DNA from: Bhargavaea sp. CC-171006
GTDB lineage: Bacteria > Bacillota > Bacilli > Bacillales_A > Planococcaceae
Length of the DNA: 64,000 bases
Direction of reading: 5' to 3'
Assembly: GCF_009761675.1 (NCBI RefSeq)
Contig: NZ_QUZH01000006.1
Location: forward strand, 62,001-126,000
Shown here: positions 1-64,000 of the stretch, piece after piece
Numbering within the stretch: the first letter of the stretch is position 1
How the letters are laid out: the number at the start of each line of letters is the position of its first letter
Position numbers and translations under genes: made by a program
The notes under the pieces: generated by a model
What the model was told of the DNA's origin: nothing
What the model saw: only the letters and a program-made list of their open reading frames with translations
Database searches by the model: none

Positions 1-1
1 T

Positions 2-607
2 AAGGTCGCACGTGATGCATGGGCGATGCTCGTCTCGATGGATCCGTCCAAGGAAGGCAAAGAACCGTGGCTTCGGGCCCGCATTCCGGATACGCCCGAA
101 AACGATCCGAAGTTCGTCATCGGCAAGCTGAACAGCGGGGAAGAGGGGCTGCGCCTGCTCGGCCTGTTCCTGACGGGCAAATCGATGCGCCGCGAAGACA
201 TCCTGACACATCCGGAATGGCCGGATGTCGAGAAAATGTCGACGACCGAAAAACTGTTTCTGGCGAACGGCCTCGGTCACCGTCTGCCGGGACGGGACCG
301 CGGGGAACTGCTCTATAACCGTGTGTTCGAAGCGACCGACCTGCTGTACAGCCGGTATGAGCCGCTTGCGGAAGAGGATCTGCCCATTCTGGAAATGTGG
401 TTCCTTATGTGCAGCCGTGCGATCGACGAAAGCTATGCTTTCCGCAATCCGCGTGCAATTGCCGCATCGGCGGAGTACATGTACCGTTCTTCCCGACATG
501 CGGGCACGACGAAAAAGGAAATTGCGGAAGCTTACGGCATTTCGGTGAAGACACTCACGAAGTATGTCAATGAACTGTTCCGCTTCCTGCCATTCCCGCG
601 CAGTTAG
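2..607 (+). CDS. C-terminal part of a YvcD-like protein (5' end outside window)
   Basis: The frame is open from the window edge, so the N-terminus is missing and about 201 residues remain. The visible part is helical and hydrophilic, and ends in a helix-turn-helix-like segment (KEIAEAYGISVKTLTKYV) about 15 residues before the stop. It has no signal peptide or membrane segment. In B. subtilis the gene directly before trxB is yvcD, a tetratricopeptide-repeat protein, and the rest of this neighbourhood matches that order, so YvcD is the likely identity. That is inference from position; I cannot see clear TPR repeats in the fragment. Function is unknown. Confidence 0.6.
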   Translation, partial: KVARDAWAMLVSMDPSKEGKEPWLRARIPDTPENDPKFVIGKLNSGEEGLRLLGLFLTGKSMRREDILTHPEWPDVEKMSTTEKLFLANGLGHRLPGRDRGELLYNRVFEATDLLYSRYEPLAEEDLPILEMWFLMCSRAIDESYAFRNPRAIAASAEYMYRSSRHAGTTKKEIAEAYGISVKTLTKYVNELFRFLPFPRS

Positions 608-642
608 GCAGAAATGTTGAGCCTGGGCTGCAAATGGAATAG

Positions 643-1635
<993 letters not shown>

Positions 1636-1733
1636 TTTAATACGTTCTTAACCGCACTGTAACAGCGCTGCAATAAAAAGGGTGTATAGTCAGAAGTGTA
1701 AATTGACCCCCCTTTATGATTGAAATACTTTTA

Positions 1734-1769
1734 GACGGCACCGGGAACGCCCGGCTGCCGTCCTTTTTT
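1734..1769 (+). terminator. Rho-independent terminator after trxB
   Basis: A stem GACGGCACCGGG pairs with CCCGGCTGCCGTC (one bulged C) around an AACG loop and is followed by a run of six T. It separates trxB from the yvcI promoter. Confidence 0.85.
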
Positions 1770-1778
1770 GCATTCCTT

Positions 1779-1808
1779 TTGTATCCCCTATCCGTTGCAT
1801 AGTATAAT
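1779..1808 (+). promoter_or_regulatory. Likely sigma-A promoter of yvcI-rapZ-yvcK-whiA
   Basis: A perfect -10 box TATAAT lies at 1803-1808, with a weak -35 TTGTAT 18 bp upstream. It sits between the trxB terminator and the yvcI start at 1845. Confidence 0.55.
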
Positions 1809-1844
1809 AAAGGGTAGAATGTTTTCCGGGAAGGTGGGAGACCG

Positions 1845-2327
1845 ATGCAGCGGATCGCCAATCTGTTGGTTATCCAGGACGGAAAAGTCCTGTTATTGAA
1901 GAAGCCCCGCCGCGGCTGGTATGTCGCGCCGGGCGGGAAGATGGAGTCGGGAGAGTCCGTCTATTCGGCCGCTTTCCGGGAGTTTACGGAAGAGACCGGT
2001 GCGACACCGGTCGAGCCGCATCTGAAAGGGATTTATACGATGGTGATCCGGGACGAGGAAAACACCCGGACACTGGATGAATGGATGCTATATACATTCG
2101 CGGCACGCGGTCTCGAGGGCGTTCCTTTTGAGGAGAACCGGGAAGGGAAGCTTGAATGGCATGATGTCGGGGAACTCGACACCCTGCCGATGGCCGAAGG
2201 CGACCGGATGAACCTGAAGTTCGCCGCGGAAAGCCCCGGCACCCAGTACGGCACGTTCACCTATACGGAAGAGTTCAGGCTGCTCGGGGCGGACCTCCAG
2301 CAGTCCGCAGAAAGGGTGGGACCATGA
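1845..2327 (+). CDS. yvcI: Nudix hydrolase (YvcI-like)
   Basis: This is a 160-residue Nudix protein of the MutT type; the family hydrolyses nucleoside diphosphates linked to another moiety. The Nudix box spans about residues 31-53 (GKMESGESVYS, then REFTEETG), with the metal-binding REFTEE core intact. Substrate cannot be read from sequence; nucleotide pool sanitation or RNA 5'-end processing are family possibilities. It begins the operon with rapZ and yvcK and overlaps rapZ by four bases (ATGA), so the two are translationally coupled. The ATG follows a GGGAAGGTGGGAG ribosome site. Confidence 0.9.
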   Translation: MQRIANLLVIQDGKVLLLKKPRRGWYVAPGGKMESGESVYSAAFREFTEETGATPVEPHLKGIYTMVIRDEENTRTLDEWMLYTFAARGLEGVPFEENREGKLEWHDVGELDTLPMAEGDRMNLKFAAESPGTQYGTFTYTEEFRLLGADLQQSAERVGP

Positions 2328-3217
2328 CGGAGCAGAAGAAAGAAAACAGCGGCAACATGGAACTGGTTGTCATCACCGGAATGTCCGGCGCCGGCAAGAC
2401 GGTCGCCATGCAGAGTTTCGAGGATCTCGGCTACTATTGCATCGACAACCTCCCTCCGGAATTGCTCCTGACATTCCTGAAGCTTCTGGCGCACTCGGAC
2501 CACAAGCAGAGACGGGTTGCTGCCGTGATGGACATGCGGGGCAGGGAGTACTTTGATTCCCTGACCGGGACACTGGACCAGATCGATGCGGCGGATGGGT
2601 TTGACCTGCAGGTGCTCTTCCTTGACGCCGACGACAGCACGCTCGTCAAGCGTTACAAGGAAACCCGCCGCAAGCATCCGCTGTCCCACGGCGGGCTGGT
2701 CAGCGACGGCATCCGCAAGGAACGGGAGATGCTGTCGGATCTGAAAGGCAGGGCACGCTACCTGTTCAATACGTCCAATCTGGGGCCGCGGGAGCTCCGG
2801 GAAAAGATTGTAGAAAGCTTTTCCGAATCAGAAAAGGGCACATTCACAGTCAATGTCATGTCGTTCGGCTACAAGCACGGCATCCCGATTGACGCGGATA
2901 TCGCACTTGACGTGAGGTTCCTGCCGAACCCTTACTATATCGAGAAACTCAAGCCCCTAACCGGCCTCCAGTCGGAAGTCTACGATTATGTCATGGAACA
3001 GAACGATACAAAGGAACTGATCACGAAGCTGGAAGATCTCTTCCGCTTCCTCATCCCGAGATACAAGGAAGAGGGCAAGGCGCAGTTGGTCATCGCATTC
3101 GGCTGCACGGGCGGCCAGCACCGCTCCGTGTCGCTCGCGGAGTATTTCGCTGAGAAGCTGAGCGAAGAATACAAGACGTCGGTGACCCACCGGGATATCA
3201 AACACAGAAAGGGCTGA
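2324..3217 (+). CDS. rapZ: RapZ/YvcJ nucleotide-binding protein (RNase adapter family)
   Basis: The 297-residue protein has an N-terminal Walker A motif GMSGAGKT at residues 19-26. Its C-terminal part carries the family-typical FGCTGGQHRSV segment. RapZ in Proteobacteria controls GlmS through small RNAs; YvcJ in Bacillus is an ATP/GTP-binding protein reported to affect competence, so the exact role here is unknown. It starts inside the end of yvcI and is followed after four bases by yvcK. The pairing rapZ-yvcK-whiA is conserved across Bacillota. Confidence 0.95.
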   Translation: MTEQKKENSGNMELVVITGMSGAGKTVAMQSFEDLGYYCIDNLPPELLLTFLKLLAHSDHKQRRVAAVMDMRGREYFDSLTGTLDQIDAADGFDLQVLFLDADDSTLVKRYKETRRKHPLSHGGLVSDGIRKEREMLSDLKGRARYLFNTSNLGPRELREKIVESFSESEKGTFTVNVMSFGYKHGIPIDADIALDVRFLPNPYYIEKLKPLTGLQSEVYDYVMEQNDTKELITKLEDLFRFLIPRYKEEGKAQLVIAFGCTGGQHRSVSLAEYFAEKLSEEYKTSVTHRDIKHRKG

Positions 3218-3221
3218 TCTG

Positions 3222-4202
3222 ATGCCCGGAAAAAAGGGGAAAAAGCGCATTGTGGCAATCGGCGGGGGAACCGGCCTTTCCACAATCCTGCGTGGCCTCA
3301 AACAATATGATGTCGACCTGACCGCCATCGTGACCGTCGCAGACGACGGAGGAAGCTCGGGGAAGATCCGCAAAGATTATATGATTCCGCCGCCGGGTGA
3401 TATCCGGAACGTCATGGCGGCGCTTTCAGACGTCGAGCCGCTCGTGCTGGAAATGTTCCAGTACCGCTTCTCCTCTTCGGAAGGTCTCGGAGGCCACTCG
3501 CTCGGAAATCTGATGCTGGCAGCGATGACAAATATCACCGGTGATTTCTCCAGGGCAGTGGCGGAAATGAGCAGGATTCTCAACATCAAGGGGCGCGTGC
3601 TTCCTGCCGCAAATCAGATCATCACCCTCGGAGCGGAACTTGAAGACGGCTCGATCATCAACGGCGAGTCGAAGATTCCGGCTTACGGACACCGGATCCG
3701 GCGTGTGTTCCTGCTCCCGGATGAAGTGGAGCCGCTGGAAGATGCAATACGTGCGATCCGCAAGGCCGACATGATCGTCGTCGGGCCCGGCAGCCTATAT
3801 ACCAGCATTTTGCCGAACCTGCTTGTCCCCGGGATCGGGGAAGCCGTACTTAAGTCGAAGGCGAGCAGGCTCTACATATGCAACATCATGACCCAGCCGG
3901 GCGAGACATCATCGTTCAGCGCATCGGACCATGTCCGTGTGATGTACGACCATCTCGGCGGCCGGTTCCTCGACGGCATCGTCGTCAATGACGGTACGGG
4001 ACTGGAGGATGTGGCGGAAGAATACCGCCAGCAGCAATCCATACCGGTGCATAGTGATGTGGAGAGACTCAGGGAACTGGCGGATGATGTCATTCTGGCA
4101 GACATCGCAACCATCGTGGGCGGACATGTCCGGCACGATGCGGGCAAGGTGGCGGAACTGCTCTGCAGCTACCTGGACAGCCCGGACGGGGCGGCCGTCT
4201 GA
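3222..4202 (+). CDS. yvcK: YvcK/GlmR family protein (gluconeogenesis factor)
   Basis: The 326-residue protein belongs to the CofD-like family. An N-terminal GGGTGLS motif lies near residues 14-20, followed by a conserved DDGGSSG segment and the GDIRN motif. In B. subtilis YvcK (GlmR) is needed for growth on gluconeogenic carbon sources, binds UDP-GlcNAc and stimulates GlmS, linking carbon flow to cell-wall precursor supply. It sits four bases after rapZ and just ahead of whiA, the conserved order. It has no membrane segment and is expected in the cytosol. Confidence 0.95.
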
Positions 4203-4236
4203 TCTGGACGGCCGTCCGTGAAAGGAGAGGAAGCCG

Positions 4237-5184
4237 GTGTCATTCGCATCGGAAACGAAAAAAGAACTGACGCAGGTGGAGATGGAAGAGTGCTGCACCC
4301 GCGCGGAGCTGTCGGCCTTCATCAAGATGAACGGGGTGCTGTCGTTTTCAAACCGGCAGATGAGCCTGGACGTCCAGACGGAGAACGCGGCGATCGCCCG
4401 CAGGATGTACACGAACATGCGGAGGCTTTATCCGTATAAAGTGGAGCTGCTCGTCCGGAAGAAAATGCGGCTGAAAAAGAACAATGTCTATATATGCAGG
4501 ATCCGTGAAGGTGCAAAGACGATGCTGGAGGATCTGAAGATCACCGGAGAGGGAATCAGTTTTGCCGAAGGCGTCTCAGAAGAGATCATCAAAGATGACT
4601 GCTGCAGGCGGTCGTATCTGCGTGGTGCGTTCCTGGCAGGCGGTTCGGTCAATAATCCGGAGACCTCGTCTTATCATCTGGAGATTTTCTCGCTTTATCA
4701 GGAGCACAGTGAAGCATTGGTGGAGCTGATGAATGCCTATCATCTGAACGCCAAGTCGATCGAACGCAAAAAAGGGTTTATCGCCTATCTCAAAGAAGCG
4801 GAGAAAATCTCAGACTTTCTCAGCCTGATCGGCGCCCACTCGGCACTGCTCAAGTTCGAGGACGTCCGCATCATCCGGGACATGCGCAACAGCGTCAACC
4901 GCCTCGTCAACTGCGAGACGGCAAACCTGAACAAGACGATCGGTGCCGCCATGCGCCAGGTGGAGAACATCCAATACATCGACCGGATGATCGGCATCGA
5001 CGGACTGCCGGAGCGGCTGCAGGAGATCGCCCGGCTCCGTGTCGAGTATCAGGACATCACGCTGAAGGAACTCGGAGAAATGGTGTCGGGACCAGCCATC
5101 AGCAAGTCGGGGGTTAACCACCGGCTGCGCAAGATTGATGAGATCGCGGAAAAGCTCCGCAAAGGCGGCGTATCGCTGAAGTAA
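4237..5184 (+). CDS. whiA: DNA-binding protein WhiA
   Basis: The 315-residue protein has the WhiA arrangement: an N-terminal LAGLIDADG homing-endonuclease-like fold ([13 protein letters not shown] near residue 130) and a C-terminal helix-turn-helix ([20 protein letters not shown]). WhiA regulates sporulation in Streptomyces and affects cell division and chromosome segregation in Bacillus. The start is GTG at 4237, chosen because AAAGGAGAGG lies 7 bases upstream. It follows yvcK in the conserved operon order. Confidence 0.96.
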
Positions 5185-5264
5185 GTTTGTCCTTGTTCTT
5201 TTCGGGCTTCTCCGATACGATAAAGGAATAGACAAGCAACCGGTTGCAAAGGAGGAAGTCGGCC

Positions 5265-5528
5265 ATGACCGAACGGACACTAGAGGTGAAACTGAAATCC
5301 GGCCTGCAGGCCAGGCAGGCGGCGCTTTTCGTTCAGGAAGCGAACCGTTTCTCCTCGGACATCTACCTCGAGAAGGGGGCGCGCAAGGTGAACGCCAAAA
5401 GCATCATGGGCATCATGAGCCTTGCAATCGCCAGAGGGGCTGAAGTGACGCTGAGCGCGGACGGCCACGATGAGGAGAACGCAGTAACGGCTCTTGCGTC
5501 AATCATAGAAGATGAAGCGGCAAAGTGA
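5265..5528 (+). CDS. crh: HPr-like catabolite repression protein Crh
   Basis: This 87-residue HPr paralogue is a co-regulator of CcpA in carbon catabolite repression. Position 15 is Gln instead of the phosphorylatable His of HPr (GLQARQAA), and the regulatory Ser46 is present (AKSIMGIM). Crh can therefore be phosphorylated by HPr kinase but cannot work in the PTS. The ATG at 5265 is chosen because AAGGAGG lies just upstream; an in-frame TTG at 5244 would overlap that site. It is the last gene of the rightward block and converges on clpP. Confidence 0.95.
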   Translation: MTERTLEVKLKSGLQARQAALFVQEANRFSSDIYLEKGARKVNAKSIMGIMSLAIARGAEVTLSADGHDEENAVTALASIIEDEAAK

Positions 5529-5561
5529 AAAGCAGCCGTTATTAATGAAACCAACAAGAAA

Positions 5562-5586
5562 AGACCCGGCATCCGCCGGGTCTTTT
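5562..5586. terminator. Terminator between crh and clpP
   Basis: The nine-base stem AGACCCGGC/GCCGGGTCT with an ATCC loop is followed by TTTT on the plus strand and preceded by AAAA. It can therefore serve both convergent genes. Confidence 0.8.
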
Positions 5587-5593
5587 GACTTTC

Positions 5594-6202
5594 TTACTTG
5601 TCTTTTTTGTCTTTCTGAAGCTCGTTGCGCTCGATGATGTGGTCGATGAGACCATATTCTTTCGCGCGCTCGGCCGTCATGAAGTTGTCGCGTTCCGTGT
5701 CGCGCTCAAGCACTTCAAGCGGCTGGCCGGTGCGTTCGGCAAGAATGGTGTTGAGCTTTTCGCGGAGGAAGAGGATGCGTTTGGCCGCAATCTCGATTTC
5801 CGTCGCCTGGCCCTGTGCGCCGCCGAGTGGCTGGTGGATCATGACTTCCGCGTTAGGGAGCGCGTAACGCTTGCCTTTTGTTCCCGCGGCGAGGAGGAAG
5901 GCGCCCATCGATGCCGCCATGCCGATGCAGATTGTCTGCACATCCGGCTTGATGAACTGCATCGTATCGAAGATGGCCATACCGGCCGTGATGCTGCCGC
6001 CCGGGCTGTTGATGTAGATCGAGATGTCTTTGTCCGGATCTTCAGCTTCGAGGAAGAGAAGCTGTGCGACAATAGAGTTTGACACGTTATCGTCAATGCC
6101 CGATCCGAGCATGATGATGCGGTCTTTCAGAAGCCGCGAGTAAATGTCATAAGCCCGCTCACCGCGGTTTGTCTGTTCAATTACTGTAGGGATGAGATTC
6201 AT
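5594..6202 (-). CDS. clpP: ATP-dependent Clp protease proteolytic subunit
   Basis: ClpP forms the tetradecameric serine-protease core used by ClpX and ClpC, and it also degrades tmRNA-tagged proteins. The 202 residues fit the family, and the catalytic triad is Ser98 (GMAASMGAF), His123 (MIHQPLGG) and Asp172. The start [10 protein letters not shown] at 6202 is chosen because AAGGAGG lies eight bases upstream; the frame extends 16 codons further without support. A CtsR operator overlaps its promoter. A tRNA-Arg gene lies upstream on the other strand, as in B. subtilis. Confidence 0.97.
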
Positions 6203-6268
6203 CTGTTCGTCCTCCTTTGAGTGGATAAGTAAATACCTGCACTGGAACACTATACCCTCCAGCCCTTG

Positions 6269-6304
6269 AAATTATCATAAGCTATTTGGTCAATGAAGGT
6301 CAAA
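6269..6304 (-). promoter_or_regulatory. clpP promoter with CtsR operator
   Basis: Bases 6288-6304 read GGTCAATGAAGGTCAAA on the plus strand, two direct heptads three bases apart. This fits the CtsR consensus (RGTCAAA NAN RGTCAAA) with one mismatch. On the clpP strand the same bases supply a -35 TTGACC, followed after 18 bp by TATGAT. CtsR bound here would block the polymerase until heat or protein stress. Recognition is by eye against the known consensus. Confidence 0.85.
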
Positions 6305-6401
6305 TGGGACGCTTCATCAAAAATGAAAAAGGGGCTTGCATCCCGGACATCATACTTGTATAATGAAAACTGTCGTCCGGTAAGGAGACTATGAATGTTC
6401 T

Positions 6402-6473
6402 GCCCTCGTGGTGCAACGGATAGCACGTAAGATTCCGGTTCTTAAGATGTGGGTTCGATTCCTGCCGAGGGCG
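6402..6473 (+). tRNA. tRNA-Arg (anticodon CCG)
   Basis: A 72-nt cloverleaf can be folded. The acceptor is GCCCTCG/CGAGGGC with discriminator G, the D arm is GTGC/GCAC, and the anticodon stem TAAGA/TCTTA holds the loop TTCCGGT. The T arm contains GGTTCGATTCC. The anticodon CCG reads the CGG arginine codon. The 3' CCA is not encoded. Confidence 0.95.
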
Positions 6474-6480
6474 CTGACAG

Positions 6481-6512
6481 ACGCATCACCTTTATAGGTG
6501 GTGCGTTTTTTG
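6481..6512 (+). terminator. Terminator after tRNA-Arg
   Basis: An 11-bp stem ACGCATCACCT/AGGTGGTGCGT (one G-T pair) with a TTAT loop is followed by a T run. Confidence 0.85.
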
Positions 6513-6683
6513 TTGTTCCAGGAAACTTGCGGCCGCCTGCTGCTCCCTGCTTTGATTCCACATCTCCTGAATCTTTTCCTTCTTTTATACGTAGAGAATA
6601 ATGAAACGGCCGTTGTTTCAAGAAGAAATGGGATAGGGTAAGGTAGGGTTATATATCGCAGATGAAGAGAGGGGACTAAGCGA

Positions 6684-7262
6684 ATGAGAAAAATGATGGG
6701 ACCGCTGCTGATCATTGTCGGCATCCTGGTCGTATTGGCCATTATCCTTGTGCCTAAGTACAATTCCTTCGTCAATCTGGAGGAAGACGTGAACAAGTCC
6801 TACAGCCAGATTGAAAACCAGCTGCAGCGACGGATGGATCTCATCCCGAACCTGGTTGAAACCGCAAAAGGCTATGCCAAGCATGAAGAGGAAGTCTTTA
6901 CGGACATTGCGGATGCACGATCGCGGCTGGCAGGGGCGGGATCGCCCGAAGAACAGGCCAATGCCAACGAAGAGCTGACCGGCGCGCTGAGCCGACTGCT
7001 CGTCATCGCAGAAAACTATCCGGACCTGAAGGCGAACGAAAACTTCCGCCAGCTCATGGATGAACTGGCCGGGACGGAAAACCGTCTTGCGGTCGCCAGG
7101 ATGGACTATAATGAAGCGGCCACTGAATATAACCGGAATGTCCGGAGGTTCCCGGGCAATCTGGTCGCCGGCATTTTCGGATTCGATCAGAAAGAGTACT
7201 TCGAAGCGTCGGAAGCCGCCCAGGAAGCGCCGAAAGTCGATTTCGGGGAGTACGGTAACTGA
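6684..7262 (+). CDS. LemA family membrane protein
   Basis: The 192-residue protein has one N-terminal membrane segment (about residues 5-24). A long helical region follows with the LemA hallmarks KSYSQIENQLQRRMDLIPNL and NYPDLKANENFRQLMDELAGTE (split here by a short gap in this listing). LemA proteins are widespread, with the helical part outside the membrane, and their function is not settled. It overlaps the next gene, a TPM-domain protein, by one base (TGATG). LemA and TPM/YgcG genes commonly occur together, so they probably act together at the envelope. Confidence 0.92.
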   Translation: MRKMMGPLLIIVGILVVLAIILVPKYNSFVNLEEDVNKSYSQIENQLQRRMDLIPNLVETAKGYAKHEEEVFTDIADARSRLAGAGSPEEQANANEELTGALSRLLVIAENYPDLKANENFRQLMDELAGTENRLAVARMDYNEAATEYNRNVRRFPGNLVAGIFGFDQKEYFEASEAAQEAPKVDFGEYGN

Positions 7263-8098
7263 TGAAGCGGATCAGCAGGACTCTTCTGTTCGTCCTGCTT
7301 CTCTTTGCCGGAACGCCCGCTCTGGCGGCGGAGCCGGACGTGCCGGAATCAACCGGAACATTTGTGCAGGACCATGCTCAAGTTCTTACGGCCGATCAGA
7401 CTTCTCAGATTGAATCTATGGCAACACAGCTTGAACAGGCAACAGGAGCCCAGATCGTAATATTGACTATCCCAAATGCAATCGAAGTCCCGGAAATGTA
7501 CGGTGTCGAAGCTTTCCGGAAGTTCGGTATCGGTTCCGGGGAAGACAACAATGGGGTCCTTCTTCTGGTATCGACTGTGCCGAACTCCTCGGGTGACCGG
7601 GCATTTGAAATTACGGTCGGTTACGGCCTTGAAGGTGCCCTGCCGGATGGCAAGGTCGGAAGGATTATCGATGAATATGGTATTCCTTACCTGCGCGAAG
7701 AACAACCGGGCACGGCCATTATGAACGTTTACCGCGTGCTCCATAACGAAGTGGCCAAGGAATACAACTGGGACGGCACTGTCGAGCAGCCGGAGTCGCA
7801 AGCGGATGCGGGAAGTGGTGACGGCGGGGGCGGAATCAATCCGATCGTCGCGATCATCATCATCTTCGTCCTAGTCAATATGTTCTTCGGTGGCGGAGGA
7901 CGCGGCGGAGGCGGAGGCGGTCCGGGCGGCCGGAGACGCAGGCGCGGTTCGGTCGTATTCATCCCCGGCTCCTTCGGCGGCGGTGGTGGCTTCGGCGGTG
8001 GCGGCGGCTTCGGCGGTGGCGGCGGCTTTGGCGGTGGTGGCGGCTTCGGCGGAGGCGGCGGATCCACCGGCGGGGGTGGCGCCGGCCGGGGCTGGTAA
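7262..8098 (+). CDS. TPM-domain (YgcG family) membrane protein with glycine-rich tail
   Basis: The 278-residue protein has an N-terminal signal peptide (RTLLFVLLLFAGTPALAAEP). A TPM domain spans roughly residues 35-165 (DHAQVLTADQ, then QIVILTIPN). A membrane segment follows near residues 193-212, and then a basic and glycine-rich C-terminal tail with five FGGGGG units. The TPM domain is expected outside the cell and the tail inside. Family role is unsettled; links to photosystem repair exist only in plants. It is coupled to the upstream lemA-like gene. Confidence 0.9.
   Translation: MKRISRTLLFVLLLFAGTPALAAEPDVPESTGTFVQDHAQVLTADQTSQIESMATQLEQATGAQIVILTIPNAIEVPEMYGVEAFRKFGIGSGEDNNGVLLLVSTVPNSSGDRAFEITVGYGLEGALPDGKVGRIIDEYGIPYLREEQPGTAIMNVYRVLHNEVAKEYNWDGTVEQPESQADAGSGDGGGGINPIVAIIIIFVLVNMFFGGGGRGGGGGGPGGRRRRRGSVVFIPGSFGGGGGFGGGGGFGGGGGFGGGGGFGGGGGSTGGGGAGRGW
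7973..8062 (+). repeat. Five 18-bp in-frame repeats coding FGGGGG
   Basis: Five consecutive 18-bp units of the form TTCGGCGGTGGCGGCGGC, differing at wobble bases, encode the Gly-rich tail of the TPM protein. Unit number is likely to vary between strains by slippage. Confidence 0.9.
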
Positions 8099-8122
8099 CC
8101 TCACAGGAAAGAAGGCTTGTAC

Positions 8123-8353
8123 ATGAACGTCACATTGTATGTCGGCAACGACTGCCCGCTCTGCGACGAAGCGATGCTTAATCTGAAACTTGCAGCACAG
8201 GATCTCCCGCTCGATATCGAAGTTGTCGACATCAGGCGGGATGACCGGCTGCACGAAAAATACATGCTGATGATCCCGGTCCTGGAAAAGGACGGAAAAG
8301 TCCTGCTCTACGGGAACATCGGCTACGGTGATGTGATGGAAGCGCTCCTGTAG
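8123..8353 (+). CDS. Small glutaredoxin-like protein
   Basis: The 76-residue protein has a thioredoxin fold start (NVTLYVGNDCPLC) with the redox pair Cys11/Cys14 and a cis-proline-like IPVLEKDG segment near residues 52-59. It resembles the DUF836/glutaredoxin-like family; a role in thiol exchange is inference. The ATG at 8123 sits seven bases after AGGAAAGAAGG, while the in-frame TTG at 8117 is too close. Its stop codon lies inside a terminator, and the cggR promoter follows. Confidence 0.8.
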   Translation: MNVTLYVGNDCPLCDEAMLNLKLAAQDLPLDIEVVDIRRDDRLHEKYMLMIPVLEKDGKVLLYGNIGYGDVMEALL

Positions 8354-8367
8354 CGCTTCTTTTTTTG
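8339..8367 (+). terminator. Terminator overlapping the end of the glutaredoxin-like gene
   Basis: The stem GAAGCGCT/AGCGCTTC around CCTGT spans the TAG stop and is followed by eight T. It isolates the glycolytic operon from upstream reading. Confidence 0.85.
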
Positions 8368-8381
8368 TTTGGTTAAAAAGT

Positions 8382-8410
8382 TTGCAACTGTGCGTTGCGT
8401 GGAATACAAT
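8382..8410 (+). promoter_or_regulatory. Promoter of the cggR-gapA operon
   Basis: TTGCAA (8382-8387) and TACAAT (8405-8410) are separated by 17 bp, a good sigma-A promoter directly before the CggR operator. Confidence 0.8.
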
Positions 8411-8420
8411 AAGTATGAAG

Positions 8421-8458
8421 TGGGACATGATTTAAAACACCGGGACTAAAACAGTCCC
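8421..8458 (+). promoter_or_regulatory. CggR-type operator
   Basis: Two GGGAC blocks lie exactly 20 bp apart (8422 and 8442), the spacing of the B. subtilis CggR operator (CGGGAC N6 TGTC N4 CGGGAC N6 TGTC). The second block is followed at the right distance by AGTC, while the first TGTC element is not conserved. The second block also forms GGGACT-AAAAC-AGTCCC. It lies just after the promoter, where CggR would act as a roadblock relieved by fructose-1,6-bisphosphate. Confidence 0.75.
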
Positions 8459-8476
8459 GATGTAAGGAGGATGTCC

Positions 8477-9514
8477 ATGGATGCAGTGACACGTTCATTG
8501 CTCAGTATTCTTCCCGAAATGCCGGAGATGTTATCCGTGCGCTGCAGCATCCTGAATGCGATCCGGCAGGAAGGTCCGGTCGGCAGGCGCTCGCTTGTCG
8601 GACGGGAAGGCCTCAGCGAAAGGGAGGTTCGCGCAGTTTGCGACCTCCTCAGGAAGCAGGGGCTGATCACTGCGGAGACATCGGGTATGACAGTAACTCC
8701 CGAAGGGGAAACTGCGTTGGACTCGTTGCAGCAGGTGATCCGGCAATGGACAGGACTTGAAGAATTGGGGACTGAACTATCCCGGAAACTGGGTATACAG
8801 AAGGTGATGGTCGTTCCCGGCGGGGATGACCATGACCTGACGAAGCACAGGATGGCAAGATCCGCATGCGGCTATATGGCCGGCGTCCTGCAAGAGGGAT
8901 CGATTGTGGCCGTCACCGGGGGAAGCACCGTAGCGTCGGTTGCCGACGAGGCGGTTACTGCCGGACTGCCCGCAGGGATCCGCTTTATCGCGGCCCGCGG
9001 CGGCACAAGCGGTGATGTGAAGTCACAGGCCAACATGATCGCTGCCATGCTTGCGGCTGCGACAGGCGGGGACTGGACGCCGCTCCATCTCCCGGAGACC
9101 CTTGCGGAAACATCAATCGGACCTCTCATGGAAGAGCCGTCTGTGATGGAAGCGATGGACCTGTATAACCGGACCGACTGCATTGTCCATGGCATCGGTG
9201 ATGCGCTTGAATTGGCGCGCCGCCGGGGAGCCGATGAAGCGACCCTTGAAAAACTGGCTGCGGAAGGCGCAGCTGCAGAAGCCTTCGGCTACTATCTGGA
9301 CCGTGACGGTTCGGTGATTCATCGTCTCCTCACAATCGGGCTCAACAGGAGCCAGATCGACCGGATCCCGCATCCGCTTGCCGTGGCAGGCGGGAAGGAG
9401 AAAGCCGGGCCGATCCTCGCTTATATGAAACAGGCGCCAGGCCAGACGGTTCTTGTGACGGACGAAGCAGCCGCAAGAGAAATGCTGCGCCTGTCCGAAA
9501 GTGAAACAAACTGA
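8477..9514 (+). CDS. cggR: Central glycolytic genes regulator CggR
   Basis: The 345-residue repressor has an N-terminal winged helix (about residues 30-80: REGLSEREVRAVCDLLRKQG) and a SorC-type sugar-phosphate-binding domain (VTGGSTVASVAD, RGGTSGDVKSQAN). CggR represses its own operon and is released by fructose-1,6-bisphosphate. The ATG at 8477 lies six bases after AAGGAGG; the ATG at 8471 directly abuts that site and is less likely. It precedes gapA by about 50 bases. Confidence 0.95.
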   Translation: MDAVTRSLLSILPEMPEMLSVRCSILNAIRQEGPVGRRSLVGREGLSEREVRAVCDLLRKQGLITAETSGMTVTPEGETALDSLQQVIRQWTGLEELGTELSRKLGIQKVMVVPGGDDHDLTKHRMARSACGYMAGVLQEGSIVAVTGGSTVASVADEAVTAGLPAGIRFIAARGGTSGDVKSQANMIAAMLAAATGGDWTPLHLPETLAETSIGPLMEEPSVMEAMDLYNRTDCIVHGIGDALELARRRGADEATLEKLAAEGAAAEAFGYYLDRDGSVIHRLLTIGLNRSQIDRIPHPLAVAGGKEKAGPILAYMKQAPGQTVLVTDEAAAREMLRLSESETN

Positions 9515-9561
9515 ATGTCGGTAAATTGAATGAATGATAAAAATATCGGAGGGATTCAGAT

Positions 9562-10569
9562 ATGGCATTGAAAGTGGCAATCAACGGATTTGGGCGGATC
9601 GGACGCGTGGTCTTCCGCCAGGCATGGGAAAACCCGGAACTCGACATCGTTGCGGTCAACGATCTGACGGATGCGGCGATGCTCGCCCATCTCCTGAAGT
9701 TCGACTCCGTACACGGTACATTCGGACCTGAAGTGAGCAGTGACGAAGAGCATCTGGTCGTGGAAGGCAAAAAAATCCGCGTATTTGCAGAAAAGGATCC
9801 TGCCGCTCTTCCATGGGGCGACCTCGGAATCGACGTCGTCCTCGAATCGACGGGTGTCTTCCGCGACCGCGAGTCGGCCGGCAAACACCTTGAGGCAGGC
9901 GCCAAGCGCGTGCTCCTGTCCGCACCGGGCAAAGGCGACATCAAGACACTGGTGATGGGCATCAACGAGAACGACTTCGATCCGGAAAAAGACCAGATTG
10001 TTTCGAACGCATCGTGCACGACGAACTGTCTGGCACCGGTCGTGAAAGTCCTCCATGAAAAGTTCGGCGTGAAAAAGGGACTTATGACTACAGTCCACTC
10101 TTACACGAACGACCAGCGTATCCTTGACCTTCCGCACAGTGACTATCGCCGTGCACGTGCCGCTGCGGAGTCGATGATTCCGACGACCACGGGCGCCGCG
10201 ACTGCCGTTACAAAAGTGCTTCCTGAACTGAAGGGCAAGCTGGACGGCATGGCCGTCCGCGTACCGACACCGAACGTCTCCCTCGTAGACTTCACGGCGC
10301 AGCTGGAAAAACCGGCGACACCGGAAGATGTGAACGCGGCGATGAAGGAAGCGGCTGAAGGCGATCTGAAAGGCCTCCTGTTCGTATCCGACCTGCCGCT
10401 CGTCTCCAAGGACTACAACGGCGTGCCGGCTTCGTCCACGGTCGATGCGCTGTCGACGATGGCGATCGGCGACGATATGGTCAAAGTCATCAGCTGGTAC
10501 GACAACGAAAGCGGCTATTCCGCCCGCTGTATCGACCTGATGGTCCACATGTCGAAGGCAGGAATCTGA
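9562..10569 (+). CDS. gapA: Glyceraldehyde-3-phosphate dehydrogenase
   Basis: This enzyme oxidises glyceraldehyde 3-phosphate to 1,3-bisphosphoglycerate with NAD. The 335 residues carry the nucleotide motif NGFGRIGR, catalytic Cys152 (SNASCTTNCLAP) and His179 (TTVHSYT). Its place behind cggR identifies it as the glycolytic copy (GapA) and not the gluconeogenic GapB. The ribosome site TCGGAGGGATT precedes the ATG. A terminator-like hairpin lies between this gene and pgk. Confidence 0.97.
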   Translation: MALKVAINGFGRIGRVVFRQAWENPELDIVAVNDLTDAAMLAHLLKFDSVHGTFGPEVSSDEEHLVVEGKKIRVFAEKDPAALPWGDLGIDVVLESTGVFRDRESAGKHLEAGAKRVLLSAPGKGDIKTLVMGINENDFDPEKDQIVSNASCTTNCLAPVVKVLHEKFGVKKGLMTTVHSYTNDQRILDLPHSDYRRARAAAESMIPTTTGAATAVTKVLPELKGKLDGMAVRVPTPNVSLVDFTAQLEKPATPEDVNAAMKEAAEGDLKGLLFVSDLPLVSKDYNGVPASSTVDALSTMAIGDDMVKVISWYDNESGYSARCIDLMVHMSKAGI

Positions 10570-10609
10570 TAGCCTTCCCATAAAGAAACCACTATAATGG
10601 AATGGGGCC

Positions 10610-10635
10610 AGGAACGGACGCCCCGTTCCTTTTTA
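10610..10635 (+). terminator. Terminator or attenuator between gapA and pgk
   Basis: The stem AGGAACGG/CCGTTCCT around ACGCC is followed by six T. A TATAAT at 10593-10598 lies just upstream but has no good -35. The hairpin would allow more cggR-gapA RNA than pgk-eno RNA. Confidence 0.7.
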
Positions 10636-10661
10636 CATACGGAGAATATGGAGGGGTTTTC

Positions 10662-11846
10662 ATGATCCGAAAAAAATCCATTAATGATCTCGATGTCGCC
10701 GGCAAGCGTGTGTTTGTCCGCGTCGACTTCAACGTGCCGCTTGACGGCGGTCATATCACGGACGACACCCGCATCCGCGCGGCGCTGCCTACAATAGAGA
10801 AACTGTCTGATGCAGGCGCGAAAGTCATTCTTGCGAGCCACCTCGGCCGTCCTAAAGGCCAGGTCAATGAAGACATGCGCTTAGCACCGGTAGGCAAGCG
10901 CCTGTCCGAGCTGCTCGGCAAGGACGTCCGGTCTCTTCCGGAATCAACGGGAGACGCCGTGAAGGACGCAGTGGCGTCCATGCAGGAAGGCGATGTCATC
11001 CTGCTCGAGAACGTCCGCTTCCATGCGGGGGAAGAAAAGAATGACCCGGAGCTGGCCAAGCAATTTGCCCAGCTTGCGGACATTTACGTGAATGACGCTT
11101 TCGGAGCCGCTCACCGAGCGCATGCATCCACTGCCGGCATCGCGGAACATCTTCCTGCGGCTTCAGGCCTTCTGATGGAGAAGGAATTGGACGTGCTCGG
11201 CAAGGCGTTGGCTGACCCGGAGCGGCCGTTCACCGCCATCATCGGCGGAGCGAAGGTCAAGGATAAAATCGGTGTCATCGATCACCTCCTTGATAAGGTT
11301 GATCACCTGCTTATGGGCGGCGGTCTTTCCTACACCTTTACTAAGGCCCAGGGCCATGATGTCGGAAACTCGCTTGTCGAGGAAGACAAGATCGATCTGG
11401 CAAAGTCATTTATACGGAAGGCAGAAGAAAAGGGCGTGAAGCTCCACATCCCGACGGACGCTGTGGCTGCTTCCGAATTCAAGGCCGATGCGGAGACCAG
11501 GATCGTCAAGACCGATTCGATTCCCGAAGGCTGGATGGGGCTGGATATCGGCCCTGAGACAGCGGCCGCCTACGCGGACGTAATCCGCCAGTCGAAGACC
11601 ATCCTCTGGAACGGACCGATGGGCGTGTTCGAGATGGATGCCTTTGCGGAAGGGACCAAGAAAGTGGCTCAGGCGGTTGCCGAGACAGAAGGCTACACGA
11701 TCATCGGCGGCGGTGATTCAGCGGCCGCCGTCGAGAAATTCGAATTGGCAGACCGGATGGACCATGTCTCGACGGGCGGCGGGGCTTCCCTCGAGTTCAT
11801 GGAAGGAAAAGACCTTCCGGGCGTATCTGCTTTGGACGACAAGTAA
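10662..11846 (+). CDS. pgk: Phosphoglycerate kinase
   Basis: The enzyme transfers phosphate from 1,3-bisphosphoglycerate to ADP. The 394 residues equal the B. subtilis length, with the N-terminal signature [12 protein letters not shown] and the C-terminal nucleotide-binding [12 protein letters not shown] and [10 protein letters not shown] segments. The ATG at 10662 follows GGAGGGG; the frame is open upstream to 10602 without a ribosome site and across the gapA-pgk hairpin. The genes tpiA, gpmI and eno follow on the same strand. Confidence 0.97.
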
Positions 11847-11873
11847 ACGGCGAAAAAATTGGAGGGAACGGAT

Positions 11874-12627
11874 ATGCGAAAACCGATCATTGCAGGCAAC
11901 TGGAAAATGCACAAAACACTCGGTGAAGCGGAATCGTTCTTTGATTCGGTCAAGGACAGGCTGCCAAATGCCGGCCGGGCCGACACGGTGATCTGCGCAC
12001 CTGCGCCTTTCCTGGCAAGTCTTGCGGGACGCGCCGGTGACGGTTCCCCTGAAATCGGTGCACAGACGATGCATGAAGAAGAAAAGGGCGCTTATACCGG
12101 GGAAGTAAGCCCGGTGATGCTGGCGGACCTGGGCGTCAGGTACGTCATCATCGGACACTCCGAGCGCCGAGAGTACTTCAACGAAACCGACGAGTCGGTC
12201 AATCGGAAGACCAAGTCTGCGTTCGGCCATAAACTCATTCCGATTGTCTGTGTCGGTGAGTCGCTGGAGGAACGCGAGGGCGACAAGACCGCCGAGAAAA
12301 TCTCCGGGCAGGTCCGGGCTGCGCTGGAAGGCATCAGCGCGGAAGATGCAGCCAATGCGGTGATCGCCTATGAGCCGATCTGGGCGATCGGGACAGGGAA
12401 AACCGCAACATCCGATATGGCGAATGAGGCATGCGCCACAATCCGCAGCACGCTTGCCGATCTCTACGGACAGGAAACGGCAAATCAGATCCGGATCCAG
12501 TACGGCGGCAGCGTGAAGCCGGAGAACATAGCGGAACTTCTCGCACAGCCGGACATCGACGGCGCCTTGGTCGGAGGCGCGAGCCTGGAGCCGGAATCGT
12601 TCATCGCGCTTGCGGAGGCGGCTGGCA

Positions 12628-12635
<8 letters not shown>
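11874..12635 (+). CDS. tpiA: Triosephosphate isomerase
   Basis: It interconverts dihydroxyacetone phosphate and glyceraldehyde 3-phosphate. The 253-residue barrel has Asn9/Lys11 (AGNWKMH), catalytic His95 (IGHSERR) and Glu167 ([11 protein letters not shown]). The ATG at 11874 follows GGAGGGAACGG; an in-frame TTG at 11859 would overlap that site. Its end overlaps the gpmI start by eight bases. Confidence 0.97.
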
Positions 12636-15476
<2,841 letters not shown>

Positions 15477-15481
15477 TGGTG

Positions 15482-15510
15482 AGGACCGGCACATATGCCG
15501 GTCCTTTTTT
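15482..15510 (+). terminator. Terminator of the glycolytic operon
   Basis: The stem AGGACCGGC/GCCGGTCCT around ACATAT ends in six T, directly after eno. Confidence 0.9.
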
Positions 15511-15555
15511 GTCGATGGTGGAAATCGTAGTGGCGGATTGCAATAAAGACTGACG

Positions 15556-15775
15556 ACATGCAACATGGAGCGCGAACTTGCCACATGGCGCACGGACTTG
15601 CCGCATGGCGCACGAACTTGCAACATGGGACGCTGACTTGCCACATGGCCTGCGAACTTGACACATGGCGGGCGGACTTGCAACATGGGGCGCCGACTTG
15701 CCACATGGCGCACGAACTTGCAACATGGGACGCTGACTTGCCACATGGCCTGCGAACTTGCCGCATGGCGGTCGG
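15556..15775. repeat. Array of eleven 20-bp tandem repeats
   Basis: Eleven contiguous 20-bp units share the core ACTTGCMACATGG followed by seven variable bases, with no gap or length change. CATGG is present in all units and ACTTG in ten of eleven. Units 4-5 are identical to units 9-10, so a 100-bp (five-unit) higher-order repeat is visible. It lies between the eno terminator and the secG promoter. No spacer sequences separate units, so it is not a CRISPR array. Frames through it are open on both strands because the unit is short and GC-rich, and I do not treat them as genes. Confidence 0.95.
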
Positions 15776-15823
15776 GATTCTGGTGCGCAATCAGCAATCT
15801 ATCAGAAAGTTTTTTCGAGATAG

Positions 15824-15852
15824 TTGTGGCGGCAGTCCTGCTTTGATAGAAT
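15824..15852 (+). promoter_or_regulatory. secG promoter
   Basis: TTGTGG (15824-15829) and TAGAAT (15847-15852) are 17 bp apart, just after the 20-bp array and 35 bases before the secG start. Confidence 0.65.
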
Positions 15853-15886
15853 GGATATTGTTGAGAATGTTTCAGGAGGTGGAAAA

Positions 15887-16114
15887 ATGCATACACTGCT
15901 CATGACGCTGCTGCTGATCGTATCGATTTCGCTGATTGTCGTCGTCCTGTTGCAATCCGGGAAAAGTGCAGGTCTTTCCGGAGCCATCTCCGGTGGAGCG
16001 GAGCAATTGTTCGGCAAACAGAAGGCGCGCGGTCTTGACCTCGTCTTTCATCGCGTGACGATTATTCTGTCGGTCCTTTTCTTCGTGCTTGCAATTGCCG
16101 TCACGAAGTTCTGA
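15887..16114 (+). CDS. secG: Preprotein translocase subunit SecG
   Basis: The 75-residue inner-membrane protein has two membrane segments (about 3-22 and 52-73) around the conserved [21 protein letters not shown] loop (given here as [12 protein letters not shown] and then SGGAEQLFG). SecG assists SecYE during protein export. The ATG at 15887 follows AGGAGGTGG. The gene order secG-est-rnr-smpB-ssrA equals that of B. subtilis. Confidence 0.95.
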
Positions 16115-16126
16115 ATTTAAACCACC

Positions 16127-16157
16127 CGCCCGGCCGCATGCGCGGTTGGGCGTTTTT
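16127..16157 (+). terminator. Terminator after secG
   Basis: An 11-bp stem CGCCCGGCCGC/GCGGTTGGGCG (two G-T pairs) with a four-base loop ends in five T. Confidence 0.85.
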
Positions 16158-16177
16158 ACATAGGAGGCGAAATCATC

Positions 16178-16933
16178 ATGAAAAAAGTGAAACTCACCCC
16201 TCCAAAGCCATTCTTCTTTAAACACGGGCCGCGGGCGGTGCTGCTGCTGCATGGGTTCCGTGGAAGCTCTGCGGATGTCCGGATGCTCGGGCGATTTCTC
16301 GAAAAGCATAATTACACTTGTATGGCGCCGCACTACTCCGGACATGGAGTTGAGCCCGAGGAACTGCTGAAAACCGGACCGTCCGACTGGTGGGCTGATG
16401 TCGAGGCTGCTTACGAGCAACTGAAAGAAGAAGGCTACGAAGAAATCGCCGTTGCCGGATTGTCCCTTGGAGGTGTGTTCACCCTCAAATTAGGGTATAA
16501 CTATCCCGTAAAAGGGCTTGTATCCATGTGCGCGCCCATGGTCATGAAAACAACGGACATCATGTTTGAGGGCGTGCTGCAATACGCGGCGGAATTCAAG
16601 AAATATGAAGGAAAAGAACCGGACCGGATCGAAGAGGAAGTGGAACAGATCCGTGAGCAGGGAATGGCTTCGCTTCCGGCATTGAGGGACTTTGTCCATG
16701 ACGTCCGGGATCACGTCGAAGAGGTGTATGCGCCGGTCTTCGTCGTCCAGGCCGAGCAGGACAGGGTGATTGATCCGAAATCCGCCGACATCATCTACGA
16801 AACCGTCGGATCTCCGGAAAAGAAGATCAAGAAATATCCGGAGTCGGGCCATGTCATCACGCTCGGGCCGGAAAAAGAGGAGCTCCACCGGGATATCCTT
16901 GAATTTCTGGAGTCACTGGACTGGAGCAAATAA
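16178..16933 (+). CDS. est: Carboxylesterase (Est/YvaK family, alpha/beta hydrolase)
   Basis: The 251-residue esterase has the oxyanion motif HGFRGS (25-30), the nucleophile Ser96 in GLSLGG, an acidic residue in QAEQDRVID and a His in ESGHVITL. It resembles the Geobacillus Est30 / B. subtilis YvaK esterases that hydrolyse short-chain esters. The physiological substrate is unknown. It has no signal peptide. It sits between secG and rnr, as in B. subtilis. Confidence 0.93.
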
Positions 16934-16972
16934 AATCGCAAGTTGAAGACAGGCCATCGCAGGAGGGATATT

Positions 16973-19429
16973 GTGGAAGACTATTTAAAAGAATTGCGTG
17001 ACCGGTTACTTTCGTTCATGCGGGATGACAGCTACAAACCATTGACCGTACAGGAAATCCAGGAAGAGCTGGAACTGACGGATGCAGGGGAATTCAAGGA
17101 ACTCGTAAAGGTCCTAGTGGAACTTGAAGAAAAGGGCGACGTGATCCGATCACGTTCGGACCGCTACGGGGTGCCGGAGCGGATGGACATCATCCGTGGC
17201 CGGTTTATCGGACATGCCAAAGGATTCGGCTTTGTCGTACCGGAAGAAGAGGGCATGGATGATATTTTCATCCCGCCGAATGAGACGAATACTGCGATGA
17301 ACGGAGATACGGTGCTGGTCAAGATTCTTAAAGAATCCGGCGGAGACCGGCAGGAAGGATCCGTCATCCGCATCGCAGAGCGGAAAAACACAAAAGTCGT
17401 CGGGACATTCCAGGCGCACCGCGGCTTCGGCTTCGTCATCGCGGATGACAAGAAGCTGCCGATGGACGTGTTTGTATCCAAGGAAAACACGCTTGGTGCG
17501 GTCGATGGTCACAAGGTGGTCGTGGAAATCACCGAATGGCCGAGCGAGCGGAAATCCGCTGAAGGTATCGTGGTGCAGGTGCTCGGACACAAAAACGACC
17601 CGGGCGTCGACATTCTCTCGATCATCTATAAATATGGCATTGAGATCGACTTCCCGGACGAAGTCATCGAACATGCAAACCGAGTGCCGGATGAGATCCG
17701 CGAGCAGGACCTGTTCAAGCGGCGGGACCTCCGTGGCGAACAGATCGTCACGATTGACGGCGCAGAAGCGAAGGACCTTGACGATGCCGTCACAGTCACC
17801 AAAAACAGCGATGGCACCTATAAGCTCGGTGTCCACATCGCTGATGTCAGCTATTACGTGACGGAGAACTCTGCGATTGACGAGGAGGCCCGTGAACGCG
17901 GGACGAGTGTGTATCTGACGGACAGGGTGATCCCGATGATCCCTCACCGCCTATCGAACGGTATCTGCTCGCTGAACCCGCATGTCGACCGCCTTACACT
18001 CAGCTGTGAGATGATCATCGACAGCAAGGGCAAGGTCGTGTCCCACGAGATCTTCCAGAGCGTGATCCGGACTGTGGAGCGGATGACCTATCACGATGTC
18101 TATAAGATCATCGAAGAAAAGGACGAGGAGCTCCGGGCGCGCTACGAGCCGCTTGTACCGATGTTTGAACATATGGCTGAACTCGCAGCCATCCTGCGCC
18201 AGCGTCGGTTCGACCGCGGAGCAATCGACTTTGATTTCAAGGAATCGAAGATCATTGTCGACGAAGAAGGCTGGCCGACGGACGTTGTCGTACGGGAACG
18301 TACGGTAGCGGAGAAGCTGATCGAAGAGTTCATGCTTGTCGCGAACGAGACGGTTGCGGAACATTTCCACTGGCTTCGAGTTCCGTTCATCTACAGGATC
18401 CACGAAGATCCGAAATCCGAGAAGCTGGAGCGGTTCTTCGAGTTCATCACGAACTTCGGCTTGCTCGTGCGCGGAACGTCGAACAAAGTGCATCCGAGGG
18501 CACTCCAGGAAATTCTTGAATCGATCTCCGGAGAGCCGGAAGAGCCGGTCGTCTCGACAATGCTCCTGCGTTCGATGCAGCAGGCAAGGTATTCTGAGCT
18601 GAGCCTCGGCCACTTCGGACTTTCCAGCGAGTTCTACACGCACTTCACTTCGCCGATCCGTCGGTATCCCGACCTTCTCGTTCACCGGCTGATCCGGACA
18701 TACCTCATCGAAGCAGATACTTCGCCGGCTACCGTCGCAAAGTGGAAAGGTGAAATCCCTGAAATCGCGGAGCACTCTTCCGACATGGAGCGGCGGGCGG
18801 TCGATGCCGAGCGGGACACGGAAGCGCTCAAGAAGGCCCAGTTCATGGTGGACAAGGTCGGCGAAGAGTTCGAGGGCATTATTTCCTCCGTCACGAACTT
18901 TGGCCTGTTTGTTGAACTGGAAAATACGATTGAAGGACTTGTCCACGTCTCTTATATGACTGACGACTATTACTGGTTCGATGACCGTAATCTGATGATG
19001 GTCGGTGAGCATACTGCCAAGCAGTTCCGGATCGGGGATAAGGTGAAAGTCCGCGTTATTTCGGTCAAGCCTGAAGAGTCGGCAATCGACTTTGAACTGG
19101 CGGATATGGACAGCACGAACGCACCGGTCCGCCGGACGCGCAAAGACTCTCCTAAAGTCATCCGGACAAAGGGTGACACGCGAGGCGGAGGCAAAGGCCG
19201 CGGTGAAGGCGGACGTGGCGGACGCGACTCCGGAGGAAACCGGGGCGGAGGCCGTAATGGCGGCGGTCGAGGTGGAAGCGGTGGCGGTCGCGGAAACCGT
19301 AGCGGCGGTTCTGGCTCAGGCAGACCATCCGGCCAGGGCGGTTCCGGAGGCAGGAACCGTTCCGGCGGCGGTGGCGGTAACAGAGGCGGCCGCGGAAACG
19401 CACCGCGCGGCGGCAACCGGCAGAAATAA
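16973..19429 (+). CDS. rnr: Ribonuclease R with long RG-rich tail
   Basis: RNase R is a processive 3'-5' exoribonuclease that degrades structured RNA and nonstop mRNA during trans-translation. The 818 residues contain an N-terminal helix-turn-helix, two cold-shock domains ([31 protein letters not shown]), the RNB domain with [12 protein letters not shown], and an S1 domain ([15 protein letters not shown]). The last 90 or so residues are an Arg/Gly/Ser-rich disordered tail, longer and more RG-biased than the Lys-rich tails I know. The GTG at 16973 is chosen because AGGAGGG lies five bases upstream; the in-frame TTG at 16943 has no such site. Confidence 0.96.
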
Positions 19430-19506
19430 CACCAGCCGAAATGAATAAACCATGACACCGGACGGCATCCTGCCGTCCCGTTGTCCGTTATAGAGGGGGG
19501 AAACCG

Positions 19507-19977
19507 ATGGCAAAAGGAAATGACAATCGTGTCCTGGCACAAAACAAAAAAGCCGGGCATGATTATTTTATCGAGGATACTCTTGAAGCGGGGATTGTCC
19601 TGCAAGGGACCGAGATCAAGTCCGTCCGGAACGGCAAGGTCCAGCTGAGGGATGCCTTTATCCGGATCCGGAACAATGAGGCTTGGATCTCGAACATGCA
19701 TATCAGCCCCTATGAACAGGGGAACCGCTATAACCATGATCCGCTGCGGGCGAGAAAGCTGCTCCTTCACAAAAAGCAGATCAGCCAGCTGATCGGCAAG
19801 ACGAAGGAAGAGGGATTCTCGATCATCCCGCTAAAAATGTATGTCAAGAACGGCTATGCAAAAGTCCTGATCGGTGTTGCGAAGGGCAAGAAGAAGTACG
19901 ACAAGCGGGAAGACCTGAAGAAAAAAGAACACAAGCGCGAAATGGAGCGGGCATTCAAGGCAAAACAGCAATATTGA
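19507..19977 (+). CDS. smpB: SsrA-binding protein SmpB
   Basis: SmpB binds tmRNA and brings it to stalled ribosomes. The 156 residues include [20 protein letters not shown] and [18 protein letters not shown], and a basic C-terminal tail ([18 protein letters not shown]) that enters the mRNA channel. AGAGGGGGG precedes the ATG. It lies between rnr and ssrA, its functional partners. A perfect hairpin (19460-19478) without a T run lies upstream of the gene. Confidence 0.97.
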
Positions 19978-20036
19978 ATGCGCTCCGCCTGCAAGCGGAC
20001 AAGCAGTACTGAGTGCCCTCCGCTTGCAAGCGGGCC
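19967..20036 (+). repeat. Imperfect 35-bp tandem duplication over smpB end and ssrA -35
   Basis: Bases 19967-20001 and 20002-20036 are adjacent 35-bp copies matching at 28 of 35 positions. Copy one covers the last smpB codons and its stop. Copy two supplies the TTGCAA -35 box of ssrA, where copy one has CTGCAA. Each copy holds a short palindrome around GCTTGCAAGC / GCCTGCAAGC. Confidence 0.8.
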
Positions 20037-20052
20037 CGAAATATCCTATAAT
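20024..20052 (+). promoter_or_regulatory. ssrA promoter
   Basis: TTGCAA (20024-20029) and TATAAT (20047-20052) are 17 bp apart, a strong sigma-A promoter about 67 bases before the mature tmRNA 5' end. Confidence 0.85.
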
Positions 20053-20118
20053 AAGGTTACAGATTGCCAGTGTAACGAGCTTCAGTAATCCTATTCAGGA
20101 TTTCCAATCTTCCCAAAC

Positions 20119-20473
20119 GGGGACGTTTTGGATTCGACAGGGATGGTCTGAGCTCCGGTTGCGCGTCGGAGGGTCGGCTCCGTATCAACGACATTTAACA
20201 ACAACTGGCAAAACTAACAACAACCTCGCTTTCGCAGCGTAAGCTGCTGAAACGGTCCTTCGGTTCCATCGCCCATGTGGCATCGCGGGACTCACTTATC
20301 AGTGGGATACGACGTCTGTCTGCCGCCTGAGGCTGACGTAAGAGATTTACAGGATAGCGCGCAGGACGCCTGCTGACCGGCAAAATGCCGCGCGAACTTC
20401 AATAGATCAGATACACGCGTAGAAGCCGGAGTATTGGAGTCTCTGGACGCGGGTTCGAATCCCGCCGTCTCCA
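20119..20473 (+). ncRNA. ssrA: Transfer-messenger RNA (tmRNA)
   Basis: The RNA frees stalled ribosomes and tags the nascent chain for ClpP-dependent proteolysis. The 5' end GGGGACG pairs with CGTCTCC before an encoded CCA at 20471-20473. Conserved tmRNA features GGATTCGACAGGG (5') and GGGTTCGAATCCC (3') are present. The tag reading frame is read from GGC at 20207 to the TAA at 20240-20242 and gives GKTNNNLAFAA, plus the alanine carried by tmRNA. The total is 355 nt. Confidence 0.97.
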
Positions 20474-20500
20474 TAATTATGGTGACATCATAACGATTCA

Positions 20501-20529
20501 AGCCCCCTCATCTGTTGAGGGGGCTTTTT
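20501..20529 (+). terminator. Terminator of ssrA
   Basis: The ten-base stem AGCCCCCTCA/TGAGGGGGCT is followed by five T. Confidence 0.9.
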
Positions 20530-20547
20530 CATGCATGCCTGATCCGC

Positions 20548-20943
20548 TCAGCGGCAGGAGAATGAACGGATTTCGTCCAGGTCGATGCCGAAATACTCCC
20601 AGCGGCCCTGCCGTGATCTCCACCGGTAACCGGCAACCGAGCGCCGGCCGACAAAGGTCGGATAGAACCAGAAACGCTGGCCATTAGTGAGGCGTACCTG
20701 GGTCACGCGGTTGAGGCATCTGCGGATAGCACCAGGGTCCACTGCGTGCGGCATGATAGGAGGCTGTCCGGGCGGTCCGGGTTGTCCCGGCCTGCCTGGT
20801 TGTCCAGGTCTGCCTGGTCTTCCTGGCTGACCCGGGAACCCAGGCATCCCCGGGAACCCCGGTCCGCCGCGTCCTCCATCATCCCACGGCAGCCAATCCA
20901 TCGGAGACTCCCACATGTCTCCTCCTCCGGGTCTGTTAACCAT
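20548..20943 (-). CDS. Collagen-like GPx-repeat protein, Bacillales family of unknown function
   Basis: The 131-residue protein has a Gly-Pro-rich centre (about residues 28-62) with Gly-X-Y triplets such as GFPGQPGRPGRPGQPG. A conserved-looking C-terminal domain of about 65 residues follows (DPGAIRRCLNRVTQVRL, FWFYPTFVGRRSVAGYRW, YFGIDLDEIRSFSC). Proteins with this C-terminal domain and a Pro/Gly-rich front are common in spore-forming Bacillales, but I know of no function. The start at 20943 is chosen for the GGAAGGAG upstream; the frame runs 56 codons further without a site. There is no signal peptide. Confidence 0.8.
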   Translation of the reverse strand: MVNRPGGGDMWESPMDWLPWDDGGRGGPGFPGMPGFPGQPGRPGRPGQPGRPGQPGPPGQPPIMPHAVDPGAIRRCLNRVTQVRLTNGQRFWFYPTFVGRRSVAGYRWRSRQGRWEYFGIDLDEIRSFSCR

Positions 20944-21041
20944 GATTTCACTCCTTCCGGCAATCTTCCGTATTCTATGCAGGAACCGGGTAATGGACCG
21001 GGCGCCGGAAAGGTGAGCAAGGGTCTTTCGCCGGTGCACAG

Positions 21042-21076
21042 GAAAATCCGGCTCCTTTGAAAGTAAGGAGCCGGAT
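21042..21076 (-). terminator. Terminator of the YrhK-like gene
   Basis: The perfect 12-bp stem ATCCGGCTCCTT/AAGGAGCCGGAT is followed on the minus strand by TTTTCC. It ends the leftward transcript from 21424. Confidence 0.8.
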
Positions 21077-21136
21077 GATTCGGTTGTGGAGTTGATGTGC
21101 ATGTCGGTCAAAATGGCCTATTGAGGTGGTGCGGGC

Positions 21137-21424
21137 TTATGATTCATCCGTAGACGATGATGTCTGTTTTCCGATCGAGACGGCGTGCAGCATCTTCAGG
21201 ACGGGCTTGATCAGCAGAAGGACGCTGCCGATCAGGAAAAGAACGGTTCCGGCATCCATTGCACTTTTAAAAAAGAAACAGATGCTCCCGATAATAAACA
21301 GAAGGCCAGTGAGAATTTCATTGGCCAGGGAGATGATCCGACAGTTTTTGTTAAAGAAAATTGCATACTTGCTCATTGGCAAGTCGAGTTCCTCATACTT
21401 GTCTAGATTCTTAAGAAACGGCAA
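21137..21424 (-). CDS. YrhK-like membrane protein
   Basis: The 95-residue protein holds two closely spaced membrane segments (about 34-51 and 56-74; GLLFIIGSICFFF, TVLFLIGSVLLLIKP), the pattern of the YrhK domain family, whose function is unknown. I choose the TTG at 21424 because AAAGGAGG lies six bases upstream. An ATG 14 codons earlier (21466) has only a weak site, and its first codons would encode the ribosome site. A terminator follows. Confidence 0.7.
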   Translation of the reverse strand: MPFLKNLDKYEELDLPMSKYAIFFNKNCRIISLANEILTGLLFIIGSICFFFKSAMDAGTVLFLIGSVLLLIKPVLKMLHAVSIGKQTSSSTDES

Positions 21425-21540
21425 AAAAAACCTCCTTTTGCCCGGTTGCCCCTCTTGTTGTCCCATACCCTCAAAAGATTCTTTGAAACGGTGTCCGGCT
21501 TGCAGCCCGTTAATGGCTTATACCAGCGGGCAATCCAAGC

Positions 21541-21575
21541 AAAAACAGGTCCATCCCATTATCGGGATGGACCTG
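21541..21575 (-). terminator. Terminator of the BCCT transporter gene
   Basis: The 12-bp stem CAGGTCCATCCC/GGGATGGACCTG has an ATTATC loop and is followed on the minus strand by five T. Confidence 0.9.
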
Positions 21576-21584
21576 TTGGCGGAT

Positions 21585-23099
21585 TTAAGGTCGAGGTTTT
21601 TTCCATTCCTCTGATTTAAGGAGCCGCTTATGATCGCTCTGCATCGCCTTGATCAGGGACACCATCATGAGCATCATGATAACTGAGAACGGCAATGCCG
21701 CGATGATCAGCGAGTTCTGCAAAGCAGTCAGGCCATTTGCATACAGCAGGATGACCGCGATTGTAGCCTGCAGGGCGCCCCAAGTCAACTTCACTGCGTT
21801 CGGTGGTGTCAGCGAACCGTAGGTCGTCTGCATACCCAGAACGAATGTGGCCGAGTCGGCCGAAGTGATAAAGAAGATGGCGACCAGCAGGATGGCAACT
21901 ATGGACAGGATCCAGAACATCGGCAGCTGTTCAAATACCCCGAACAGCGTTTCTTCCGTGAGAAGGCCTGTCAGGTCTGTGCCTGAGCTCTGGACATCCA
22001 TTGCCGTCACACCGAACACCGAGAACCAGAAAAAGCTCACAATGGCAGGGAGGAGCAGTACGCCCGTAAGAAATTCCCTGATGGTGCGGCCACGGGATAC
22101 CCGGGCGATGAAGATGCCGACAAACGGCGACCAGGAAATCCACCATGCCCAATAGAAGATGGTCCATCCGTCAATCCATTCACGTGCATCCGAATTAAGC
22201 GGAGCGGAGCGGAAGCTCATTCTTGGCAGGTTCTGAAGATATGACCCGATCGTATCGGTAAACGTGTTCATGATCAGCAGTGTCGGACCGACCGTGAGAA
22301 CAAGGATCAGGAGAATCACTGCCAGAACCATGTTCGTATTGGACAGGATTTTGATGCCTTTGCTGAGTCCTGACCAGGCGGAAATGGAAAACAGGATGGT
22401 GACGACGATAATGATGATCGTCTGTACACCGAGACTTACCGGAATGCCCCACAGATAAGACAGGCCTCCGTTTATCTGGATGGCTCCAAAGCCGAGCGTC
22501 GTGGCTACGCCGAAAACAGTAGCGAACACCGCCAGGACATCGATCAGTTTCCCGAGTGGACCATTCATTCTCTCTTCACCGAAAATGGGTCGCAGCGTGG
22601 AAGAAATCAGGCCGGGATAGCCGCGGCGGAACTGGAAATAGGCCAGTGCCAGCGCGACCACGCCGTAGACCGCCCATGCGTGGATTCCCCAATGGAAGAA
22701 GGTGTAGCGCATCGATTCAATAAAAGCTTCGCGTGTCCCCGGTTCTTCCGTGGCGGGATCGATGGCAAAGTGGGATAGCGGTTCTGCTGCTCCCCAGAAA
22801 ACAAGGCCGATTCCCATGCCGGCAGAGAAAAGCATGGCAAACCAGCTGATTGTTGAAAATTCCGGGCGATCTTCTGGCTTGCCCAGCCGCATCTTGCCCA
22901 GCGGACTGACGATCATGGCGAGGCAGAAGATGACAATCACTGTCACGATCAGAAGATAATACCACCCGAATGAGGATGTGATAAATGCAGTCATGGAACT
23001 GGTTACCTGCTCGAAACTATCCGGAGCAAATGTACCGTATCCAACTGCGAGGATCACAAGAGCAACTGCGATCCAAAAAACACTGGAAACTTTCTTCAT
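21585..23099 (-). CDS. BCCT family betaine/choline/carnitine transporter (OpuD-like)
   Basis: The 504-residue protein has about twelve membrane segments. It carries the BCCT signatures: the glycine-rich [18 protein letters not shown] stretch that in BetP lines the sodium-coupled substrate path, and the Trp-rich segment [20 protein letters not shown] followed by SRGRTIREF. Family members import compatible solutes such as glycine betaine under osmotic stress, and the nearest known type is OpuD. Exact substrate is not readable. The ATG at 23099 follows TTGGAGGGATT. Its promoter carries a striking dyad. Confidence 0.93.
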
Positions 23100-23454
23100 A
23101 TAATCCCTCCAATATGTTCGATTTTCGGGAACGTGCACACAGTGACCGACCTTAACGCAAAATTCCGGTCACTGTCAAGGATGCGGCTTGCCTGACATTG
23201 GCCAGCCGCATCCATATCGTCATTTTGCACTTCCGGACACCGGATAAAACCGGGATGCAGAATGATTGCCTGCTTCCGGCAAAATCGTTCCGTTTCTTTA
23301 ATCATCAATTTCCAATACCCCAAATGGGCACATTGAAACGCCGGCTTCCTTTCGTCGGGTAAACGGCTGGCTTATTAATTGGGCAGGAAATTGTCGGTGA
23401 TCGGAGAAAGCGTTATCATTTTTCGATAAGATAAAAGAAGAAGGGGTTGAGGCG
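23100..23454. other. Divergent control region between BCCT gene and hutH
   Basis: No gene is supported here; small frames lack ribosome sites. It holds the leftward BCCT promoter with its dyad (23139-23178), a second inverted repeat GGATGCGGCT (23179-23188) / AGCCGCATCC (23204-23213), and a rightward promoter for hutH (TTGTCG at 23391-23396, 17 bp, TATCAT at 23414-23419). Confidence 0.7.
23139..23178 (-). promoter_or_regulatory. BCCT promoter overlaid by a 10-bp inverted repeat
   Basis: On the minus strand a perfect -35 TTGACA (23178-23173) is followed after 18 bp by TAAGGT (23154-23149). The arms ACAGTGACCG (23139-23148) and CGGTCACTGT (23166-23175) are perfect complements. They straddle the -10 box, one at its downstream edge and one overlapping the -35 and spacer. 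This is where a repressor would sit. The regulator is not known. Confidence 0.6.
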
Positions 23455-25002
23455 ATGATTACACTGACCGGGAGCGGGCTGACCCTCAGGCAACTTAAGC
23501 AGATTGTCGTCGGCAGGGAGCAGGTGACTCTTTGCTCTGAAGCGATGAAAAAAGTAAGTCGCAGCAGGGATGCCGTTGAGCGCCTCATCGCAGATGGACG
23601 GACCGCCTATGGCATCAATACTGGATTTGGCAAATTCAGTGATGTCAAGATAAACGCAGAGGATACGGAGGCACTCCAACTTCATCTTATCCGGTCCCAC
23701 GCGTGCGGACTCGGGGAGCCGTTTCCCGAGGAAGTGTCCCGGGCGATGGCTGTTCTCCGCCTGAATGCACTTCTGAAAGGGCACTCCGGCATCAGGACTG
23801 TTGTGCTCGAGCGGCTGCGTGATATGGTGAACCTTGGAATCACGCCGATTATTCCGAGCCAGGGCTCGCTTGGCGCATCAGGCGATCTGGCTCCGCTTGC
23901 TCATCTCGCACTTGTGCTGATCGGGGAAGGGGAAGCCGTACTGGAGGGGATCGCAATGCCTGCAGGGCAGGCATGGGAGCGGTTGGGCATCCGGCCAGTC
24001 CGCCTCCGTGCGAAGGAAGGGCTTGCTCTCATTAACGGAACCCAGGCGATGACAGCCTGCGGGGCACTTGCTTTTCTGGAAGCCGAACAGCTTGCCCTGC
24101 AATCAGAATGGATTGCGGGGATGACCATAGAGGCGCTCACGGGGATCACGGATGCTTTCCATCCGGCCGTCCATGCGGCAAGAGGTTATCCGGAACAATC
24201 GGCGGTGGCAGAACGGATGAGAAATTGGCTTGACGGAAGCCGGCTGACAACACGCCAGGGGGAGCAGCGGGTCCAGGATGCCTATTCGATCCGTTGCATC
24301 CCGCAAGTGCACGGAGCGACCTGGCAGGTTTTGGGCTACGTCAGGGAAAAGCTTGAAATCGAATTTAACGCTGCGACCGACAATCCGCTTATTTTTGACG
24401 AAGGAGAGACCGTCATCTCGGGCGGGAATTTCCATGGGCAGCCGGTGGCATTTGCACTGGATTTTCTGAAGATCGGCATGTCTGAGCTTGCCAATATTTC
24501 GGAGAGACGGACCGAACGGCTCGTCAATCCTCAGTTGAATATGGGCTTGCCGCCGTTTCTCAGCCCGGAACCCGGACTGCAGTCGGGTGCCATGATCCTG
24601 CAGTACGCTGCGGCAAGTATCGTTTCAGAGAACAAGACATTGGCCCACCCGGCTTCTGTCGATTCCATACCGTCTTCGGCCAATCAGGAGGACCATGTCA
24701 GTATGGGAACAATAGCTGCGAGGCATGCAGCCAGGATCGTCGGTAACGTGAGGCGGGTACTGGCCGTCGAAGCATTTTGCGCGTTTCAGGCTTGCGCCAT
24801 ACGCGGGGAGGAGAAGATGTCTCCTGCCCTCCGGAGTAAGTGGGACAGCCTCTCCAAAACCATTCCGATATTAACAAAAGATCGGATATTCAGTTTGGAC
24901 ATCGCCAAAGTCGAGCGGCTGCTTGATGAGGAAGCCAGAAAATCCGGCCTTCATTCCGACACAGCGGACGGCTCCTGCGGTATGATGGAAGGAACGCAAT
25001 GA
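23455..25002 (+). CDS. hutH: Histidine ammonia-lyase
   Basis: It deaminates L-histidine to urocanate. The 515 residues fit HutH. The Ala141-Ser142-Gly143 triad that forms the MIO electrophile lies in [12 protein letters not shown], and [13 protein letters not shown] and [13 protein letters not shown] are also present. The remaining histidine-utilisation genes (hutU, hutI, hutG) are not adjacent, which is unlike the usual hut operon. It is followed after 15 bases by a 5'-3' exonuclease gene on the same strand. Confidence 0.95.
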
Positions 25003-25017
25003 GGAAAAGGTGATCGC

Positions 25018-25971
25018 ATGAATACGATGGAGAAAATGGGGACGGAAAGCTGTAAGGAAACGGAGCGGCCGAAACTGCTTTTGATCGACGGCATGGCGGT
25101 ACTGTTCCGTGCCTTTTTTGCAACGTCCGTGCACGGACGATTCATGAGGAATGCGGAGGGGACACCGACAAACGCCGTCCAGGGGTTTCTTGGCCACGCA
25201 CTGTCTGCTCAGTCGATATTCCGGCCGACCCATATCGCCGTCTGCTGGGACATGGGGGCCTATACCTTCCGGAATGATCTGTATGAAGGCTATAAGGCGA
25301 ACAGGCCGGAACCACCGGAAGAGATGAAGCCACAGTTTGATATGGGGCGGGAGTCCGCCTATCTGCTCGGCTGGAAAAGTTTCGGCATGAACGGCGTGGA
25401 AGCGGATGACCTGATCGGGTCGCTGACCACCCGCTGGAAAGACGAGGCGGACATCATGGTCGTCTCCGGTGACCGGGACCTGCTCCAACTGCTCGCGTCC
25501 GGGGTGCAGATTGCCTTCATGAAAAAAGGGCACACGGTATTCGATATGTATACAGACGAGCGCTTCCGTGAGGAATACGGATTCGAACCCGGGCAGTTCG
25601 TCGACCTGAAAGCGTTCATGGGCGACTCCAGTGACGGATATCCCGGTGTAAAAGGCATAGGACCGAAGACGGCCACAGGACTGATACTGGAATACGGTTC
25701 CGTAGAAGGTGTACTTCAGCATCTCGATGACTTGAAGCCCGCCGTCCGAAAAAAAATCACCGAACAGCTGGATATGCTCCACCTGTCCCGTGAACTGGCA
25801 GAGATCGACTGCCACGTGGTGTTTGACGCAGACCTGGACGAACTGGAAGTTCCGGAATATGGTTCAGATACCGCTCAGGCACTGGAAGCGGAAGGTTACC
25901 CGACCGCTGCCAAGCGGCTCCTGAATCTGTTCCCGGTATCCGGGGAACAGGAAGAATGGCCATTTGGCTGA
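25018..25971 (+). CDS. 5'-3' exonuclease (YpcP-like, Pol I 5'-nuclease family)
   Basis: The 317-residue protein has an N-terminal PIN-like nuclease domain (LLLIDGMAVLFRAFF, GVEADDLIGSL, VVSGDRDLLQLL). A helix-hairpin-helix region follows (FMGDSSDGYPGVKGIGPKTA). This matches the stand-alone relatives of the DNA polymerase I 5' nuclease (YpcP in B. subtilis), which remove RNA primers and flaps. Most acidic metal ligands look intact. ATG 25018 has a modest AAAAGGTGAT site, and ATG 25027 is an alternative. Confidence 0.9.
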   Translation: MNTMEKMGTESCKETERPKLLLIDGMAVLFRAFFATSVHGRFMRNAEGTPTNAVQGFLGHALSAQSIFRPTHIAVCWDMGAYTFRNDLYEGYKANRPEPPEEMKPQFDMGRESAYLLGWKSFGMNGVEADDLIGSLTTRWKDEADIMVVSGDRDLLQLLASGVQIAFMKKGHTVFDMYTDERFREEYGFEPGQFVDLKAFMGDSSDGYPGVKGIGPKTATGLILEYGSVEGVLQHLDDLKPAVRKKITEQLDMLHLSRELAEIDCHVVFDADLDELEVPEYGSDTAQALEAEGYPTAAKRLLNLFPVSGEQEEWPFG

Positions 25972-25986
25972 GTCTTCATTATGATG

Positions 25987-26017
25987 AAAACCGCCGCAGC
26001 GTTCTGCGGCGGTTTTT
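25987..26017. terminator. Bidirectional terminator
   Basis: The 13-bp stem AAAACCGCCGCAG/CTGCGGCGGTTTT around CGTT has T runs on both strands. It lies between the convergent exonuclease and C39-like genes. Confidence 0.9.
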
Positions 26018-26024
26018 CGTATAC

Positions 26025-26534
26025 TCAGCGGACAGGTGTCATCCGGACAAAGGTCAAAATCGGCCGGTTCCGGGAATAGGGCACCCGGCGGATCCGGCTG
26101 GGACGACCGCGGCCGCCGTTATCATGGATGATGAGGATGATATCCCCGCTTTCCTCGCTGTATCCGACGACAGGCACCCAGTGGTATGCAAAGGTATATT
26201 TGCCGAACCAGCGAAAAGAAAACCACTTATCAAACTTTGCCGCCACCGGACGCCCTGCGAGAATTTCTTCTTTCAATCCGTCGAGCGTACATTTCCTTAC
26301 GGCCCATCCTGTCCCGAGCATATGGGAAGCACCTCTGATAAACTTCCTGACGGACAGTCCGAGAGGTGTGCCGCCGAATGACCGGTAAAGGTCCGAAACG
26401 GTCAATGGACAGGCACCAAGAAGATGCCCGATCATCGTATATGCGGTTACCGGCCCGCAGGCGGAATTCTGCTGTGCCGGGTCGATATCCGGATCATATT
26501 GCGACTTTCCCCTGAATGACTCAATCAGACTCAT
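26025..26534 (-). CDS. C39-like (papain-fold) peptidase family protein
   Basis: The 169-residue protein has the arrangement of the peptidase C39-like family. Possible catalytic residues are Cys26 (NSACGPVTAY), His118 (YHWVPVVGY) and Asp138 or Asn139 (HDNGG). It lacks a signal peptide and any ABC transporter part. Activity and substrate are unknown. The start at 26534 follows CGGAGGGAG, and the frame extends 18 codons upstream without support. Its neighbours do not reveal a role. Confidence 0.75.
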   Translation of the reverse strand: MSLIESFRGKSQYDPDIDPAQQNSACGPVTAYTMIGHLLGACPLTVSDLYRSFGGTPLGLSVRKFIRGASHMLGTGWAVRKCTLDGLKEEILAGRPVAAKFDKWFSFRWFGKYTFAYHWVPVVGYSEESGDIILIIHDNGGRGRPSRIRRVPYSRNRPILTFVRMTPVR

Positions 26535-26590
26535 GCCGGTCTCCCTCCGTATAACGTTTGCACTGATTATACCGCAAGAAAAGGGCATAC

Positions 26591-26616
26591 AAAAAAGGAA
26601 GGCGGTCGCCTTCCTT
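26591..26616 (-). terminator. Terminator of the thioredoxin-like gene
   Basis: The stem AAGGAAGGC/GCCTTCCTT with a GGTC loop is followed by six T on the minus strand. Confidence 0.8.
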
Positions 26617-26621
26617 AAAAA

Positions 26622-26942
26622 TCAAGCATTGTAGCTGTCGAGGAATGTGGTCACCTGATCCGGTGTCTTGGCATTTGCGCTGTGAAGATGGGCTTTTTTC
26701 TCGCCTTCCTTGAAGACAAGAAGGCTCGGAATGCCCATCACTTCGTGCTTGTCCGCGATTTCCGGAAGGGCATCCCGATCCACTTCATACCATGTGAACT
26801 GATTGTACTTTTCCTCGATCGGCCCGATGAACATGTCCATCCGCCGGCAGTCCGGACACCAGCTTGCGTCGAACTTGATCAGTGACTGTTCCGGGTTGTT
26901 GATGATTTCGTTGAATTGTTCAGCTGTCGTAATTTTTTTCAT
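26622..26942 (-). CDS. Thioredoxin family protein
   Basis: The 106-residue protein has a thioredoxin fold with redox pair Cys29/Cys32 in WCPDC (instead of WCGPC) and a cis-proline in GIPSLLVF. The divergent CPDC motif sets it apart from housekeeping TrxA; the partner is unknown. The start at 26942 follows GGGAGGGATAGAG. It is a single-gene leftward unit with its own terminator. Confidence 0.9.
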   Translation of the reverse strand: MKKITTAEQFNEIINNPEQSLIKFDASWCPDCRRMDMFIGPIEEKYNQFTWYEVDRDALPEIADKHEVMGIPSLLVFKEGEKKAHLHSANAKTPDQVTTFLDSYNA

Positions 26943-27003
26943 CTCTATCCCTCCCATACGGATAGTGTACACTTTCCGGCGGGGAAAGGGATAGCCACTT
27001 GTT

Positions 27004-27408
27004 TCAGACGACCGGCGGGGCAGAGCCTTCAAATTTCTTGATGACGGTCTCGTAGTCCTGCCGTTTGGCGGCTTCCGGTTTCATCCAACCGTGGCGGGTG
27101 ATCAGATCGCGCAGGTTCCGGCGGTTACTGTTGGAGTTTTGCAGGAAACTGGAAAGAAGGGATTCAAGTTTGCTGCTATACGTTTCGTTGTCCGCTTCCT
27201 GATAGAGATGGCATAGCTGTTCCTCCATTCTGAGCAGTAGGATGGCCATTTCTTTATCATTAAGGGAACCGTCATTTTGGTCCTGCTGATTATTTTGCTG
27301 ATTATCCTGCTGATTATTGGAGGAGTCTCCGGATTCCTGCCCGTTTTTCTTATCGGCTTCCTGTTCCGTGTTCTGTTCCGCTTCTTTGCCGGCTTCTTTT
27401 TCGCTCAT
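27004..27408 (-). CDS. Asn/Gln-rich hydrophilic protein of unknown function
   Basis: The 134-residue protein has an acidic, disordered first third rich in Gln and Asn (SSNNQQDNQQNNQQDQND). A helical second part follows (about residues 52-125) with an isolated Cys. It has no signal peptide or membrane segment, and I do not recognise a family. It overlaps the upstream 91-residue gene by four bases (ATGA), so the two proteins are probably made together. In B. subtilis this position beside fadN holds genes linked to the spore coat; a spore role here is a guess. Confidence 0.6.
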   Translation of the reverse strand: MSEKEAGKEAEQNTEQEADKKNGQESGDSSNNQQDNQQNNQQDQNDGSLNDKEMAILLLRMEEQLCHLYQEADNETYSSKLESLLSSFLQNSNSNRRNLRDLITRHGWMKPEAAKRQDYETVIKKFEGSAPPVV

Positions 27409-27680
27409 TGTGCCTGGTCCCTCTCTTTCTTCAGGAATTCAAGGATGTCACTTGCCTGCTTCAGATGATCCTTTTGGATACTCTCGAATTCTTTCTTCAG
27501 ATCGGGAAGTTTTGTCGAGGCAGCAGCCGCTCCATACATTTTAGCGCAGAGCTTGCTGAGCTCCATGATCTGCGCAAGATCTCCTATGTTCCGCACAGTG
27601 ACGGTATCAGTCTTGAACAACTCGGGATTCGGCTTGGATTGGTTCCCGGTTTTGATGGCCGGCTTGGAGAAGATGCCCAT
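27405..27680 (-). CDS. Small helical protein of unknown function
   Basis: The 91-residue protein starts with a flexible region and continues as two predicted helices (DLAQIMELSKLCAKMYGAAA; KKEFESIQKDHLKQASDILE). I do not recognise the family. GAGGAGG lies nine bases before the ATG, a strong site. It is the first gene of a two-gene leftward operon, divergent from fadN. Confidence 0.65.
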   Translation of the reverse strand: MGIFSKPAIKTGNQSKPNPELFKTDTVTVRNIGDLAQIMELSKLCAKMYGAAAASTKLPDLKKEFESIQKDHLKQASDILEFLKKERDQAQ

Positions 27681-27771
27681 GTCAGGTCCTCCTCTTATAC
27701 ATGATTTAAAGGTAGGATGCCCTGATGATTTAAAAAGATGAGCGGAAATTCATTTTTTTCGATTGGCCATG

Positions 27772-27800
27772 TTGCACATTGTGGTGAAATATTCTAAACT
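27772..27800 (+). promoter_or_regulatory. fadN operon promoter
   Basis: TTGCAC (27772-27777) and TAAACT (27795-27800) are 17 bp apart. A FadR box follows about 38 bp after the -10 box. Confidence 0.55.
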
Positions 27801-27837
27801 ATGAATAAAGCAATTGCCTATTTTTTTGGCAATGAAA

Positions 27838-27855
27838 TGAATGAGCATTCATTCA
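27838..27855 (+). promoter_or_regulatory. FadR operator
   Basis: TGAATGAGCATTCATTCA is a perfect 18-bp palindrome. It matches the Bacillus FadR (YsiA) consensus TGAATGANTANTCATTCA except at one central base. It lies between the promoter and the fadN start. FadR releases it on binding long-chain acyl-CoA, switching on beta-oxidation. Confidence 0.88.
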
Positions 27856-27875
27856 AAGTAGAAGGAGGCAATCAC

Positions 27876-30263
27876 GTGGCTCACCAAATCAATAAGGCCG
27901 CTGTCATCGGCTCCGGAGTTATGGGCTCCGGTATCGCGGCACATCTTGCGAACATCGGCATTCCGGTTCTTTTGCTGGACATTGTGCCGAATAAGCTGAC
28001 AGCTGAAGAGGAAGCAAAAGGTCTTACGCTTGAAGACAGCAAAGTCCGCAACAGGCTGACAGACCAGGCCCTCAAAAACATGAAAAAGCAGAAGCCGGCG
28101 CCGCTTGCGTCAACGGAAAGCCTTTCACGCATCTCGACAGGTAACCTCGAAGATGATCTCGGAAAGCTGAAGGACGTTGACTGGATCATTGAAGTGGTCG
28201 TTGAAAACTTGGAGATCAAGAAAGCGCTTTACGACAAAATTGAAGGGGTCCGATCGGAGCATGCGATTGTATCCTCGAACACATCGGGCATCAGCATCGA
28301 AGCGATGGCGGAAGGGCGTTCGGAAGGCTTCCGCAAACATTTTCTCGGCACCCACTTCTTTAACCCGCCGCGCTATCTGAAGTTGCTCGAAGTCATCCCG
28401 ACGAAAGAGACTGCGCCTGAAGTGTTGGACTTCATCGTCCGATTCGGAGAAGACCGGCTCGGCAAGGGGGTTGTCATCGCAAAGGACACGCCGAATTTCA
28501 TCGGCAACCGGATCGGGACATACGGGCTTCTGATCACACTGCGTGAGATGATCGGGCGCGGCTACTCGGTCGGAGAAGTCGATTCCGTCACCGGGACGCT
28601 GATCGGCCGTCCGAAGTCTGCCACTTTCCGGACGCTCGATGTCGTCGGCCTGGACACATTCGTCCATGTCGCGAAAAACGTATTTGACCAGACGGAAGGC
28701 GAGGAGAAGGAAGTGTTCCGCACACCGGACTTCCTCGTGAAGATGGTCGAAAACGGATGGTTGGGCGCCAAATCGAAGCAGGGCTTTTATCTGAAGGAAG
28801 GCAAGGAGATCAGGGAAATCGATCCTGCCACCCTCGAGTACTCGCCTCAGAAGAAATTGAAAGCGGCTTCTATTGAAATGGCAAAGCAGCAAAAAGGTGA
28901 GGCCAGGCTGAAGACGCTCGTTTACGCGAAAGACCGTGCCGGGGAAATCCTCTGGAACATCCTGGCTCCTACACTCCTGTATTCCGCGGAGAAGGTCGGG
29001 GAGATTGCGGACGATATCGTTTCAATTGATAACGCGATGAAATGGGGCTTCGGCTGGAAACAGGGTCCGTTTGAGATTTGGGATTCCATCGGTGTCGGGA
29101 AGTCGGTCGGCCGGATGAAGGAGGAAGGCCGGGACATACCTGCATTTGTCCAGAAGATGCTGGATTCAGGAAACACCTCTTTCTATCAGGATGAAGAAGG
29201 AGTTCTGACGTACTTCGACGGTGACGGCTACTCCTCCGTACAGATCAATGACAAAGAGATCGACCTGAGAAAGTGGAAAGCCGGCAATGGTGTCATCAGG
29301 AAAAATGCCGGAGCCAGCCTGATTGATCTGGGTGATGGCATTGCACTGCTCGAGTTCACCTCCCAGGCGAATTCACTTGGTCCTGACGTCATCAAAATGC
29401 TCCTCGACTCTCTGGAGGAAATAGAAAACAACGATGGATACAAGGGACTCGTCATCGCCAACCAGGGCAAGAACTTCTCGGTTGGGGCGAATCTCGGCAT
29501 GATCCTCATGGAAGCACAGGACGATAACATCTTCGAACTGGACTTCATGATCAAGTCCTTCCAGGATGCCATGATGAAGGTCCGCTATTCGAAAAAGCCG
29601 GTCGTCGTCGCACCGCACGGCATGACACTTGGCGGCGGCGCGGAGATCACGCTGCCTGCCGCACATATCCAGGCGACGATGGAAACGTACATCGGGCTCG
29701 TTGAAACCGGTGTCGGCCTGATTCCGGGCGGGGGCGGCAACATCAGCCTATACCGTAAGCATCTTGAAGGGATGCCGAACGGAGTCAAGGCGGACTACGT
29801 CGACATCGCGGCGAAAGTGTTCGAGACGATTGCCATGGCGAAAGTTTCGACATCCGGAGCGGAAGCGCGCGAGAACAATTTCCTCGGCAAGACGGATGGC
29901 GTCAGTGCCAACCGTGATCATCAGATCTATGATGCGAAGCAGGCAGCGATTGCACTTTACGAAGCGGGTTACACGGCGCCTTCCAAGCGGACCGTCCCTG
30001 TTTCGGGCGAACCGGGCTATGCTGCGATGATTGTCGGTGCGGAAGGCATGCACCTTTCCGGATACATCAGCGACCACGACTTGAAGATTGCAAAGAAACT
30101 GGCTTACGTGCTGTCCGGCGGCAAAGTGCCGTACGGTACGGAAGTTGATGAACAGTACATGCTCGACCTTGAGCGGGAAGCGTTCCTGCAGCTTGTGGCG
30201 GAACCGATATCGCAGCAGCGGATGCAGCACATGCTCGTGAAAGGCAAGCCGCTCCGCAACTGA
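27876..30263 (+). CDS. fadN: 3-hydroxyacyl-CoA dehydrogenase / enoyl-CoA hydratase
   Basis: This two-domain enzyme hydrates enoyl-CoA and oxidises 3-hydroxyacyl-CoA in beta-oxidation. The 795 residues begin with an NAD-binding dehydrogenase domain (VIGSGVMGSGIAAHLANIG) and end with a crotonase domain (FSVGANLG, HGMTLGGGAEITL). The GTG at 27876 is chosen for GAAGGAGG seven bases upstream; the ATG at 27801 would include the FadR box in the gene. It is the first gene of fadN-fadA-fadE. Confidence 0.95.
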   Translation: MAHQINKAAVIGSGVMGSGIAAHLANIGIPVLLLDIVPNKLTAEEEAKGLTLEDSKVRNRLTDQALKNMKKQKPAPLASTESLSRISTGNLEDDLGKLKDVDWIIEVVVENLEIKKALYDKIEGVRSEHAIVSSNTSGISIEAMAEGRSEGFRKHFLGTHFFNPPRYLKLLEVIPTKETAPEVLDFIVRFGEDRLGKGVVIAKDTPNFIGNRIGTYGLLITLREMIGRGYSVGEVDSVTGTLIGRPKSATFRTLDVVGLDTFVHVAKNVFDQTEGEEKEVFRTPDFLVKMVENGWLGAKSKQGFYLKEGKEIREIDPATLEYSPQKKLKAASIEMAKQQKGEARLKTLVYAKDRAGEILWNILAPTLLYSAEKVGEIADDIVSIDNAMKWGFGWKQGPFEIWDSIGVGKSVGRMKEEGRDIPAFVQKMLDSGNTSFYQDEEGVLTYFDGDGYSSVQINDKEIDLRKWKAGNGVIRKNAGASLIDLGDGIALLEFTSQANSLGPDVIKMLLDSLEEIENNDGYKGLVIANQGKNFSVGANLGMILMEAQDDNIFELDFMIKSFQDAMMKVRYSKKPVVVAPHGMTLGGGAEITLPAAHIQATMETYIGLVETGVGLIPGGGGNISLYRKHLEGMPNGVKADYVDIAAKVFETIAMAKVSTSGAEARENNFLGKTDGVSANRDHQIYDAKQAAIALYEAGYTAPSKRTVPVSGEPGYAAMIVGAEGMHLSGYISDHDLKIAKKLAYVLSGGKVPYGTEVDEQYMLDLEREAFLQLVAEPISQQRMQHMLVKGKPLRN

Positions 30264-30291
30264 GCGGAAGGCAGACAGAGGAGGATGAACC

Positions 30292-31467
30292 ATGCGTGAA
30301 GCAGTGATTGTGGCCGGCGCGAGGACGCCGGTCGGAAAAGCAAAGAAAGGATCCCTTGCAACGGTCCGCCCGGACGACTTTGCCGCTCTTACGGTGAAAG
30401 AGACGCTCAGGCGAGCCGGGGGCTACGACGGACCGATCGATGACTTCATCGTCGGGTGCGCCATGCCGGAAGCGGAACAGGGCATGAACGTCGCCCGCCT
30501 GATCGGCGGACTTGCCGGACTGCCGGATACAGTGCCGGCAGTGACGGTCAACCGGTTCTGCTCGTCCGGTCTCCAGACAATCGCAACCGGTGCGCAACAA
30601 ATCATGCTCGGCCATGCGGATACCATACTCGCGGGCGGTACCGAATCGATGAGCATGGTGCCGATGATGGGCAACACGATCCGCCCGAACGCAACCCTTG
30701 CGGAAACCGCGCCTGAATATTACATGGGCATGGGCCATACGGCGGAGCAGGTCGCAATGAAATACGGAGTGAGCCGTGAGGACCAGGATGCATTCGCGGT
30801 CCGCTCCCATGAGCGTGCCGCCGCCGCCATCCGGGAAGGCAAATTCAAGGATGAGATCGTGCCGGTCGAAGTGATCCGCCGCACGGTCGGACCGGATGGC
30901 AAGCTGAAGGAAGGAACCTTCACCTTCGATATGGATGAAGGCGTACGCGAAGGCACCAACATGGAAACCCTCGCGAAGCTGCGTCCGGCGTTCAACGTGA
31001 AAGGGACGGTCACTGCGGGGAACGCTTCCCAGACATCGGACGGAGCGGGTACGGTCCTGATCATGGACCGTGAAAAGGCGGAGGCGGAAGGGCTGAAGCC
31101 GATCGCCAAGTTCCGCTCGTTCGCAGTCGGCGGTGTTCCGCCGGAAGTGATGGGCATCGGCCCGATCGAGGCCGTACCGAAAGCGCTGAAGCTTTCCGGC
31201 CTGTCGGTCGAAGACATCAACCTGTGGGAGCTTAATGAAGCTTTCGCCTCACAATCGATCCAGGTCATCCGCCATCTTGGCCTCGATGAAGACAAAGTCA
31301 ACGTCAACGGCGGCGCCATCGCGCTCGGTCACCCGCTTGGCGCGACAGGCACAATCCTGACGCTGAAGCTCATGAACGAGCTCAAGCGCCGCAACGAACA
31401 GTTCGGCGTCGTCACCATGTGCATCGGCGGAGGAATGGGAGCCGCCGGCGTATTCGAAATGTTGTAA
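30292..31467 (+). CDS. fadA: Acetyl-CoA C-acyltransferase (3-ketoacyl-CoA thiolase)
   Basis: The thiolase cleaves 3-ketoacyl-CoA to acetyl-CoA and a shortened acyl-CoA. The 391 residues show nucleophile Cys90 (NRFCSSGLQT), the His of NGGAIALGHPLGATG, and the second Cys in TMCIGGGMGAAG. A good GAGGAGG site precedes the ATG. Three hundred bases separate it from fadE, a long gap within an operon, and these hold a paired structured repeat. Confidence 0.96.
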   Translation: MREAVIVAGARTPVGKAKKGSLATVRPDDFAALTVKETLRRAGGYDGPIDDFIVGCAMPEAEQGMNVARLIGGLAGLPDTVPAVTVNRFCSSGLQTIATGAQQIMLGHADTILAGGTESMSMVPMMGNTIRPNATLAETAPEYYMGMGHTAEQVAMKYGVSREDQDAFAVRSHERAAAAIREGKFKDEIVPVEVIRRTVGPDGKLKEGTFTFDMDEGVREGTNMETLAKLRPAFNVKGTVTAGNASQTSDGAGTVLIMDREKAEAEGLKPIAKFRSFAVGGVPPEVMGIGPIEAVPKALKLSGLSVEDINLWELNEAFASQSIQVIRHLGLDEDKVNVNGGAIALGHPLGATGTILTLKLMNELKRRNEQFGVVTMCIGGGMGAAGVFEML

Positions 31468-31482
31468 GTAAGTGCGAAGGGT

Positions 31483-31580
31483 GGCTGCCCAGGCCCGCCA
31501 GGCATAAGGGGACATGCGCAGCGGATCCTGATCCGCGGAGTGTTGCCACTTATGACCCCGAGGGCCTGCCGCCCGCAGCC
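31483..31580 (+). repeat. Structured element, copy A
   Basis: This is a roughly 98-nt hairpin-like module. Four nested stems can be drawn: GGCTGC/GCAGCC (31483-31488 with 31575-31580), AGGCCC/GGGCCT (31491-31496 with 31562-31567), CATAAG/CTTATG (31503-31508 with 31549-31554) and GCGGAT/ATCCGC (31521-31526 with 31531-31536) closing a CCTG loop. There is no T run after it. It lies between fadA and fadE. The second copy follows exactly 120 bp later. Confidence 0.8.
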
Positions 31581-31602
31581 GGATAGCGTAAAAGCGGAGA
31601 GC

Positions 31603-31706
31603 GGTTGGTCATGGGCGACAGGCATAAGACGACCTGCGCAGTGAGGCCTGCCTCATGGAGCGGGACGGCTTGTGACCCGGGCCCGTACTGCCTGGAGCTG
31701 GCCACC
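31603..31706 (+). repeat. Structured element, copy B
   Basis: The 60-bp core (31621-31680) aligns without gaps to 31501-31560 of copy A at 40 of 60 positions. The same stems form with changed bases: GTGAGG/CCTCAT (31641-31646 with 31651-31656) around the identical CCTG loop, CATAAG/CTTGTG (31623-31628 with 31669-31674), ATGGGC/GCCCGT (31611-31616 with 31681-31686), and an outer GGT-GGTC/GGCC-ACC. Because the bases change while pairing is kept, structure appears selected. Confidence 0.8.
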
Positions 31707-31767
31707 GGAAATATGATCAGCAACCTGATTGATAACAAAACGAAAAAAGAACAGGGAGGAAACGAAT

Positions 31768-33555
31768 ATGGCTGAAACGCAAGACAAGGCACTCGTCAAA
31801 GGCGGGGCATTCCTCATCGAGGACATCGATGCGGACCAGGTGTTCACGCCGGAGGATTTCACGGAAGAGCATAAGATGATCGCAAAGACGACGGAGGAGT
31901 ATGTCAAGAACGAAGTCATCCCGGTCATCGACAAACTGGAAAACCATGAGTTCGAAAACTCCGTGCGGCTTCTGAAATCCGCTGGGGAACTCGGCCTTCT
32001 CGGAGCGGACATTCCGGAGGAATACGACGGCTTCGGACTTGATAAAATCTCGTCTGCGCTCATCACCGAAAAGATGTCCGTCGCCGGCGGGTTCTCCATT
32101 ACACACGGGGCCCACGTCGGCATCGGCACGCTTCCGATTGTCCTCTTCGGCAACGAAGAGCAGAAGCAGAAATACCTGCCAGCTTCGGTTACGGCAGAAA
32201 AAATCTTCGCTTATGCACTCACTGAGCCGGGCTCCGGTTCGGACGCGCTCGGCGCGCGTACAACTGCGAAACTCAATGAGGCGGGCACACACTATATCCT
32301 CAACGGTGAAAAACAGTGGATCACAAACTCCGGCTTTGCAGATGTCTTTGTCGTTTATGCCAAGATTGACGGTGAACATTTCACGGCATTCATCGTCGAG
32401 AAGGATTATCCGGGCGTTTCCGTCGGTGCCGAAGAAAAGAAGATGGGGATCAAGTCTTCTTCGACACGTACTCTTATCCTCCAGGATGCGGAAGTGCCGG
32501 TCGAAAACCTTCTCGGTGAAAAGGGACGCGGCCATGCGATCGCATTCAACATCCTGAACATCGGACGCTACAAACTTGGTGTGGGCGGTGTCGGCGGTTC
32601 CAAGCGGGCACTTGAACTGGCGATCAAATACACGAATGAGCGCCAGCAGTTCAAGCGCAGCATCGCTTCCTTCAACCTGACAAAGGAAAAAATTGCAACG
32701 CTTGCATCCGAGCTGTATGCGACGGAAAGTCTGATCTATCGCACGGTCGGCTACTTTGATGACCGCATGGGCCAGATGAGCGAGGAAGACCAGAAAGACG
32801 GCCGCAAGATCGCCCAGGCGATCGCGGAATATGCCATCGAATGCTCCATCAACAAAGTCGTCGGTTCAGAGACACTTGATCATGTCGTCGACGAAGCGGT
32901 CCAGCTGCACGGCGGATACGGCTACATGCAGGAGTATGAAGTCGAGCGCGCGTACAGGGACTCCCGCATCAACCGCATCTTCGAGGGTACGAACGAGATC
33001 AACCGCCTTCTCGTACCCGGTACGTTCCTTAAGAAAGCCCTGAAAGGGGAGCTTCCGCTTCTCCAGAAGGCCCAGTCGCTTCAGGAAGAGCTGCTCATGA
33101 TGATGCCGGAAGAACCGGGCGATGAAGCACTTGCGCAGGAGAAAATCCTGGTGAAGAACGCCAAGAAAATCGGCCTTCTCACTGCGGGCATGGCAGCACA
33201 GCGATTCGGCACGAAGCTTGAAGACGAGCAGGAAGTCCTTGTCAACATCGCCAACATCGCCAATGACATCTTCGCGATGGAATCCGCTTTGCTCCGCTCT
33301 GAAAAGGCGATCCGCCGCGCTGGAGAGGAGAAGTCTCGCCAGAAGGTTCTCTATACGGAAATCTTCTGCCAGGAAGCGATGCAGCGCATCGAACAGGAAG
33401 CGAAAGAAGTGCTCGTCGCGTCTGTCGAGGGAGACAACCAGCGCATGATGCTGTCTGCTCTCCGCAAACTCACCCGCTACACGCCGAAGAACCTGATTCC
33501 TCTGAAGCGCGAAGCGGCAGACAAGCTGAACGAAGCCCTGAAATACACAGTCTGA
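31768..33555 (+). CDS. fadE: Acyl-CoA dehydrogenase
   Basis: This FAD enzyme makes the trans-2-enoyl-CoA in the first step of beta-oxidation. The 595 residues resemble B. subtilis FadE (YusJ). They contain ALTEPGSGSDALGARTTA, KQWITNSGFADVFVVYAK, and the catalytic-base region INRIFEGTNEINR, then a C-terminal extension of about 150 residues. The ATG at 31768 follows AGGGAGGA. It closes the fad operon before a terminator. Confidence 0.95.
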   Translation: MAETQDKALVKGGAFLIEDIDADQVFTPEDFTEEHKMIAKTTEEYVKNEVIPVIDKLENHEFENSVRLLKSAGELGLLGADIPEEYDGFGLDKISSALITEKMSVAGGFSITHGAHVGIGTLPIVLFGNEEQKQKYLPASVTAEKIFAYALTEPGSGSDALGARTTAKLNEAGTHYILNGEKQWITNSGFADVFVVYAKIDGEHFTAFIVEKDYPGVSVGAEEKKMGIKSSSTRTLILQDAEVPVENLLGEKGRGHAIAFNILNIGRYKLGVGGVGGSKRALELAIKYTNERQQFKRSIASFNLTKEKIATLASELYATESLIYRTVGYFDDRMGQMSEEDQKDGRKIAQAIAEYAIECSINKVVGSETLDHVVDEAVQLHGGYGYMQEYEVERAYRDSRINRIFEGTNEINRLLVPGTFLKKALKGELPLLQKAQSLQEELLMMMPEEPGDEALAQEKILVKNAKKIGLLTAGMAAQRFGTKLEDEQEVLVNIANIANDIFAMESALLRSEKAIRRAGEEKSRQKVLYTEIFCQEAMQRIEQEAKEVLVASVEGDNQRMMLSALRKLTRYTPKNLIPLKREAADKLNEALKYTV

Positions 33556-33571
33556 TACGGACAGTACTATA

Positions 33572-33609
33572 GCCCGGACTGCTTCTTGAGCAGAACGGGC
33601 ATTCTTTTT
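33572..33609 (+). terminator. Terminator of the fad operon
   Basis: Outer stem GCCCG/CGGGC and inner stem CTGCT/AGCAG form a two-part hairpin followed by five T. Confidence 0.7.
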
Positions 33610-33649
33610 GTTATACTGACTTCAAGAGAAGATGCAGGGAGGCAAGGGA

Positions 33650-34006
33650 ATGGCAATCACCTATTATGGGTATCCGAAGTGCACCACCTGCCGAAAGGCG
33701 AAAAAGTGGCTGGATGATCACGGAGTGGCCTATGAGGAAGTCGATATCAAGGAGGCTCCCCCTTCGGAGGAACAGCTCCGGGAAATCATATCGGCCAGCG
33801 GACTCGAACTGAAGAAATTTTTCAACACAAGCGGTAAAGTCTATCGCGAAGGCGGGCTCAAGGACCGGCTTCCGGAAATGGCGGAAGATGAGAAGGTCCG
33901 TCTTCTCGCTTCAGACGGGATGCTTCTCAAACGTCCGATCGTCTATGATGGTGAAAAGGCGACAGTCGGTTTCCGTGAAGCGGACTTTGAAGCTGCATGG
34001 AATTAA
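33650..34006 (+). CDS. yusI: Spx/ArsC-like thioredoxin-fold protein (YusI)
   Basis: The 118-residue protein belongs to the ArsC/Spx superfamily with Cys11/Cys14 (PKCTTCRKAKKWL) and the conserved RPIVYDGEKATVGF near the C-terminus. In B. subtilis yusI lies at this same place before gcvH. It may act as a glutathione- or bacillithiol-independent redox protein; a transcriptional role like Spx is not established. The ATG at 33650 follows GCAGGGAGGC. Confidence 0.9.
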   Translation: MAITYYGYPKCTTCRKAKKWLDDHGVAYEEVDIKEAPPSEEQLREIISASGLELKKFFNTSGKVYREGGLKDRLPEMAEDEKVRLLASDGMLLKRPIVYDGEKATVGFREADFEAAWN

Positions 34007-34081
34007 GCGACTATTGAGTTTCCTGCCGCCGTATGGCAAACTGAGATGGGTAGATATTTTAAACTTCCTGGAGGGGTCAGA

Positions 34082-34462
34082 ATGAGCACACCAACAGAAC
34101 TTCGCTACTCCGAAGAACACGAATGGGTAAAGACGGAAGACGGCAAGGCGCGCATCGGCATCACACATTTCGCACAGGCGGAACTCGGTGACATCGTATT
34201 TGTCGAGCTTCCTGAAGTCGGCGATGAAATCAAGGCGGACGAGCCTTTCGGCAGCGTTGAATCCGTCAAGACGGTTTCCGAGCTTTACGCACCGATCAGC
34301 GGCACAGTAGTTGAAGTGAACGAAGATCTCGAGGACAGCCCTGAGTTCGTCAACGAATCTCCTTATGAAAAGGCATGGATGGTCGTTGTTGAACCTTCCG
34401 ACTCTTCGGAGATCGACAAACTCATGTCCGCCGAACAATACGATCAAATGACGCAGGGCTGA
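34082..34462 (+). CDS. gcvH: Glycine cleavage system H protein
   Basis: The lipoyl carrier of glycine cleavage is also the obligate intermediate in Bacillus lipoate assembly, passing octanoyl groups on to other enzymes. The 126 residues hold the lipoylation site Lys63 ([15 protein letters not shown]). GGAGGGGTC precedes the ATG at 34082. The other gcv genes are absent here, as is normal for Bacillus gcvH. lipA lies in the same window at 56.8 kb. Confidence 0.97.
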
Positions 34463-34474
34463 CCTGCATGCAGG

Positions 34475-34501
34475 AAACGCCGGCATCTTCCGGCGTTTTT
34501 T
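34475..34501 (+). terminator. Terminator of gcvH
   Basis: The stem AAACGCCGG/CCGGCGTTT around CATCTT ends in six T. Confidence 0.9.
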
Positions 34502-34591
34502 GCATCTTCTAATATAAAGGACCGCGACCGGAAACGGCGCCTGTTCCGGATGCGGCCCGATATCAAATGGTGTGCTCGCGGAGGGATCAGG

Positions 34592-34930
34592 ATGACCGAT
34601 AAAGTGATCGTCGTCGAAGGCAACTCTGACAGGAAACGGATCGCCCCGCTTTTGGATGAACCGGTGGATATCATCTGCACAAACGGGACGGCAAGCCCGA
34701 CAAGGATTGAAGAACTTCTTGAACCGTATGAAGGAGCGGACATATTCGCATTTTTCGATGCGGACCGTTCCGGTGAGAAACTGCGTGCGCTTCTCAGGCG
34801 GGAGTACCCGGAAGCACGTCATCTCTATACGGACCGGGTCTACCGGGAGGTGGCGACCACGCCACTCCGGGTACTGGCGGAAGAACTGCTTTCGGCAAAC
34901 ATCGAGATTAAGACAGAATTTCTGCTGTAA
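34592..34930 (+). CDS. yusF: Toprim domain protein (YusF)
   Basis: The 112-residue single Toprim domain has VVEGNSDRKR (catalytic Glu) and FFDADRSGEK (Asp-X-Asp). It resembles stand-alone Toprim proteins such as B. subtilis YusF and relatives of the ribonuclease M5 catalytic domain. The activity is unknown. The ATG at 34592 follows GGAGGGATCA. A thioredoxin-like gene follows nine bases later. Confidence 0.88.
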   Translation: MTDKVIVVEGNSDRKRIAPLLDEPVDIICTNGTASPTRIEELLEPYEGADIFAFFDADRSGEKLRALLRREYPEARHLYTDRVYREVATTPLRVLAEELLSANIEIKTEFLL

Positions 34931-34939
34931 AGGATGAGC

Positions 34940-35242
34940 ATGGTGGAAGAATGGAATCTGCATCAATTTGAAGAAGCATCAAAGAATCCGGCCGTTGCCG
35001 CCTTTTATCTGTATACACCCCTTTGCGGGACATGTCAGGTGGCCTCGAAGATGATGGATGTCGTGGAACAACTTCTTCCCGATGTAAAACTTGGCAAGGC
35101 AGACCTCAATTATCACGAGGAGGTGGCCGCCAGGTACGGGGTGGAGAGCGTTCCATGCCTCCTGATTTCAAAAGAGGGGCAGCCGGTCGAAAAAATCTAC
35201 GCATTCCGGTCGGTCCCGTACCTGTATGAGAAATTAAGTTGA
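34940..35242 (+). CDS. yusE: Thioredoxin-like protein (YusE)
   Basis: The 100-residue thioredoxin-fold protein has Cys29/Cys32 in LCGTC and a cis-proline in SVPCLLISK, with an extra Cys after the proline. ATG 34940 is chosen over ATG 34934, which abuts the TAAAGG site directly. It shares a transcript with yusF. The -35 box of the met riboswitch transcript (TTGACG, 35239-35244) overlaps its stop codon. Confidence 0.88.
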   Translation: MVEEWNLHQFEEASKNPAVAAFYLYTPLCGTCQVASKMMDVVEQLLPDVKLGKADLNYHEEVAARYGVESVPCLLISKEGQPVEKIYAFRSVPYLYEKLS

Positions 35243-35268
35243 CGCAAAACGATCAGCTGTGTTATAGT
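35239..35268 (+). promoter_or_regulatory. Promoter of the metNPQ leader
   Basis: TTGACG (35239-35244) and TATAGT (35263-35268) are 18 bp apart, upstream of the SAM riboswitch. Confidence 0.7.
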
Positions 35269-35318
35269 TTCATCCATCAGTCATCCGACAAACGGATGAT
35301 CTAAACGAATACGGAACA

Positions 35319-35493
35319 CTCTTATTGAGAGAGGCGGAGGGACGTGCCCGATGAAGCCCGGCAACCGTCACGGAAACGTGAAATGGTGCCAAATCACTCA
35401 AAGCGCAAGCGCTTTGGCAGATGAGAGGAAATGCACCGGTCGGAGACGGATCGGTTGCGCGACCTGTCTGCCTGTAAGCAGATGGGTCTTTTT
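35319..35493 (+). promoter_or_regulatory. SAM-I riboswitch (S-box) with terminator
   Basis: The aptamer at 35319-35427 has the S-box signatures: CTCTTATTGAGAG, GGCGGAGGGACG, GCCCGATGAAGCCCGGCAACC, TGGTGCCAAATC and the closing ATGAGAG. It is followed by an 11-bp terminator stem GACCTGTCTGC/GCAGATGGGTC (35461-35488) with a T run. Bound S-adenosylmethionine is expected to favour the terminator and stop metNPQ transcription. Confidence 0.95.
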
Positions 35494-35510
35494 AATGCAG
35501 AGGTGACCAA

Positions 35511-36536
35511 ATGATTAAGCTAGAACAAATAACCAAGCAGTTCCGCCTTTCCAATGGGACTCTTACTGCCGTCGATGCGGTCGATCTGGAGATCCGGGAG
35601 GGCGAGATATTCGGCATCATCGGATACAGCGGTGCAGGAAAAAGCACACTGATCCGCATGCTGAACGGCCTTGAAAAGCCAACCGGCGGCCGCGTGACGG
35701 TCAACGGTATGGAAATGTCGAAGGTTTCCGGAGCGGACCTCAGGAAGGCACGCCAGAAAGTCAGCATGATCTTCCAGCACTTCAACCTGCTCTGGTCACG
35801 CACAGTGGCGGAGAATATTGCTTTCCCGCTTGAGATTGCAGGCGTGAAAAAGGCGGATCGGGAACCGAGGGTGCGGGAACTGATCCGGCTTGTCGGGCTT
35901 GAGGGGCGTGAGGATGCTTATCCGTCGGAGCTTTCCGGCGGACAGAAGCAGCGTGTCGGAATCGCACGGGCGCTTGCCAATGAACCGGATGTCCTGCTGT
36001 GTGACGAAGCCACATCGGCACTGGACCCGGAAACAACCGACTCGATCCTGGATCTTCTGACCGATATCAACAAAAGGCTGAACCTGACAATCGTGCTCAT
36101 CACACACGAGATGCACGTCATCCGGAAAATCTGTCACCGTGTCGCCGTCATGGAAGCGGGACGGGTCGTGGAGATGGGGGACGTGCTCCAGGTGTTCCGC
36201 TCGCCACAGCAACCGATCACAAAGCGGTTCGTGTCCCAGGTGACCGAATCGCCGGATGTCAAACAGGCCATCGGGCAGCTTGTCAGCGAGAATCCGGACG
36301 GCACTCTGATCCGCCTCGGTTTCGTCGGAGAACGGACGGGAGAACCGGTACTTGCCCGGCTGATCCGGTCATTCGATATTGACGTCAACATTCTGCAGGC
36401 CAATGTCTCGCAGACGCACGGCGGTACATTCGGCTCCATCATCCTGAATCTCATGGGCGATGAGGCGGCGGTTGCACAAGCAGTGGAGTTCCTTCATTCT
36501 GAAGGCGTGGAAACAGAGGTGATCGAACGTGATTGA
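35511..36536 (+). CDS. metN: Methionine ABC importer ATP-binding protein
   Basis: The 341 residues contain Walker A GYSGAGKST (39-47), the signature LSGGQKQRVGIARAL, Walker B VLLCDEATSALD, and a C-terminal NIL domain of about 75 residues typical of MetN, which senses intracellular methionine. It powers uptake through MetP with MetQ as the binding lipoprotein. The SAM riboswitch controls it. It overlaps metP by eight bases. Confidence 0.96.
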   Translation: MIKLEQITKQFRLSNGTLTAVDAVDLEIREGEIFGIIGYSGAGKSTLIRMLNGLEKPTGGRVTVNGMEMSKVSGADLRKARQKVSMIFQHFNLLWSRTVAENIAFPLEIAGVKKADREPRVRELIRLVGLEGREDAYPSELSGGQKQRVGIARALANEPDVLLCDEATSALDPETTDSILDLLTDINKRLNLTIVLITHEMHVIRKICHRVAVMEAGRVVEMGDVLQVFRSPQQPITKRFVSQVTESPDVKQAIGQLVSENPDGTLIRLGFVGERTGEPVLARLIRSFDIDVNILQANVSQTHGGTFGSIILNLMGDEAAVAQAVEFLHSEGVETEVIERD

Positions 36537-37197
36537 ACAACTGTTTCCCAACGTCGACTGGGAGAAAATGTGGGAGGCGACACTTGAGACACTTTACATG
36601 ACGGCAGTCGCCACAGTATTCACCTTCCTGATCGGGCTTGTGCTCGGTATCCTTCTTTTCCTTACGGGGCCGAAAGGCATTTATCAGAATCGGATTTCAA
36701 ACCTGATCACAGCGGCATTCGTCAACATTTTCAGGTCAATTCCATTCATCATTCTGATCATTCTGCTGATCCCGCTCACGAAGTTCCTGCTCGGCTCGAT
36801 CCGAGGGCCGAATGCGGCACTGCCGGCCCTGATCATCGGCTCTGCGCCGTTTTACGGACGGATGGTCCAGATTGCGCTTGCGGAAATCGATAAGGGCGTC
36901 ATCGAGGCGGCCCGTTCGATGGGGGCGACCACATGGACGATCATCCGGAAAGTGCTGCTCCCGGAATCGATGCCGGCGCTGATCTCAGGCATCACCGTGA
37001 CGGCAATTGCGCTCGTCGGCTATACGGCAATGGCCGGCATAATCGGGGCGGGGGGTCTCGGTAACCTGGCTTACCTGGACGGCTTCCAAAGAAGCCGCAC
37101 CGACGTGACGATGGTCGCCACCATCCTGATCCTGATCATCGTCTTTGCCATCCAGTGGATTGGTGACATCCTGGTCAAGAGGACGGACAAACGCTAA
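36529..37197 (+). CDS. metP: Methionine ABC importer permease
   Basis: The 222-residue membrane protein has about five segments and the ABC-permease coupling loop (IDKGVIEAARSMGATTWTII). The start is GTG at 36529 with AGAGGTGA upstream, inside the end of metN, so the two are coupled. It forms the membrane channel for methionine with MetN. Confidence 0.95.
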   Translation: MIEQLFPNVDWEKMWEATLETLYMTAVATVFTFLIGLVLGILLFLTGPKGIYQNRISNLITAAFVNIFRSIPFIILIILLIPLTKFLLGSIRGPNAALPALIIGSAPFYGRMVQIALAEIDKGVIEAARSMGATTWTIIRKVLLPESMPALISGITVTAIALVGYTAMAGIIGAGGLGNLAYLDGFQRSRTDVTMVATILILIIVFAIQWIGDILVKRTDKR

Positions 37198-37247
37198 AAG
37201 AATTTGAGCACTCAAATAAAATTACAAAACCCAAGGGGGAAATCATA

Positions 37248-38105
37248 ATGAAAAAATTTGCAGCAGGACTATTTCTGGCAACTGGCACACTTGCTCTGGC
37301 CGCATGTGGCGCAGGCGGAGACGACACCTCTTCCGGCACATCCGAAGGCGGGGAAAGCAGCGGGGAGCCAAAAGAACTCGTTGTCGGTGCATCCAACGTA
37401 CCGCATGCCCTGATCCTGGAAGAGGCCAAGCCGCTTCTTGAAGAGAAAGGCATCGAACTGAAGATCGAAACTTATCAGGACTATGTCCTTCCGAACGAGG
37501 ACCTGGAATCCGGAGAAATCGATGCGAACTACTTCCAGCACATCCCTTATCTTGAAACCCAGATGGCCGACCATGGCTATGACTTCGTGAATGCCGGCGG
37601 CATCCATATCGAGCCGATCGGCATCTATTCGAAAAAGTATGATTCCCTGGAGGACCTGCCGGACGGCGCGACGATCCTAATGAGCAACTCGGTTGCCGAC
37701 CACGGCCGGATCCTTTCCATGCTGGAAAGCCAGGGCCTCATCAAGCTTGATGAAGGAGTCGACAAAACAGCAGCAGAAGTCAAGGACATCGTGGAAAACC
37801 CGAAAAACCTTGAATTTGATGCGGACTATGAGGCGTCCTTCCTGCCTCAGCTCTACAACCAGGAAGAAGGTGATGCGCTTCTCATCAACTCCAACTATGC
37901 GATTGATGCGGGACTCAATCCGCTTGAAGATGCCATCGCTCTCGAAGACTCCGATTCCCCTTATGTCAACGTGATCGCTGTCCGCAGCGGTGACGAAGAC
38001 AAACAGGAAATCAAGGCACTTGTTGAAGTGCTCCGCTCTGAGGAAATTCAGGACTTCATCATCGAAGAATGGGGCGGCTCGGTCGTTCCTGTTGACGGGG
38101 AATAA
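37248..38105 (+). CDS. metQ: Methionine-binding lipoprotein
   Basis: The 285-residue lipoprotein has a type II signal peptide with lipobox LAAC (Cys20), an acidic and Ser/Gly-rich linker, and the NlpA/MetQ domain (VVGASNVPHALILEEAKPLL, INSNYAIDAGLNP). It presents methionine to MetNP at the outer face of the membrane. CAAGGGGGAAATC precedes the ATG. A strong terminator follows. Confidence 0.96.
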   Translation: MKKFAAGLFLATGTLALAACGAGGDDTSSGTSEGGESSGEPKELVVGASNVPHALILEEAKPLLEEKGIELKIETYQDYVLPNEDLESGEIDANYFQHIPYLETQMADHGYDFVNAGGIHIEPIGIYSKKYDSLEDLPDGATILMSNSVADHGRILSMLESQGLIKLDEGVDKTAAEVKDIVENPKNLEFDADYEASFLPQLYNQEEGDALLINSNYAIDAGLNPLEDAIALEDSDSPYVNVIAVRSGDEDKQEIKALVEVLRSEEIQDFIIEEWGGSVVPVDGE

Positions 38106-38129
38106 TACAGATAAAATAGCGAAACAATC

Positions 38130-38179
38130 AAGCCGCCGTGCCGGGACTCTGAAAAAGAATCCCGGCACGGCGGCTTTTT
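38130..38179 (+). terminator. Terminator of metNPQ
   Basis: A 17-bp stem (38130-38146 with 38160-38176) around a 13-base loop is followed by T residues. Confidence 0.92.
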
Positions 38180-38202
38180 CACTGCCTGCCTGTCATTTCC
38201 TG

Positions 38203-38231
38203 TTGTAACCGTTCACAAGTAAATGTATTCT
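38203..38231 (+). promoter_or_regulatory. Promoter of the symporter gene
   Basis: TTGTAA (38203-38208) and TATTCT (38226-38231) are 17 bp apart, about 90 bases before the start codon at 38323. Confidence 0.5.
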
Positions 38232-38322
38232 GAATAAGTGGCCAAGCCTTCTATTGGATGGGGGAGTGTGGTAAAGTGGTCACATCAGAAAAACAAGTGT
38301 CTTTTTAGGGGGTACATTCATC

Positions 38323-39543
38323 ATGAAGAAAATCGGTCTGCTGGGCCGGATCGTCATCGCTATTGCGCTGGCTGTCGGCATCGGCTCGATCCTCAACACG
38401 ATCCCGGAAAAGTATGGACTCTGGTTCGTCGAACTCGGAGCGACATTCAATATGCTGTTTGGCGGGTTCCTGAGTTTTGTCGTTCCGCTGATCATCATCG
38501 GATTCATCGCACCCGGCATCGCCAAACTTGGAAAAGGTTCTGCCAAACTGCTCGGACTTTCGACGGGCCTGGCGTATCTTTCTACAATTGTTGCAGGGGT
38601 TCTGGCATTTTTCGTGGCATCCAACCTGCTGCCGGGACTGATCGGCAGTCCGGCGGCCGACAATATCGGCGATCCATCTGAGGCATTGGCCTCTGCATTT
38701 TTCGAGCTGGAAATCGAGCCGATCATGGGCGTGCTCACTTCCCTGATCTTCGCTTTCCTGATGGGCATCGGGATGGCGGCAATCGGAAGCAAAACGTTGC
38801 TGTCCGTTTTTGACGAATTCCAGCAGCTGATCGAAAAGACCATCAGCAGTGTCATCATCCCGCTGCTGCCGTTCCACATTTTCGGCGTCTTCCTTAATAT
38901 GACGTATGCCGGGCAGGTGGCCAGCGTCCTTTCGGTATTTGCGATGGTGTTCGTGCTGATCATTGCCATGCATCTGATTATGCTGCTGATCCAGTATACG
39001 GCCGCAGGCGCGCTGACACACCGCAATCCGTTCAGATTGCTGAAAACAATGGCTCCGGCGTACTTCACGGCTCTCGGCACTCAATCGTCTGCCGCGACCA
39101 TTCCCGTTACCGTCCGGCAGGCCCGCAAAACCGGTGCTTCCGACAAAGTTGTCGATTTCACGGTACCGCTATTTGCCAATATCCATCTGTCGGGAAGCAC
39201 CATCACGCTGACAACCTGTGCGATCGGGGTCATGCTCATGAATGGGCTGCCGGTTTCAATCGGGCCGATGATGCAATTTATCGCTGTACTTGGTGTGACG
39301 ATGATCGCGGCACCCGGAGTGCCGGGAGGAGCAGTCATGGCGGCGCTTGGCCTGCTGTCCTCGATGCTCGGCTTTACAGAGCCGATGATTGCGCTCATGA
39401 TCGCCCTCTACATGGCGCAGGACAGCTTCGGCACGGCTACAAACGTTACGGGTGATGGCGCGCTTGCAATTATTACCGACAAGTTCGCGTCTCCTGGAAC
39501 TGAGGTCTCTTCGCCAGCGCCCGCCGATACGAAAACAGTATGA
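38323..39543 (+). CDS. Dicarboxylate/amino acid:cation symporter (SDF family)
   Basis: The 406-residue protein has about nine membrane segments. It carries the SDF-type serine-rich hairpin (ALGTQSSAATIPVTVRQARK) and the later substrate-binding segment (YMAQDSFGTATNVTGDGA). The family takes up C4-dicarboxylates or glutamate/aspartate with sodium or protons. The usual Asn-Val-Thr near the C-terminus is kept, but the substrate cannot be assigned. A TTTAGGGGG site precedes the ATG. Confidence 0.9.
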   Translation: MKKIGLLGRIVIAIALAVGIGSILNTIPEKYGLWFVELGATFNMLFGGFLSFVVPLIIIGFIAPGIAKLGKGSAKLLGLSTGLAYLSTIVAGVLAFFVASNLLPGLIGSPAADNIGDPSEALASAFFELEIEPIMGVLTSLIFAFLMGIGMAAIGSKTLLSVFDEFQQLIEKTISSVIIPLLPFHIFGVFLNMTYAGQVASVLSVFAMVFVLIIAMHLIMLLIQYTAAGALTHRNPFRLLKTMAPAYFTALGTQSSAATIPVTVRQARKTGASDKVVDFTVPLFANIHLSGSTITLTTCAIGVMLMNGLPVSIGPMMQFIAVLGVTMIAAPGVPGGAVMAALGLLSSMLGFTEPMIALMIALYMAQDSFGTATNVTGDGALAIITDKFASPGTEVSSPAPADTKTV

Positions 39544-39641
39544 TTTTCCCTGTTTTGATCTGCGGCAATAGGGTAGACTAGAAGGGAAATCAAACCGGCT
39601 GAAGCCGGCATAATCGAAAGGAATGGTTCATTATCGACCCC

Positions 39642-39833
39642 ATGAGGCTCGAGTATACGGACAGGATGGCACAAAGTTTTCGGAGCACACACGGCATCGG
39701 CTATGAGGATTATCGCATGAATCCGAAGCTGCAGCTGGAAGTGGAGAAGCAGAGGGAAAGGGAATATGCCCTCAGCCAAAGCTTCGGCATGAGGCCGGAG
39801 ACGGGTGGCCATCATCACACAATGACCGAATAA
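39642..39833 (+). CDS. Possible small protein of unknown function
   Basis: The 63-residue frame codes a hydrophilic protein (LEYTDRMAQSFRSTHGIG; LEVEKQREREYALS) with a His-rich end. Its codon use is like real neighbours and a good terminator (39848-39880) follows, which suggests a transcribed unit. The ribosome site GAAAGGAA (39616-39623) is too far from this ATG; an in-frame ATT at 39630 lies at a better distance. I do not recognise a family. It could be non-coding. Confidence 0.45.
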   Translation: MRLEYTDRMAQSFRSTHGIGYEDYRMNPKLQLEVEKQREREYALSQSFGMRPETGGHHHTMTE

Positions 39834-39847
39834 TAATGAACCCGCCC

Positions 39848-39880
39848 AAAAGGACCGCCGCTTAAAGCGCCGGTCCTTTT
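39848..39880 (+). terminator. Terminator after the small gene
   Basis: The stem AAAAGGACCG/CGGTCCTTTT with an inner GC stem is a good hairpin with T runs on both strands. Confidence 0.8.
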
Positions 39881-39918
39881 GTTAACCTGCTTTTCATTCT
39901 CATTGGGAAGCTGATAAT

Positions 39919-39933
39919 TGAAAATGACTTTCA
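39919..39933. promoter_or_regulatory. Fur-box-like palindrome upstream of suf
   Basis: TGAAAATGACTTTCA resembles the 7-1-7 Fur box (TGATAAT-N-ATTATCA), with matches concentrated in the outer bases of each arm. A partly overlapping TGATAAT lies at 39912-39918. It is about 85 bp upstream of the candidate suf promoter (TTGCAA 40018-40023, TAAGAT 40041-40046). Confidence 0.4.
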
Positions 39934-40017
39934 ATGATGGCGCGCCAGGACCAAAAAGCTCTGAATTATAGGGTTTCTGCGTTTTCAAGGGCTTTCTGCA
40001 TAACCCGGCGAAATGAT

Positions 40018-40046
40018 TTGCAAGCGTCCCCGGTTTCAGTTAAGAT
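40018..40046 (+). promoter_or_regulatory. Candidate sufC promoter
   Basis: TTGCAA and TAAGAT are 17 bp apart, 53 bases before the sufC start. Confidence 0.5.
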
Positions 40047-40098
40047 TAGAATGATGATAAATAAGGATGGCACAGCCGTCCATACTGGAGGTATTCGG

Positions 40099-40878
40099 AT
40101 GTCTACTCTCGAAATCAAAGGTCTGCACGTCGAAATCGAAGGCAAGGAAATCCTGAAAGGCGTCGACCTGACAATCAATACAAATGAAATCCATGCTGTC
40201 ATGGGACCGAACGGGACAGGTAAATCCACTCTCGCATCGGCCATCATGGGGCATCCTAAATATGTAGTTACTGCCGGTACAGTTACACTCGACGGTGAAG
40301 ACGTCCTTGAAATGGAAGTGGACGAGCGTGCCAAGGCGGGCCTCTTCCTCGCTATGCAATATCCAAGTGAAATCTCCGGTGTGACAAATGCCGACTTCCT
40401 CCGTTCCGCAATCAATTCAAAGCGTGAAGAGGGCGAAGAAATCTCTCTGATGAAGTTCATCCGTGAACTCGACAGCAAGATGGAAACGCTCGAAATGAAT
40501 CAGGAAATGGCACAGCGCTACCTGAACGAAGGCTTCTCCGGCGGTGAGAAAAAGCGCAACGAGATCCTTCAGCTCATGATGCTGAAGCCTAAATTCGCCA
40601 TCCTAGACGAAATTGACTCCGGTCTTGACATCGATGCGCTGAAAGTTGTTTCCAAGGGCGTCAACGAAATGCGCGGCGAAAACTTCGGGTGCCTGATCAT
40701 CACTCACTATCAGCGTCTCCTCAACTACATCACGCCGGACAAGGTCCATGTGATGATGCAGGGCCGTGTCGTCAAATCCGGCGGTCCGGAACTTGCCCAG
40801 AAGCTTGAGGCACAGGGCTATGACTGGATCAAGGAAGAGCTCGGCATCGAAGATGAAACTGTTGGACAAGAAGCATAA
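40099..40878 (+). CDS. sufC: Fe-S cluster assembly ATPase SufC
   Basis: The ABC-type ATPase of the SufBCD scaffold has 259 residues with Walker A GPNGTGKST (36-44), signature FSGGEKKRNEI and Walker B FAILDEIDSGLDID. The ATG at 40099 follows CTGGAGG; the frame is open far upstream through the promoter. It is the first gene of sufCDSUB, the Bacillus order. SufBCD builds Fe-S clusters on SufU-delivered sulfur. Confidence 0.97.
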   Translation: MSTLEIKGLHVEIEGKEILKGVDLTINTNEIHAVMGPNGTGKSTLASAIMGHPKYVVTAGTVTLDGEDVLEMEVDERAKAGLFLAMQYPSEISGVTNADFLRSAINSKREEGEEISLMKFIRELDSKMETLEMNQEMAQRYLNEGFSGGEKKRNEILQLMMLKPKFAILDEIDSGLDIDALKVVSKGVNEMRGENFGCLIITHYQRLLNYITPDKVHVMMQGRVVKSGGPELAQKLEAQGYDWIKEELGIEDETVGQEA

Positions 40879-40896
40879 CGGAAGGGGACGAACGAA

Positions 40897-43866
<2,970 letters not shown>

Positions 43867-43880
43867 ACGGAGGAACAGTA

Positions 43881-45278
43881 ATGGCTAAAAAAATGCCGGA
43901 AATCGGCGATTATAAATACGGCTTCCACGACAAAGACGTATCGGTTTTCCGTTCGAAGCGCGGTCTGACAAGAGAGATTGTCGAAGAAATCTCCAGGATG
44001 AAAGAAGAGCCTCAATGGATGCTCGACTACCGCCTGAAGGCGCTCGACATCTTCTACAAAAAGCCGATGCCGGTGTGGGGCGGCGATCTCAGTGAACTGA
44101 ACTTCGACGAGATCACTTACTACGTCAAGCCGTCGGAAGCGACTGAGCGCTCGTGGGATGAAGTCCCTGAAGAAATCAAGCGCACGTTCGACAAGCTGGG
44201 CATTCCGGAAGCGGAACAAAAGTACCTCGCGGGTGTTTCCGCGCAGTACGAGTCCGAAGTCGTCTACCACAACATGAAGGAAGACCTCGAGGATATGGGA
44301 ATCGTCTTCAAGGACACCGACTCGGCGCTCCGCGAAAACGAAGACATCTTCAAGAAGTACTGGGCAACGGTCATTCCGGCTGCGGACAACAAGTTTTCCG
44401 CGCTGAACTCCGCTGTCTGGTCGGGCGGCTCGTTCATCTATGTCCCGCCGGGCGTGAAGGTGGATACACCGCTCCAGGCTTACTTCCGCATCAACTCCGA
44501 GAACATGGGGCAGTTTGAGCGTACGCTGATCATCGTCGATGAAGGCGCGAGCGTTCACTATGTAGAGGGCTGCACTGCTCCTGTCTACACGACAAACTCG
44601 CTTCACTCGGCGGTTGTTGAGATCATCATCAAGAAAGACGCCTACTGCCGCTACACGACCATCCAGAACTGGGCGAACAACGTCTACAACCTCGTCACTA
44701 AGCGCGCGGTTGCAGAGGAAAACGCGACAATGGAATGGATCGACGGCAACATCGGCTCCAAGCTGACGATGAAATACCCTGCTGTCCTCCTCAAGGGCGA
44801 AGGCGCACGCGGCATGACGCTGTCCATCGCACTTGCAGGCAAAGGCCAGCACCAGGATGCGGGCGCGAAGATGATGCACCTCGCACCTAACACGTCCTCG
44901 ACGATCGTCTCCAAGTCGATTTCGAAACAGGGCGGCAAGGTTTCGTACCGCGGAATCGTGCACTTCGGCCGCAAGGCACACGGTGCGCGTGCCAACATCG
45001 AGTGTGATACGCTCATCATGGACAACCAGTCCACGTCCGACACGATCCCGTACAACGAGATCCTGAACGACAATATCTCGCTCGAGCACGAAGCGAAAGT
45101 CTCGAAGGTATCCGAAGAGCAGCTCTTCTACCTCATGAGCCGCGGCATCTCCGAAGAAGAAGCGACGGAAATGATCGTCATGGGCTTCATCGAGCCATTC
45201 ACAAAAGAACTTCCGATGGAATACGCGGTCGAAATGAACCGCCTCATCAAGTTCGAGATGGAAGGTTCAATCGGTTAA
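43881..45278 (+). CDS. sufB: Fe-S cluster assembly protein SufB
   Basis: The 465-residue scaffold component includes [20 protein letters not shown] and the conserved C-terminal [20 protein letters not shown]. The ATG at 43881 follows GGAGGAACAG; the frame is open 26 codons upstream over the end of sufU. It is the last suf gene, with a strong terminator 50 bases on. Confidence 0.97.
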
Positions 45279-45327
45279 AAAATATAAAATTGTCGGCGTG
45301 CCGATTTGATTTTATCTTCTGATGTAG

Positions 45328-45360
45328 GAGGCGAACTTTTATAGTTCGCCTTCTTTTTTT
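45328..45360 (+). terminator. Terminator of the suf operon
   Basis: The stem GGCGAAC/GTTCGCC (extended by A-T) around TTTTATA is followed by eight T. Confidence 0.85.
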
Positions 45361-45388
45361 AGTGATATCAGGATAAGATCCGTCAATT

Positions 45389-45865
45389 TTAGGGTTGTTT
45401 GATCGTTTGGTTCATATACTGGCGTGGAGTGCCATAAAAAGCAACCTGCCTATATTGCGGATAAATGGATAAGTAATGGATAAAGATGGGGGCATCGACG
45501 AGGAAGGGATAGTGTACGTAGAATTGACGATCACCATAGACAATCCCATTAAGTGCTGTAGCCATTTCTTTTTTAAATATTTTAAAACGGGTGTCTGCAA
45601 TTTTCTGACTGAACTCTCCGCCATCTACATGCGCTTTTCCGATCAAGTTTAGACAGCCATGTGAATCTATTTTCCATTCAGCCAATACTTCATCACGCAT
45701 TTTGGGGTTAATGGATTTACAGTTGTACACATATCCAATATCCAAAAATAATTCTGCTGTAATATCTGAATGCGTGAGAGTATATTTTCTTCCTTCAACC
45801 GGCTGAGCGAAAGTGGCAGGTGGAATGAGCTTGACGGATAATTTCTGTGGATCAAAAACGGACAT
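45389..45865 (-). CDS. Stay-green family protein (Mg-dechelatase-like)
   Basis: The 158-residue protein resembles the stay-green domain: an N-terminal FDPQKLSVKLIP, the central RKYTLTHSDITAELFLDIG, then MRDEVLAEWK and HVDGGEFS. In plants SGR removes Mg from chlorophyll a; bacterial members also occur, and those studied can dechelate chlorophyll in vitro, so their natural substrate is uncertain. The start at 45865 follows GGGGGAT. Base composition is clearly more AT-rich than neighbours, suggesting transfer. Confidence 0.75.
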   Translation of the reverse strand: MSVFDPQKLSVKLIPPATFAQPVEGRKYTLTHSDITAELFLDIGYVYNCKSINPKMRDEVLAEWKIDSHGCLNLIGKAHVDGGEFSQKIADTRFKIFKKEMATALNGIVYGDRQFYVHYPFLVDAPIFIHYLSIYPQYRQVAFYGTPRQYMNQTIKQP

Positions 45866-45892
45866 AGACAATCCCCCAATATTTAAAATCAA

Positions 45893-46179
45893 TGTCCTTG
45901 ATTTCTTTAGATCAACATGAAGTATTACTTTATGTGGGTCAATACCTATATATGACTGTATGGATGCCTAGTAAGGACATAACGATTCATAGATGGCCAA
46001 CCGCGGCTTGAGCTCAGAAAGATCAAAGCTCAGTATAAAAAACGCCAACCGAAATAGTGTCTCTTGCATTAACCGAAAAAACTTGGCTGAATCAATACTA
46101 AAAACCCTTGCCTTTAACAGCGGCAAGGGTTTTGGTACTTCACGAACAATATGGATAGCGATCTGGAGATTGATGGTTT
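45893..46179. other. AT-rich intergenic stretch
   Basis: No convincing gene. Overlapping short frames on both strands (up to 71 codons) lack ribosome sites and recognisable domains. It contains a bidirectional terminator at 46101-46133. The low GC is shared with the adjacent stay-green gene. Confidence 0.6.
46101..46133. terminator. Bidirectional terminator
   Basis: The 12-bp stem AAAACCCTTGCC/GGCAAGGGTTTT has T runs on both strands. It could end the leftward permease transcript. Confidence 0.8.
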
Positions 46180-47568
46180 TCAATATTTGACCGGCTCATG
46201 CTCATCAACCTGAACCACTTCAATTCTCTTGGAGATGCGGGTTTTATAGATCACGGCGAGCATGATAAACCAGACAGGTGTCACCATAAGGGAAATGCGC
46301 GTATCTTCCGCAATCGCGAGCACAACCAGCACGAATGCCAGGAAAGCGAGGATCAGATAGTTGGCAAACGGGTAAAGCGGCATCTTGAATTTGTTCGCCT
46401 TGGCCAATTCAGGTCTGGTTTTGCGATATTTCAGATGACTGAGAACGGTGATTCCCCAAATGAAAATAAAGCAGACGGTGGAAATGCTCGTGATCAGGGT
46501 GAACACCCCTTCAGGCATGACGTAGTTCAAGATAACGGAAATCAGGATCACACCTGCCGAGAAGAACAAGGCACGGGATGGCACTTTGCGCCGGTCCAGA
46601 TTGGCGAACTGCTCCGGCGCATCTTTTTCCTTGGCCAGGGAAAACAGCATCCGGCTTGTACTGAAAATGGCACTGTTGCAGGCCGAGGCCGCTGAAGTCA
46701 GAACGACAAAATTGACGATTGCGGCAGCAGCTGCAATACCGACTGCGACAAACACTTGGACAAACGGGCTTGCTGCAGGATTAATGGCGTCCCAAGGATA
46801 GACACTCATGATGACGAAGAGGGCACCGATATAGAAAATCAGGATCCGGATCGGGATGCTGTTGATCGCCTTTGGAAGCACTTTTTCCGGGTTTTCCGTT
46901 TCTCCGGCTGTGAGTCCGACAAGTTCAATCCCGACAAAGGCGAATACGACCATCTGGAATGACAGGATAAAGCCGTTGATGCCGTTCGGGAACAATCCGC
47001 CGTTATTCCAGATATTTGAGAATGCGGCCGTTCCTGAATCGGTGGAAAAACCTTTCATGATCATGAAAATACCGACCACGATCAGGCCGATGATCGCGAT
47101 GATTTTGATCAGGGCAAACCAAAATTCCATTTCTCCGAAAAGCTTCACGGTCGCCAGGTTCATGAGAAGCAAGACGACGAGTGCGATGAGTCCGGGCATC
47201 CATTGGGGGATCCCGGGAAACCAATACTGCGAATAGATTCCGATGGCGGTCAGGTCAGCCATGGCAATGCAGATCCAACAGAACCAATAGGTCCATCCGG
47301 TAATGAACGCTGCCATTTCTCCGAAATAATCCTTAACAAAGTCCACAAAAGAGTGATACTCCAAATTACTCATCAGGAGTTCGCCAAGCGCACGCATAAT
47401 CAGAAATAAAATAACGCCTGTGATCAGATAAGATAGTAAAATTGATGGCCCCGCCAAATGGATGGACTTTCCCGCTCCAAGGAATAACCCTGTACCGATG
47501 GCTCCCCCGATGGCAATCAGTTGTACGTGTCTGTTTTTTAAACCTCTTTCCAATGTCTGTTCCTGCAT
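46180..47568 (-). CDS. Amino acid permease (AapA/CycA type)
   Basis: The 462-residue APC-superfamily permease has twelve membrane segments. It shows GLKNRHVQLIAIGGAIGTGL near the N-terminus, GWTYWFCWICIAMADLTAIG and NLATVKLFGEMEFWFALIKI, all very close to the D-alanine/D-serine/glycine transporter CycA and Bacillus AapA. That substrate range is inference from resemblance. The ATG at 47568 lies nine bases after GGAGG; ATG 47574 is only three bases away from it. The leader contains a terminator-like hairpin. Confidence 0.9.
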   Translation of the reverse strand: MQEQTLERGLKNRHVQLIAIGGAIGTGLFLGAGKSIHLAGPSILLSYLITGVILFLIMRALGELLMSNLEYHSFVDFVKDYFGEMAAFITGWTYWFCWICIAMADLTAIGIYSQYWFPGIPQWMPGLIALVVLLLMNLATVKLFGEMEFWFALIKIIAIIGLIVVGIFMIMKGFSTDSGTAAFSNIWNNGGLFPNGINGFILSFQMVVFAFVGIELVGLTAGETENPEKVLPKAINSIPIRILIFYIGALFVIMSVYPWDAINPAASPFVQVFVAVGIAAAAAIVNFVVLTSAASACNSAIFSTSRMLFSLAKEKDAPEQFANLDRRKVPSRALFFSAGVILISVILNYVMPEGVFTLITSISTVCFIFIWGITVLSHLKYRKTRPELAKANKFKMPLYPFANYLILAFLAFVLVVLAIAEDTRISLMVTPVWFIMLAVIYKTRISKRIEVVQVDEHEPVKY

Positions 47569-47859
47569 ATTCATTCCCCTCCCCAAAAACTCCGATGAAC
47601 AAAAAAAGGACAGAAGAACGCGATACTCCGGTCTTTGTCCGATTTTTTGATGAATACTCTCAATAACGAACATCTTCCTTCAACCGAACTAGAGTTCAAG
47701 ATTAAGAGCATAAATAATATTTAAATTACTTATATTTGAATATTAATTTTTCGGGTGAATTTTGTCAATCGGCTTTTCTGACCAGGACTATGACTTTATC
47801 CTCATTGGCTTAGCTGCAGGTTGCTTGTGGTACTCAATAATAGAAGGGAGAGAGACCAA
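47569..47859. other. Divergent region between permease and aldo-keto reductase
   Basis: No gene. It holds the leader hairpin of the permease (47601-47640), a 12-bp palindrome GAACTAGAGTTC (47686-47697) and an AT-rich stretch at 47700-47760 that may hold divergent promoters. Confidence 0.6.
47601..47640 (-). terminator. Terminator-like hairpin in the permease leader
   Basis: On the minus strand GGACA-AAGA pairs with TCTT-C-TGTCC across a 14-base loop and is followed by seven T, about 30 bases before the permease start. It could be an attenuator. Confidence 0.5.
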
Positions 47860-48696
47860 TTGGACATTCCTTATGTTGAGCTGAAAGATGGTCAAAACCT
47901 GCCTGCAATGGGCTATGGCACTGTATTCCTGAAAGGCAGCGAAGCGGTTGCATCATTTCAGTCTGCAATCAATAACGGCTACCGGCTGCTGGATTCCGCC
48001 TATAATTACGAGAACGAAGGGACACTTGGAGAGTCGATCAGGAAAAGCCGGGTCAGCAGGGAAGAACTGATCGTTACGTCCAAGCTGCCGGGACGTTATC
48101 ATGATTACAAAGAGGCGCTGAAAGCCATCGAGGAATCGCTATTCCGTACCAGTCTGGATCATTTCGACCTGTACCTGATTCACTGGCCGAACCCGAAGGA
48201 AGGCAAGTACGTGGAAGCCTGGCAGGCCATGATAGAAGCGAAAAAAAGAGGGCTTATCCGCTCAATCGGCGTCAGCAACTTCCTGCCGGAACATATGGAG
48301 CAGCTGGAGAAGGAGACAGGGGAGCTGCCGGTCATCAATCAGATCGAGATGCATCCGTTCTTTAATCAGGCTGAGCAGCGAAAATGGCATGAAGAGCGGG
48401 GAATCATTACGGAAGCATGGAGCCCGTTGTTCCGGGGACGCGGCGTCTTGAGTGAGCCTGTCATCATTGAGCTATCGGAGAAGTATGGGAAAACCCCCGC
48501 GCAAATTGTATTGCGCTGGCATTATCAGCATGGAGTGATCTCTATACCACGATCCGCGCATCCTGACAGGCAGCGGGAAAACATGTCGATTTTCGATTTT
48601 GAATTGTCTTCGGAGGACATGGAGAAAGTCGATTCTCTTAGCCGCCGTGACGGCCGCATCGACGATCAGGATCCGGCGGTTTATCAGGAGTTTTGA
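47860..48696 (+). CDS. Aldo-keto reductase
   Basis: The 278-residue NADPH-dependent enzyme has the catalytic tetrad Asp45, Tyr50 (LLDSAYNYENEG), Lys75 (VTSKL) and His108 (LIHWPNPKEG). The C-terminal IPRSAHPDRQREN contacts NADPH phosphate. It resembles Bacillus YtbE/YvgN glyoxal and methylglyoxal reductases; the natural substrate is open. The TTG at 47860 is chosen for GAAGGGAGAGAG upstream, since the alternative TTG at 47821 has none. Confidence 0.9.
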   Translation: MDIPYVELKDGQNLPAMGYGTVFLKGSEAVASFQSAINNGYRLLDSAYNYENEGTLGESIRKSRVSREELIVTSKLPGRYHDYKEALKAIEESLFRTSLDHFDLYLIHWPNPKEGKYVEAWQAMIEAKKRGLIRSIGVSNFLPEHMEQLEKETGELPVINQIEMHPFFNQAEQRKWHEERGIITEAWSPLFRGRGVLSEPVIIELSEKYGKTPAQIVLRWHYQHGVISIPRSAHPDRQRENMSIFDFELSSEDMEKVDSLSRRDGRIDDQDPAVYQEF

Positions 48697-48702
48697 ATGG
48701 GT

Positions 48703-48747
48703 TCAAATGTCGGGGTTCATCCCCAAAGTGTCCAGCCCCGTATTTGA
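48703..48747. other. Long hairpin downstream of the aldo-keto reductase gene
   Basis: TCAAAT-GT-CGGGGTT pairs with AGCCCCG-T-ATTTGA, a 13-bp interrupted stem without a T run. A second stem GGGCAGTG/CACTGCCC (48811-48829) followed by TTTA is the better terminator candidate. Confidence 0.5.
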
Positions 48748-48810
48748 GTGACGTGGTCCGTCTATCGGGCGGTACGATGTTGTGATGAAGAGCTGGCTTT
48801 CACAAAGTAG

Positions 48811-48832
48811 GGGCAGTGTTGCACTGCCCTTT
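48811..48832 (+). terminator. Weak terminator before yunF
   Basis: The eight-base stem GGGCAGTG/CACTGCCC with a TTG loop is followed by only three T. Confidence 0.5.
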
Positions 48833-48936
48833 ATTCTCATTGACTATACCGTGCAGCATGGGCTTTCCGGGTCTCTGATGCGGGTATTGTGATAAGATGA
48901 ATCATATGGAAATAGGATGAAGGGAGAGGGAGGCCC

Positions 48937-49797
48937 ATGATCAGGGTTGGCCTGACCGGATGGGGCGACCACCCGGATGTTTACAGCCCCACTTCCAAGA
49001 AAACGGAGAAGCTGCAAGACTACAGCGGCCATTTCAAGGTTGTTGAATTGGATTCAACCTTTTACGCGATCCAGTCGGAACGGAATATCCGGAAATGGAT
49101 CGGCGAGACGCCGGACGATTTCGGTTTTATCATCAAGGCGTATCAGGGCATGACGGGACACCACAGAGGGCGTCTCCCCTATGAATCGGAAGAAGAGATG
49201 TTCCGGCTTTTCCGGCTTTCGGTCGGGCCGATGCTCGAAGCCGGCAAGCTGCCGATGATCCTTGCCCAATACCCGCCTTGGTTCGACTGCACCAAAGACA
49301 ATGTCGGGGTGCTGAGGAAGATGAGGGAGTATCTCGAAGGGCTGGACGTGGCCGTCGAGTTCCGGCATCAGTCCTGGTACTCGGAAAAGTACCGGGAAGG
49401 CACTCTGGAATTCCTGCGGGAGCAAGAATTCATCCATTCGGTGTGTGACGAGCCTCAGGCGGGAGACGGAAGCGTTCCCTTCGTACCGGCAGCCACCCGA
49501 GAGGACAAAACGCTTGTCCGTCTGCACGGACGCAACACGGCCGGGTGGAAATCCAACGGGCGTGACGACAAAAAATGGCGGGAAGTCCGCTACCTGTATG
49601 ATTACAATGATAGCGAACTGGCAGGACTGGCCGAAGAGATATCCGGCATCGCTTCAGAGGATGTCTATGTCGTCTTCAACAACAACTCGGGCGGACATGC
49701 CGCTGAAAATGCCAAGCGCTTCATGGGAATCGCGGGGATTGAAACGGACCGGCCAGGCGCTCAGCAACTGGATCTGTTCGGCGGGGAGGACCTCTGA
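48937..49797 (+). CDS. yunF: DUF72 family protein (YunF)
   Basis: The 286-residue barrel-fold protein of the DUF72 (YecE) family begins IRVGLTGWGDHPDVY and contains FKVVELDSTFYAIQSERN and the C-terminal VYVVFNNNSGGHAAENAKRF typical of it. The biochemical role is unknown. It overlaps the next gene by one base (TGATG), and the order yunF-E-D-B equals that of B. subtilis read as one operon-like block. Confidence 0.9.
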   Translation: MIRVGLTGWGDHPDVYSPTSKKTEKLQDYSGHFKVVELDSTFYAIQSERNIRKWIGETPDDFGFIIKAYQGMTGHHRGRLPYESEEEMFRLFRLSVGPMLEAGKLPMILAQYPPWFDCTKDNVGVLRKMREYLEGLDVAVEFRHQSWYSEKYREGTLEFLREQEFIHSVCDEPQAGDGSVPFVPAATREDKTLVRLHGRNTAGWKSNGRDDKKWREVRYLYDYNDSELAGLAEEISGIASEDVYVVFNNNSGGHAAENAKRFMGIAGIETDRPGAQQLDLFGGEDL

Positions 49798-50621
49798 TGG
49801 AGTTTGTTATTCTTGCAATAACGGGGCTGTTCGCCGGCATCGTCGGCGCTTTGGTCGGCCTCGGAGGCGGTGTGATCCTCGTGCCGGCAGCCCTTTATTT
49901 CGGCATCACACTCGGCTGGGTGCCGGGTTTGACCCCGCAGAGGATCGTCGGCCTGTCCGTCATCATGATGATTTTCATCGGTCTGTCTTCAACGCTCTCC
50001 TATATGAAGTCGAAGACGGTGGATTACCGGAGCGGACTGATCTTTTTCGCGGGAAGCATCCCCGGAACGATTCTGGGTGCCTACGTTAACAAAGGGCTGG
50101 ATTTGCCTTCGTTTAATCTGTATTTCGGCATCCTGCTCATCTTTCTGTCCGTGCTCCTGCTCGTGAGAAAGCACCTGAAACCGGTACGATGGTTTGTCGA
50201 GCATGGCAGGGCGCTCACTTTCCGGGATTCGGAAGGGACTGTCCATAAATACGGGTATCCCGTCTGGTTTGCGGTCATGCTGACATTCGGTGTCGGCTTT
50301 GCTTCGGGGCTCTTCGGGATCGGCGGAGGCTCGATCATCGTTCCCGCGATGATTCTGCTGTTCCTGTTTCCGCCGCATGTTGCCGTGGGCACGTCGATGT
50401 TCATGGTCTTCCTGTCCGCCATCGTCAATGCGGCCAGCCATATCTCACTCGGCAATGTCCCGTGGCTTTATACGCTCCCAGTCGTGCCGGCTGCATACAT
50501 AGGGGCGAAAGTCGGAGCGGCCCTGAACAAACGGCTGAACTCTGAAGCACTTGTGACCGCACTCCGGATCATTCTCCTGATCACGGGGATCCGGTCCATC
50601 TATGAAGGAATCTGGGGCTGA
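49797..50621 (+). CDS. yunE: TauE/SafE (TSUP) family membrane protein (YunE)
   Basis: The 274-residue protein has about eight membrane segments in two related halves, each starting with the family motif (GIVGALVGLGGGVILVPA; GLFGIGGGSIIVPAMILLF). TSUP members move sulfite, sulfonates or other anions, and the substrate here is unknown. It is coupled to yunF. The last codons overlap the possible ATG of yunD. Confidence 0.9.
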   Translation: MEFVILAITGLFAGIVGALVGLGGGVILVPAALYFGITLGWVPGLTPQRIVGLSVIMMIFIGLSSTLSYMKSKTVDYRSGLIFFAGSIPGTILGAYVNKGLDLPSFNLYFGILLIFLSVLLLVRKHLKPVRWFVEHGRALTFRDSEGTVHKYGYPVWFAVMLTFGVGFASGLFGIGGGSIIVPAMILLFLFPPHVAVGTSMFMVFLSAIVNAASHISLGNVPWLYTLPVVPAAYIGAKVGAALNKRLNSEALVTALRIILLITGIRSIYEGIWG

Positions 50622-50628
50622 TTGCACG

Positions 50629-52008
50629 TTGAAAGAAACCATTCACATTTACCATACGAATGACCTTCACAGCCATTTTGAAAGGTGGCCGAGAATCCGG
50701 GATTTCCTAATGAAGCGCAAGGCGCTCCATAAGGAACAGGGAGAAGCCTGCTATCTGTTTGATATTGGTGACCATATCGACCGTTCCCATCCCTATACGG
50801 ATGCCACGAGGGGGAAAGGGAATGTCATCATGCTGAATGAAATCGGCTATGATGCCGTCACGATCGGCAACAATGAGGGCATCACCCTTTCACCTGAAGA
50901 ACTCACTGATCTTTACGGGGAAGCGGAATTTCCTGTCGTTCTGGACAATCTTTTCATGGAAGACGGAAACCGGCCCGGCTGGATGGTTCCTGACGCCTAT
51001 CTGACGACCCGCTCCGGCATCCGCATCGGGCTGATTGCCGCGACTGCCGATTTCAGCACGTCCTATGAACGAATGGGATGGAAGGTGACCGGTCCGCGCT
51101 CAGCACTTGAGGCGGCAGCGCCCCGAGTCAGCAGACAGTCGGACATTCTGGTCTGCCTCTCGCATATGGGGTCTTCGGAAGACGACCGGCTTGCGGATCA
51201 CACGGAAGGCCGGATCGATGTCATCCTCGGCGGACATACCCATCACCTGTATCCGGACGGCAGGGAAGTTGGCGGCACGCTGATCGCCGCTGCCGGCAAG
51301 TGGGGGCAGTACATCGGTGAGGTTACACTGACATTCGACCATGCTGAAGGCCGGGTCGTACAAGCCCGTGCCGAGGTCCATGATACGGAGACCCTTCCCA
51401 AACCCGATGACGATACGGGCTATGACCGGCAGTTAAGGGAGAAGGCGGCGGATCTCCTGTCGGCAACCGTGTTTTTGAATCCAACTGAATTGAAGGGGGG
51501 CTGGGACGGTCCGACGCCGCTTTCCGATCTGTTTGCCGACGCCCTCCTTTTCCACACAGGCGCCGACTGCGCCATGTTCAACTCGGGCATCTTGCTCGGA
51601 GGACTGCCTGAAGGTCCCATTTCCGGCATGGACCTGCACAGGCTGCTGCCGCATCCGATCAACCCCTGTGTCATCACGCTGTCAGGCGCAGAACTTGAAG
51701 AGGCGTATGATCTGAGTCTGAATCCCGAATGGCCGGACATCCGGCTCAAAGGCCTGGGGTTCCGGGGCGAGAAGATGGGGGCGATGATCCATCAAGGAAT
51801 CGGCCGCGGAAAGGACGGAAAGCTGTATATATCAGGAAGTCCGGCGGATTCGGACCGCATGTACATGCTTGCAACGTTGGATCTGTTCACATATGGGTTC
51901 TTTTTCCCGGCATTCAAGCAGGCCAGGAAAGAATACTTCATGCCGGAATTGATCAGGGACGTCCTCGCCGGATATGCCATCCGGAAGTTTGGAACCCCGT
52001 CCTCATAA
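50629..52008 (+). CDS. yunD: Metallophosphatase / 5'-nucleotidase family protein (YunD)
   Basis: The protein has an N-terminal calcineurin-like phosphoesterase domain (HTNDLHSHF, FDIGDHIDRS, TIGNNEG, LGGHTHHLYPDG) and a 5'-nucleotidase C-terminal domain (GPTPLSDLFADALL; MFNSGILLGGLPEG). No signal peptide is seen, so it is probably cytosolic. I place the start at TTG 50629 (459 residues), which matches the family N-terminus; ATG 50602 inside yunE is possible, and neither has a strong ribosome site. Confidence 0.88.
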   Translation: MKETIHIYHTNDLHSHFERWPRIRDFLMKRKALHKEQGEACYLFDIGDHIDRSHPYTDATRGKGNVIMLNEIGYDAVTIGNNEGITLSPEELTDLYGEAEFPVVLDNLFMEDGNRPGWMVPDAYLTTRSGIRIGLIAATADFSTSYERMGWKVTGPRSALEAAAPRVSRQSDILVCLSHMGSSEDDRLADHTEGRIDVILGGHTHHLYPDGREVGGTLIAAAGKWGQYIGEVTLTFDHAEGRVVQARAEVHDTETLPKPDDDTGYDRQLREKAADLLSATVFLNPTELKGGWDGPTPLSDLFADALLFHTGADCAMFNSGILLGGLPEGPISGMDLHRLLPHPINPCVITLSGAELEEAYDLSLNPEWPDIRLKGLGFRGEKMGAMIHQGIGRGKDGKLYISGSPADSDRMYMLATLDLFTYGFFFPAFKQARKEYFMPELIRDVLAGYAIRKFGTPSS

Positions 52009-52050
52009 ATTGATCCCTCTCCCCGTAAGATGGGGCAGGGGGATTATTTA

Positions 52051-52827
52051 TTGAAGTTTCCTTATGCGCGCAGGAGGAGGCTGCGATCCAGGTCGGGAAA
52101 GAGGAGGCTCCTGCCGCTTCTCCTCCCGGTCGGACTCATCCTGATGGCGGGATTTTTCTATTTCACCAATGCTCGTCTTGGACCGGCGCTCACGCAATAC
52201 GCGGAAGTGCAGACCCAGAAAATCGCATCCGAGGTCATTGCGAAGGCGATTGATGCCCGGACTGCCAATGTGCTCGACATAAACGACATTATTGAATACG
52301 TTCCGTCTGAACAATCGGAAGTGGTGACGGCAAAATTAAACACGGAAATCATCAACCGGTTTATTGCAGAAACCCACCGACTGGTTTCGGATCATCTGGA
52401 AATGGCAGAAGCGGGAGAACTGAACACGTTGCCGAAGCTCGAGAACATCGAGTACGATGTGGAGACAATGAAGGACAGGGACGGGATTGTGTTTTTCGTG
52501 CCGCTCGGGCAGGCGATCGGCATGCCTATTTTAGGGAATCTGGGGCCGAAGATACCGATCCGATTCCATGTGATCGGTGACGTACATGCCAACCCGAAAA
52601 CAGAAATCCGTGAGTTTGGCATCAACAATGCACTTGTTCAAGTGGATGCGATCATCCAGGTGAATGTTCAAATCATCGTGCCATTTGCGTCCAAGCAATC
52701 GAGAGTCGAGCAACGGATCCCGATTGCCATCGGGCTCGTTCAGGGGCAGGTGCCGCATATCTTCAACAAAGGGGAGAATGTGGATCCGCCGTCGATCGAG
52801 GTGCCGATCCCGCTTCCTGAGGAATAA
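52051..52827 (+). CDS. yunB: Sporulation protein YunB
   Basis: The 258-residue protein has a basic N-terminus, one membrane segment (about residues 20-41; LLPLLLPVGLILMAGFFYFT) and an extracytoplasmic domain (FIAETHRLVSDHLEMAEAGE; VFFVPLGQAIGMPILGNLGP). YunB in B. subtilis is made in the mother cell under sigma-E. TTG 52051 is chosen because CAGGGGGAT lies just before it; ATG 52030 is the alternative. Its presence implies a spore-forming lineage. Confidence 0.88.
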   Translation: MKFPYARRRRLRSRSGKRRLLPLLLPVGLILMAGFFYFTNARLGPALTQYAEVQTQKIASEVIAKAIDARTANVLDINDIIEYVPSEQSEVVTAKLNTEIINRFIAETHRLVSDHLEMAEAGELNTLPKLENIEYDVETMKDRDGIVFFVPLGQAIGMPILGNLGPKIPIRFHVIGDVHANPKTEIREFGINNALVQVDAIIQVNVQIIVPFASKQSRVEQRIPIAIGLVQGQVPHIFNKGENVDPPSIEVPIPLPEE

Positions 52828-52834
52828 GTTGCTA

Positions 52835-52863
52835 TTGCAATCGGCAGGGTCATCTATTATAAT
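52835..52863 (+). promoter_or_regulatory. Promoter of the lysine riboswitch transcript
   Basis: TTGCAA (52835-52840) and TATAAT (52858-52863) are 17 bp apart, a strong promoter 24 bases before the aptamer. Confidence 0.85.
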
Positions 52864-52886
52864 CGGTGACATGGTATGAATAGAAT

Positions 52887-53151
52887 CGATTGGGTAGAGG
52901 CCGCAATCGCTTATGAGTAGCACACGTGAGTTGACAACGATGACCGTGCGTAAAAGGAAGCATTGCCGAAGTGGACCGGAGCAGTCAGTGAAGGTCCGCT
53001 GGGGCCATTCCGAACAGGGATGGCACTGTCATGCGGGAAGATCTGCATGGAGAGCTACAGATCGTACGTTGTAATGAGTTATTTCAACTGACGAACGTAG
53101 TGGACGGCCGGCTTCCCTTTGCGCCAACAGCGCAGGGTGCCGGCTGTTTTT
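52887..53151 (+). promoter_or_regulatory. Lysine riboswitch (L-box) with terminator
   Basis: The aptamer (52887-53064) is closed by CGAT/ATCG and GTAG/CTAC. It shows L-box landmarks in order: GGGTAGAGGCCGC, ATGAGTAGCAC, GCATTGCCGAAG, GGCACTGTCAT, and TGGAGAGCTACAG near the 3' end. A terminator with stem GCCGGC/GCCGGC (53107-53112 with 53139-53144), an inner GC stem and TGTTTTT follows. Lysine binding should stop transcription of the downstream transporter. Confidence 0.92.
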
Positions 53152-53200
53152 GCTTTTGCGGAAAAGCTTTTACCCCTTCAAAAAAAATGGAGGAATCAAA

Positions 53201-54796
53201 ATGTCAGGTACTATATTCTCGATCCTGCCGCCGATTATCGCCATCGTCATGGTACTGATCACGAAACGTGTACTTCTCTCACTCGGCACAGGTATTATTG
53301 CAGGGGCATTGATCGTGGCCTCATTCAGCCCGCTGGAATCGATCAAAGCGTTCTGGACGGCGCTTACGATCACTTTCTGGGACGGCGGCCTGAACACATA
53401 TAACATTTTCATTATGCTGTTTGTCATCTTGCTTGGCGTTCTTACAGCATTTGTGAGCCTTTCCGGAGGGAGCCGTGCATTTGCAGAATGGGCAACAAAG
53501 CGTATCCGGACCCGGCGGGGGGCCAGATTGCTTCCGGTATTTCTCGGAATCCTGATTTTCGTCGATGATTACTTTAATGCTCTTGCCGTCGGACAGATTG
53601 CTCGTCCCGTTACGGATAGCCACAAGATTTCACGCGCCAAACTGGCATATTTCATCGACTCGACTTCGGCACCGATTTGTGCGATTGCCCCGATCTCCAG
53701 TTGGGGTGCTTACCTGATCGGAGTCATCGGAACAATCCTGGCGGGTGCATCGGTTGTTTCTTATTCTGCGCTCGAGGCATTCCTGCTCATGATCCCGATG
53801 AACTTCTATGTACTCTCCACTCTGGTCTTTGTGCTCTTCGCGGCACTCACCAACTTTGACTTCGGGGAGATGCGCAAACATGAGCGCAGGGCGATTGAAA
53901 AAGGTGAATTGTTTGATCCGAATAAGGAAGTGCCGGGTGAACTCAAGGAAGAATTCCCTGTCCACAACAATGGCCGTGTCATCGACCTTGTCCTGCCGAT
54001 TGTCACACTCGTCGCCGTCACCTTTGGCACAATGATGCTGACGGGCTATCGGGGGAGCATGGCCGAATACGGCCGGGCGGATATCTGGACCATCTTTGAG
54101 ATGACCGATGTTCCACTGTCGCTTCTTGCGGGCGGACTTGCAGGTGTGGCGATTGCTTTTATTCTCTATATGACCCAGCCGGGCAAAGCGGATTATCAGA
54201 AGTCGCGCTTTATCCTCCCGGCATTCATCAGCGGAGTCAGGGCGATGATGCCGGCGGTATCCATCCTCGTTCTCGCATGGGCACTTACGTATCTGATCGG
54301 TGAGCTTGAAACAGGTGCATTCCTCTCGCAAGTGGTGGAGAGCGCCAACATTCCAACTGAACTTCTGCCGGCAATCATGTTTATCCTGGCAGGAATAATG
54401 GCCTTTTCTACAGGGACTTCCTGGGGCTCGTTCGGTATCCTCCTCCCGATTGCGGGTGAAATCATGCTGAATGCGGCGCCTGAGATGCTGATTGCATCCC
54501 TTGCAGCCGTTCTTGGCGGTGCGGTGTTCGGAGACCACTGTTCACCGATATCTGATTCTACAATCATGTCTTCGACAGGGGCGGGTTCAAACCATATCGA
54601 TCATGTTTCCACACAACTTCCGTATGCACTTGTAAGCGCAGTGTTTGCGGCAATCGGATATGTGGTGATGGGGTTAACAGGTTCTCTTGTTGCCGGCCTT
54701 GCAACTGTAGCGCTCCTTCTGGCAACGGTTATTGTCATTTGGATGATGAAAGGACGTACGGCAACTCCGGCTATGCATGGAAATACCGAGAACTGA
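53201..54796 (+). CDS. lysW: NhaC-family transporter, predicted lysine transporter (LysW)
   Basis: The 531-residue protein has about eleven or twelve membrane segments and NhaC-family features (LPVFLGILIFVDDYFNALAV, SDSTIMSSTGAGSNHIDHV). NhaC relatives exchange sodium for protons or organic ions. Because a lysine riboswitch governs it, it fits the LysW group predicted from comparative genomics to be lysine transporters. Substrate is inferred from regulation, not sequence. The ATG at 53201 follows TGGAGGAATC. Confidence 0.88.
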   Translation: MSGTIFSILPPIIAIVMVLITKRVLLSLGTGIIAGALIVASFSPLESIKAFWTALTITFWDGGLNTYNIFIMLFVILLGVLTAFVSLSGGSRAFAEWATKRIRTRRGARLLPVFLGILIFVDDYFNALAVGQIARPVTDSHKISRAKLAYFIDSTSAPICAIAPISSWGAYLIGVIGTILAGASVVSYSALEAFLLMIPMNFYVLSTLVFVLFAALTNFDFGEMRKHERRAIEKGELFDPNKEVPGELKEEFPVHNNGRVIDLVLPIVTLVAVTFGTMMLTGYRGSMAEYGRADIWTIFEMTDVPLSLLAGGLAGVAIAFILYMTQPGKADYQKSRFILPAFISGVRAMMPAVSILVLAWALTYLIGELETGAFLSQVVESANIPTELLPAIMFILAGIMAFSTGTSWGSFGILLPIAGEIMLNAAPEMLIASLAAVLGGAVFGDHCSPISDSTIMSSTGAGSNHIDHVSTQLPYALVSAVFAAIGYVVMGLTGSLVAGLATVALLLATVIVIWMMKGRTATPAMHGNTEN

Positions 54797-54797
54797 G

Positions 54798-54828
54798 ACA
54801 AAAGACAGGGTAAAACCCTGTCTTTTGT
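54798..54828 (+). terminator. Terminator of lysW
   Basis: The 13-bp stem ACAAAAGACAGGG/CCCTGTCTTTTGT has a five-base loop. Confidence 0.85.
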
Positions 54829-54864
54829 TGTATCTTCAAAACTTGTCGAAAAAGAAAAAAGACT

Positions 54865-54893
54865 TTGACTTCATATTTGGGGGTCGTTATACT
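54865..54893 (+). promoter_or_regulatory. Promoter of the SNF transporter gene
   Basis: TTGACT (54865-54870) and TATACT (54888-54893) are 17 bp apart, 94 bases before the start codon. Confidence 0.75.
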
Positions 54894-54986
54894 TACAATA
54901 GAGTTAAAGAAGTCTGAATAAAATAAATCTTCCCGTTTATTAAAAATGTGGGGGATAACCGGGGAGAGACATCAAGGGGGATCAAT

Positions 54987-56516
54987 ATGGAACAGCGTTC
55001 ACAATGGGGGACAAGGGCCGGCTTTATCTTGGCTGCGGTGGGGTCCGCAATCGGCCTGGGGAACATCTGGCGTTTTCCTTATGTCGCCTATGAAAATGGC
55101 GGCGGGGCATTTTTCATTCCGTATTTATTCGCGCTTCTTACTGCCGGAATCCCGATTCTGATCATGGAATTCACAATCGGGCAGAAGTACCGCGGATCGG
55201 CACCGCTTTCCTTCTTCAGGATGGAAGGGAAAAAGGCCGAATGGCTGGGATGGTGGGGAGTCTTTGTCGCATTCGTGATCTCCACCTATTATTCGGTCAT
55301 CATCGCATGGGCGATGAAATACACGGTGTATTCGTTTAACCTTCAGTGGGGAGATGACACCCAGGGCTTCCTGTTCGGTGATGTTCTGAACCTGGCTGAT
55401 GTACCGGGACAGGTCGGCGGCTTTGTTCCGGGTGTGCTCATTCCGCATATTCTCGTATGGGTCATCGTTTTCGGAATTCTGTTCGCGGGGGTCAAGAAAG
55501 GGATTGAGCTCGCCAACCGGATCTTCATTCCGGCGCTCGTCATTGTCTTCCTGCTCATTGTCATCCGTGCCGTCACGCTTCCTGGCGCATTGACCGGGCT
55601 CGAAGCATTCTTCAAGCCGGACCTCAGCCAGCTGGCGAATGGAACCGTCTGGGTAGCCGCCTACGGCCATATCTTCTTCAGTCTCTCAATTGCTTTCGCG
55701 ATCATGATCACTTACTCGAGCTATCTGCCAAGAAAATCTGATATTACCAACAACGCCTTCATCACAGGCTTTGCGAACTCCGGCTTTGAACTTCTCGCGG
55801 GGATCGGTGTCTTCGCCGCCCTGGGGTTCATGGCGGTGCAGAGCAACGTCCCGGTGGATGAGGTGGCAACTGCAGGAGTCGGGCTCGCCTTTGCGGTATT
55901 CCCGCAGATCATCAACGAGTTTCCGGGGATGAACGCACTGTTCGGCGTCCTGTTCTTCCTGTCTCTCGTTCTGGCAGGGCTTACATCGCTGATCTCCATT
56001 TGTGAGACGTATGTGGCAGGACTTTCCGAGAAGCTGGGCATTTCCAGGAATAAAGCGGTCATCTTTGGTGCTGGTCTTGCCTCACTGATCTCGCTCCTGT
56101 TTACGACACGCGGGGGCCTTTACTTCCTCGATGTGGTCGACTATTTCATCAACCAGTTTGGCGTCGCCTTCATCGGTCTGGTCGAAGTCATCGCAGTGGC
56201 CTGGATTTTCCGCAAGCTTGACTTGTTCAAGGCGCATGCCGATCCGATGTCAGACATCCGCATCGGCGGCTGGTGGAAATTCTCTCTGATGTTCATCACG
56301 CCGATCGTCCTTGGCTACATGATGTTCGATCTGTTCCGGACGAACCTCGGGAAGCGGTTTGATGGAGAAACCGGCAACTATGAAGGATACTCGGATGCCT
56401 TCATCATGGGCGCGGGCTGGTCGGTGGCCATCGCCGCACTTGTCCTCGGCATCGTGTTCACCATGATCAAGTGGAACAGCCGCGCACTAGAACCATATGA
56501 CAGAGACGAAACGTAA
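54987..56516 (+). CDS. Sodium:neurotransmitter symporter (SNF) family transporter
   Basis: The 509-residue LeuT-fold protein has the sodium-site motif AAVGSAIGLGNIWRFPYVAY and about eleven or twelve membrane segments. Together with the small gene that follows it resembles the MetPS methionine/alanine import system of Corynebacterium. The substrate is inference from that pairing. The ATG at 54987 follows CAAGGGGGA. It has its own promoter, downstream of lysW. Confidence 0.92.
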   Translation: MEQRSQWGTRAGFILAAVGSAIGLGNIWRFPYVAYENGGGAFFIPYLFALLTAGIPILIMEFTIGQKYRGSAPLSFFRMEGKKAEWLGWWGVFVAFVISTYYSVIIAWAMKYTVYSFNLQWGDDTQGFLFGDVLNLADVPGQVGGFVPGVLIPHILVWVIVFGILFAGVKKGIELANRIFIPALVIVFLLIVIRAVTLPGALTGLEAFFKPDLSQLANGTVWVAAYGHIFFSLSIAFAIMITYSSYLPRKSDITNNAFITGFANSGFELLAGIGVFAALGFMAVQSNVPVDEVATAGVGLAFAVFPQIINEFPGMNALFGVLFFLSLVLAGLTSLISICETYVAGLSEKLGISRNKAVIFGAGLASLISLLFTTRGGLYFLDVVDYFINQFGVAFIGLVEVIAVAWIFRKLDLFKAHADPMSDIRIGGWWKFSLMFITPIVLGYMMFDLFRTNLGKRFDGETGNYEGYSDAFIMGAGWSVAIAALVLGIVFTMIKWNSRALEPYDRDET

Positions 56517-56528
56517 GGGGGAAGGAAC

Positions 56529-56633
56529 ATGAGCGGATCCGCAATATTCATGATGATCCTCGGCATCCTGATCATTTGGGGAGGCCTGGCGGCAAGCATT
56601 GCAAATGCCGTCATCAAAGGGAAAAACCGCTAA
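56529..56633 (+). CDS. metS: MetS-like small membrane subunit (34 residues)
   Basis: This 34-residue protein is one membrane helix (about residues 5-28; [20 protein letters not shown]) with a basic end (IKGKNR). Such microproteins sit directly behind SNF-family transporters and act as the small MetS subunit of the methionine/alanine importer. GAAGGAAC precedes the ATG, and it begins 12 bases after the transporter. A terminator follows. Confidence 0.88.
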
Positions 56634-56646
56634 GTGCCGATTATGG

Positions 56647-56674
56647 AAAGCGTCCTATTACGGGGCGCTTTTTT
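56647..56674 (+). terminator. Terminator after metS
   Basis: The nine-base stem AAAGCGTCC/GGGCGCTTT (one G-T pair) is followed by T residues. Confidence 0.8.
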
Positions 56675-56784
56675 GCATGGATGTCATCTGTTCCGAATTT
56701 TTGAGGCTGTTGTCCCGGCGTGTCCATTGTGTTACATTGACAATAGTGAGCATTTTCAATACAGAGAGAATGGAGCCGATGGCG

Positions 56785-57714
56785 ATGACATCTTGCAAGC
56801 CGGGAAACGAGCACATCCGAAAGCCGGATTGGCTTAAAATAAAGCTGAACACCAATGAGAACTATGTAGACCTTAAAAAGATGATGCGCGAAAAAGGACT
56901 GCATACCGTCTGTGAAGAGGCGCGTTGCCCAAACATCCACGAATGCTGGGGTGAGCGCAGGACGGCTACATTCATGATCCTTGGTGCAGTCTGTACGAGA
57001 GCCTGCCGCTTCTGCGCGGTTAAAACGGGACTGCCGAATGAACTTGACCTGGCCGAGCCGGAGCGCGTAGCCGATTCAGTCGCCCTGATGAATCTCAAGC
57101 ACGCCGTCATTACGATGGTGGCACGCGACGATCAGCGCGACGGAGGAGCAGGTGTGATGGCAGAAACCATCCGGGCCATTCGACGCAAAAATCCGTTTAC
57201 CACGGTGGAAGTACTGCCTTCCGACCTTGCAGGTGATTATGACAGCCTGAAGACTCTGATGGACGCCAAACCGGATATCCTGAACCACAATATCGAGACA
57301 GTGCGCCGAATGACCAAACGTGTCCGCGCACGGGCAACCTACGATCGCTCCCTTGAGTTCCTTCGCCGGGCAAAGGAGATGCAGCCGGAAATTCCGACAA
57401 AGTCCTCCCTCATGGTAGGCCTCGGCGAGACATGGGAAGAAATCATTGAAACGATGGATGATCTCCGCGAGAATAATGTGGATATCATGACTATCGGCCA
57501 GTATCTCCAGCCGACGAAAAAACATATTGCTGTTCAGAAATACTACACGCCGCAGGAATTTGGCGAGCTCCGCAAGATCGCCATGACCAAAGGCTTCTCC
57601 CATTGCGAAGCCGGCCCTCTGGTTCGAAGCAGCTACCACGCGGATGAGCAGGTCAACGCAGCCGCCCGCGAACGACAGCGCCGCGGGGAAAGTGAACTGG
57701 CCGTCCAATCCTGA
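56785..57714 (+). CDS. lipA: Lipoyl synthase
   Basis: The radical-SAM enzyme inserts two sulfurs into octanoyl-GcvH. The 309 residues contain the auxiliary-cluster cysteines ([12 protein letters not shown]) and the radical-SAM CTRACRFC. The [10 protein letters not shown] end carries the Ser that ligates the auxiliary cluster. ATG 56785 is chosen for the GGAG nine bases upstream; ATG 56779 and 56770 are possible. It leads the yutD-E-F block, as in B. subtilis. Confidence 0.96.
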
Positions 57715-57728
57715 AAGAAGGAACGAAC

Positions 57729-58073
57729 ATGATCAAGATCGAAAATACCGAGTATGAAGTGGTCAGGGATTACCGGGACGCATTGCAGGAAGAAGCTCTT
57801 GAGTCCCGCTACAGCGACATCCTTACCAAATATGACTACATCGTCGGTGACTGGGGTTATGGCCAGCTCCGGCTTCGGGGCTTCTTCGACGATAAGAATC
57901 CGAAGGCGACCATTGCGACGAAAATCAGCACACTCGAGGACTATCTGTATGAGCACTGCAATTTCGGCTGTGCCTACTTTGTCCTTAAGAAAATTTCGAA
58001 GCCAAAAGGGAACTCTAAAAAACAGGGTGCCCAGCAAGAAATGGAACAGGATGACCCGCAAAACGGCGAATAA
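57729..58073 (+). CDS. yutD: YutD family protein
   Basis: The 114-residue YutD-like protein (DUF1027) has the conserved YDYIVGDWGYGQLRLRGF and CNFGCAYFVLKK segments and an acidic, Gln-rich tail. Its function is unknown. AAAGAAGGAACG precedes the ATG, 14 bases after lipA. Confidence 0.93.
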   Translation: MIKIENTEYEVVRDYRDALQEEALESRYSDILTKYDYIVGDWGYGQLRLRGFFDDKNPKATIATKISTLEDYLYEHCNFGCAYFVLKKISKPKGNSKKQGAQQEMEQDDPQNGE

Positions 58074-58115
58074 GCCGTTGCGGGTTTTCGTCTTGAACCG
58101 ACAGGAGGAATCATC

Positions 58116-58568
58116 ATGTATTTTATCGACCGAAACAAAGTGGAACAGACCGCATCGCATATGGAGTATCTTTTCGAGGTGTACGACAGCCGCTCTGATT
58201 GGACAAACAGTCCGGTAGGGAAGCTTGCGATGGAGCGCATCGCCCATAACCTGATTGAATCGGTAATCGACATCGGCAACACGCTGATCGACGGTTTCAT
58301 CATGCGGGACCCGGGAAGCTATGAAGACATCATCGATATTCTCCTTGATGAGAAAGTAATTGAAGCGGATATGGAGGCACCCCTAAAAGAGATGGTGGGC
58401 CTGAGGAAAATGATTGTCCGTGAATTCATGGATGTCGACGCATCCGAGACTGAGCGTGTGCTCAACGAAACGATGCCGGCTCTCCGGCGTTTCCCGGACT
58501 CCACACGCCGCTACCTGGCCGAGGAACTCGGTCCGGTTTCCGCTTTTCTTCCGGAGGAAAATGAATGA
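58116..58568 (+). CDS. yutE: DUF86 family protein (YutE)
   Basis: The 150-residue helical protein belongs to the DUF86/HepT-like (HEPN) family. Its helices are typical (VEQTASHMEYLFEVYDS; RIAHNLIESVIDIGNTLIDG). HepT relatives can be RNases in toxin systems, but no MNT nucleotidyltransferase partner lies next to it and the Arg-X4-6-His motif is not clear, so a toxin role is unlikely. It overlaps yutF by four bases. Confidence 0.9.
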   Translation: MYFIDRNKVEQTASHMEYLFEVYDSRSDWTNSPVGKLAMERIAHNLIESVIDIGNTLIDGFIMRDPGSYEDIIDILLDEKVIEADMEAPLKEMVGLRKMIVREFMDVDASETERVLNETMPALRRFPDSTRRYLAEELGPVSAFLPEENE

Positions 58569-59332
58569 AGGAATACCGCGCCTGGTGCTTTGATCTTGAC
58601 GGTACAGTCTACCGGGGAGATGTGCCGATTCCTGAAACAGTCCGTTTTATCAGGAGTCTTAGGGAGAAAGGGGCCGGCGTGTTTTTTGTAACCAACAACT
58701 CCGCGCTGACACCGGAGCGGCAGGCCGAAAAGCTGATGGGGATGGGCATAACAGCCGCTCCCGAAGAAATCATGACCTCCTCCGTGGCGACAGCTGACCA
58801 TCTGCTGAAAAATCACGGCACCATTCCGGTCTACATGATCGGTGAAGAGGGACTGCGGTCGGCACTGACGTCTGCGGGACACCGGATTGTACGGGAAGCC
58901 CCGGATGCCGTAGTGGTCGGCATCGACCGTGAAATCACCTATGGCAAGCTGGCCGACGCTTCGCTTGCCGTCTCTGCGGGTTCAGCATTCGTCGCGACGA
59001 ATAGCGATAAAGCGTATCCGACAGAACGGGGGCTGGTTCCCGGAAACGGTGCATTTGCCGGGCTGATCGAGCTCGCGACCGGAGTAAGTCCATTTTATAT
59101 CGGCAAGCCGTCCGTCCCGATGCTGGAGGCGCTGGCCGATCGGCACGGGTTGGAAAAGGAAGAGATGATCATGGTCGGAGACAATTACGAGACCGACATC
59201 GTGGCCGGTATCCGCTACGGCATCGATACAGTGCATGTGGATACCGGGGTGACACGTACGTCCGCCCTGTCAAACTACGGGGAACAGCCGACCTATGCCC
59301 TGAAGACACTTGACGGATGGGGAGCAAACTGA
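58565..59332 (+). CDS. yutF: HAD-superfamily phosphatase (YutF, subclass IIA)
   Basis: The 255-residue NagD-like phosphatase has the nucleophile motif CFDLDGTVYRGD (Asp9, Asp11), a threonine/asparagine motif FFVTNNSALTPE, Lys in IGKPSVPMLE and MVGDNYETDI. Broad-range sugar or nucleotide phosphatase activity is typical; the substrate is unknown. It starts inside yutE (ATGA). A bidirectional terminator separates it from yuzB. Confidence 0.94.
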   Translation: MKEYRAWCFDLDGTVYRGDVPIPETVRFIRSLREKGAGVFFVTNNSALTPERQAEKLMGMGITAAPEEIMTSSVATADHLLKNHGTIPVYMIGEEGLRSALTSAGHRIVREAPDAVVVGIDREITYGKLADASLAVSAGSAFVATNSDKAYPTERGLVPGNGAFAGLIELATGVSPFYIGKPSVPMLEALADRHGLEKEEMIMVGDNYETDIVAGIRYGIDTVHVDTGVTRTSALSNYGEQPTYALKTLDGWGAN

Positions 59333-59365
59333 AAAGCGCAATGCCGGATGGGCATTGCGCTTTTT
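59332..59365. terminator. Bidirectional terminator between yutF and yuzB
   Basis: The 14-bp stem AAAAGCGCAATGCC/GGCATTGCGCTTTT has T runs both ways. Confidence 0.92.
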
Positions 59366-59380
59366 CTATATGGGACTGCA

Positions 59381-59623
59381 TCAGAACAGCGGATTCTCTT
59401 CAATAAAACGGTAGATGTTTTCCTTTAGTTCATTCGGCGTCTCGCCCTCGACGATCTCTCCGTTGACGACCGCGTATAGCGATTCGGCACATTGCGAGCA
59501 GAAGCTGAGGCAGCCGTATTCGAGGACATCAAGATTCGGGTCCTGTTCAAGTTCCTCGAATGTTTTCTGTGAACCGCAGGCCATGTTGCTCATGCAGAAT
59601 TCTACGATCGGATTCACAAACAT
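59381..59623 (-). CDS. yuzB: YuzB family protein (DUF1450)
   Basis: The 80-residue protein has conserved cysteines ([25 protein letters not shown]), a pattern suggesting metal or Fe-S binding of a thioredoxin-like ferredoxin type. Its function is unknown. GGAGAGGTGA precedes the ATG. It is convergent with yutF and divergent from yutJ. Confidence 0.92.
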
Positions 59624-59683
59624 TCACCTCTCCTACCCGGAAATCGTACTCTTTTTTCAACCGCCCGTCAATTAAACGGCTTA

Positions 59684-59712
59684 TTGTGAAACACCTCACA
59701 TTCCGATATAAT
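59684..59712 (+). promoter_or_regulatory. yutJ promoter
   Basis: TTGTGA (59684-59689) and TATAAT (59707-59712) are 17 bp apart. Confidence 0.75.
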
Positions 59713-59768
59713 GGCGATGGAACGCAAGAATATAGATCGAATATTGAACTTCATCAAAGGAGATTACC

Positions 59769-60836
59769 ATGAAGAAACTAGTCCTGTTAGGCGGCGGCTA
59801 CGGTAATATGAGGATTCTGCTCCGCCTTCTGCCCAATCAAATTACTGATGACCGGGAAATCATCCTGATCGACCGGACGCCGTTTCATAGTCTGAAGACC
59901 GAATTCTACGCCCTGGCGGCAGGGACGGTCCCGGATGCGGAAGTCCGTGTCGATTTTCCTGAGCACGAACGTCTCAGGACAGTCACCGCAGAGGTCGTCG
60001 ACATCAACATGGATGAGAAGTGCGTTTATCTCGACAACGGCGACAGCATCCGTTATGACGATCTCGTCATCGGCCTCGGCTGCGATGATAACTATCATGA
60101 TGTGCCGGGTGCTGCGGAGTATACACACAGCATCCAGACCATCCGCAAGTCACGTGATACATACCGTGAGGTTCTGGGTCTGTCCGGGGGCGCGACGGTC
60201 GCCATCGTCGGTGCCGGCCTGAGCGGCATTGAAATCGCAAGTGAACTCCGTGAGAGCCGCCCGGACCTGAACATTAAACTGTTTGACCGAGGACCGCGGA
60301 TTCTCCGTGACTTCCCGGAGCGTCTCAGCAATTATGTGCAACGCTGGTTTGATGACAACAATGTGGAAGTCATCAGCAACTCGAACATTACAAAAGTGGA
60401 ACCGCATCTGCTTTACAACCATGAAAATTCGATTCCGGCAGATGCAGTCGTATGGACCGCGGGGATCCGCCCTGTAGAAATCGTGCGCAACCTGGATGTC
60501 GAGAAAGCCGGAGGCGGCCGTGTCGTTCTTACGCCGCACCACAACATTCCTAATTACGAAAACGTCTATGTGGTGGGCGACTGCGCCGCGCTCCCTCACG
60601 CGCCAAGCGCCTATCTTGCCGAGGAGCAGGGCGAACAGATTGTCAAAGTGCTGAAAATGCGCTGGAACGGAGAGACCCTTCCGGAAAAAATGCCGGAGAT
60701 CAAACTCCAGGGCATCGTCGGCTCGCTCGGCAAGAAAAAAGGCTTCGCCTTCCTCGCCGACCGCACCGTCACCGGCCGCATCGCGCGCCTGCTGAAGTCG
60801 GGCATCCTCTGGATGTACAAATGGCATAACGGCTAA
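59769..60836 (+). CDS. yutJ: NADH dehydrogenase-like flavoprotein (YutJ)
   Basis: The 355-residue FAD/NAD-binding protein has two Rossmann motifs (LVLLGGGYGNMRILL near the start; VAIVGAGLSGIEIASEL mid-protein) and the YVVGDCAAL end motif. It is related to type II NADH dehydrogenase but shorter than YumB (405 residues), and lacks a clear membrane-binding C-terminus. AAAGGAG precedes the ATG. Its acceptor is unknown. Confidence 0.92.
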   Translation: MKKLVLLGGGYGNMRILLRLLPNQITDDREIILIDRTPFHSLKTEFYALAAGTVPDAEVRVDFPEHERLRTVTAEVVDINMDEKCVYLDNGDSIRYDDLVIGLGCDDNYHDVPGAAEYTHSIQTIRKSRDTYREVLGLSGGATVAIVGAGLSGIEIASELRESRPDLNIKLFDRGPRILRDFPERLSNYVQRWFDDNNVEVISNSNITKVEPHLLYNHENSIPADAVVWTAGIRPVEIVRNLDVEKAGGGRVVLTPHHNIPNYENVYVVGDCAALPHAPSAYLAEEQGEQIVKVLKMRWNGETLPEKMPEIKLQGIVGSLGKKKGFAFLADRTVTGRIARLLKSGILWMYKWHNG

Positions 60837-60931
60837 TGAGGTAAGAAACCCTTGCTACATCAAGAGATTATGGGGCTCTAACCGGGGAGAAAACACCGAA
60901 AGCCACATTTCGGAAACATTCCGTTCACTTT

Positions 60932-60963
60932 GAGCGGCCACCCATTGGGTTGGCCGCTCTTTT
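60932..60963 (+). terminator. Terminator after yutJ
   Basis: The stem GAGCGGCCA/TGGCCGCTC plus an inner CCC/GGG is followed by TTTT. Confidence 0.85.
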
Positions 60964-61164
60964 GAACCATGTTCATCATTTCACAGTACTAACAGTCACA
61001 TTAGTAAGATGATCAAGGAACGCTTTATAATTATAGAAAAGAAATTGTTAGAGGAAGCAAGATAAAGATAGGCGTATAATGTGATTTAAAACTGACGGCA
61101 TAGAAGTCTAATAGAATACAACAACAGTCATAATTAATAAAATCAAGCTACATGAACGGATTGA

Positions 61165-61380
61165 AGCGAAGGGCCTGAGACTCCTCGAAAATGCTGCGCA
61201 TTTCCTTCGTGCGAGGCGGATTCGAGGAGGTTTCTCTGTCCTGCGGGAAAAGCGTTAGCCGAAGACCCCGCAGGATGTTACGCAACGCTTTCGCGATGCG
61301 CACAGACGCCAGTCTCCGTACTGGCGTCGGCTAAGGCAACGCCCGGGGTAAGCGAGGGCGCGCAGCGTAAATCCGAAGGA
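61165..61380. repeat. Bacillaceae-type structured intergenic repeat
   Basis: This GC-rich element has strong complementary blocks: CTCCTCGA/TCGAGGAG (61181-61188 with 61222-61229), CCTGCGGG/CCCGCAGG (61240-61247 with 61267-61274), TTAGCCGA/TCGGCTAA (61255-61262 with 61327-61334) and GACGCCAG/CTGGCGTC (61305-61312 with 61321-61328). The wording GAGACTCC, CTGCGGGAAAAGCG, GAAGACCCCGCAGG is like dispersed repeats I know from Bacillaceae genomes, though I cannot name the family. Confidence 0.65.
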
Positions 61381-61406
61381 TTCTTTGAAGGAATCATAAA
61401 TAGAGC

Positions 61407-61451
61407 CAAAAACTGCAGGCAAAGGAGCACTATGCTCACATTGTCTGCAGT
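61407..61451 (-). terminator. Terminator of yuzD
   Basis: On the minus strand ACTGCAG pairs with CTGCAGT, an inner GAGCA/TGCTC stem forms, and TTTTT follows. Confidence 0.7.
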
Positions 61452-61477
61452 CCATCACTCAGTATATTTGGGGAAGC

Positions 61478-61807
61478 TTAAGCCTCCGCCATAAACCCAT
61501 GCTTCTCAAGTTCTTTGAACACCGGTTTCAGCTGGATATACCCTTCGCCGACAACTTCTCCGCCGACCACGACAAGCGGGTAGAAGAATTCGTCATCCCG
61601 TACTCGTGAAGCGATGTCAGCGCGTACCGGATCCTCGATCGGCTTTTCGATATCGATGTAATCGATTCGGAATGGCTGTCCAGGATATTTCCTGGAAATG
61701 GCGGCTTCAAGCCACTCATATGTATCTTTCGAAGAGGGTGCATTGACACAGCTTGCACAGATGACATCGGCACCGTATACTTCGATATTGATCCCTTTTT
61801 CATTCAT
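61478..61807 (-). CDS. yuzD: YuzD family protein (DUF1462)
   Basis: The 109-residue thioredoxin-fold-like protein has Cys17/Cys20 (ADVICASCVNAPSS) and ends with VVVGGEVVGEGYIQLKPV. The CXXC and its place next to yutI and yutM, Fe-S carrier genes, suggest redox or cluster handling; no function is known to me. GGGGGATT precedes the ATG. Confidence 0.92.
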   Translation of the reverse strand: MNEKGINIEVYGADVICASCVNAPSSKDTYEWLEAAISRKYPGQPFRIDYIDIEKPIEDPVRADIASRVRDDEFFYPLVVVGGEVVGEGYIQLKPVFKELEKHGFMAEA

Positions 61808-61887
61808 AAATAATCCCCCCGGTTTCCGTTATGGATTTTCTGGCTTGAACACATTATAATGAAATCAGTGAAAGGAGTCGAATCGAA

Positions 61888-62124
61888 GTGACAGAAACAG
61901 CGATGATGGATGGTGTACAAGAAGTCCTGGATAAACTGCGTCCGTTCCTTCTCCGCGATGGCGGCGACTGCGAACTCGTTGATGTTGAGGACGGCATCGT
62001 GAAACTCCGCCTGCTTGGTGCGTGCGGAACCTGCCCAAGTTCGACAATCACGCTTAAAGCCGGCATCGAGCGTGCGCTCATCGAAGAAGTGCCGGGCGTC
62101 GTCGAAGTAGAACAGGTCTTTTGA
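61888..62124 (+). CDS. yutI: NifU-like Fe-S carrier (YutI)
   Basis: The 78-residue NifU C-terminal-type domain carries the cluster-binding Cys46/Cys49 ([14 protein letters not shown]). It transfers Fe-S clusters to target proteins. The start is GTG 61888, ten bases after AAAGGAG. It diverges from yuzD and is followed by a terminator. Confidence 0.95.
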
Positions 62125-62130
62125 TCTTTC

Positions 62131-62154
62131 GGATCCGCCATGGCGGATCCTTTT
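62131..62154 (+). terminator. Terminator of yutI
   Basis: A 20-bp perfect palindrome GGATCCGCCATGGCGGATCC is followed by four T. Confidence 0.85.
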
Positions 62155-62224
62155 CAATAATCGGGCCGGTCATTTGAACCGGCGGGCAACAAACGATATG
62201 ATGAAAGAAAAGGAGTGAGGGTAA

Positions 62225-62587
62225 ATGACACAAGTGGTGGAACTGACGGAAGCTGCGGCCTATCAGGTGAAGGAAATGATGGTCAACAACGAAGAGGAAG
62301 GTTCTTTCCTTCGTGTCGGGGTCAACGGCGGCGGATGCAGCGGACTGACCTACGGCCTCAACTTCACGAGAGAGCGCAACGAAGATGATCAATTCCTCGA
62401 ACTGCACGGGATCCCGATTGTCGTCTCCAAAGAGGACGCAGGCATCCTGAACGGAACGAAAATCGATTACAAGCAATCCCTCATGGGTGGTGGCTTCACG
62501 ATCACCAATCCAAATGCCATTGCATCATGCGGCTGCGGTACATCGTTCAGGACGGCCAGGAAAGAAGGCACACCAGAAAAATGCTGA
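62225..62587 (+). CDS. yutM: HesB/IscA family Fe-S carrier (YutM)
   Basis: The 120-residue A-type carrier has the three cluster-ligand cysteines Cys38 (NGGGCSGLTYGL), Cys102 and Cys104 (SCGCGTSF). It likely shuttles clusters from SufBCD to enzymes such as LipA. It sits between yutI and yumB, as in B. subtilis. Confidence 0.95.
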   Translation: MTQVVELTEAAAYQVKEMMVNNEEEGSFLRVGVNGGGCSGLTYGLNFTRERNEDDQFLELHGIPIVVSKEDAGILNGTKIDYKQSLMGGGFTITNPNAIASCGCGTSFRTARKEGTPEKC

Positions 62588-62589
62588 TT

Positions 62590-62616
62590 AAAAGACCGGA
62601 TTTCCGGTCTTTTTTA
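62590..62616 (+). terminator. Terminator of yutM
   Basis: The ten-base stem AAAAGACCGG/CCGGTCTTTT around ATTT ends in T residues. Confidence 0.9.
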
Positions 62617-62631
62617 TTTCCCTGTCACCTC

Positions 62632-62660
62632 TTGAAAACCCCCATATAAAGGACTAAACT
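62632..62660 (+). promoter_or_regulatory. yumB promoter
   Basis: TTGAAA (62632-62637) and TAAACT (62655-62660) are 17 bp apart. The roughly 100-base leader contains ACGGCG-CAA-CGCCGT and a second short hairpin without a T run. Confidence 0.6.
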
Positions 62661-62764
62661 AAAGATGAAGGAATTTGTCGATTACGGCGCAACGCCGTGA
62701 CAATCACGGCATTGTGGCCGTCCTGCATTTATATACACATTTCATAAAGGTGGTTGGGATTGAA

Positions 62765-63982
62765 GTGAAGAGACCTACAGTTCTGGTGCTCGGAGGCGGA
62801 TACGGCGGACTTTCTACAGTCGTTAACCTTCAGAAAAAGATCGGCACCGATGATATGGACATTGTCCTCGTAAACAAAAACGACTATCACTACGAATCGA
62901 CCTGGCTTCATGAAGCTGCAGCCGGAACGCTTAAGCCCGAAGATGTACGCTATGACATCAAGCGCGTCATCAATGACAGCAAGGTGAAGTTCGTCAAGGC
63001 AACGGTTGAGTCAATTGATGTCGACAACAAGAAGGTCGGTACAGATGCAGGCGAACTCACGTATGATTATCTCGTGATCGGGCTTGGATTTGAAGGCGAA
63101 ACCTTCGGAATCGAAGGACTCGACAAGTATGCACTCGGCATCGCTGACGTGAACGCCGCGCGCCAGATCCGCGAACATATCGAATATCAGTTTGCGACTT
63201 GGTCGCTGGAAGAGGAAAAAGATGATTCCCGCCTGACGATCGTCGTCGGCGGTGCAGGATTCACGGGAATCGAGTTCCTTGGTGAACTCGGAAATCGCGT
63301 TCCGGAGCTTTGCGAGGAGTTTGACGTGCCGCGGGAAAAAGTCCGCGTCATCTGTGTGGAAGCCGCACCGATGGTCCTCCCTGGCTTTGATCCGCAGCTA
63401 GTTGATTATGCGACATCCTATCTGAAATCAAAGGGAATCGAATTCTCCATCGGCACTCCTGTTGTGGAAGCGACTCCTGAAGGCGTCAAGATCAAGACCG
63501 GTGAAGAGAAGTTCGAATTCATCAAAGCCGGCACAGTTGTCTGGGCTGCAGGTGTACGTGGCAACCGCCTGATCGAAGAAACATCGATCGAAAGCAAGCG
63601 TGCCCGTGTGGCCGTGCGTGAAGACATGCGCGCACCAGGATACGATGACGTCTTCATCGTCGGTGACTGCGCGTTTCTCATGAATGAGGATGCAGGCCGT
63701 CCATACCCGCCGACCGCTCAGATTGCGATGCAGCAGGGCGTTCAGGTTGCGGAAAACATCATCAGCCTCGCCAAAGGCGGCAAGACGAAGAAATTCGTTC
63801 CTGACCTGAAAGGAACAGTATGCTCGCTAGGCGATGACGATGCGATCGGTAATGTATTCGACGGCAAGCTGGTCACAGGCAAGAAAGCCAGCTTCCTGAA
63901 GAAGATGATCGATAACCGTGCGCTCTATATGATCGGCGGACCATCGCTCGTCATCAAGAAAGGTAAATTCGACATTCTTTAA
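62765..63982 (+). CDS. yumB: Type II NADH dehydrogenase (YumB/Ndh family)
   Basis: This peripheral flavoprotein moves electrons from NADH to quinone without pumping protons. The 405 residues have FAD motif [14 protein letters not shown] near the N-terminus, NADH motif [17 protein letters not shown] mid-protein, and the quinone-site segment [15 protein letters not shown] 62765 gives the family length. The AAAGGTGG site is 11 bases away, and a GTG at 62750 is possible. It ends 18 bases before the window edge. Confidence 0.94.
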
Positions 63983-64000
63983 TGGATGTCCGGGCGGCAA

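Follow-up and report, generated by a model that had tools for sequence, protein, structure and literature searches.

Dispersed repeats of the ERIC, bcr1 and BOX types are non-coding, MITE-like intergenic elements of 100–200 bp that fold into a long hairpin (PMC2267715, PMC3733652). A structured RNA of 67 nt with two short hairpins, Bacillaceae-1 (Rfam RF01690), has also been described from Bacillaceae (Weinberg 2010, PMC2864571). The stretch analysed here (the window; 64,000 nucleotides of Bhargavaea sp. CC-171006) carries two structured modules between fadA and fadE, which are very probably two units, in tandem, of a structured non-coding repeat that is mobile and dispersed among Bacillales. 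This repeat shares with ERIC, bcr1 and BOX its size range of 100–200 bp, intergenic position, lack of coding capacity, hairpin fold and dispersal. Unlike these elements, which are mostly known from other taxa, it forms long exact tandem arrays and inserts beside terminators; for bcr1 and Bhal-1 the comparison is one of descriptions. The copies tested for end and target features, from G195 (a genome of the same family but a different genus, g3), also depart from MITEs in having neither terminal inverted repeats nor a target-site duplication.

Other systems offer partial parallels. The repeat is palindromic, intergenic and clustered in tandem, as are REP and BIME sequences, but its unit of 119–126 bp contrasts with the 20–40-bp REP palindrome, and the RAYT transposase is absent from all eight genomes of the genus. 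Lack of target duplication, lack of terminal inverted repeats and a subterminal palindrome are shared with non-autonomous (PATE-like) IS200/IS605 elements. Integron attC sites fold as single strands into imperfect palindromes whose sequence varies except for a conserved core; the repeat is similar in these traits, but no cassettes lie between its units and attC core motifs were not seen by eye. Group IIC introns target intrinsic terminators, next to which they integrate without duplicating the target; in contrast to these, the repeat has neither a GUGYG 5′ end nor intron ends, and several copy-bearing genomes contain no reverse transcriptase. Bacillaceae-1 lies adjacent to or nested in the repeat but is not identical to it, and RF01690 found no match in the window repeat up to E 10.

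Rfam searches gave no match for 31450–31760 even at E ≤ 10, and the repeat at seven other loci matched no family either. The open-access papers searched contained neither a matching repeat nor its core strings in a bacterial-repeat context. The family is apparently undescribed, though only provisionally so, because subscription papers and the bcr1 and Bhal-1 sequences lay outside the comparison.

The array between fadA and fadE

The array lies in a gap of about 300 bp between a fadA-type acetyl-CoA acyltransferase gene (30292–31467, + strand; stop codon TAA at 31465–31467; NCBIfam NF005805, above cut-off) and a FadE acyl-CoA dehydrogenase gene (31768–33555, + strand; ATG at 31768; NCBIfam NF058590, E 6e-296), matches that confirm the gene names given in a preliminary description. 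A search of the gap revealed neither a promoter nor a terminator on the + strand, where no stem is followed by a T run; the earlier statement that the modules are not terminators thus holds, and the array presumably lies in a shared fadA/fadE mRNA. The window also holds an ordinary SAM riboswitch (35319–35427), a lysine riboswitch (52887–53065) and a tmRNA (20119–20476).

Two related modules exactly 120 bp apart had been reported, and an offset scan bore this out: the 60-bp cores (31501–31560 and 31621–31680) are identical, ungapped, at 40 of 60 positions, the runner-up offset reaches 25 of 60, and none of 2,000 shuffles of the 301-bp gap attained the observed identity. The modules extend beyond these cores to full units of 120 bp each. 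Unit A (31469–31588, + strand), aligned with 15 other copies, starts 1 nt past the fadA stop codon, and unit B (31589–31708, + strand), included in the same alignment, follows head to tail; the covariance model R1, built from the seven copies in this genome, matches them at 31479–31578 (102.1 bits) and 31599–31697 (101.0 bits), respectively. Each unit consists of a 5′ flank of 9–10 nt (TAAGTGCGAA in A, TAAAAGCGGA in B), a hairpin of about 100 nt and a 3′ flank (GCAGCCGGATA in A, GGAGCTGGCCA in B).

Folding together with comparative alignment places the + strand hairpins at 31479–31574 in A and 31599–31697 in B. In unit A, P1 pairs GGGTGG (31479–31484) with CCGCCC (31569–31574), P2 pairs AGGCCC (31491–31496) with GGGCCT (31562–31567), P3 pairs CATAAG (31503–31508) with CTTATG (31549–31554), and P5 pairs GCGGAT (31521–31526) with ATCCGC (31531–31536) around a CCTG loop. 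The corresponding arms of unit B are ATGGGC (31611–31616) and GCCCGT (31681–31686) for P2, CATAAG (31623–31628) and CTTGTG (31669–31674) for P3, and GTGAGG (31641–31646) and CCTCAT (31651–31656), again with a CCTG loop, for P5. All three arm pairs for which compensatory change had been claimed are therefore present, and pairing is kept in both units. The folding energies of the two hairpins (z −2.5 and −1.6) are weak evidence alone; the comparative data carry the weight.

Distribution and turnover

A BLAST search of 31481–31720 against the same genome revealed three further loci, bringing the total to four loci and seven sense copies. Contigs C2 and C6 each carry two units in tandem, those on C6 following guaA (a gene recognised by eye from its C-terminal end), and C12 carries one. 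The host genes, read by eye, have no obvious pathway in common. R1 matched all eight genomes of the genus, 6 to 107 times each with antisense duplicates included (107 in G004, the copy-richest). Within the family the repeat occurs in 178 of 261 genomes and 13 of 19 genera; in a sample of the phylum it was found in 6 of 398 genomes, all of class Bacilli, and none of the sampled genomes outside Bacilli contained it. Named hosts include Bhargavaea cecembensis, Planococcus and Sporosarcina and, outside the family, Neobacillus, Cytobacillus, Litchfieldia, Mesobacillus and Metabacillus. No phage or plasmid carrier was found for the window copy or for one Neobacillus copy, and 27 viral pattern matches were judged not to be real; the G195 version of the repeat occurs in one Cytobacillus megaplasmid record.

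Among the interpretations offered previously, that of a dispersed structured repeat proved correct, as the covariance model recovered further covarying copies in this genome, the genus, the family and other Bacilli; the refuting outcome named with it, a lack of any such copies, is decisively contradicted. The accompanying idea that such a repeat landed twice is better replaced by one insertion followed by tandem duplication, because exact tandem arrays with periods of about 119–126 bp are common across species (one has a period of 125 bp). One example, in G004, comprises 11.2 identical copies of 119 bp.

The fadA–fadE site itself is polymorphic among relatives. Its arrangement is A-B in the window genome, B-A plus a remnant in G003, A-A-A′ with a truncated A′ in G002, and B, a remnant of A and a second B with its inner hairpin deleted in G007. 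G001 has at least one B (the contig ends there), G005 retains a 5′ stub of A only, and in G004 and G006 the site is empty. This variability excludes a genus-conserved role in fad regulation, and a fad-specific regulator or fatty-acid switch was rejected on the same ground. The suggestion that the element sets the level of fadE likewise found no support, given the empty sites, the stub, the differing unit orders and the copies standing after guaA and unrelated genes. Any effect of the array on message decay or fadE expression would most likely be incidental and species-specific.

Covariation and strand-specific constraint

The seven copies of the window genome define 33 base pairs, 18 of them with changes on both sides. 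A wide alignment of 115 hits from 80 Bacillales loci keeps 94.8% of cells paired and shows double compensatory changes in 32 of the 33 pairs; double-change cells number 720, against 203 in shuffles, and none of 500 shuffles was as good by any measure. As a control, sliding the partner by 1–3 columns reduced pairing to 25–51%. The top strand of the roughly 120-bp unit thus forms one long hairpin in which arms P1, P2, P4 and P5 are variable and covarying. The core (GACAGGCATAAG / CTTATGACCCCGAG), which includes P3 (CATAAG/CTTATG), the internal loop beside it (GACA/CCGA) and a bulged A, is conserved in sequence, as are the outer flanks of the unit (AAAAGCGGA ... GAGCTRGACA).

Intermediates between compensated states are skewed. 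G·U outnumbers A·C by 89:15 in the wide set, where three pairs contribute much of the excess (still 38:14 without them), and by 65:9 within the genus after removal of near-duplicates. Two caveats attach to these counts: G-T is the milder mismatch in DNA too, and model-based detection slightly favours G-U. The excess indicates that one strand keeps the structure in single-stranded form, because neither strand would be favoured if the constraint acted on double-stranded DNA or if repair were the sole cause; it does not separate RNA from single-stranded DNA, since G-T is also milder in DNA. Compensatory change had been taken as the mark of selected structure. The structure is indeed real, but "selected RNA" is too strong a reading, as part of that signal would also be expected if single-stranded DNA were under selection or if hairpins templated repair.

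Genomic context

According to heuristic gene calls, 24 arrays in the genus are sense to both neighbours, 8 antisense, 3 convergent and 2 divergent, and in the sense arrays the hairpin mostly begins 8–15 bp past the upstream stop codon. The corresponding numbers in other Bacillales, also from heuristic calls, are 15 sense, 39 antisense, 12 convergent and 3 divergent. Across genomes the repeat often stands next to gene ends and transcription terminators. Because orientation differs between these groups, no single insertion rule covers all copies; alternatively, a retained 3′-UTR function could underlie the placement of sense copies just past stop codons in the genus. In the 23S–5S rRNA spacer, a copy stands directly after the end of the 23S rRNA and before the 5S at seven places in G195, and the same pattern gave single cases in G005 and six other genomes (loci including L110–L113, L149 and L323–L338). 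Copies at this position could influence rRNA processing.

A functional 3′-UTR or intercistronic RNA element, retained at some loci, whose hairpin shields the upstream message, undergoes RNase III-type cleavage or binds a protein, would agree with the position of most sense loci in the genus, with the rRNA spacer copies in two genera, with the single-strand constraint seen in the G·U excess and with the conserved core, its internal loop and its bulged A. We nevertheless consider this reading rather unlikely: presence at the fadA–fadE site is not conserved in the genus, copies in other Bacillales are mostly antisense to both neighbours, and the host genes in the window genome lack an obvious common pathway.

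Filled and empty insertion sites

Evidence of mobility also comes from G195, which carries 11 near-identical copies dispersed among unrelated flanks. Joined G195 flanks were searched in the sister species G221, and nine filled/empty pairs, including a cysK-like locus, were compared base by base. All nine revealed exact empty sites, with no target duplication. The inserted element, about 182 bp, comprises the unit plus an AT-rich tail of about 60 bp, reads GAACAAAAGCGCA...CCTAAGYAA in all nine cases and enters sites of the form W|YRA; it has no terminal inverted repeats, since GAACAAAAG... at one end is not complementary to ...CCTAAGTAA at the other. In eight of the nine, the 3′ end abuts an A-run followed by an opposite-strand terminator stem (its T-tract), always in one orientation; the ninth lies inside an ORF. 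G221 also has, next to its cysK-like gene (L251, 200–610), a group of short tandem repeats centred on GACAGTT that bears no relation to the hairpin repeat.

Similar tails often follow the unit in Cytobacillus and Litchfieldia, again ending at an A-run, and A6 runs occur on the 3′ side in 27 of 72 loci, compared with 9–13 of 72 for the other three strand/side combinations. A perfect DnaA-box string, TTATCCACA, was noted in tails from two distant genera (L099–L109 of G195 and L178); as a general tail feature the DnaA box was dropped, since it is not general. The precise insertions were seen in g3, where copies end in a tail that the window copies do not have, so transposition of the latter is inferred from dispersal and from presence or absence among relatives.

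Mobilisation

The hairpin is presumably kept because it is required, as RNA or as single-stranded DNA of one strand, for mobilisation by an enzyme acting in trans. Searches for Y1 transposases and reverse transcriptases identified no such enzyme, and longer copies inspected for a larger autonomous element (L290 and L291) proved to be hairpins with small nested inserts and no ORF. As resident mobilisers both candidates were rejected, RAYT being absent from the genus and reverse transcriptase from copy-bearing members. The enzyme may have been lost after the copies spread.

A non-autonomous relative of IS200/IS605 (Y1 HUH) or REP elements, with a subterminal hairpin recognised as single-stranded DNA by TnpA or RAYT, would explain the missing target duplication and terminal inverted repeats, the hairpin near one end and the strand-specific structure. 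This origin is quite improbable, as Y1_Tnp domains are absent from all eight genus genomes, the copy-rich G004 among them. Y1 transposase genes do exist in G195 and G178 but are unlinked to repeat copies; neither of the two RAYT-like genes of G195 has one nearby.

Tandem arrays presumably grow and shrink through slippage or unequal recombination. Their fast turnover and the hairpin deletion in G007 show that replication slips on these hairpins, which lends some plausibility to an origin of the compensatory changes in hairpin-templated repair, or in template switching at quasi-palindromes, with no selection involved. Such an origin is very improbable, however, as it predicts equal numbers of G·U and A·C intermediates, at odds with both counts, and the core is conserved in sequence and not in pairing alone. 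Finally, an RNA retromobilised by a group II (IIC-like) reverse transcriptase, considered because insertion adjoins terminators, accords with the T-tract target, the lack of target duplication and an RNA-compatible constraint, but is scarcely credible given ends without a GUGYG start and no RVT_1 domain in G000, G003, G004, G006, G007 and the single-contig genome G632.

Association with Bacillaceae-1 RNA

Seven matches to the Bacillaceae-1 signature, mostly from Cytobacillus-like genomes, all lie on the same strand as the repeat and within 300 bp of it. At two loci of G221 the 5′ arm of the hairpin is interrupted by a sequence resembling Bacillaceae-1 (L290, 7121–7560; L291, 920–1230), which in L290 is joined by two copies of a further two-hairpin element of about 68 bp (AATCGAACAGCGCAGGGTTCGATTTGCCGTATTTCTG...GCAGAAATTAAGGCA). 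This other small structured repeat was also seen at L137 (about 790–895), and Bacillaceae-1 or a close look-alike was observed beside or inside the repeat at L174 (3173–3239), L181 and L153.

Implications

The repeat explains why structured elements recur in hundreds of Bacillales genomes and cautions against taking such hairpins for local regulators, while the filled/empty site pairs provide clean material for hunting the mobilising enzyme. More tentatively, it may represent a very widespread mobile hairpin of Bacillales that always enters intrinsic terminators in one orientation and leaves the target unduplicated, is mobilised by a kind of enzyme not yet linked to such repeats and serves as a landing site for other small mobile RNAs, for example Bacillaceae-1. 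Its association with Bacillaceae-1 suggests that this accepted Rfam RNA is either itself a mobile insertion into, or a module of, a mobile repeat.
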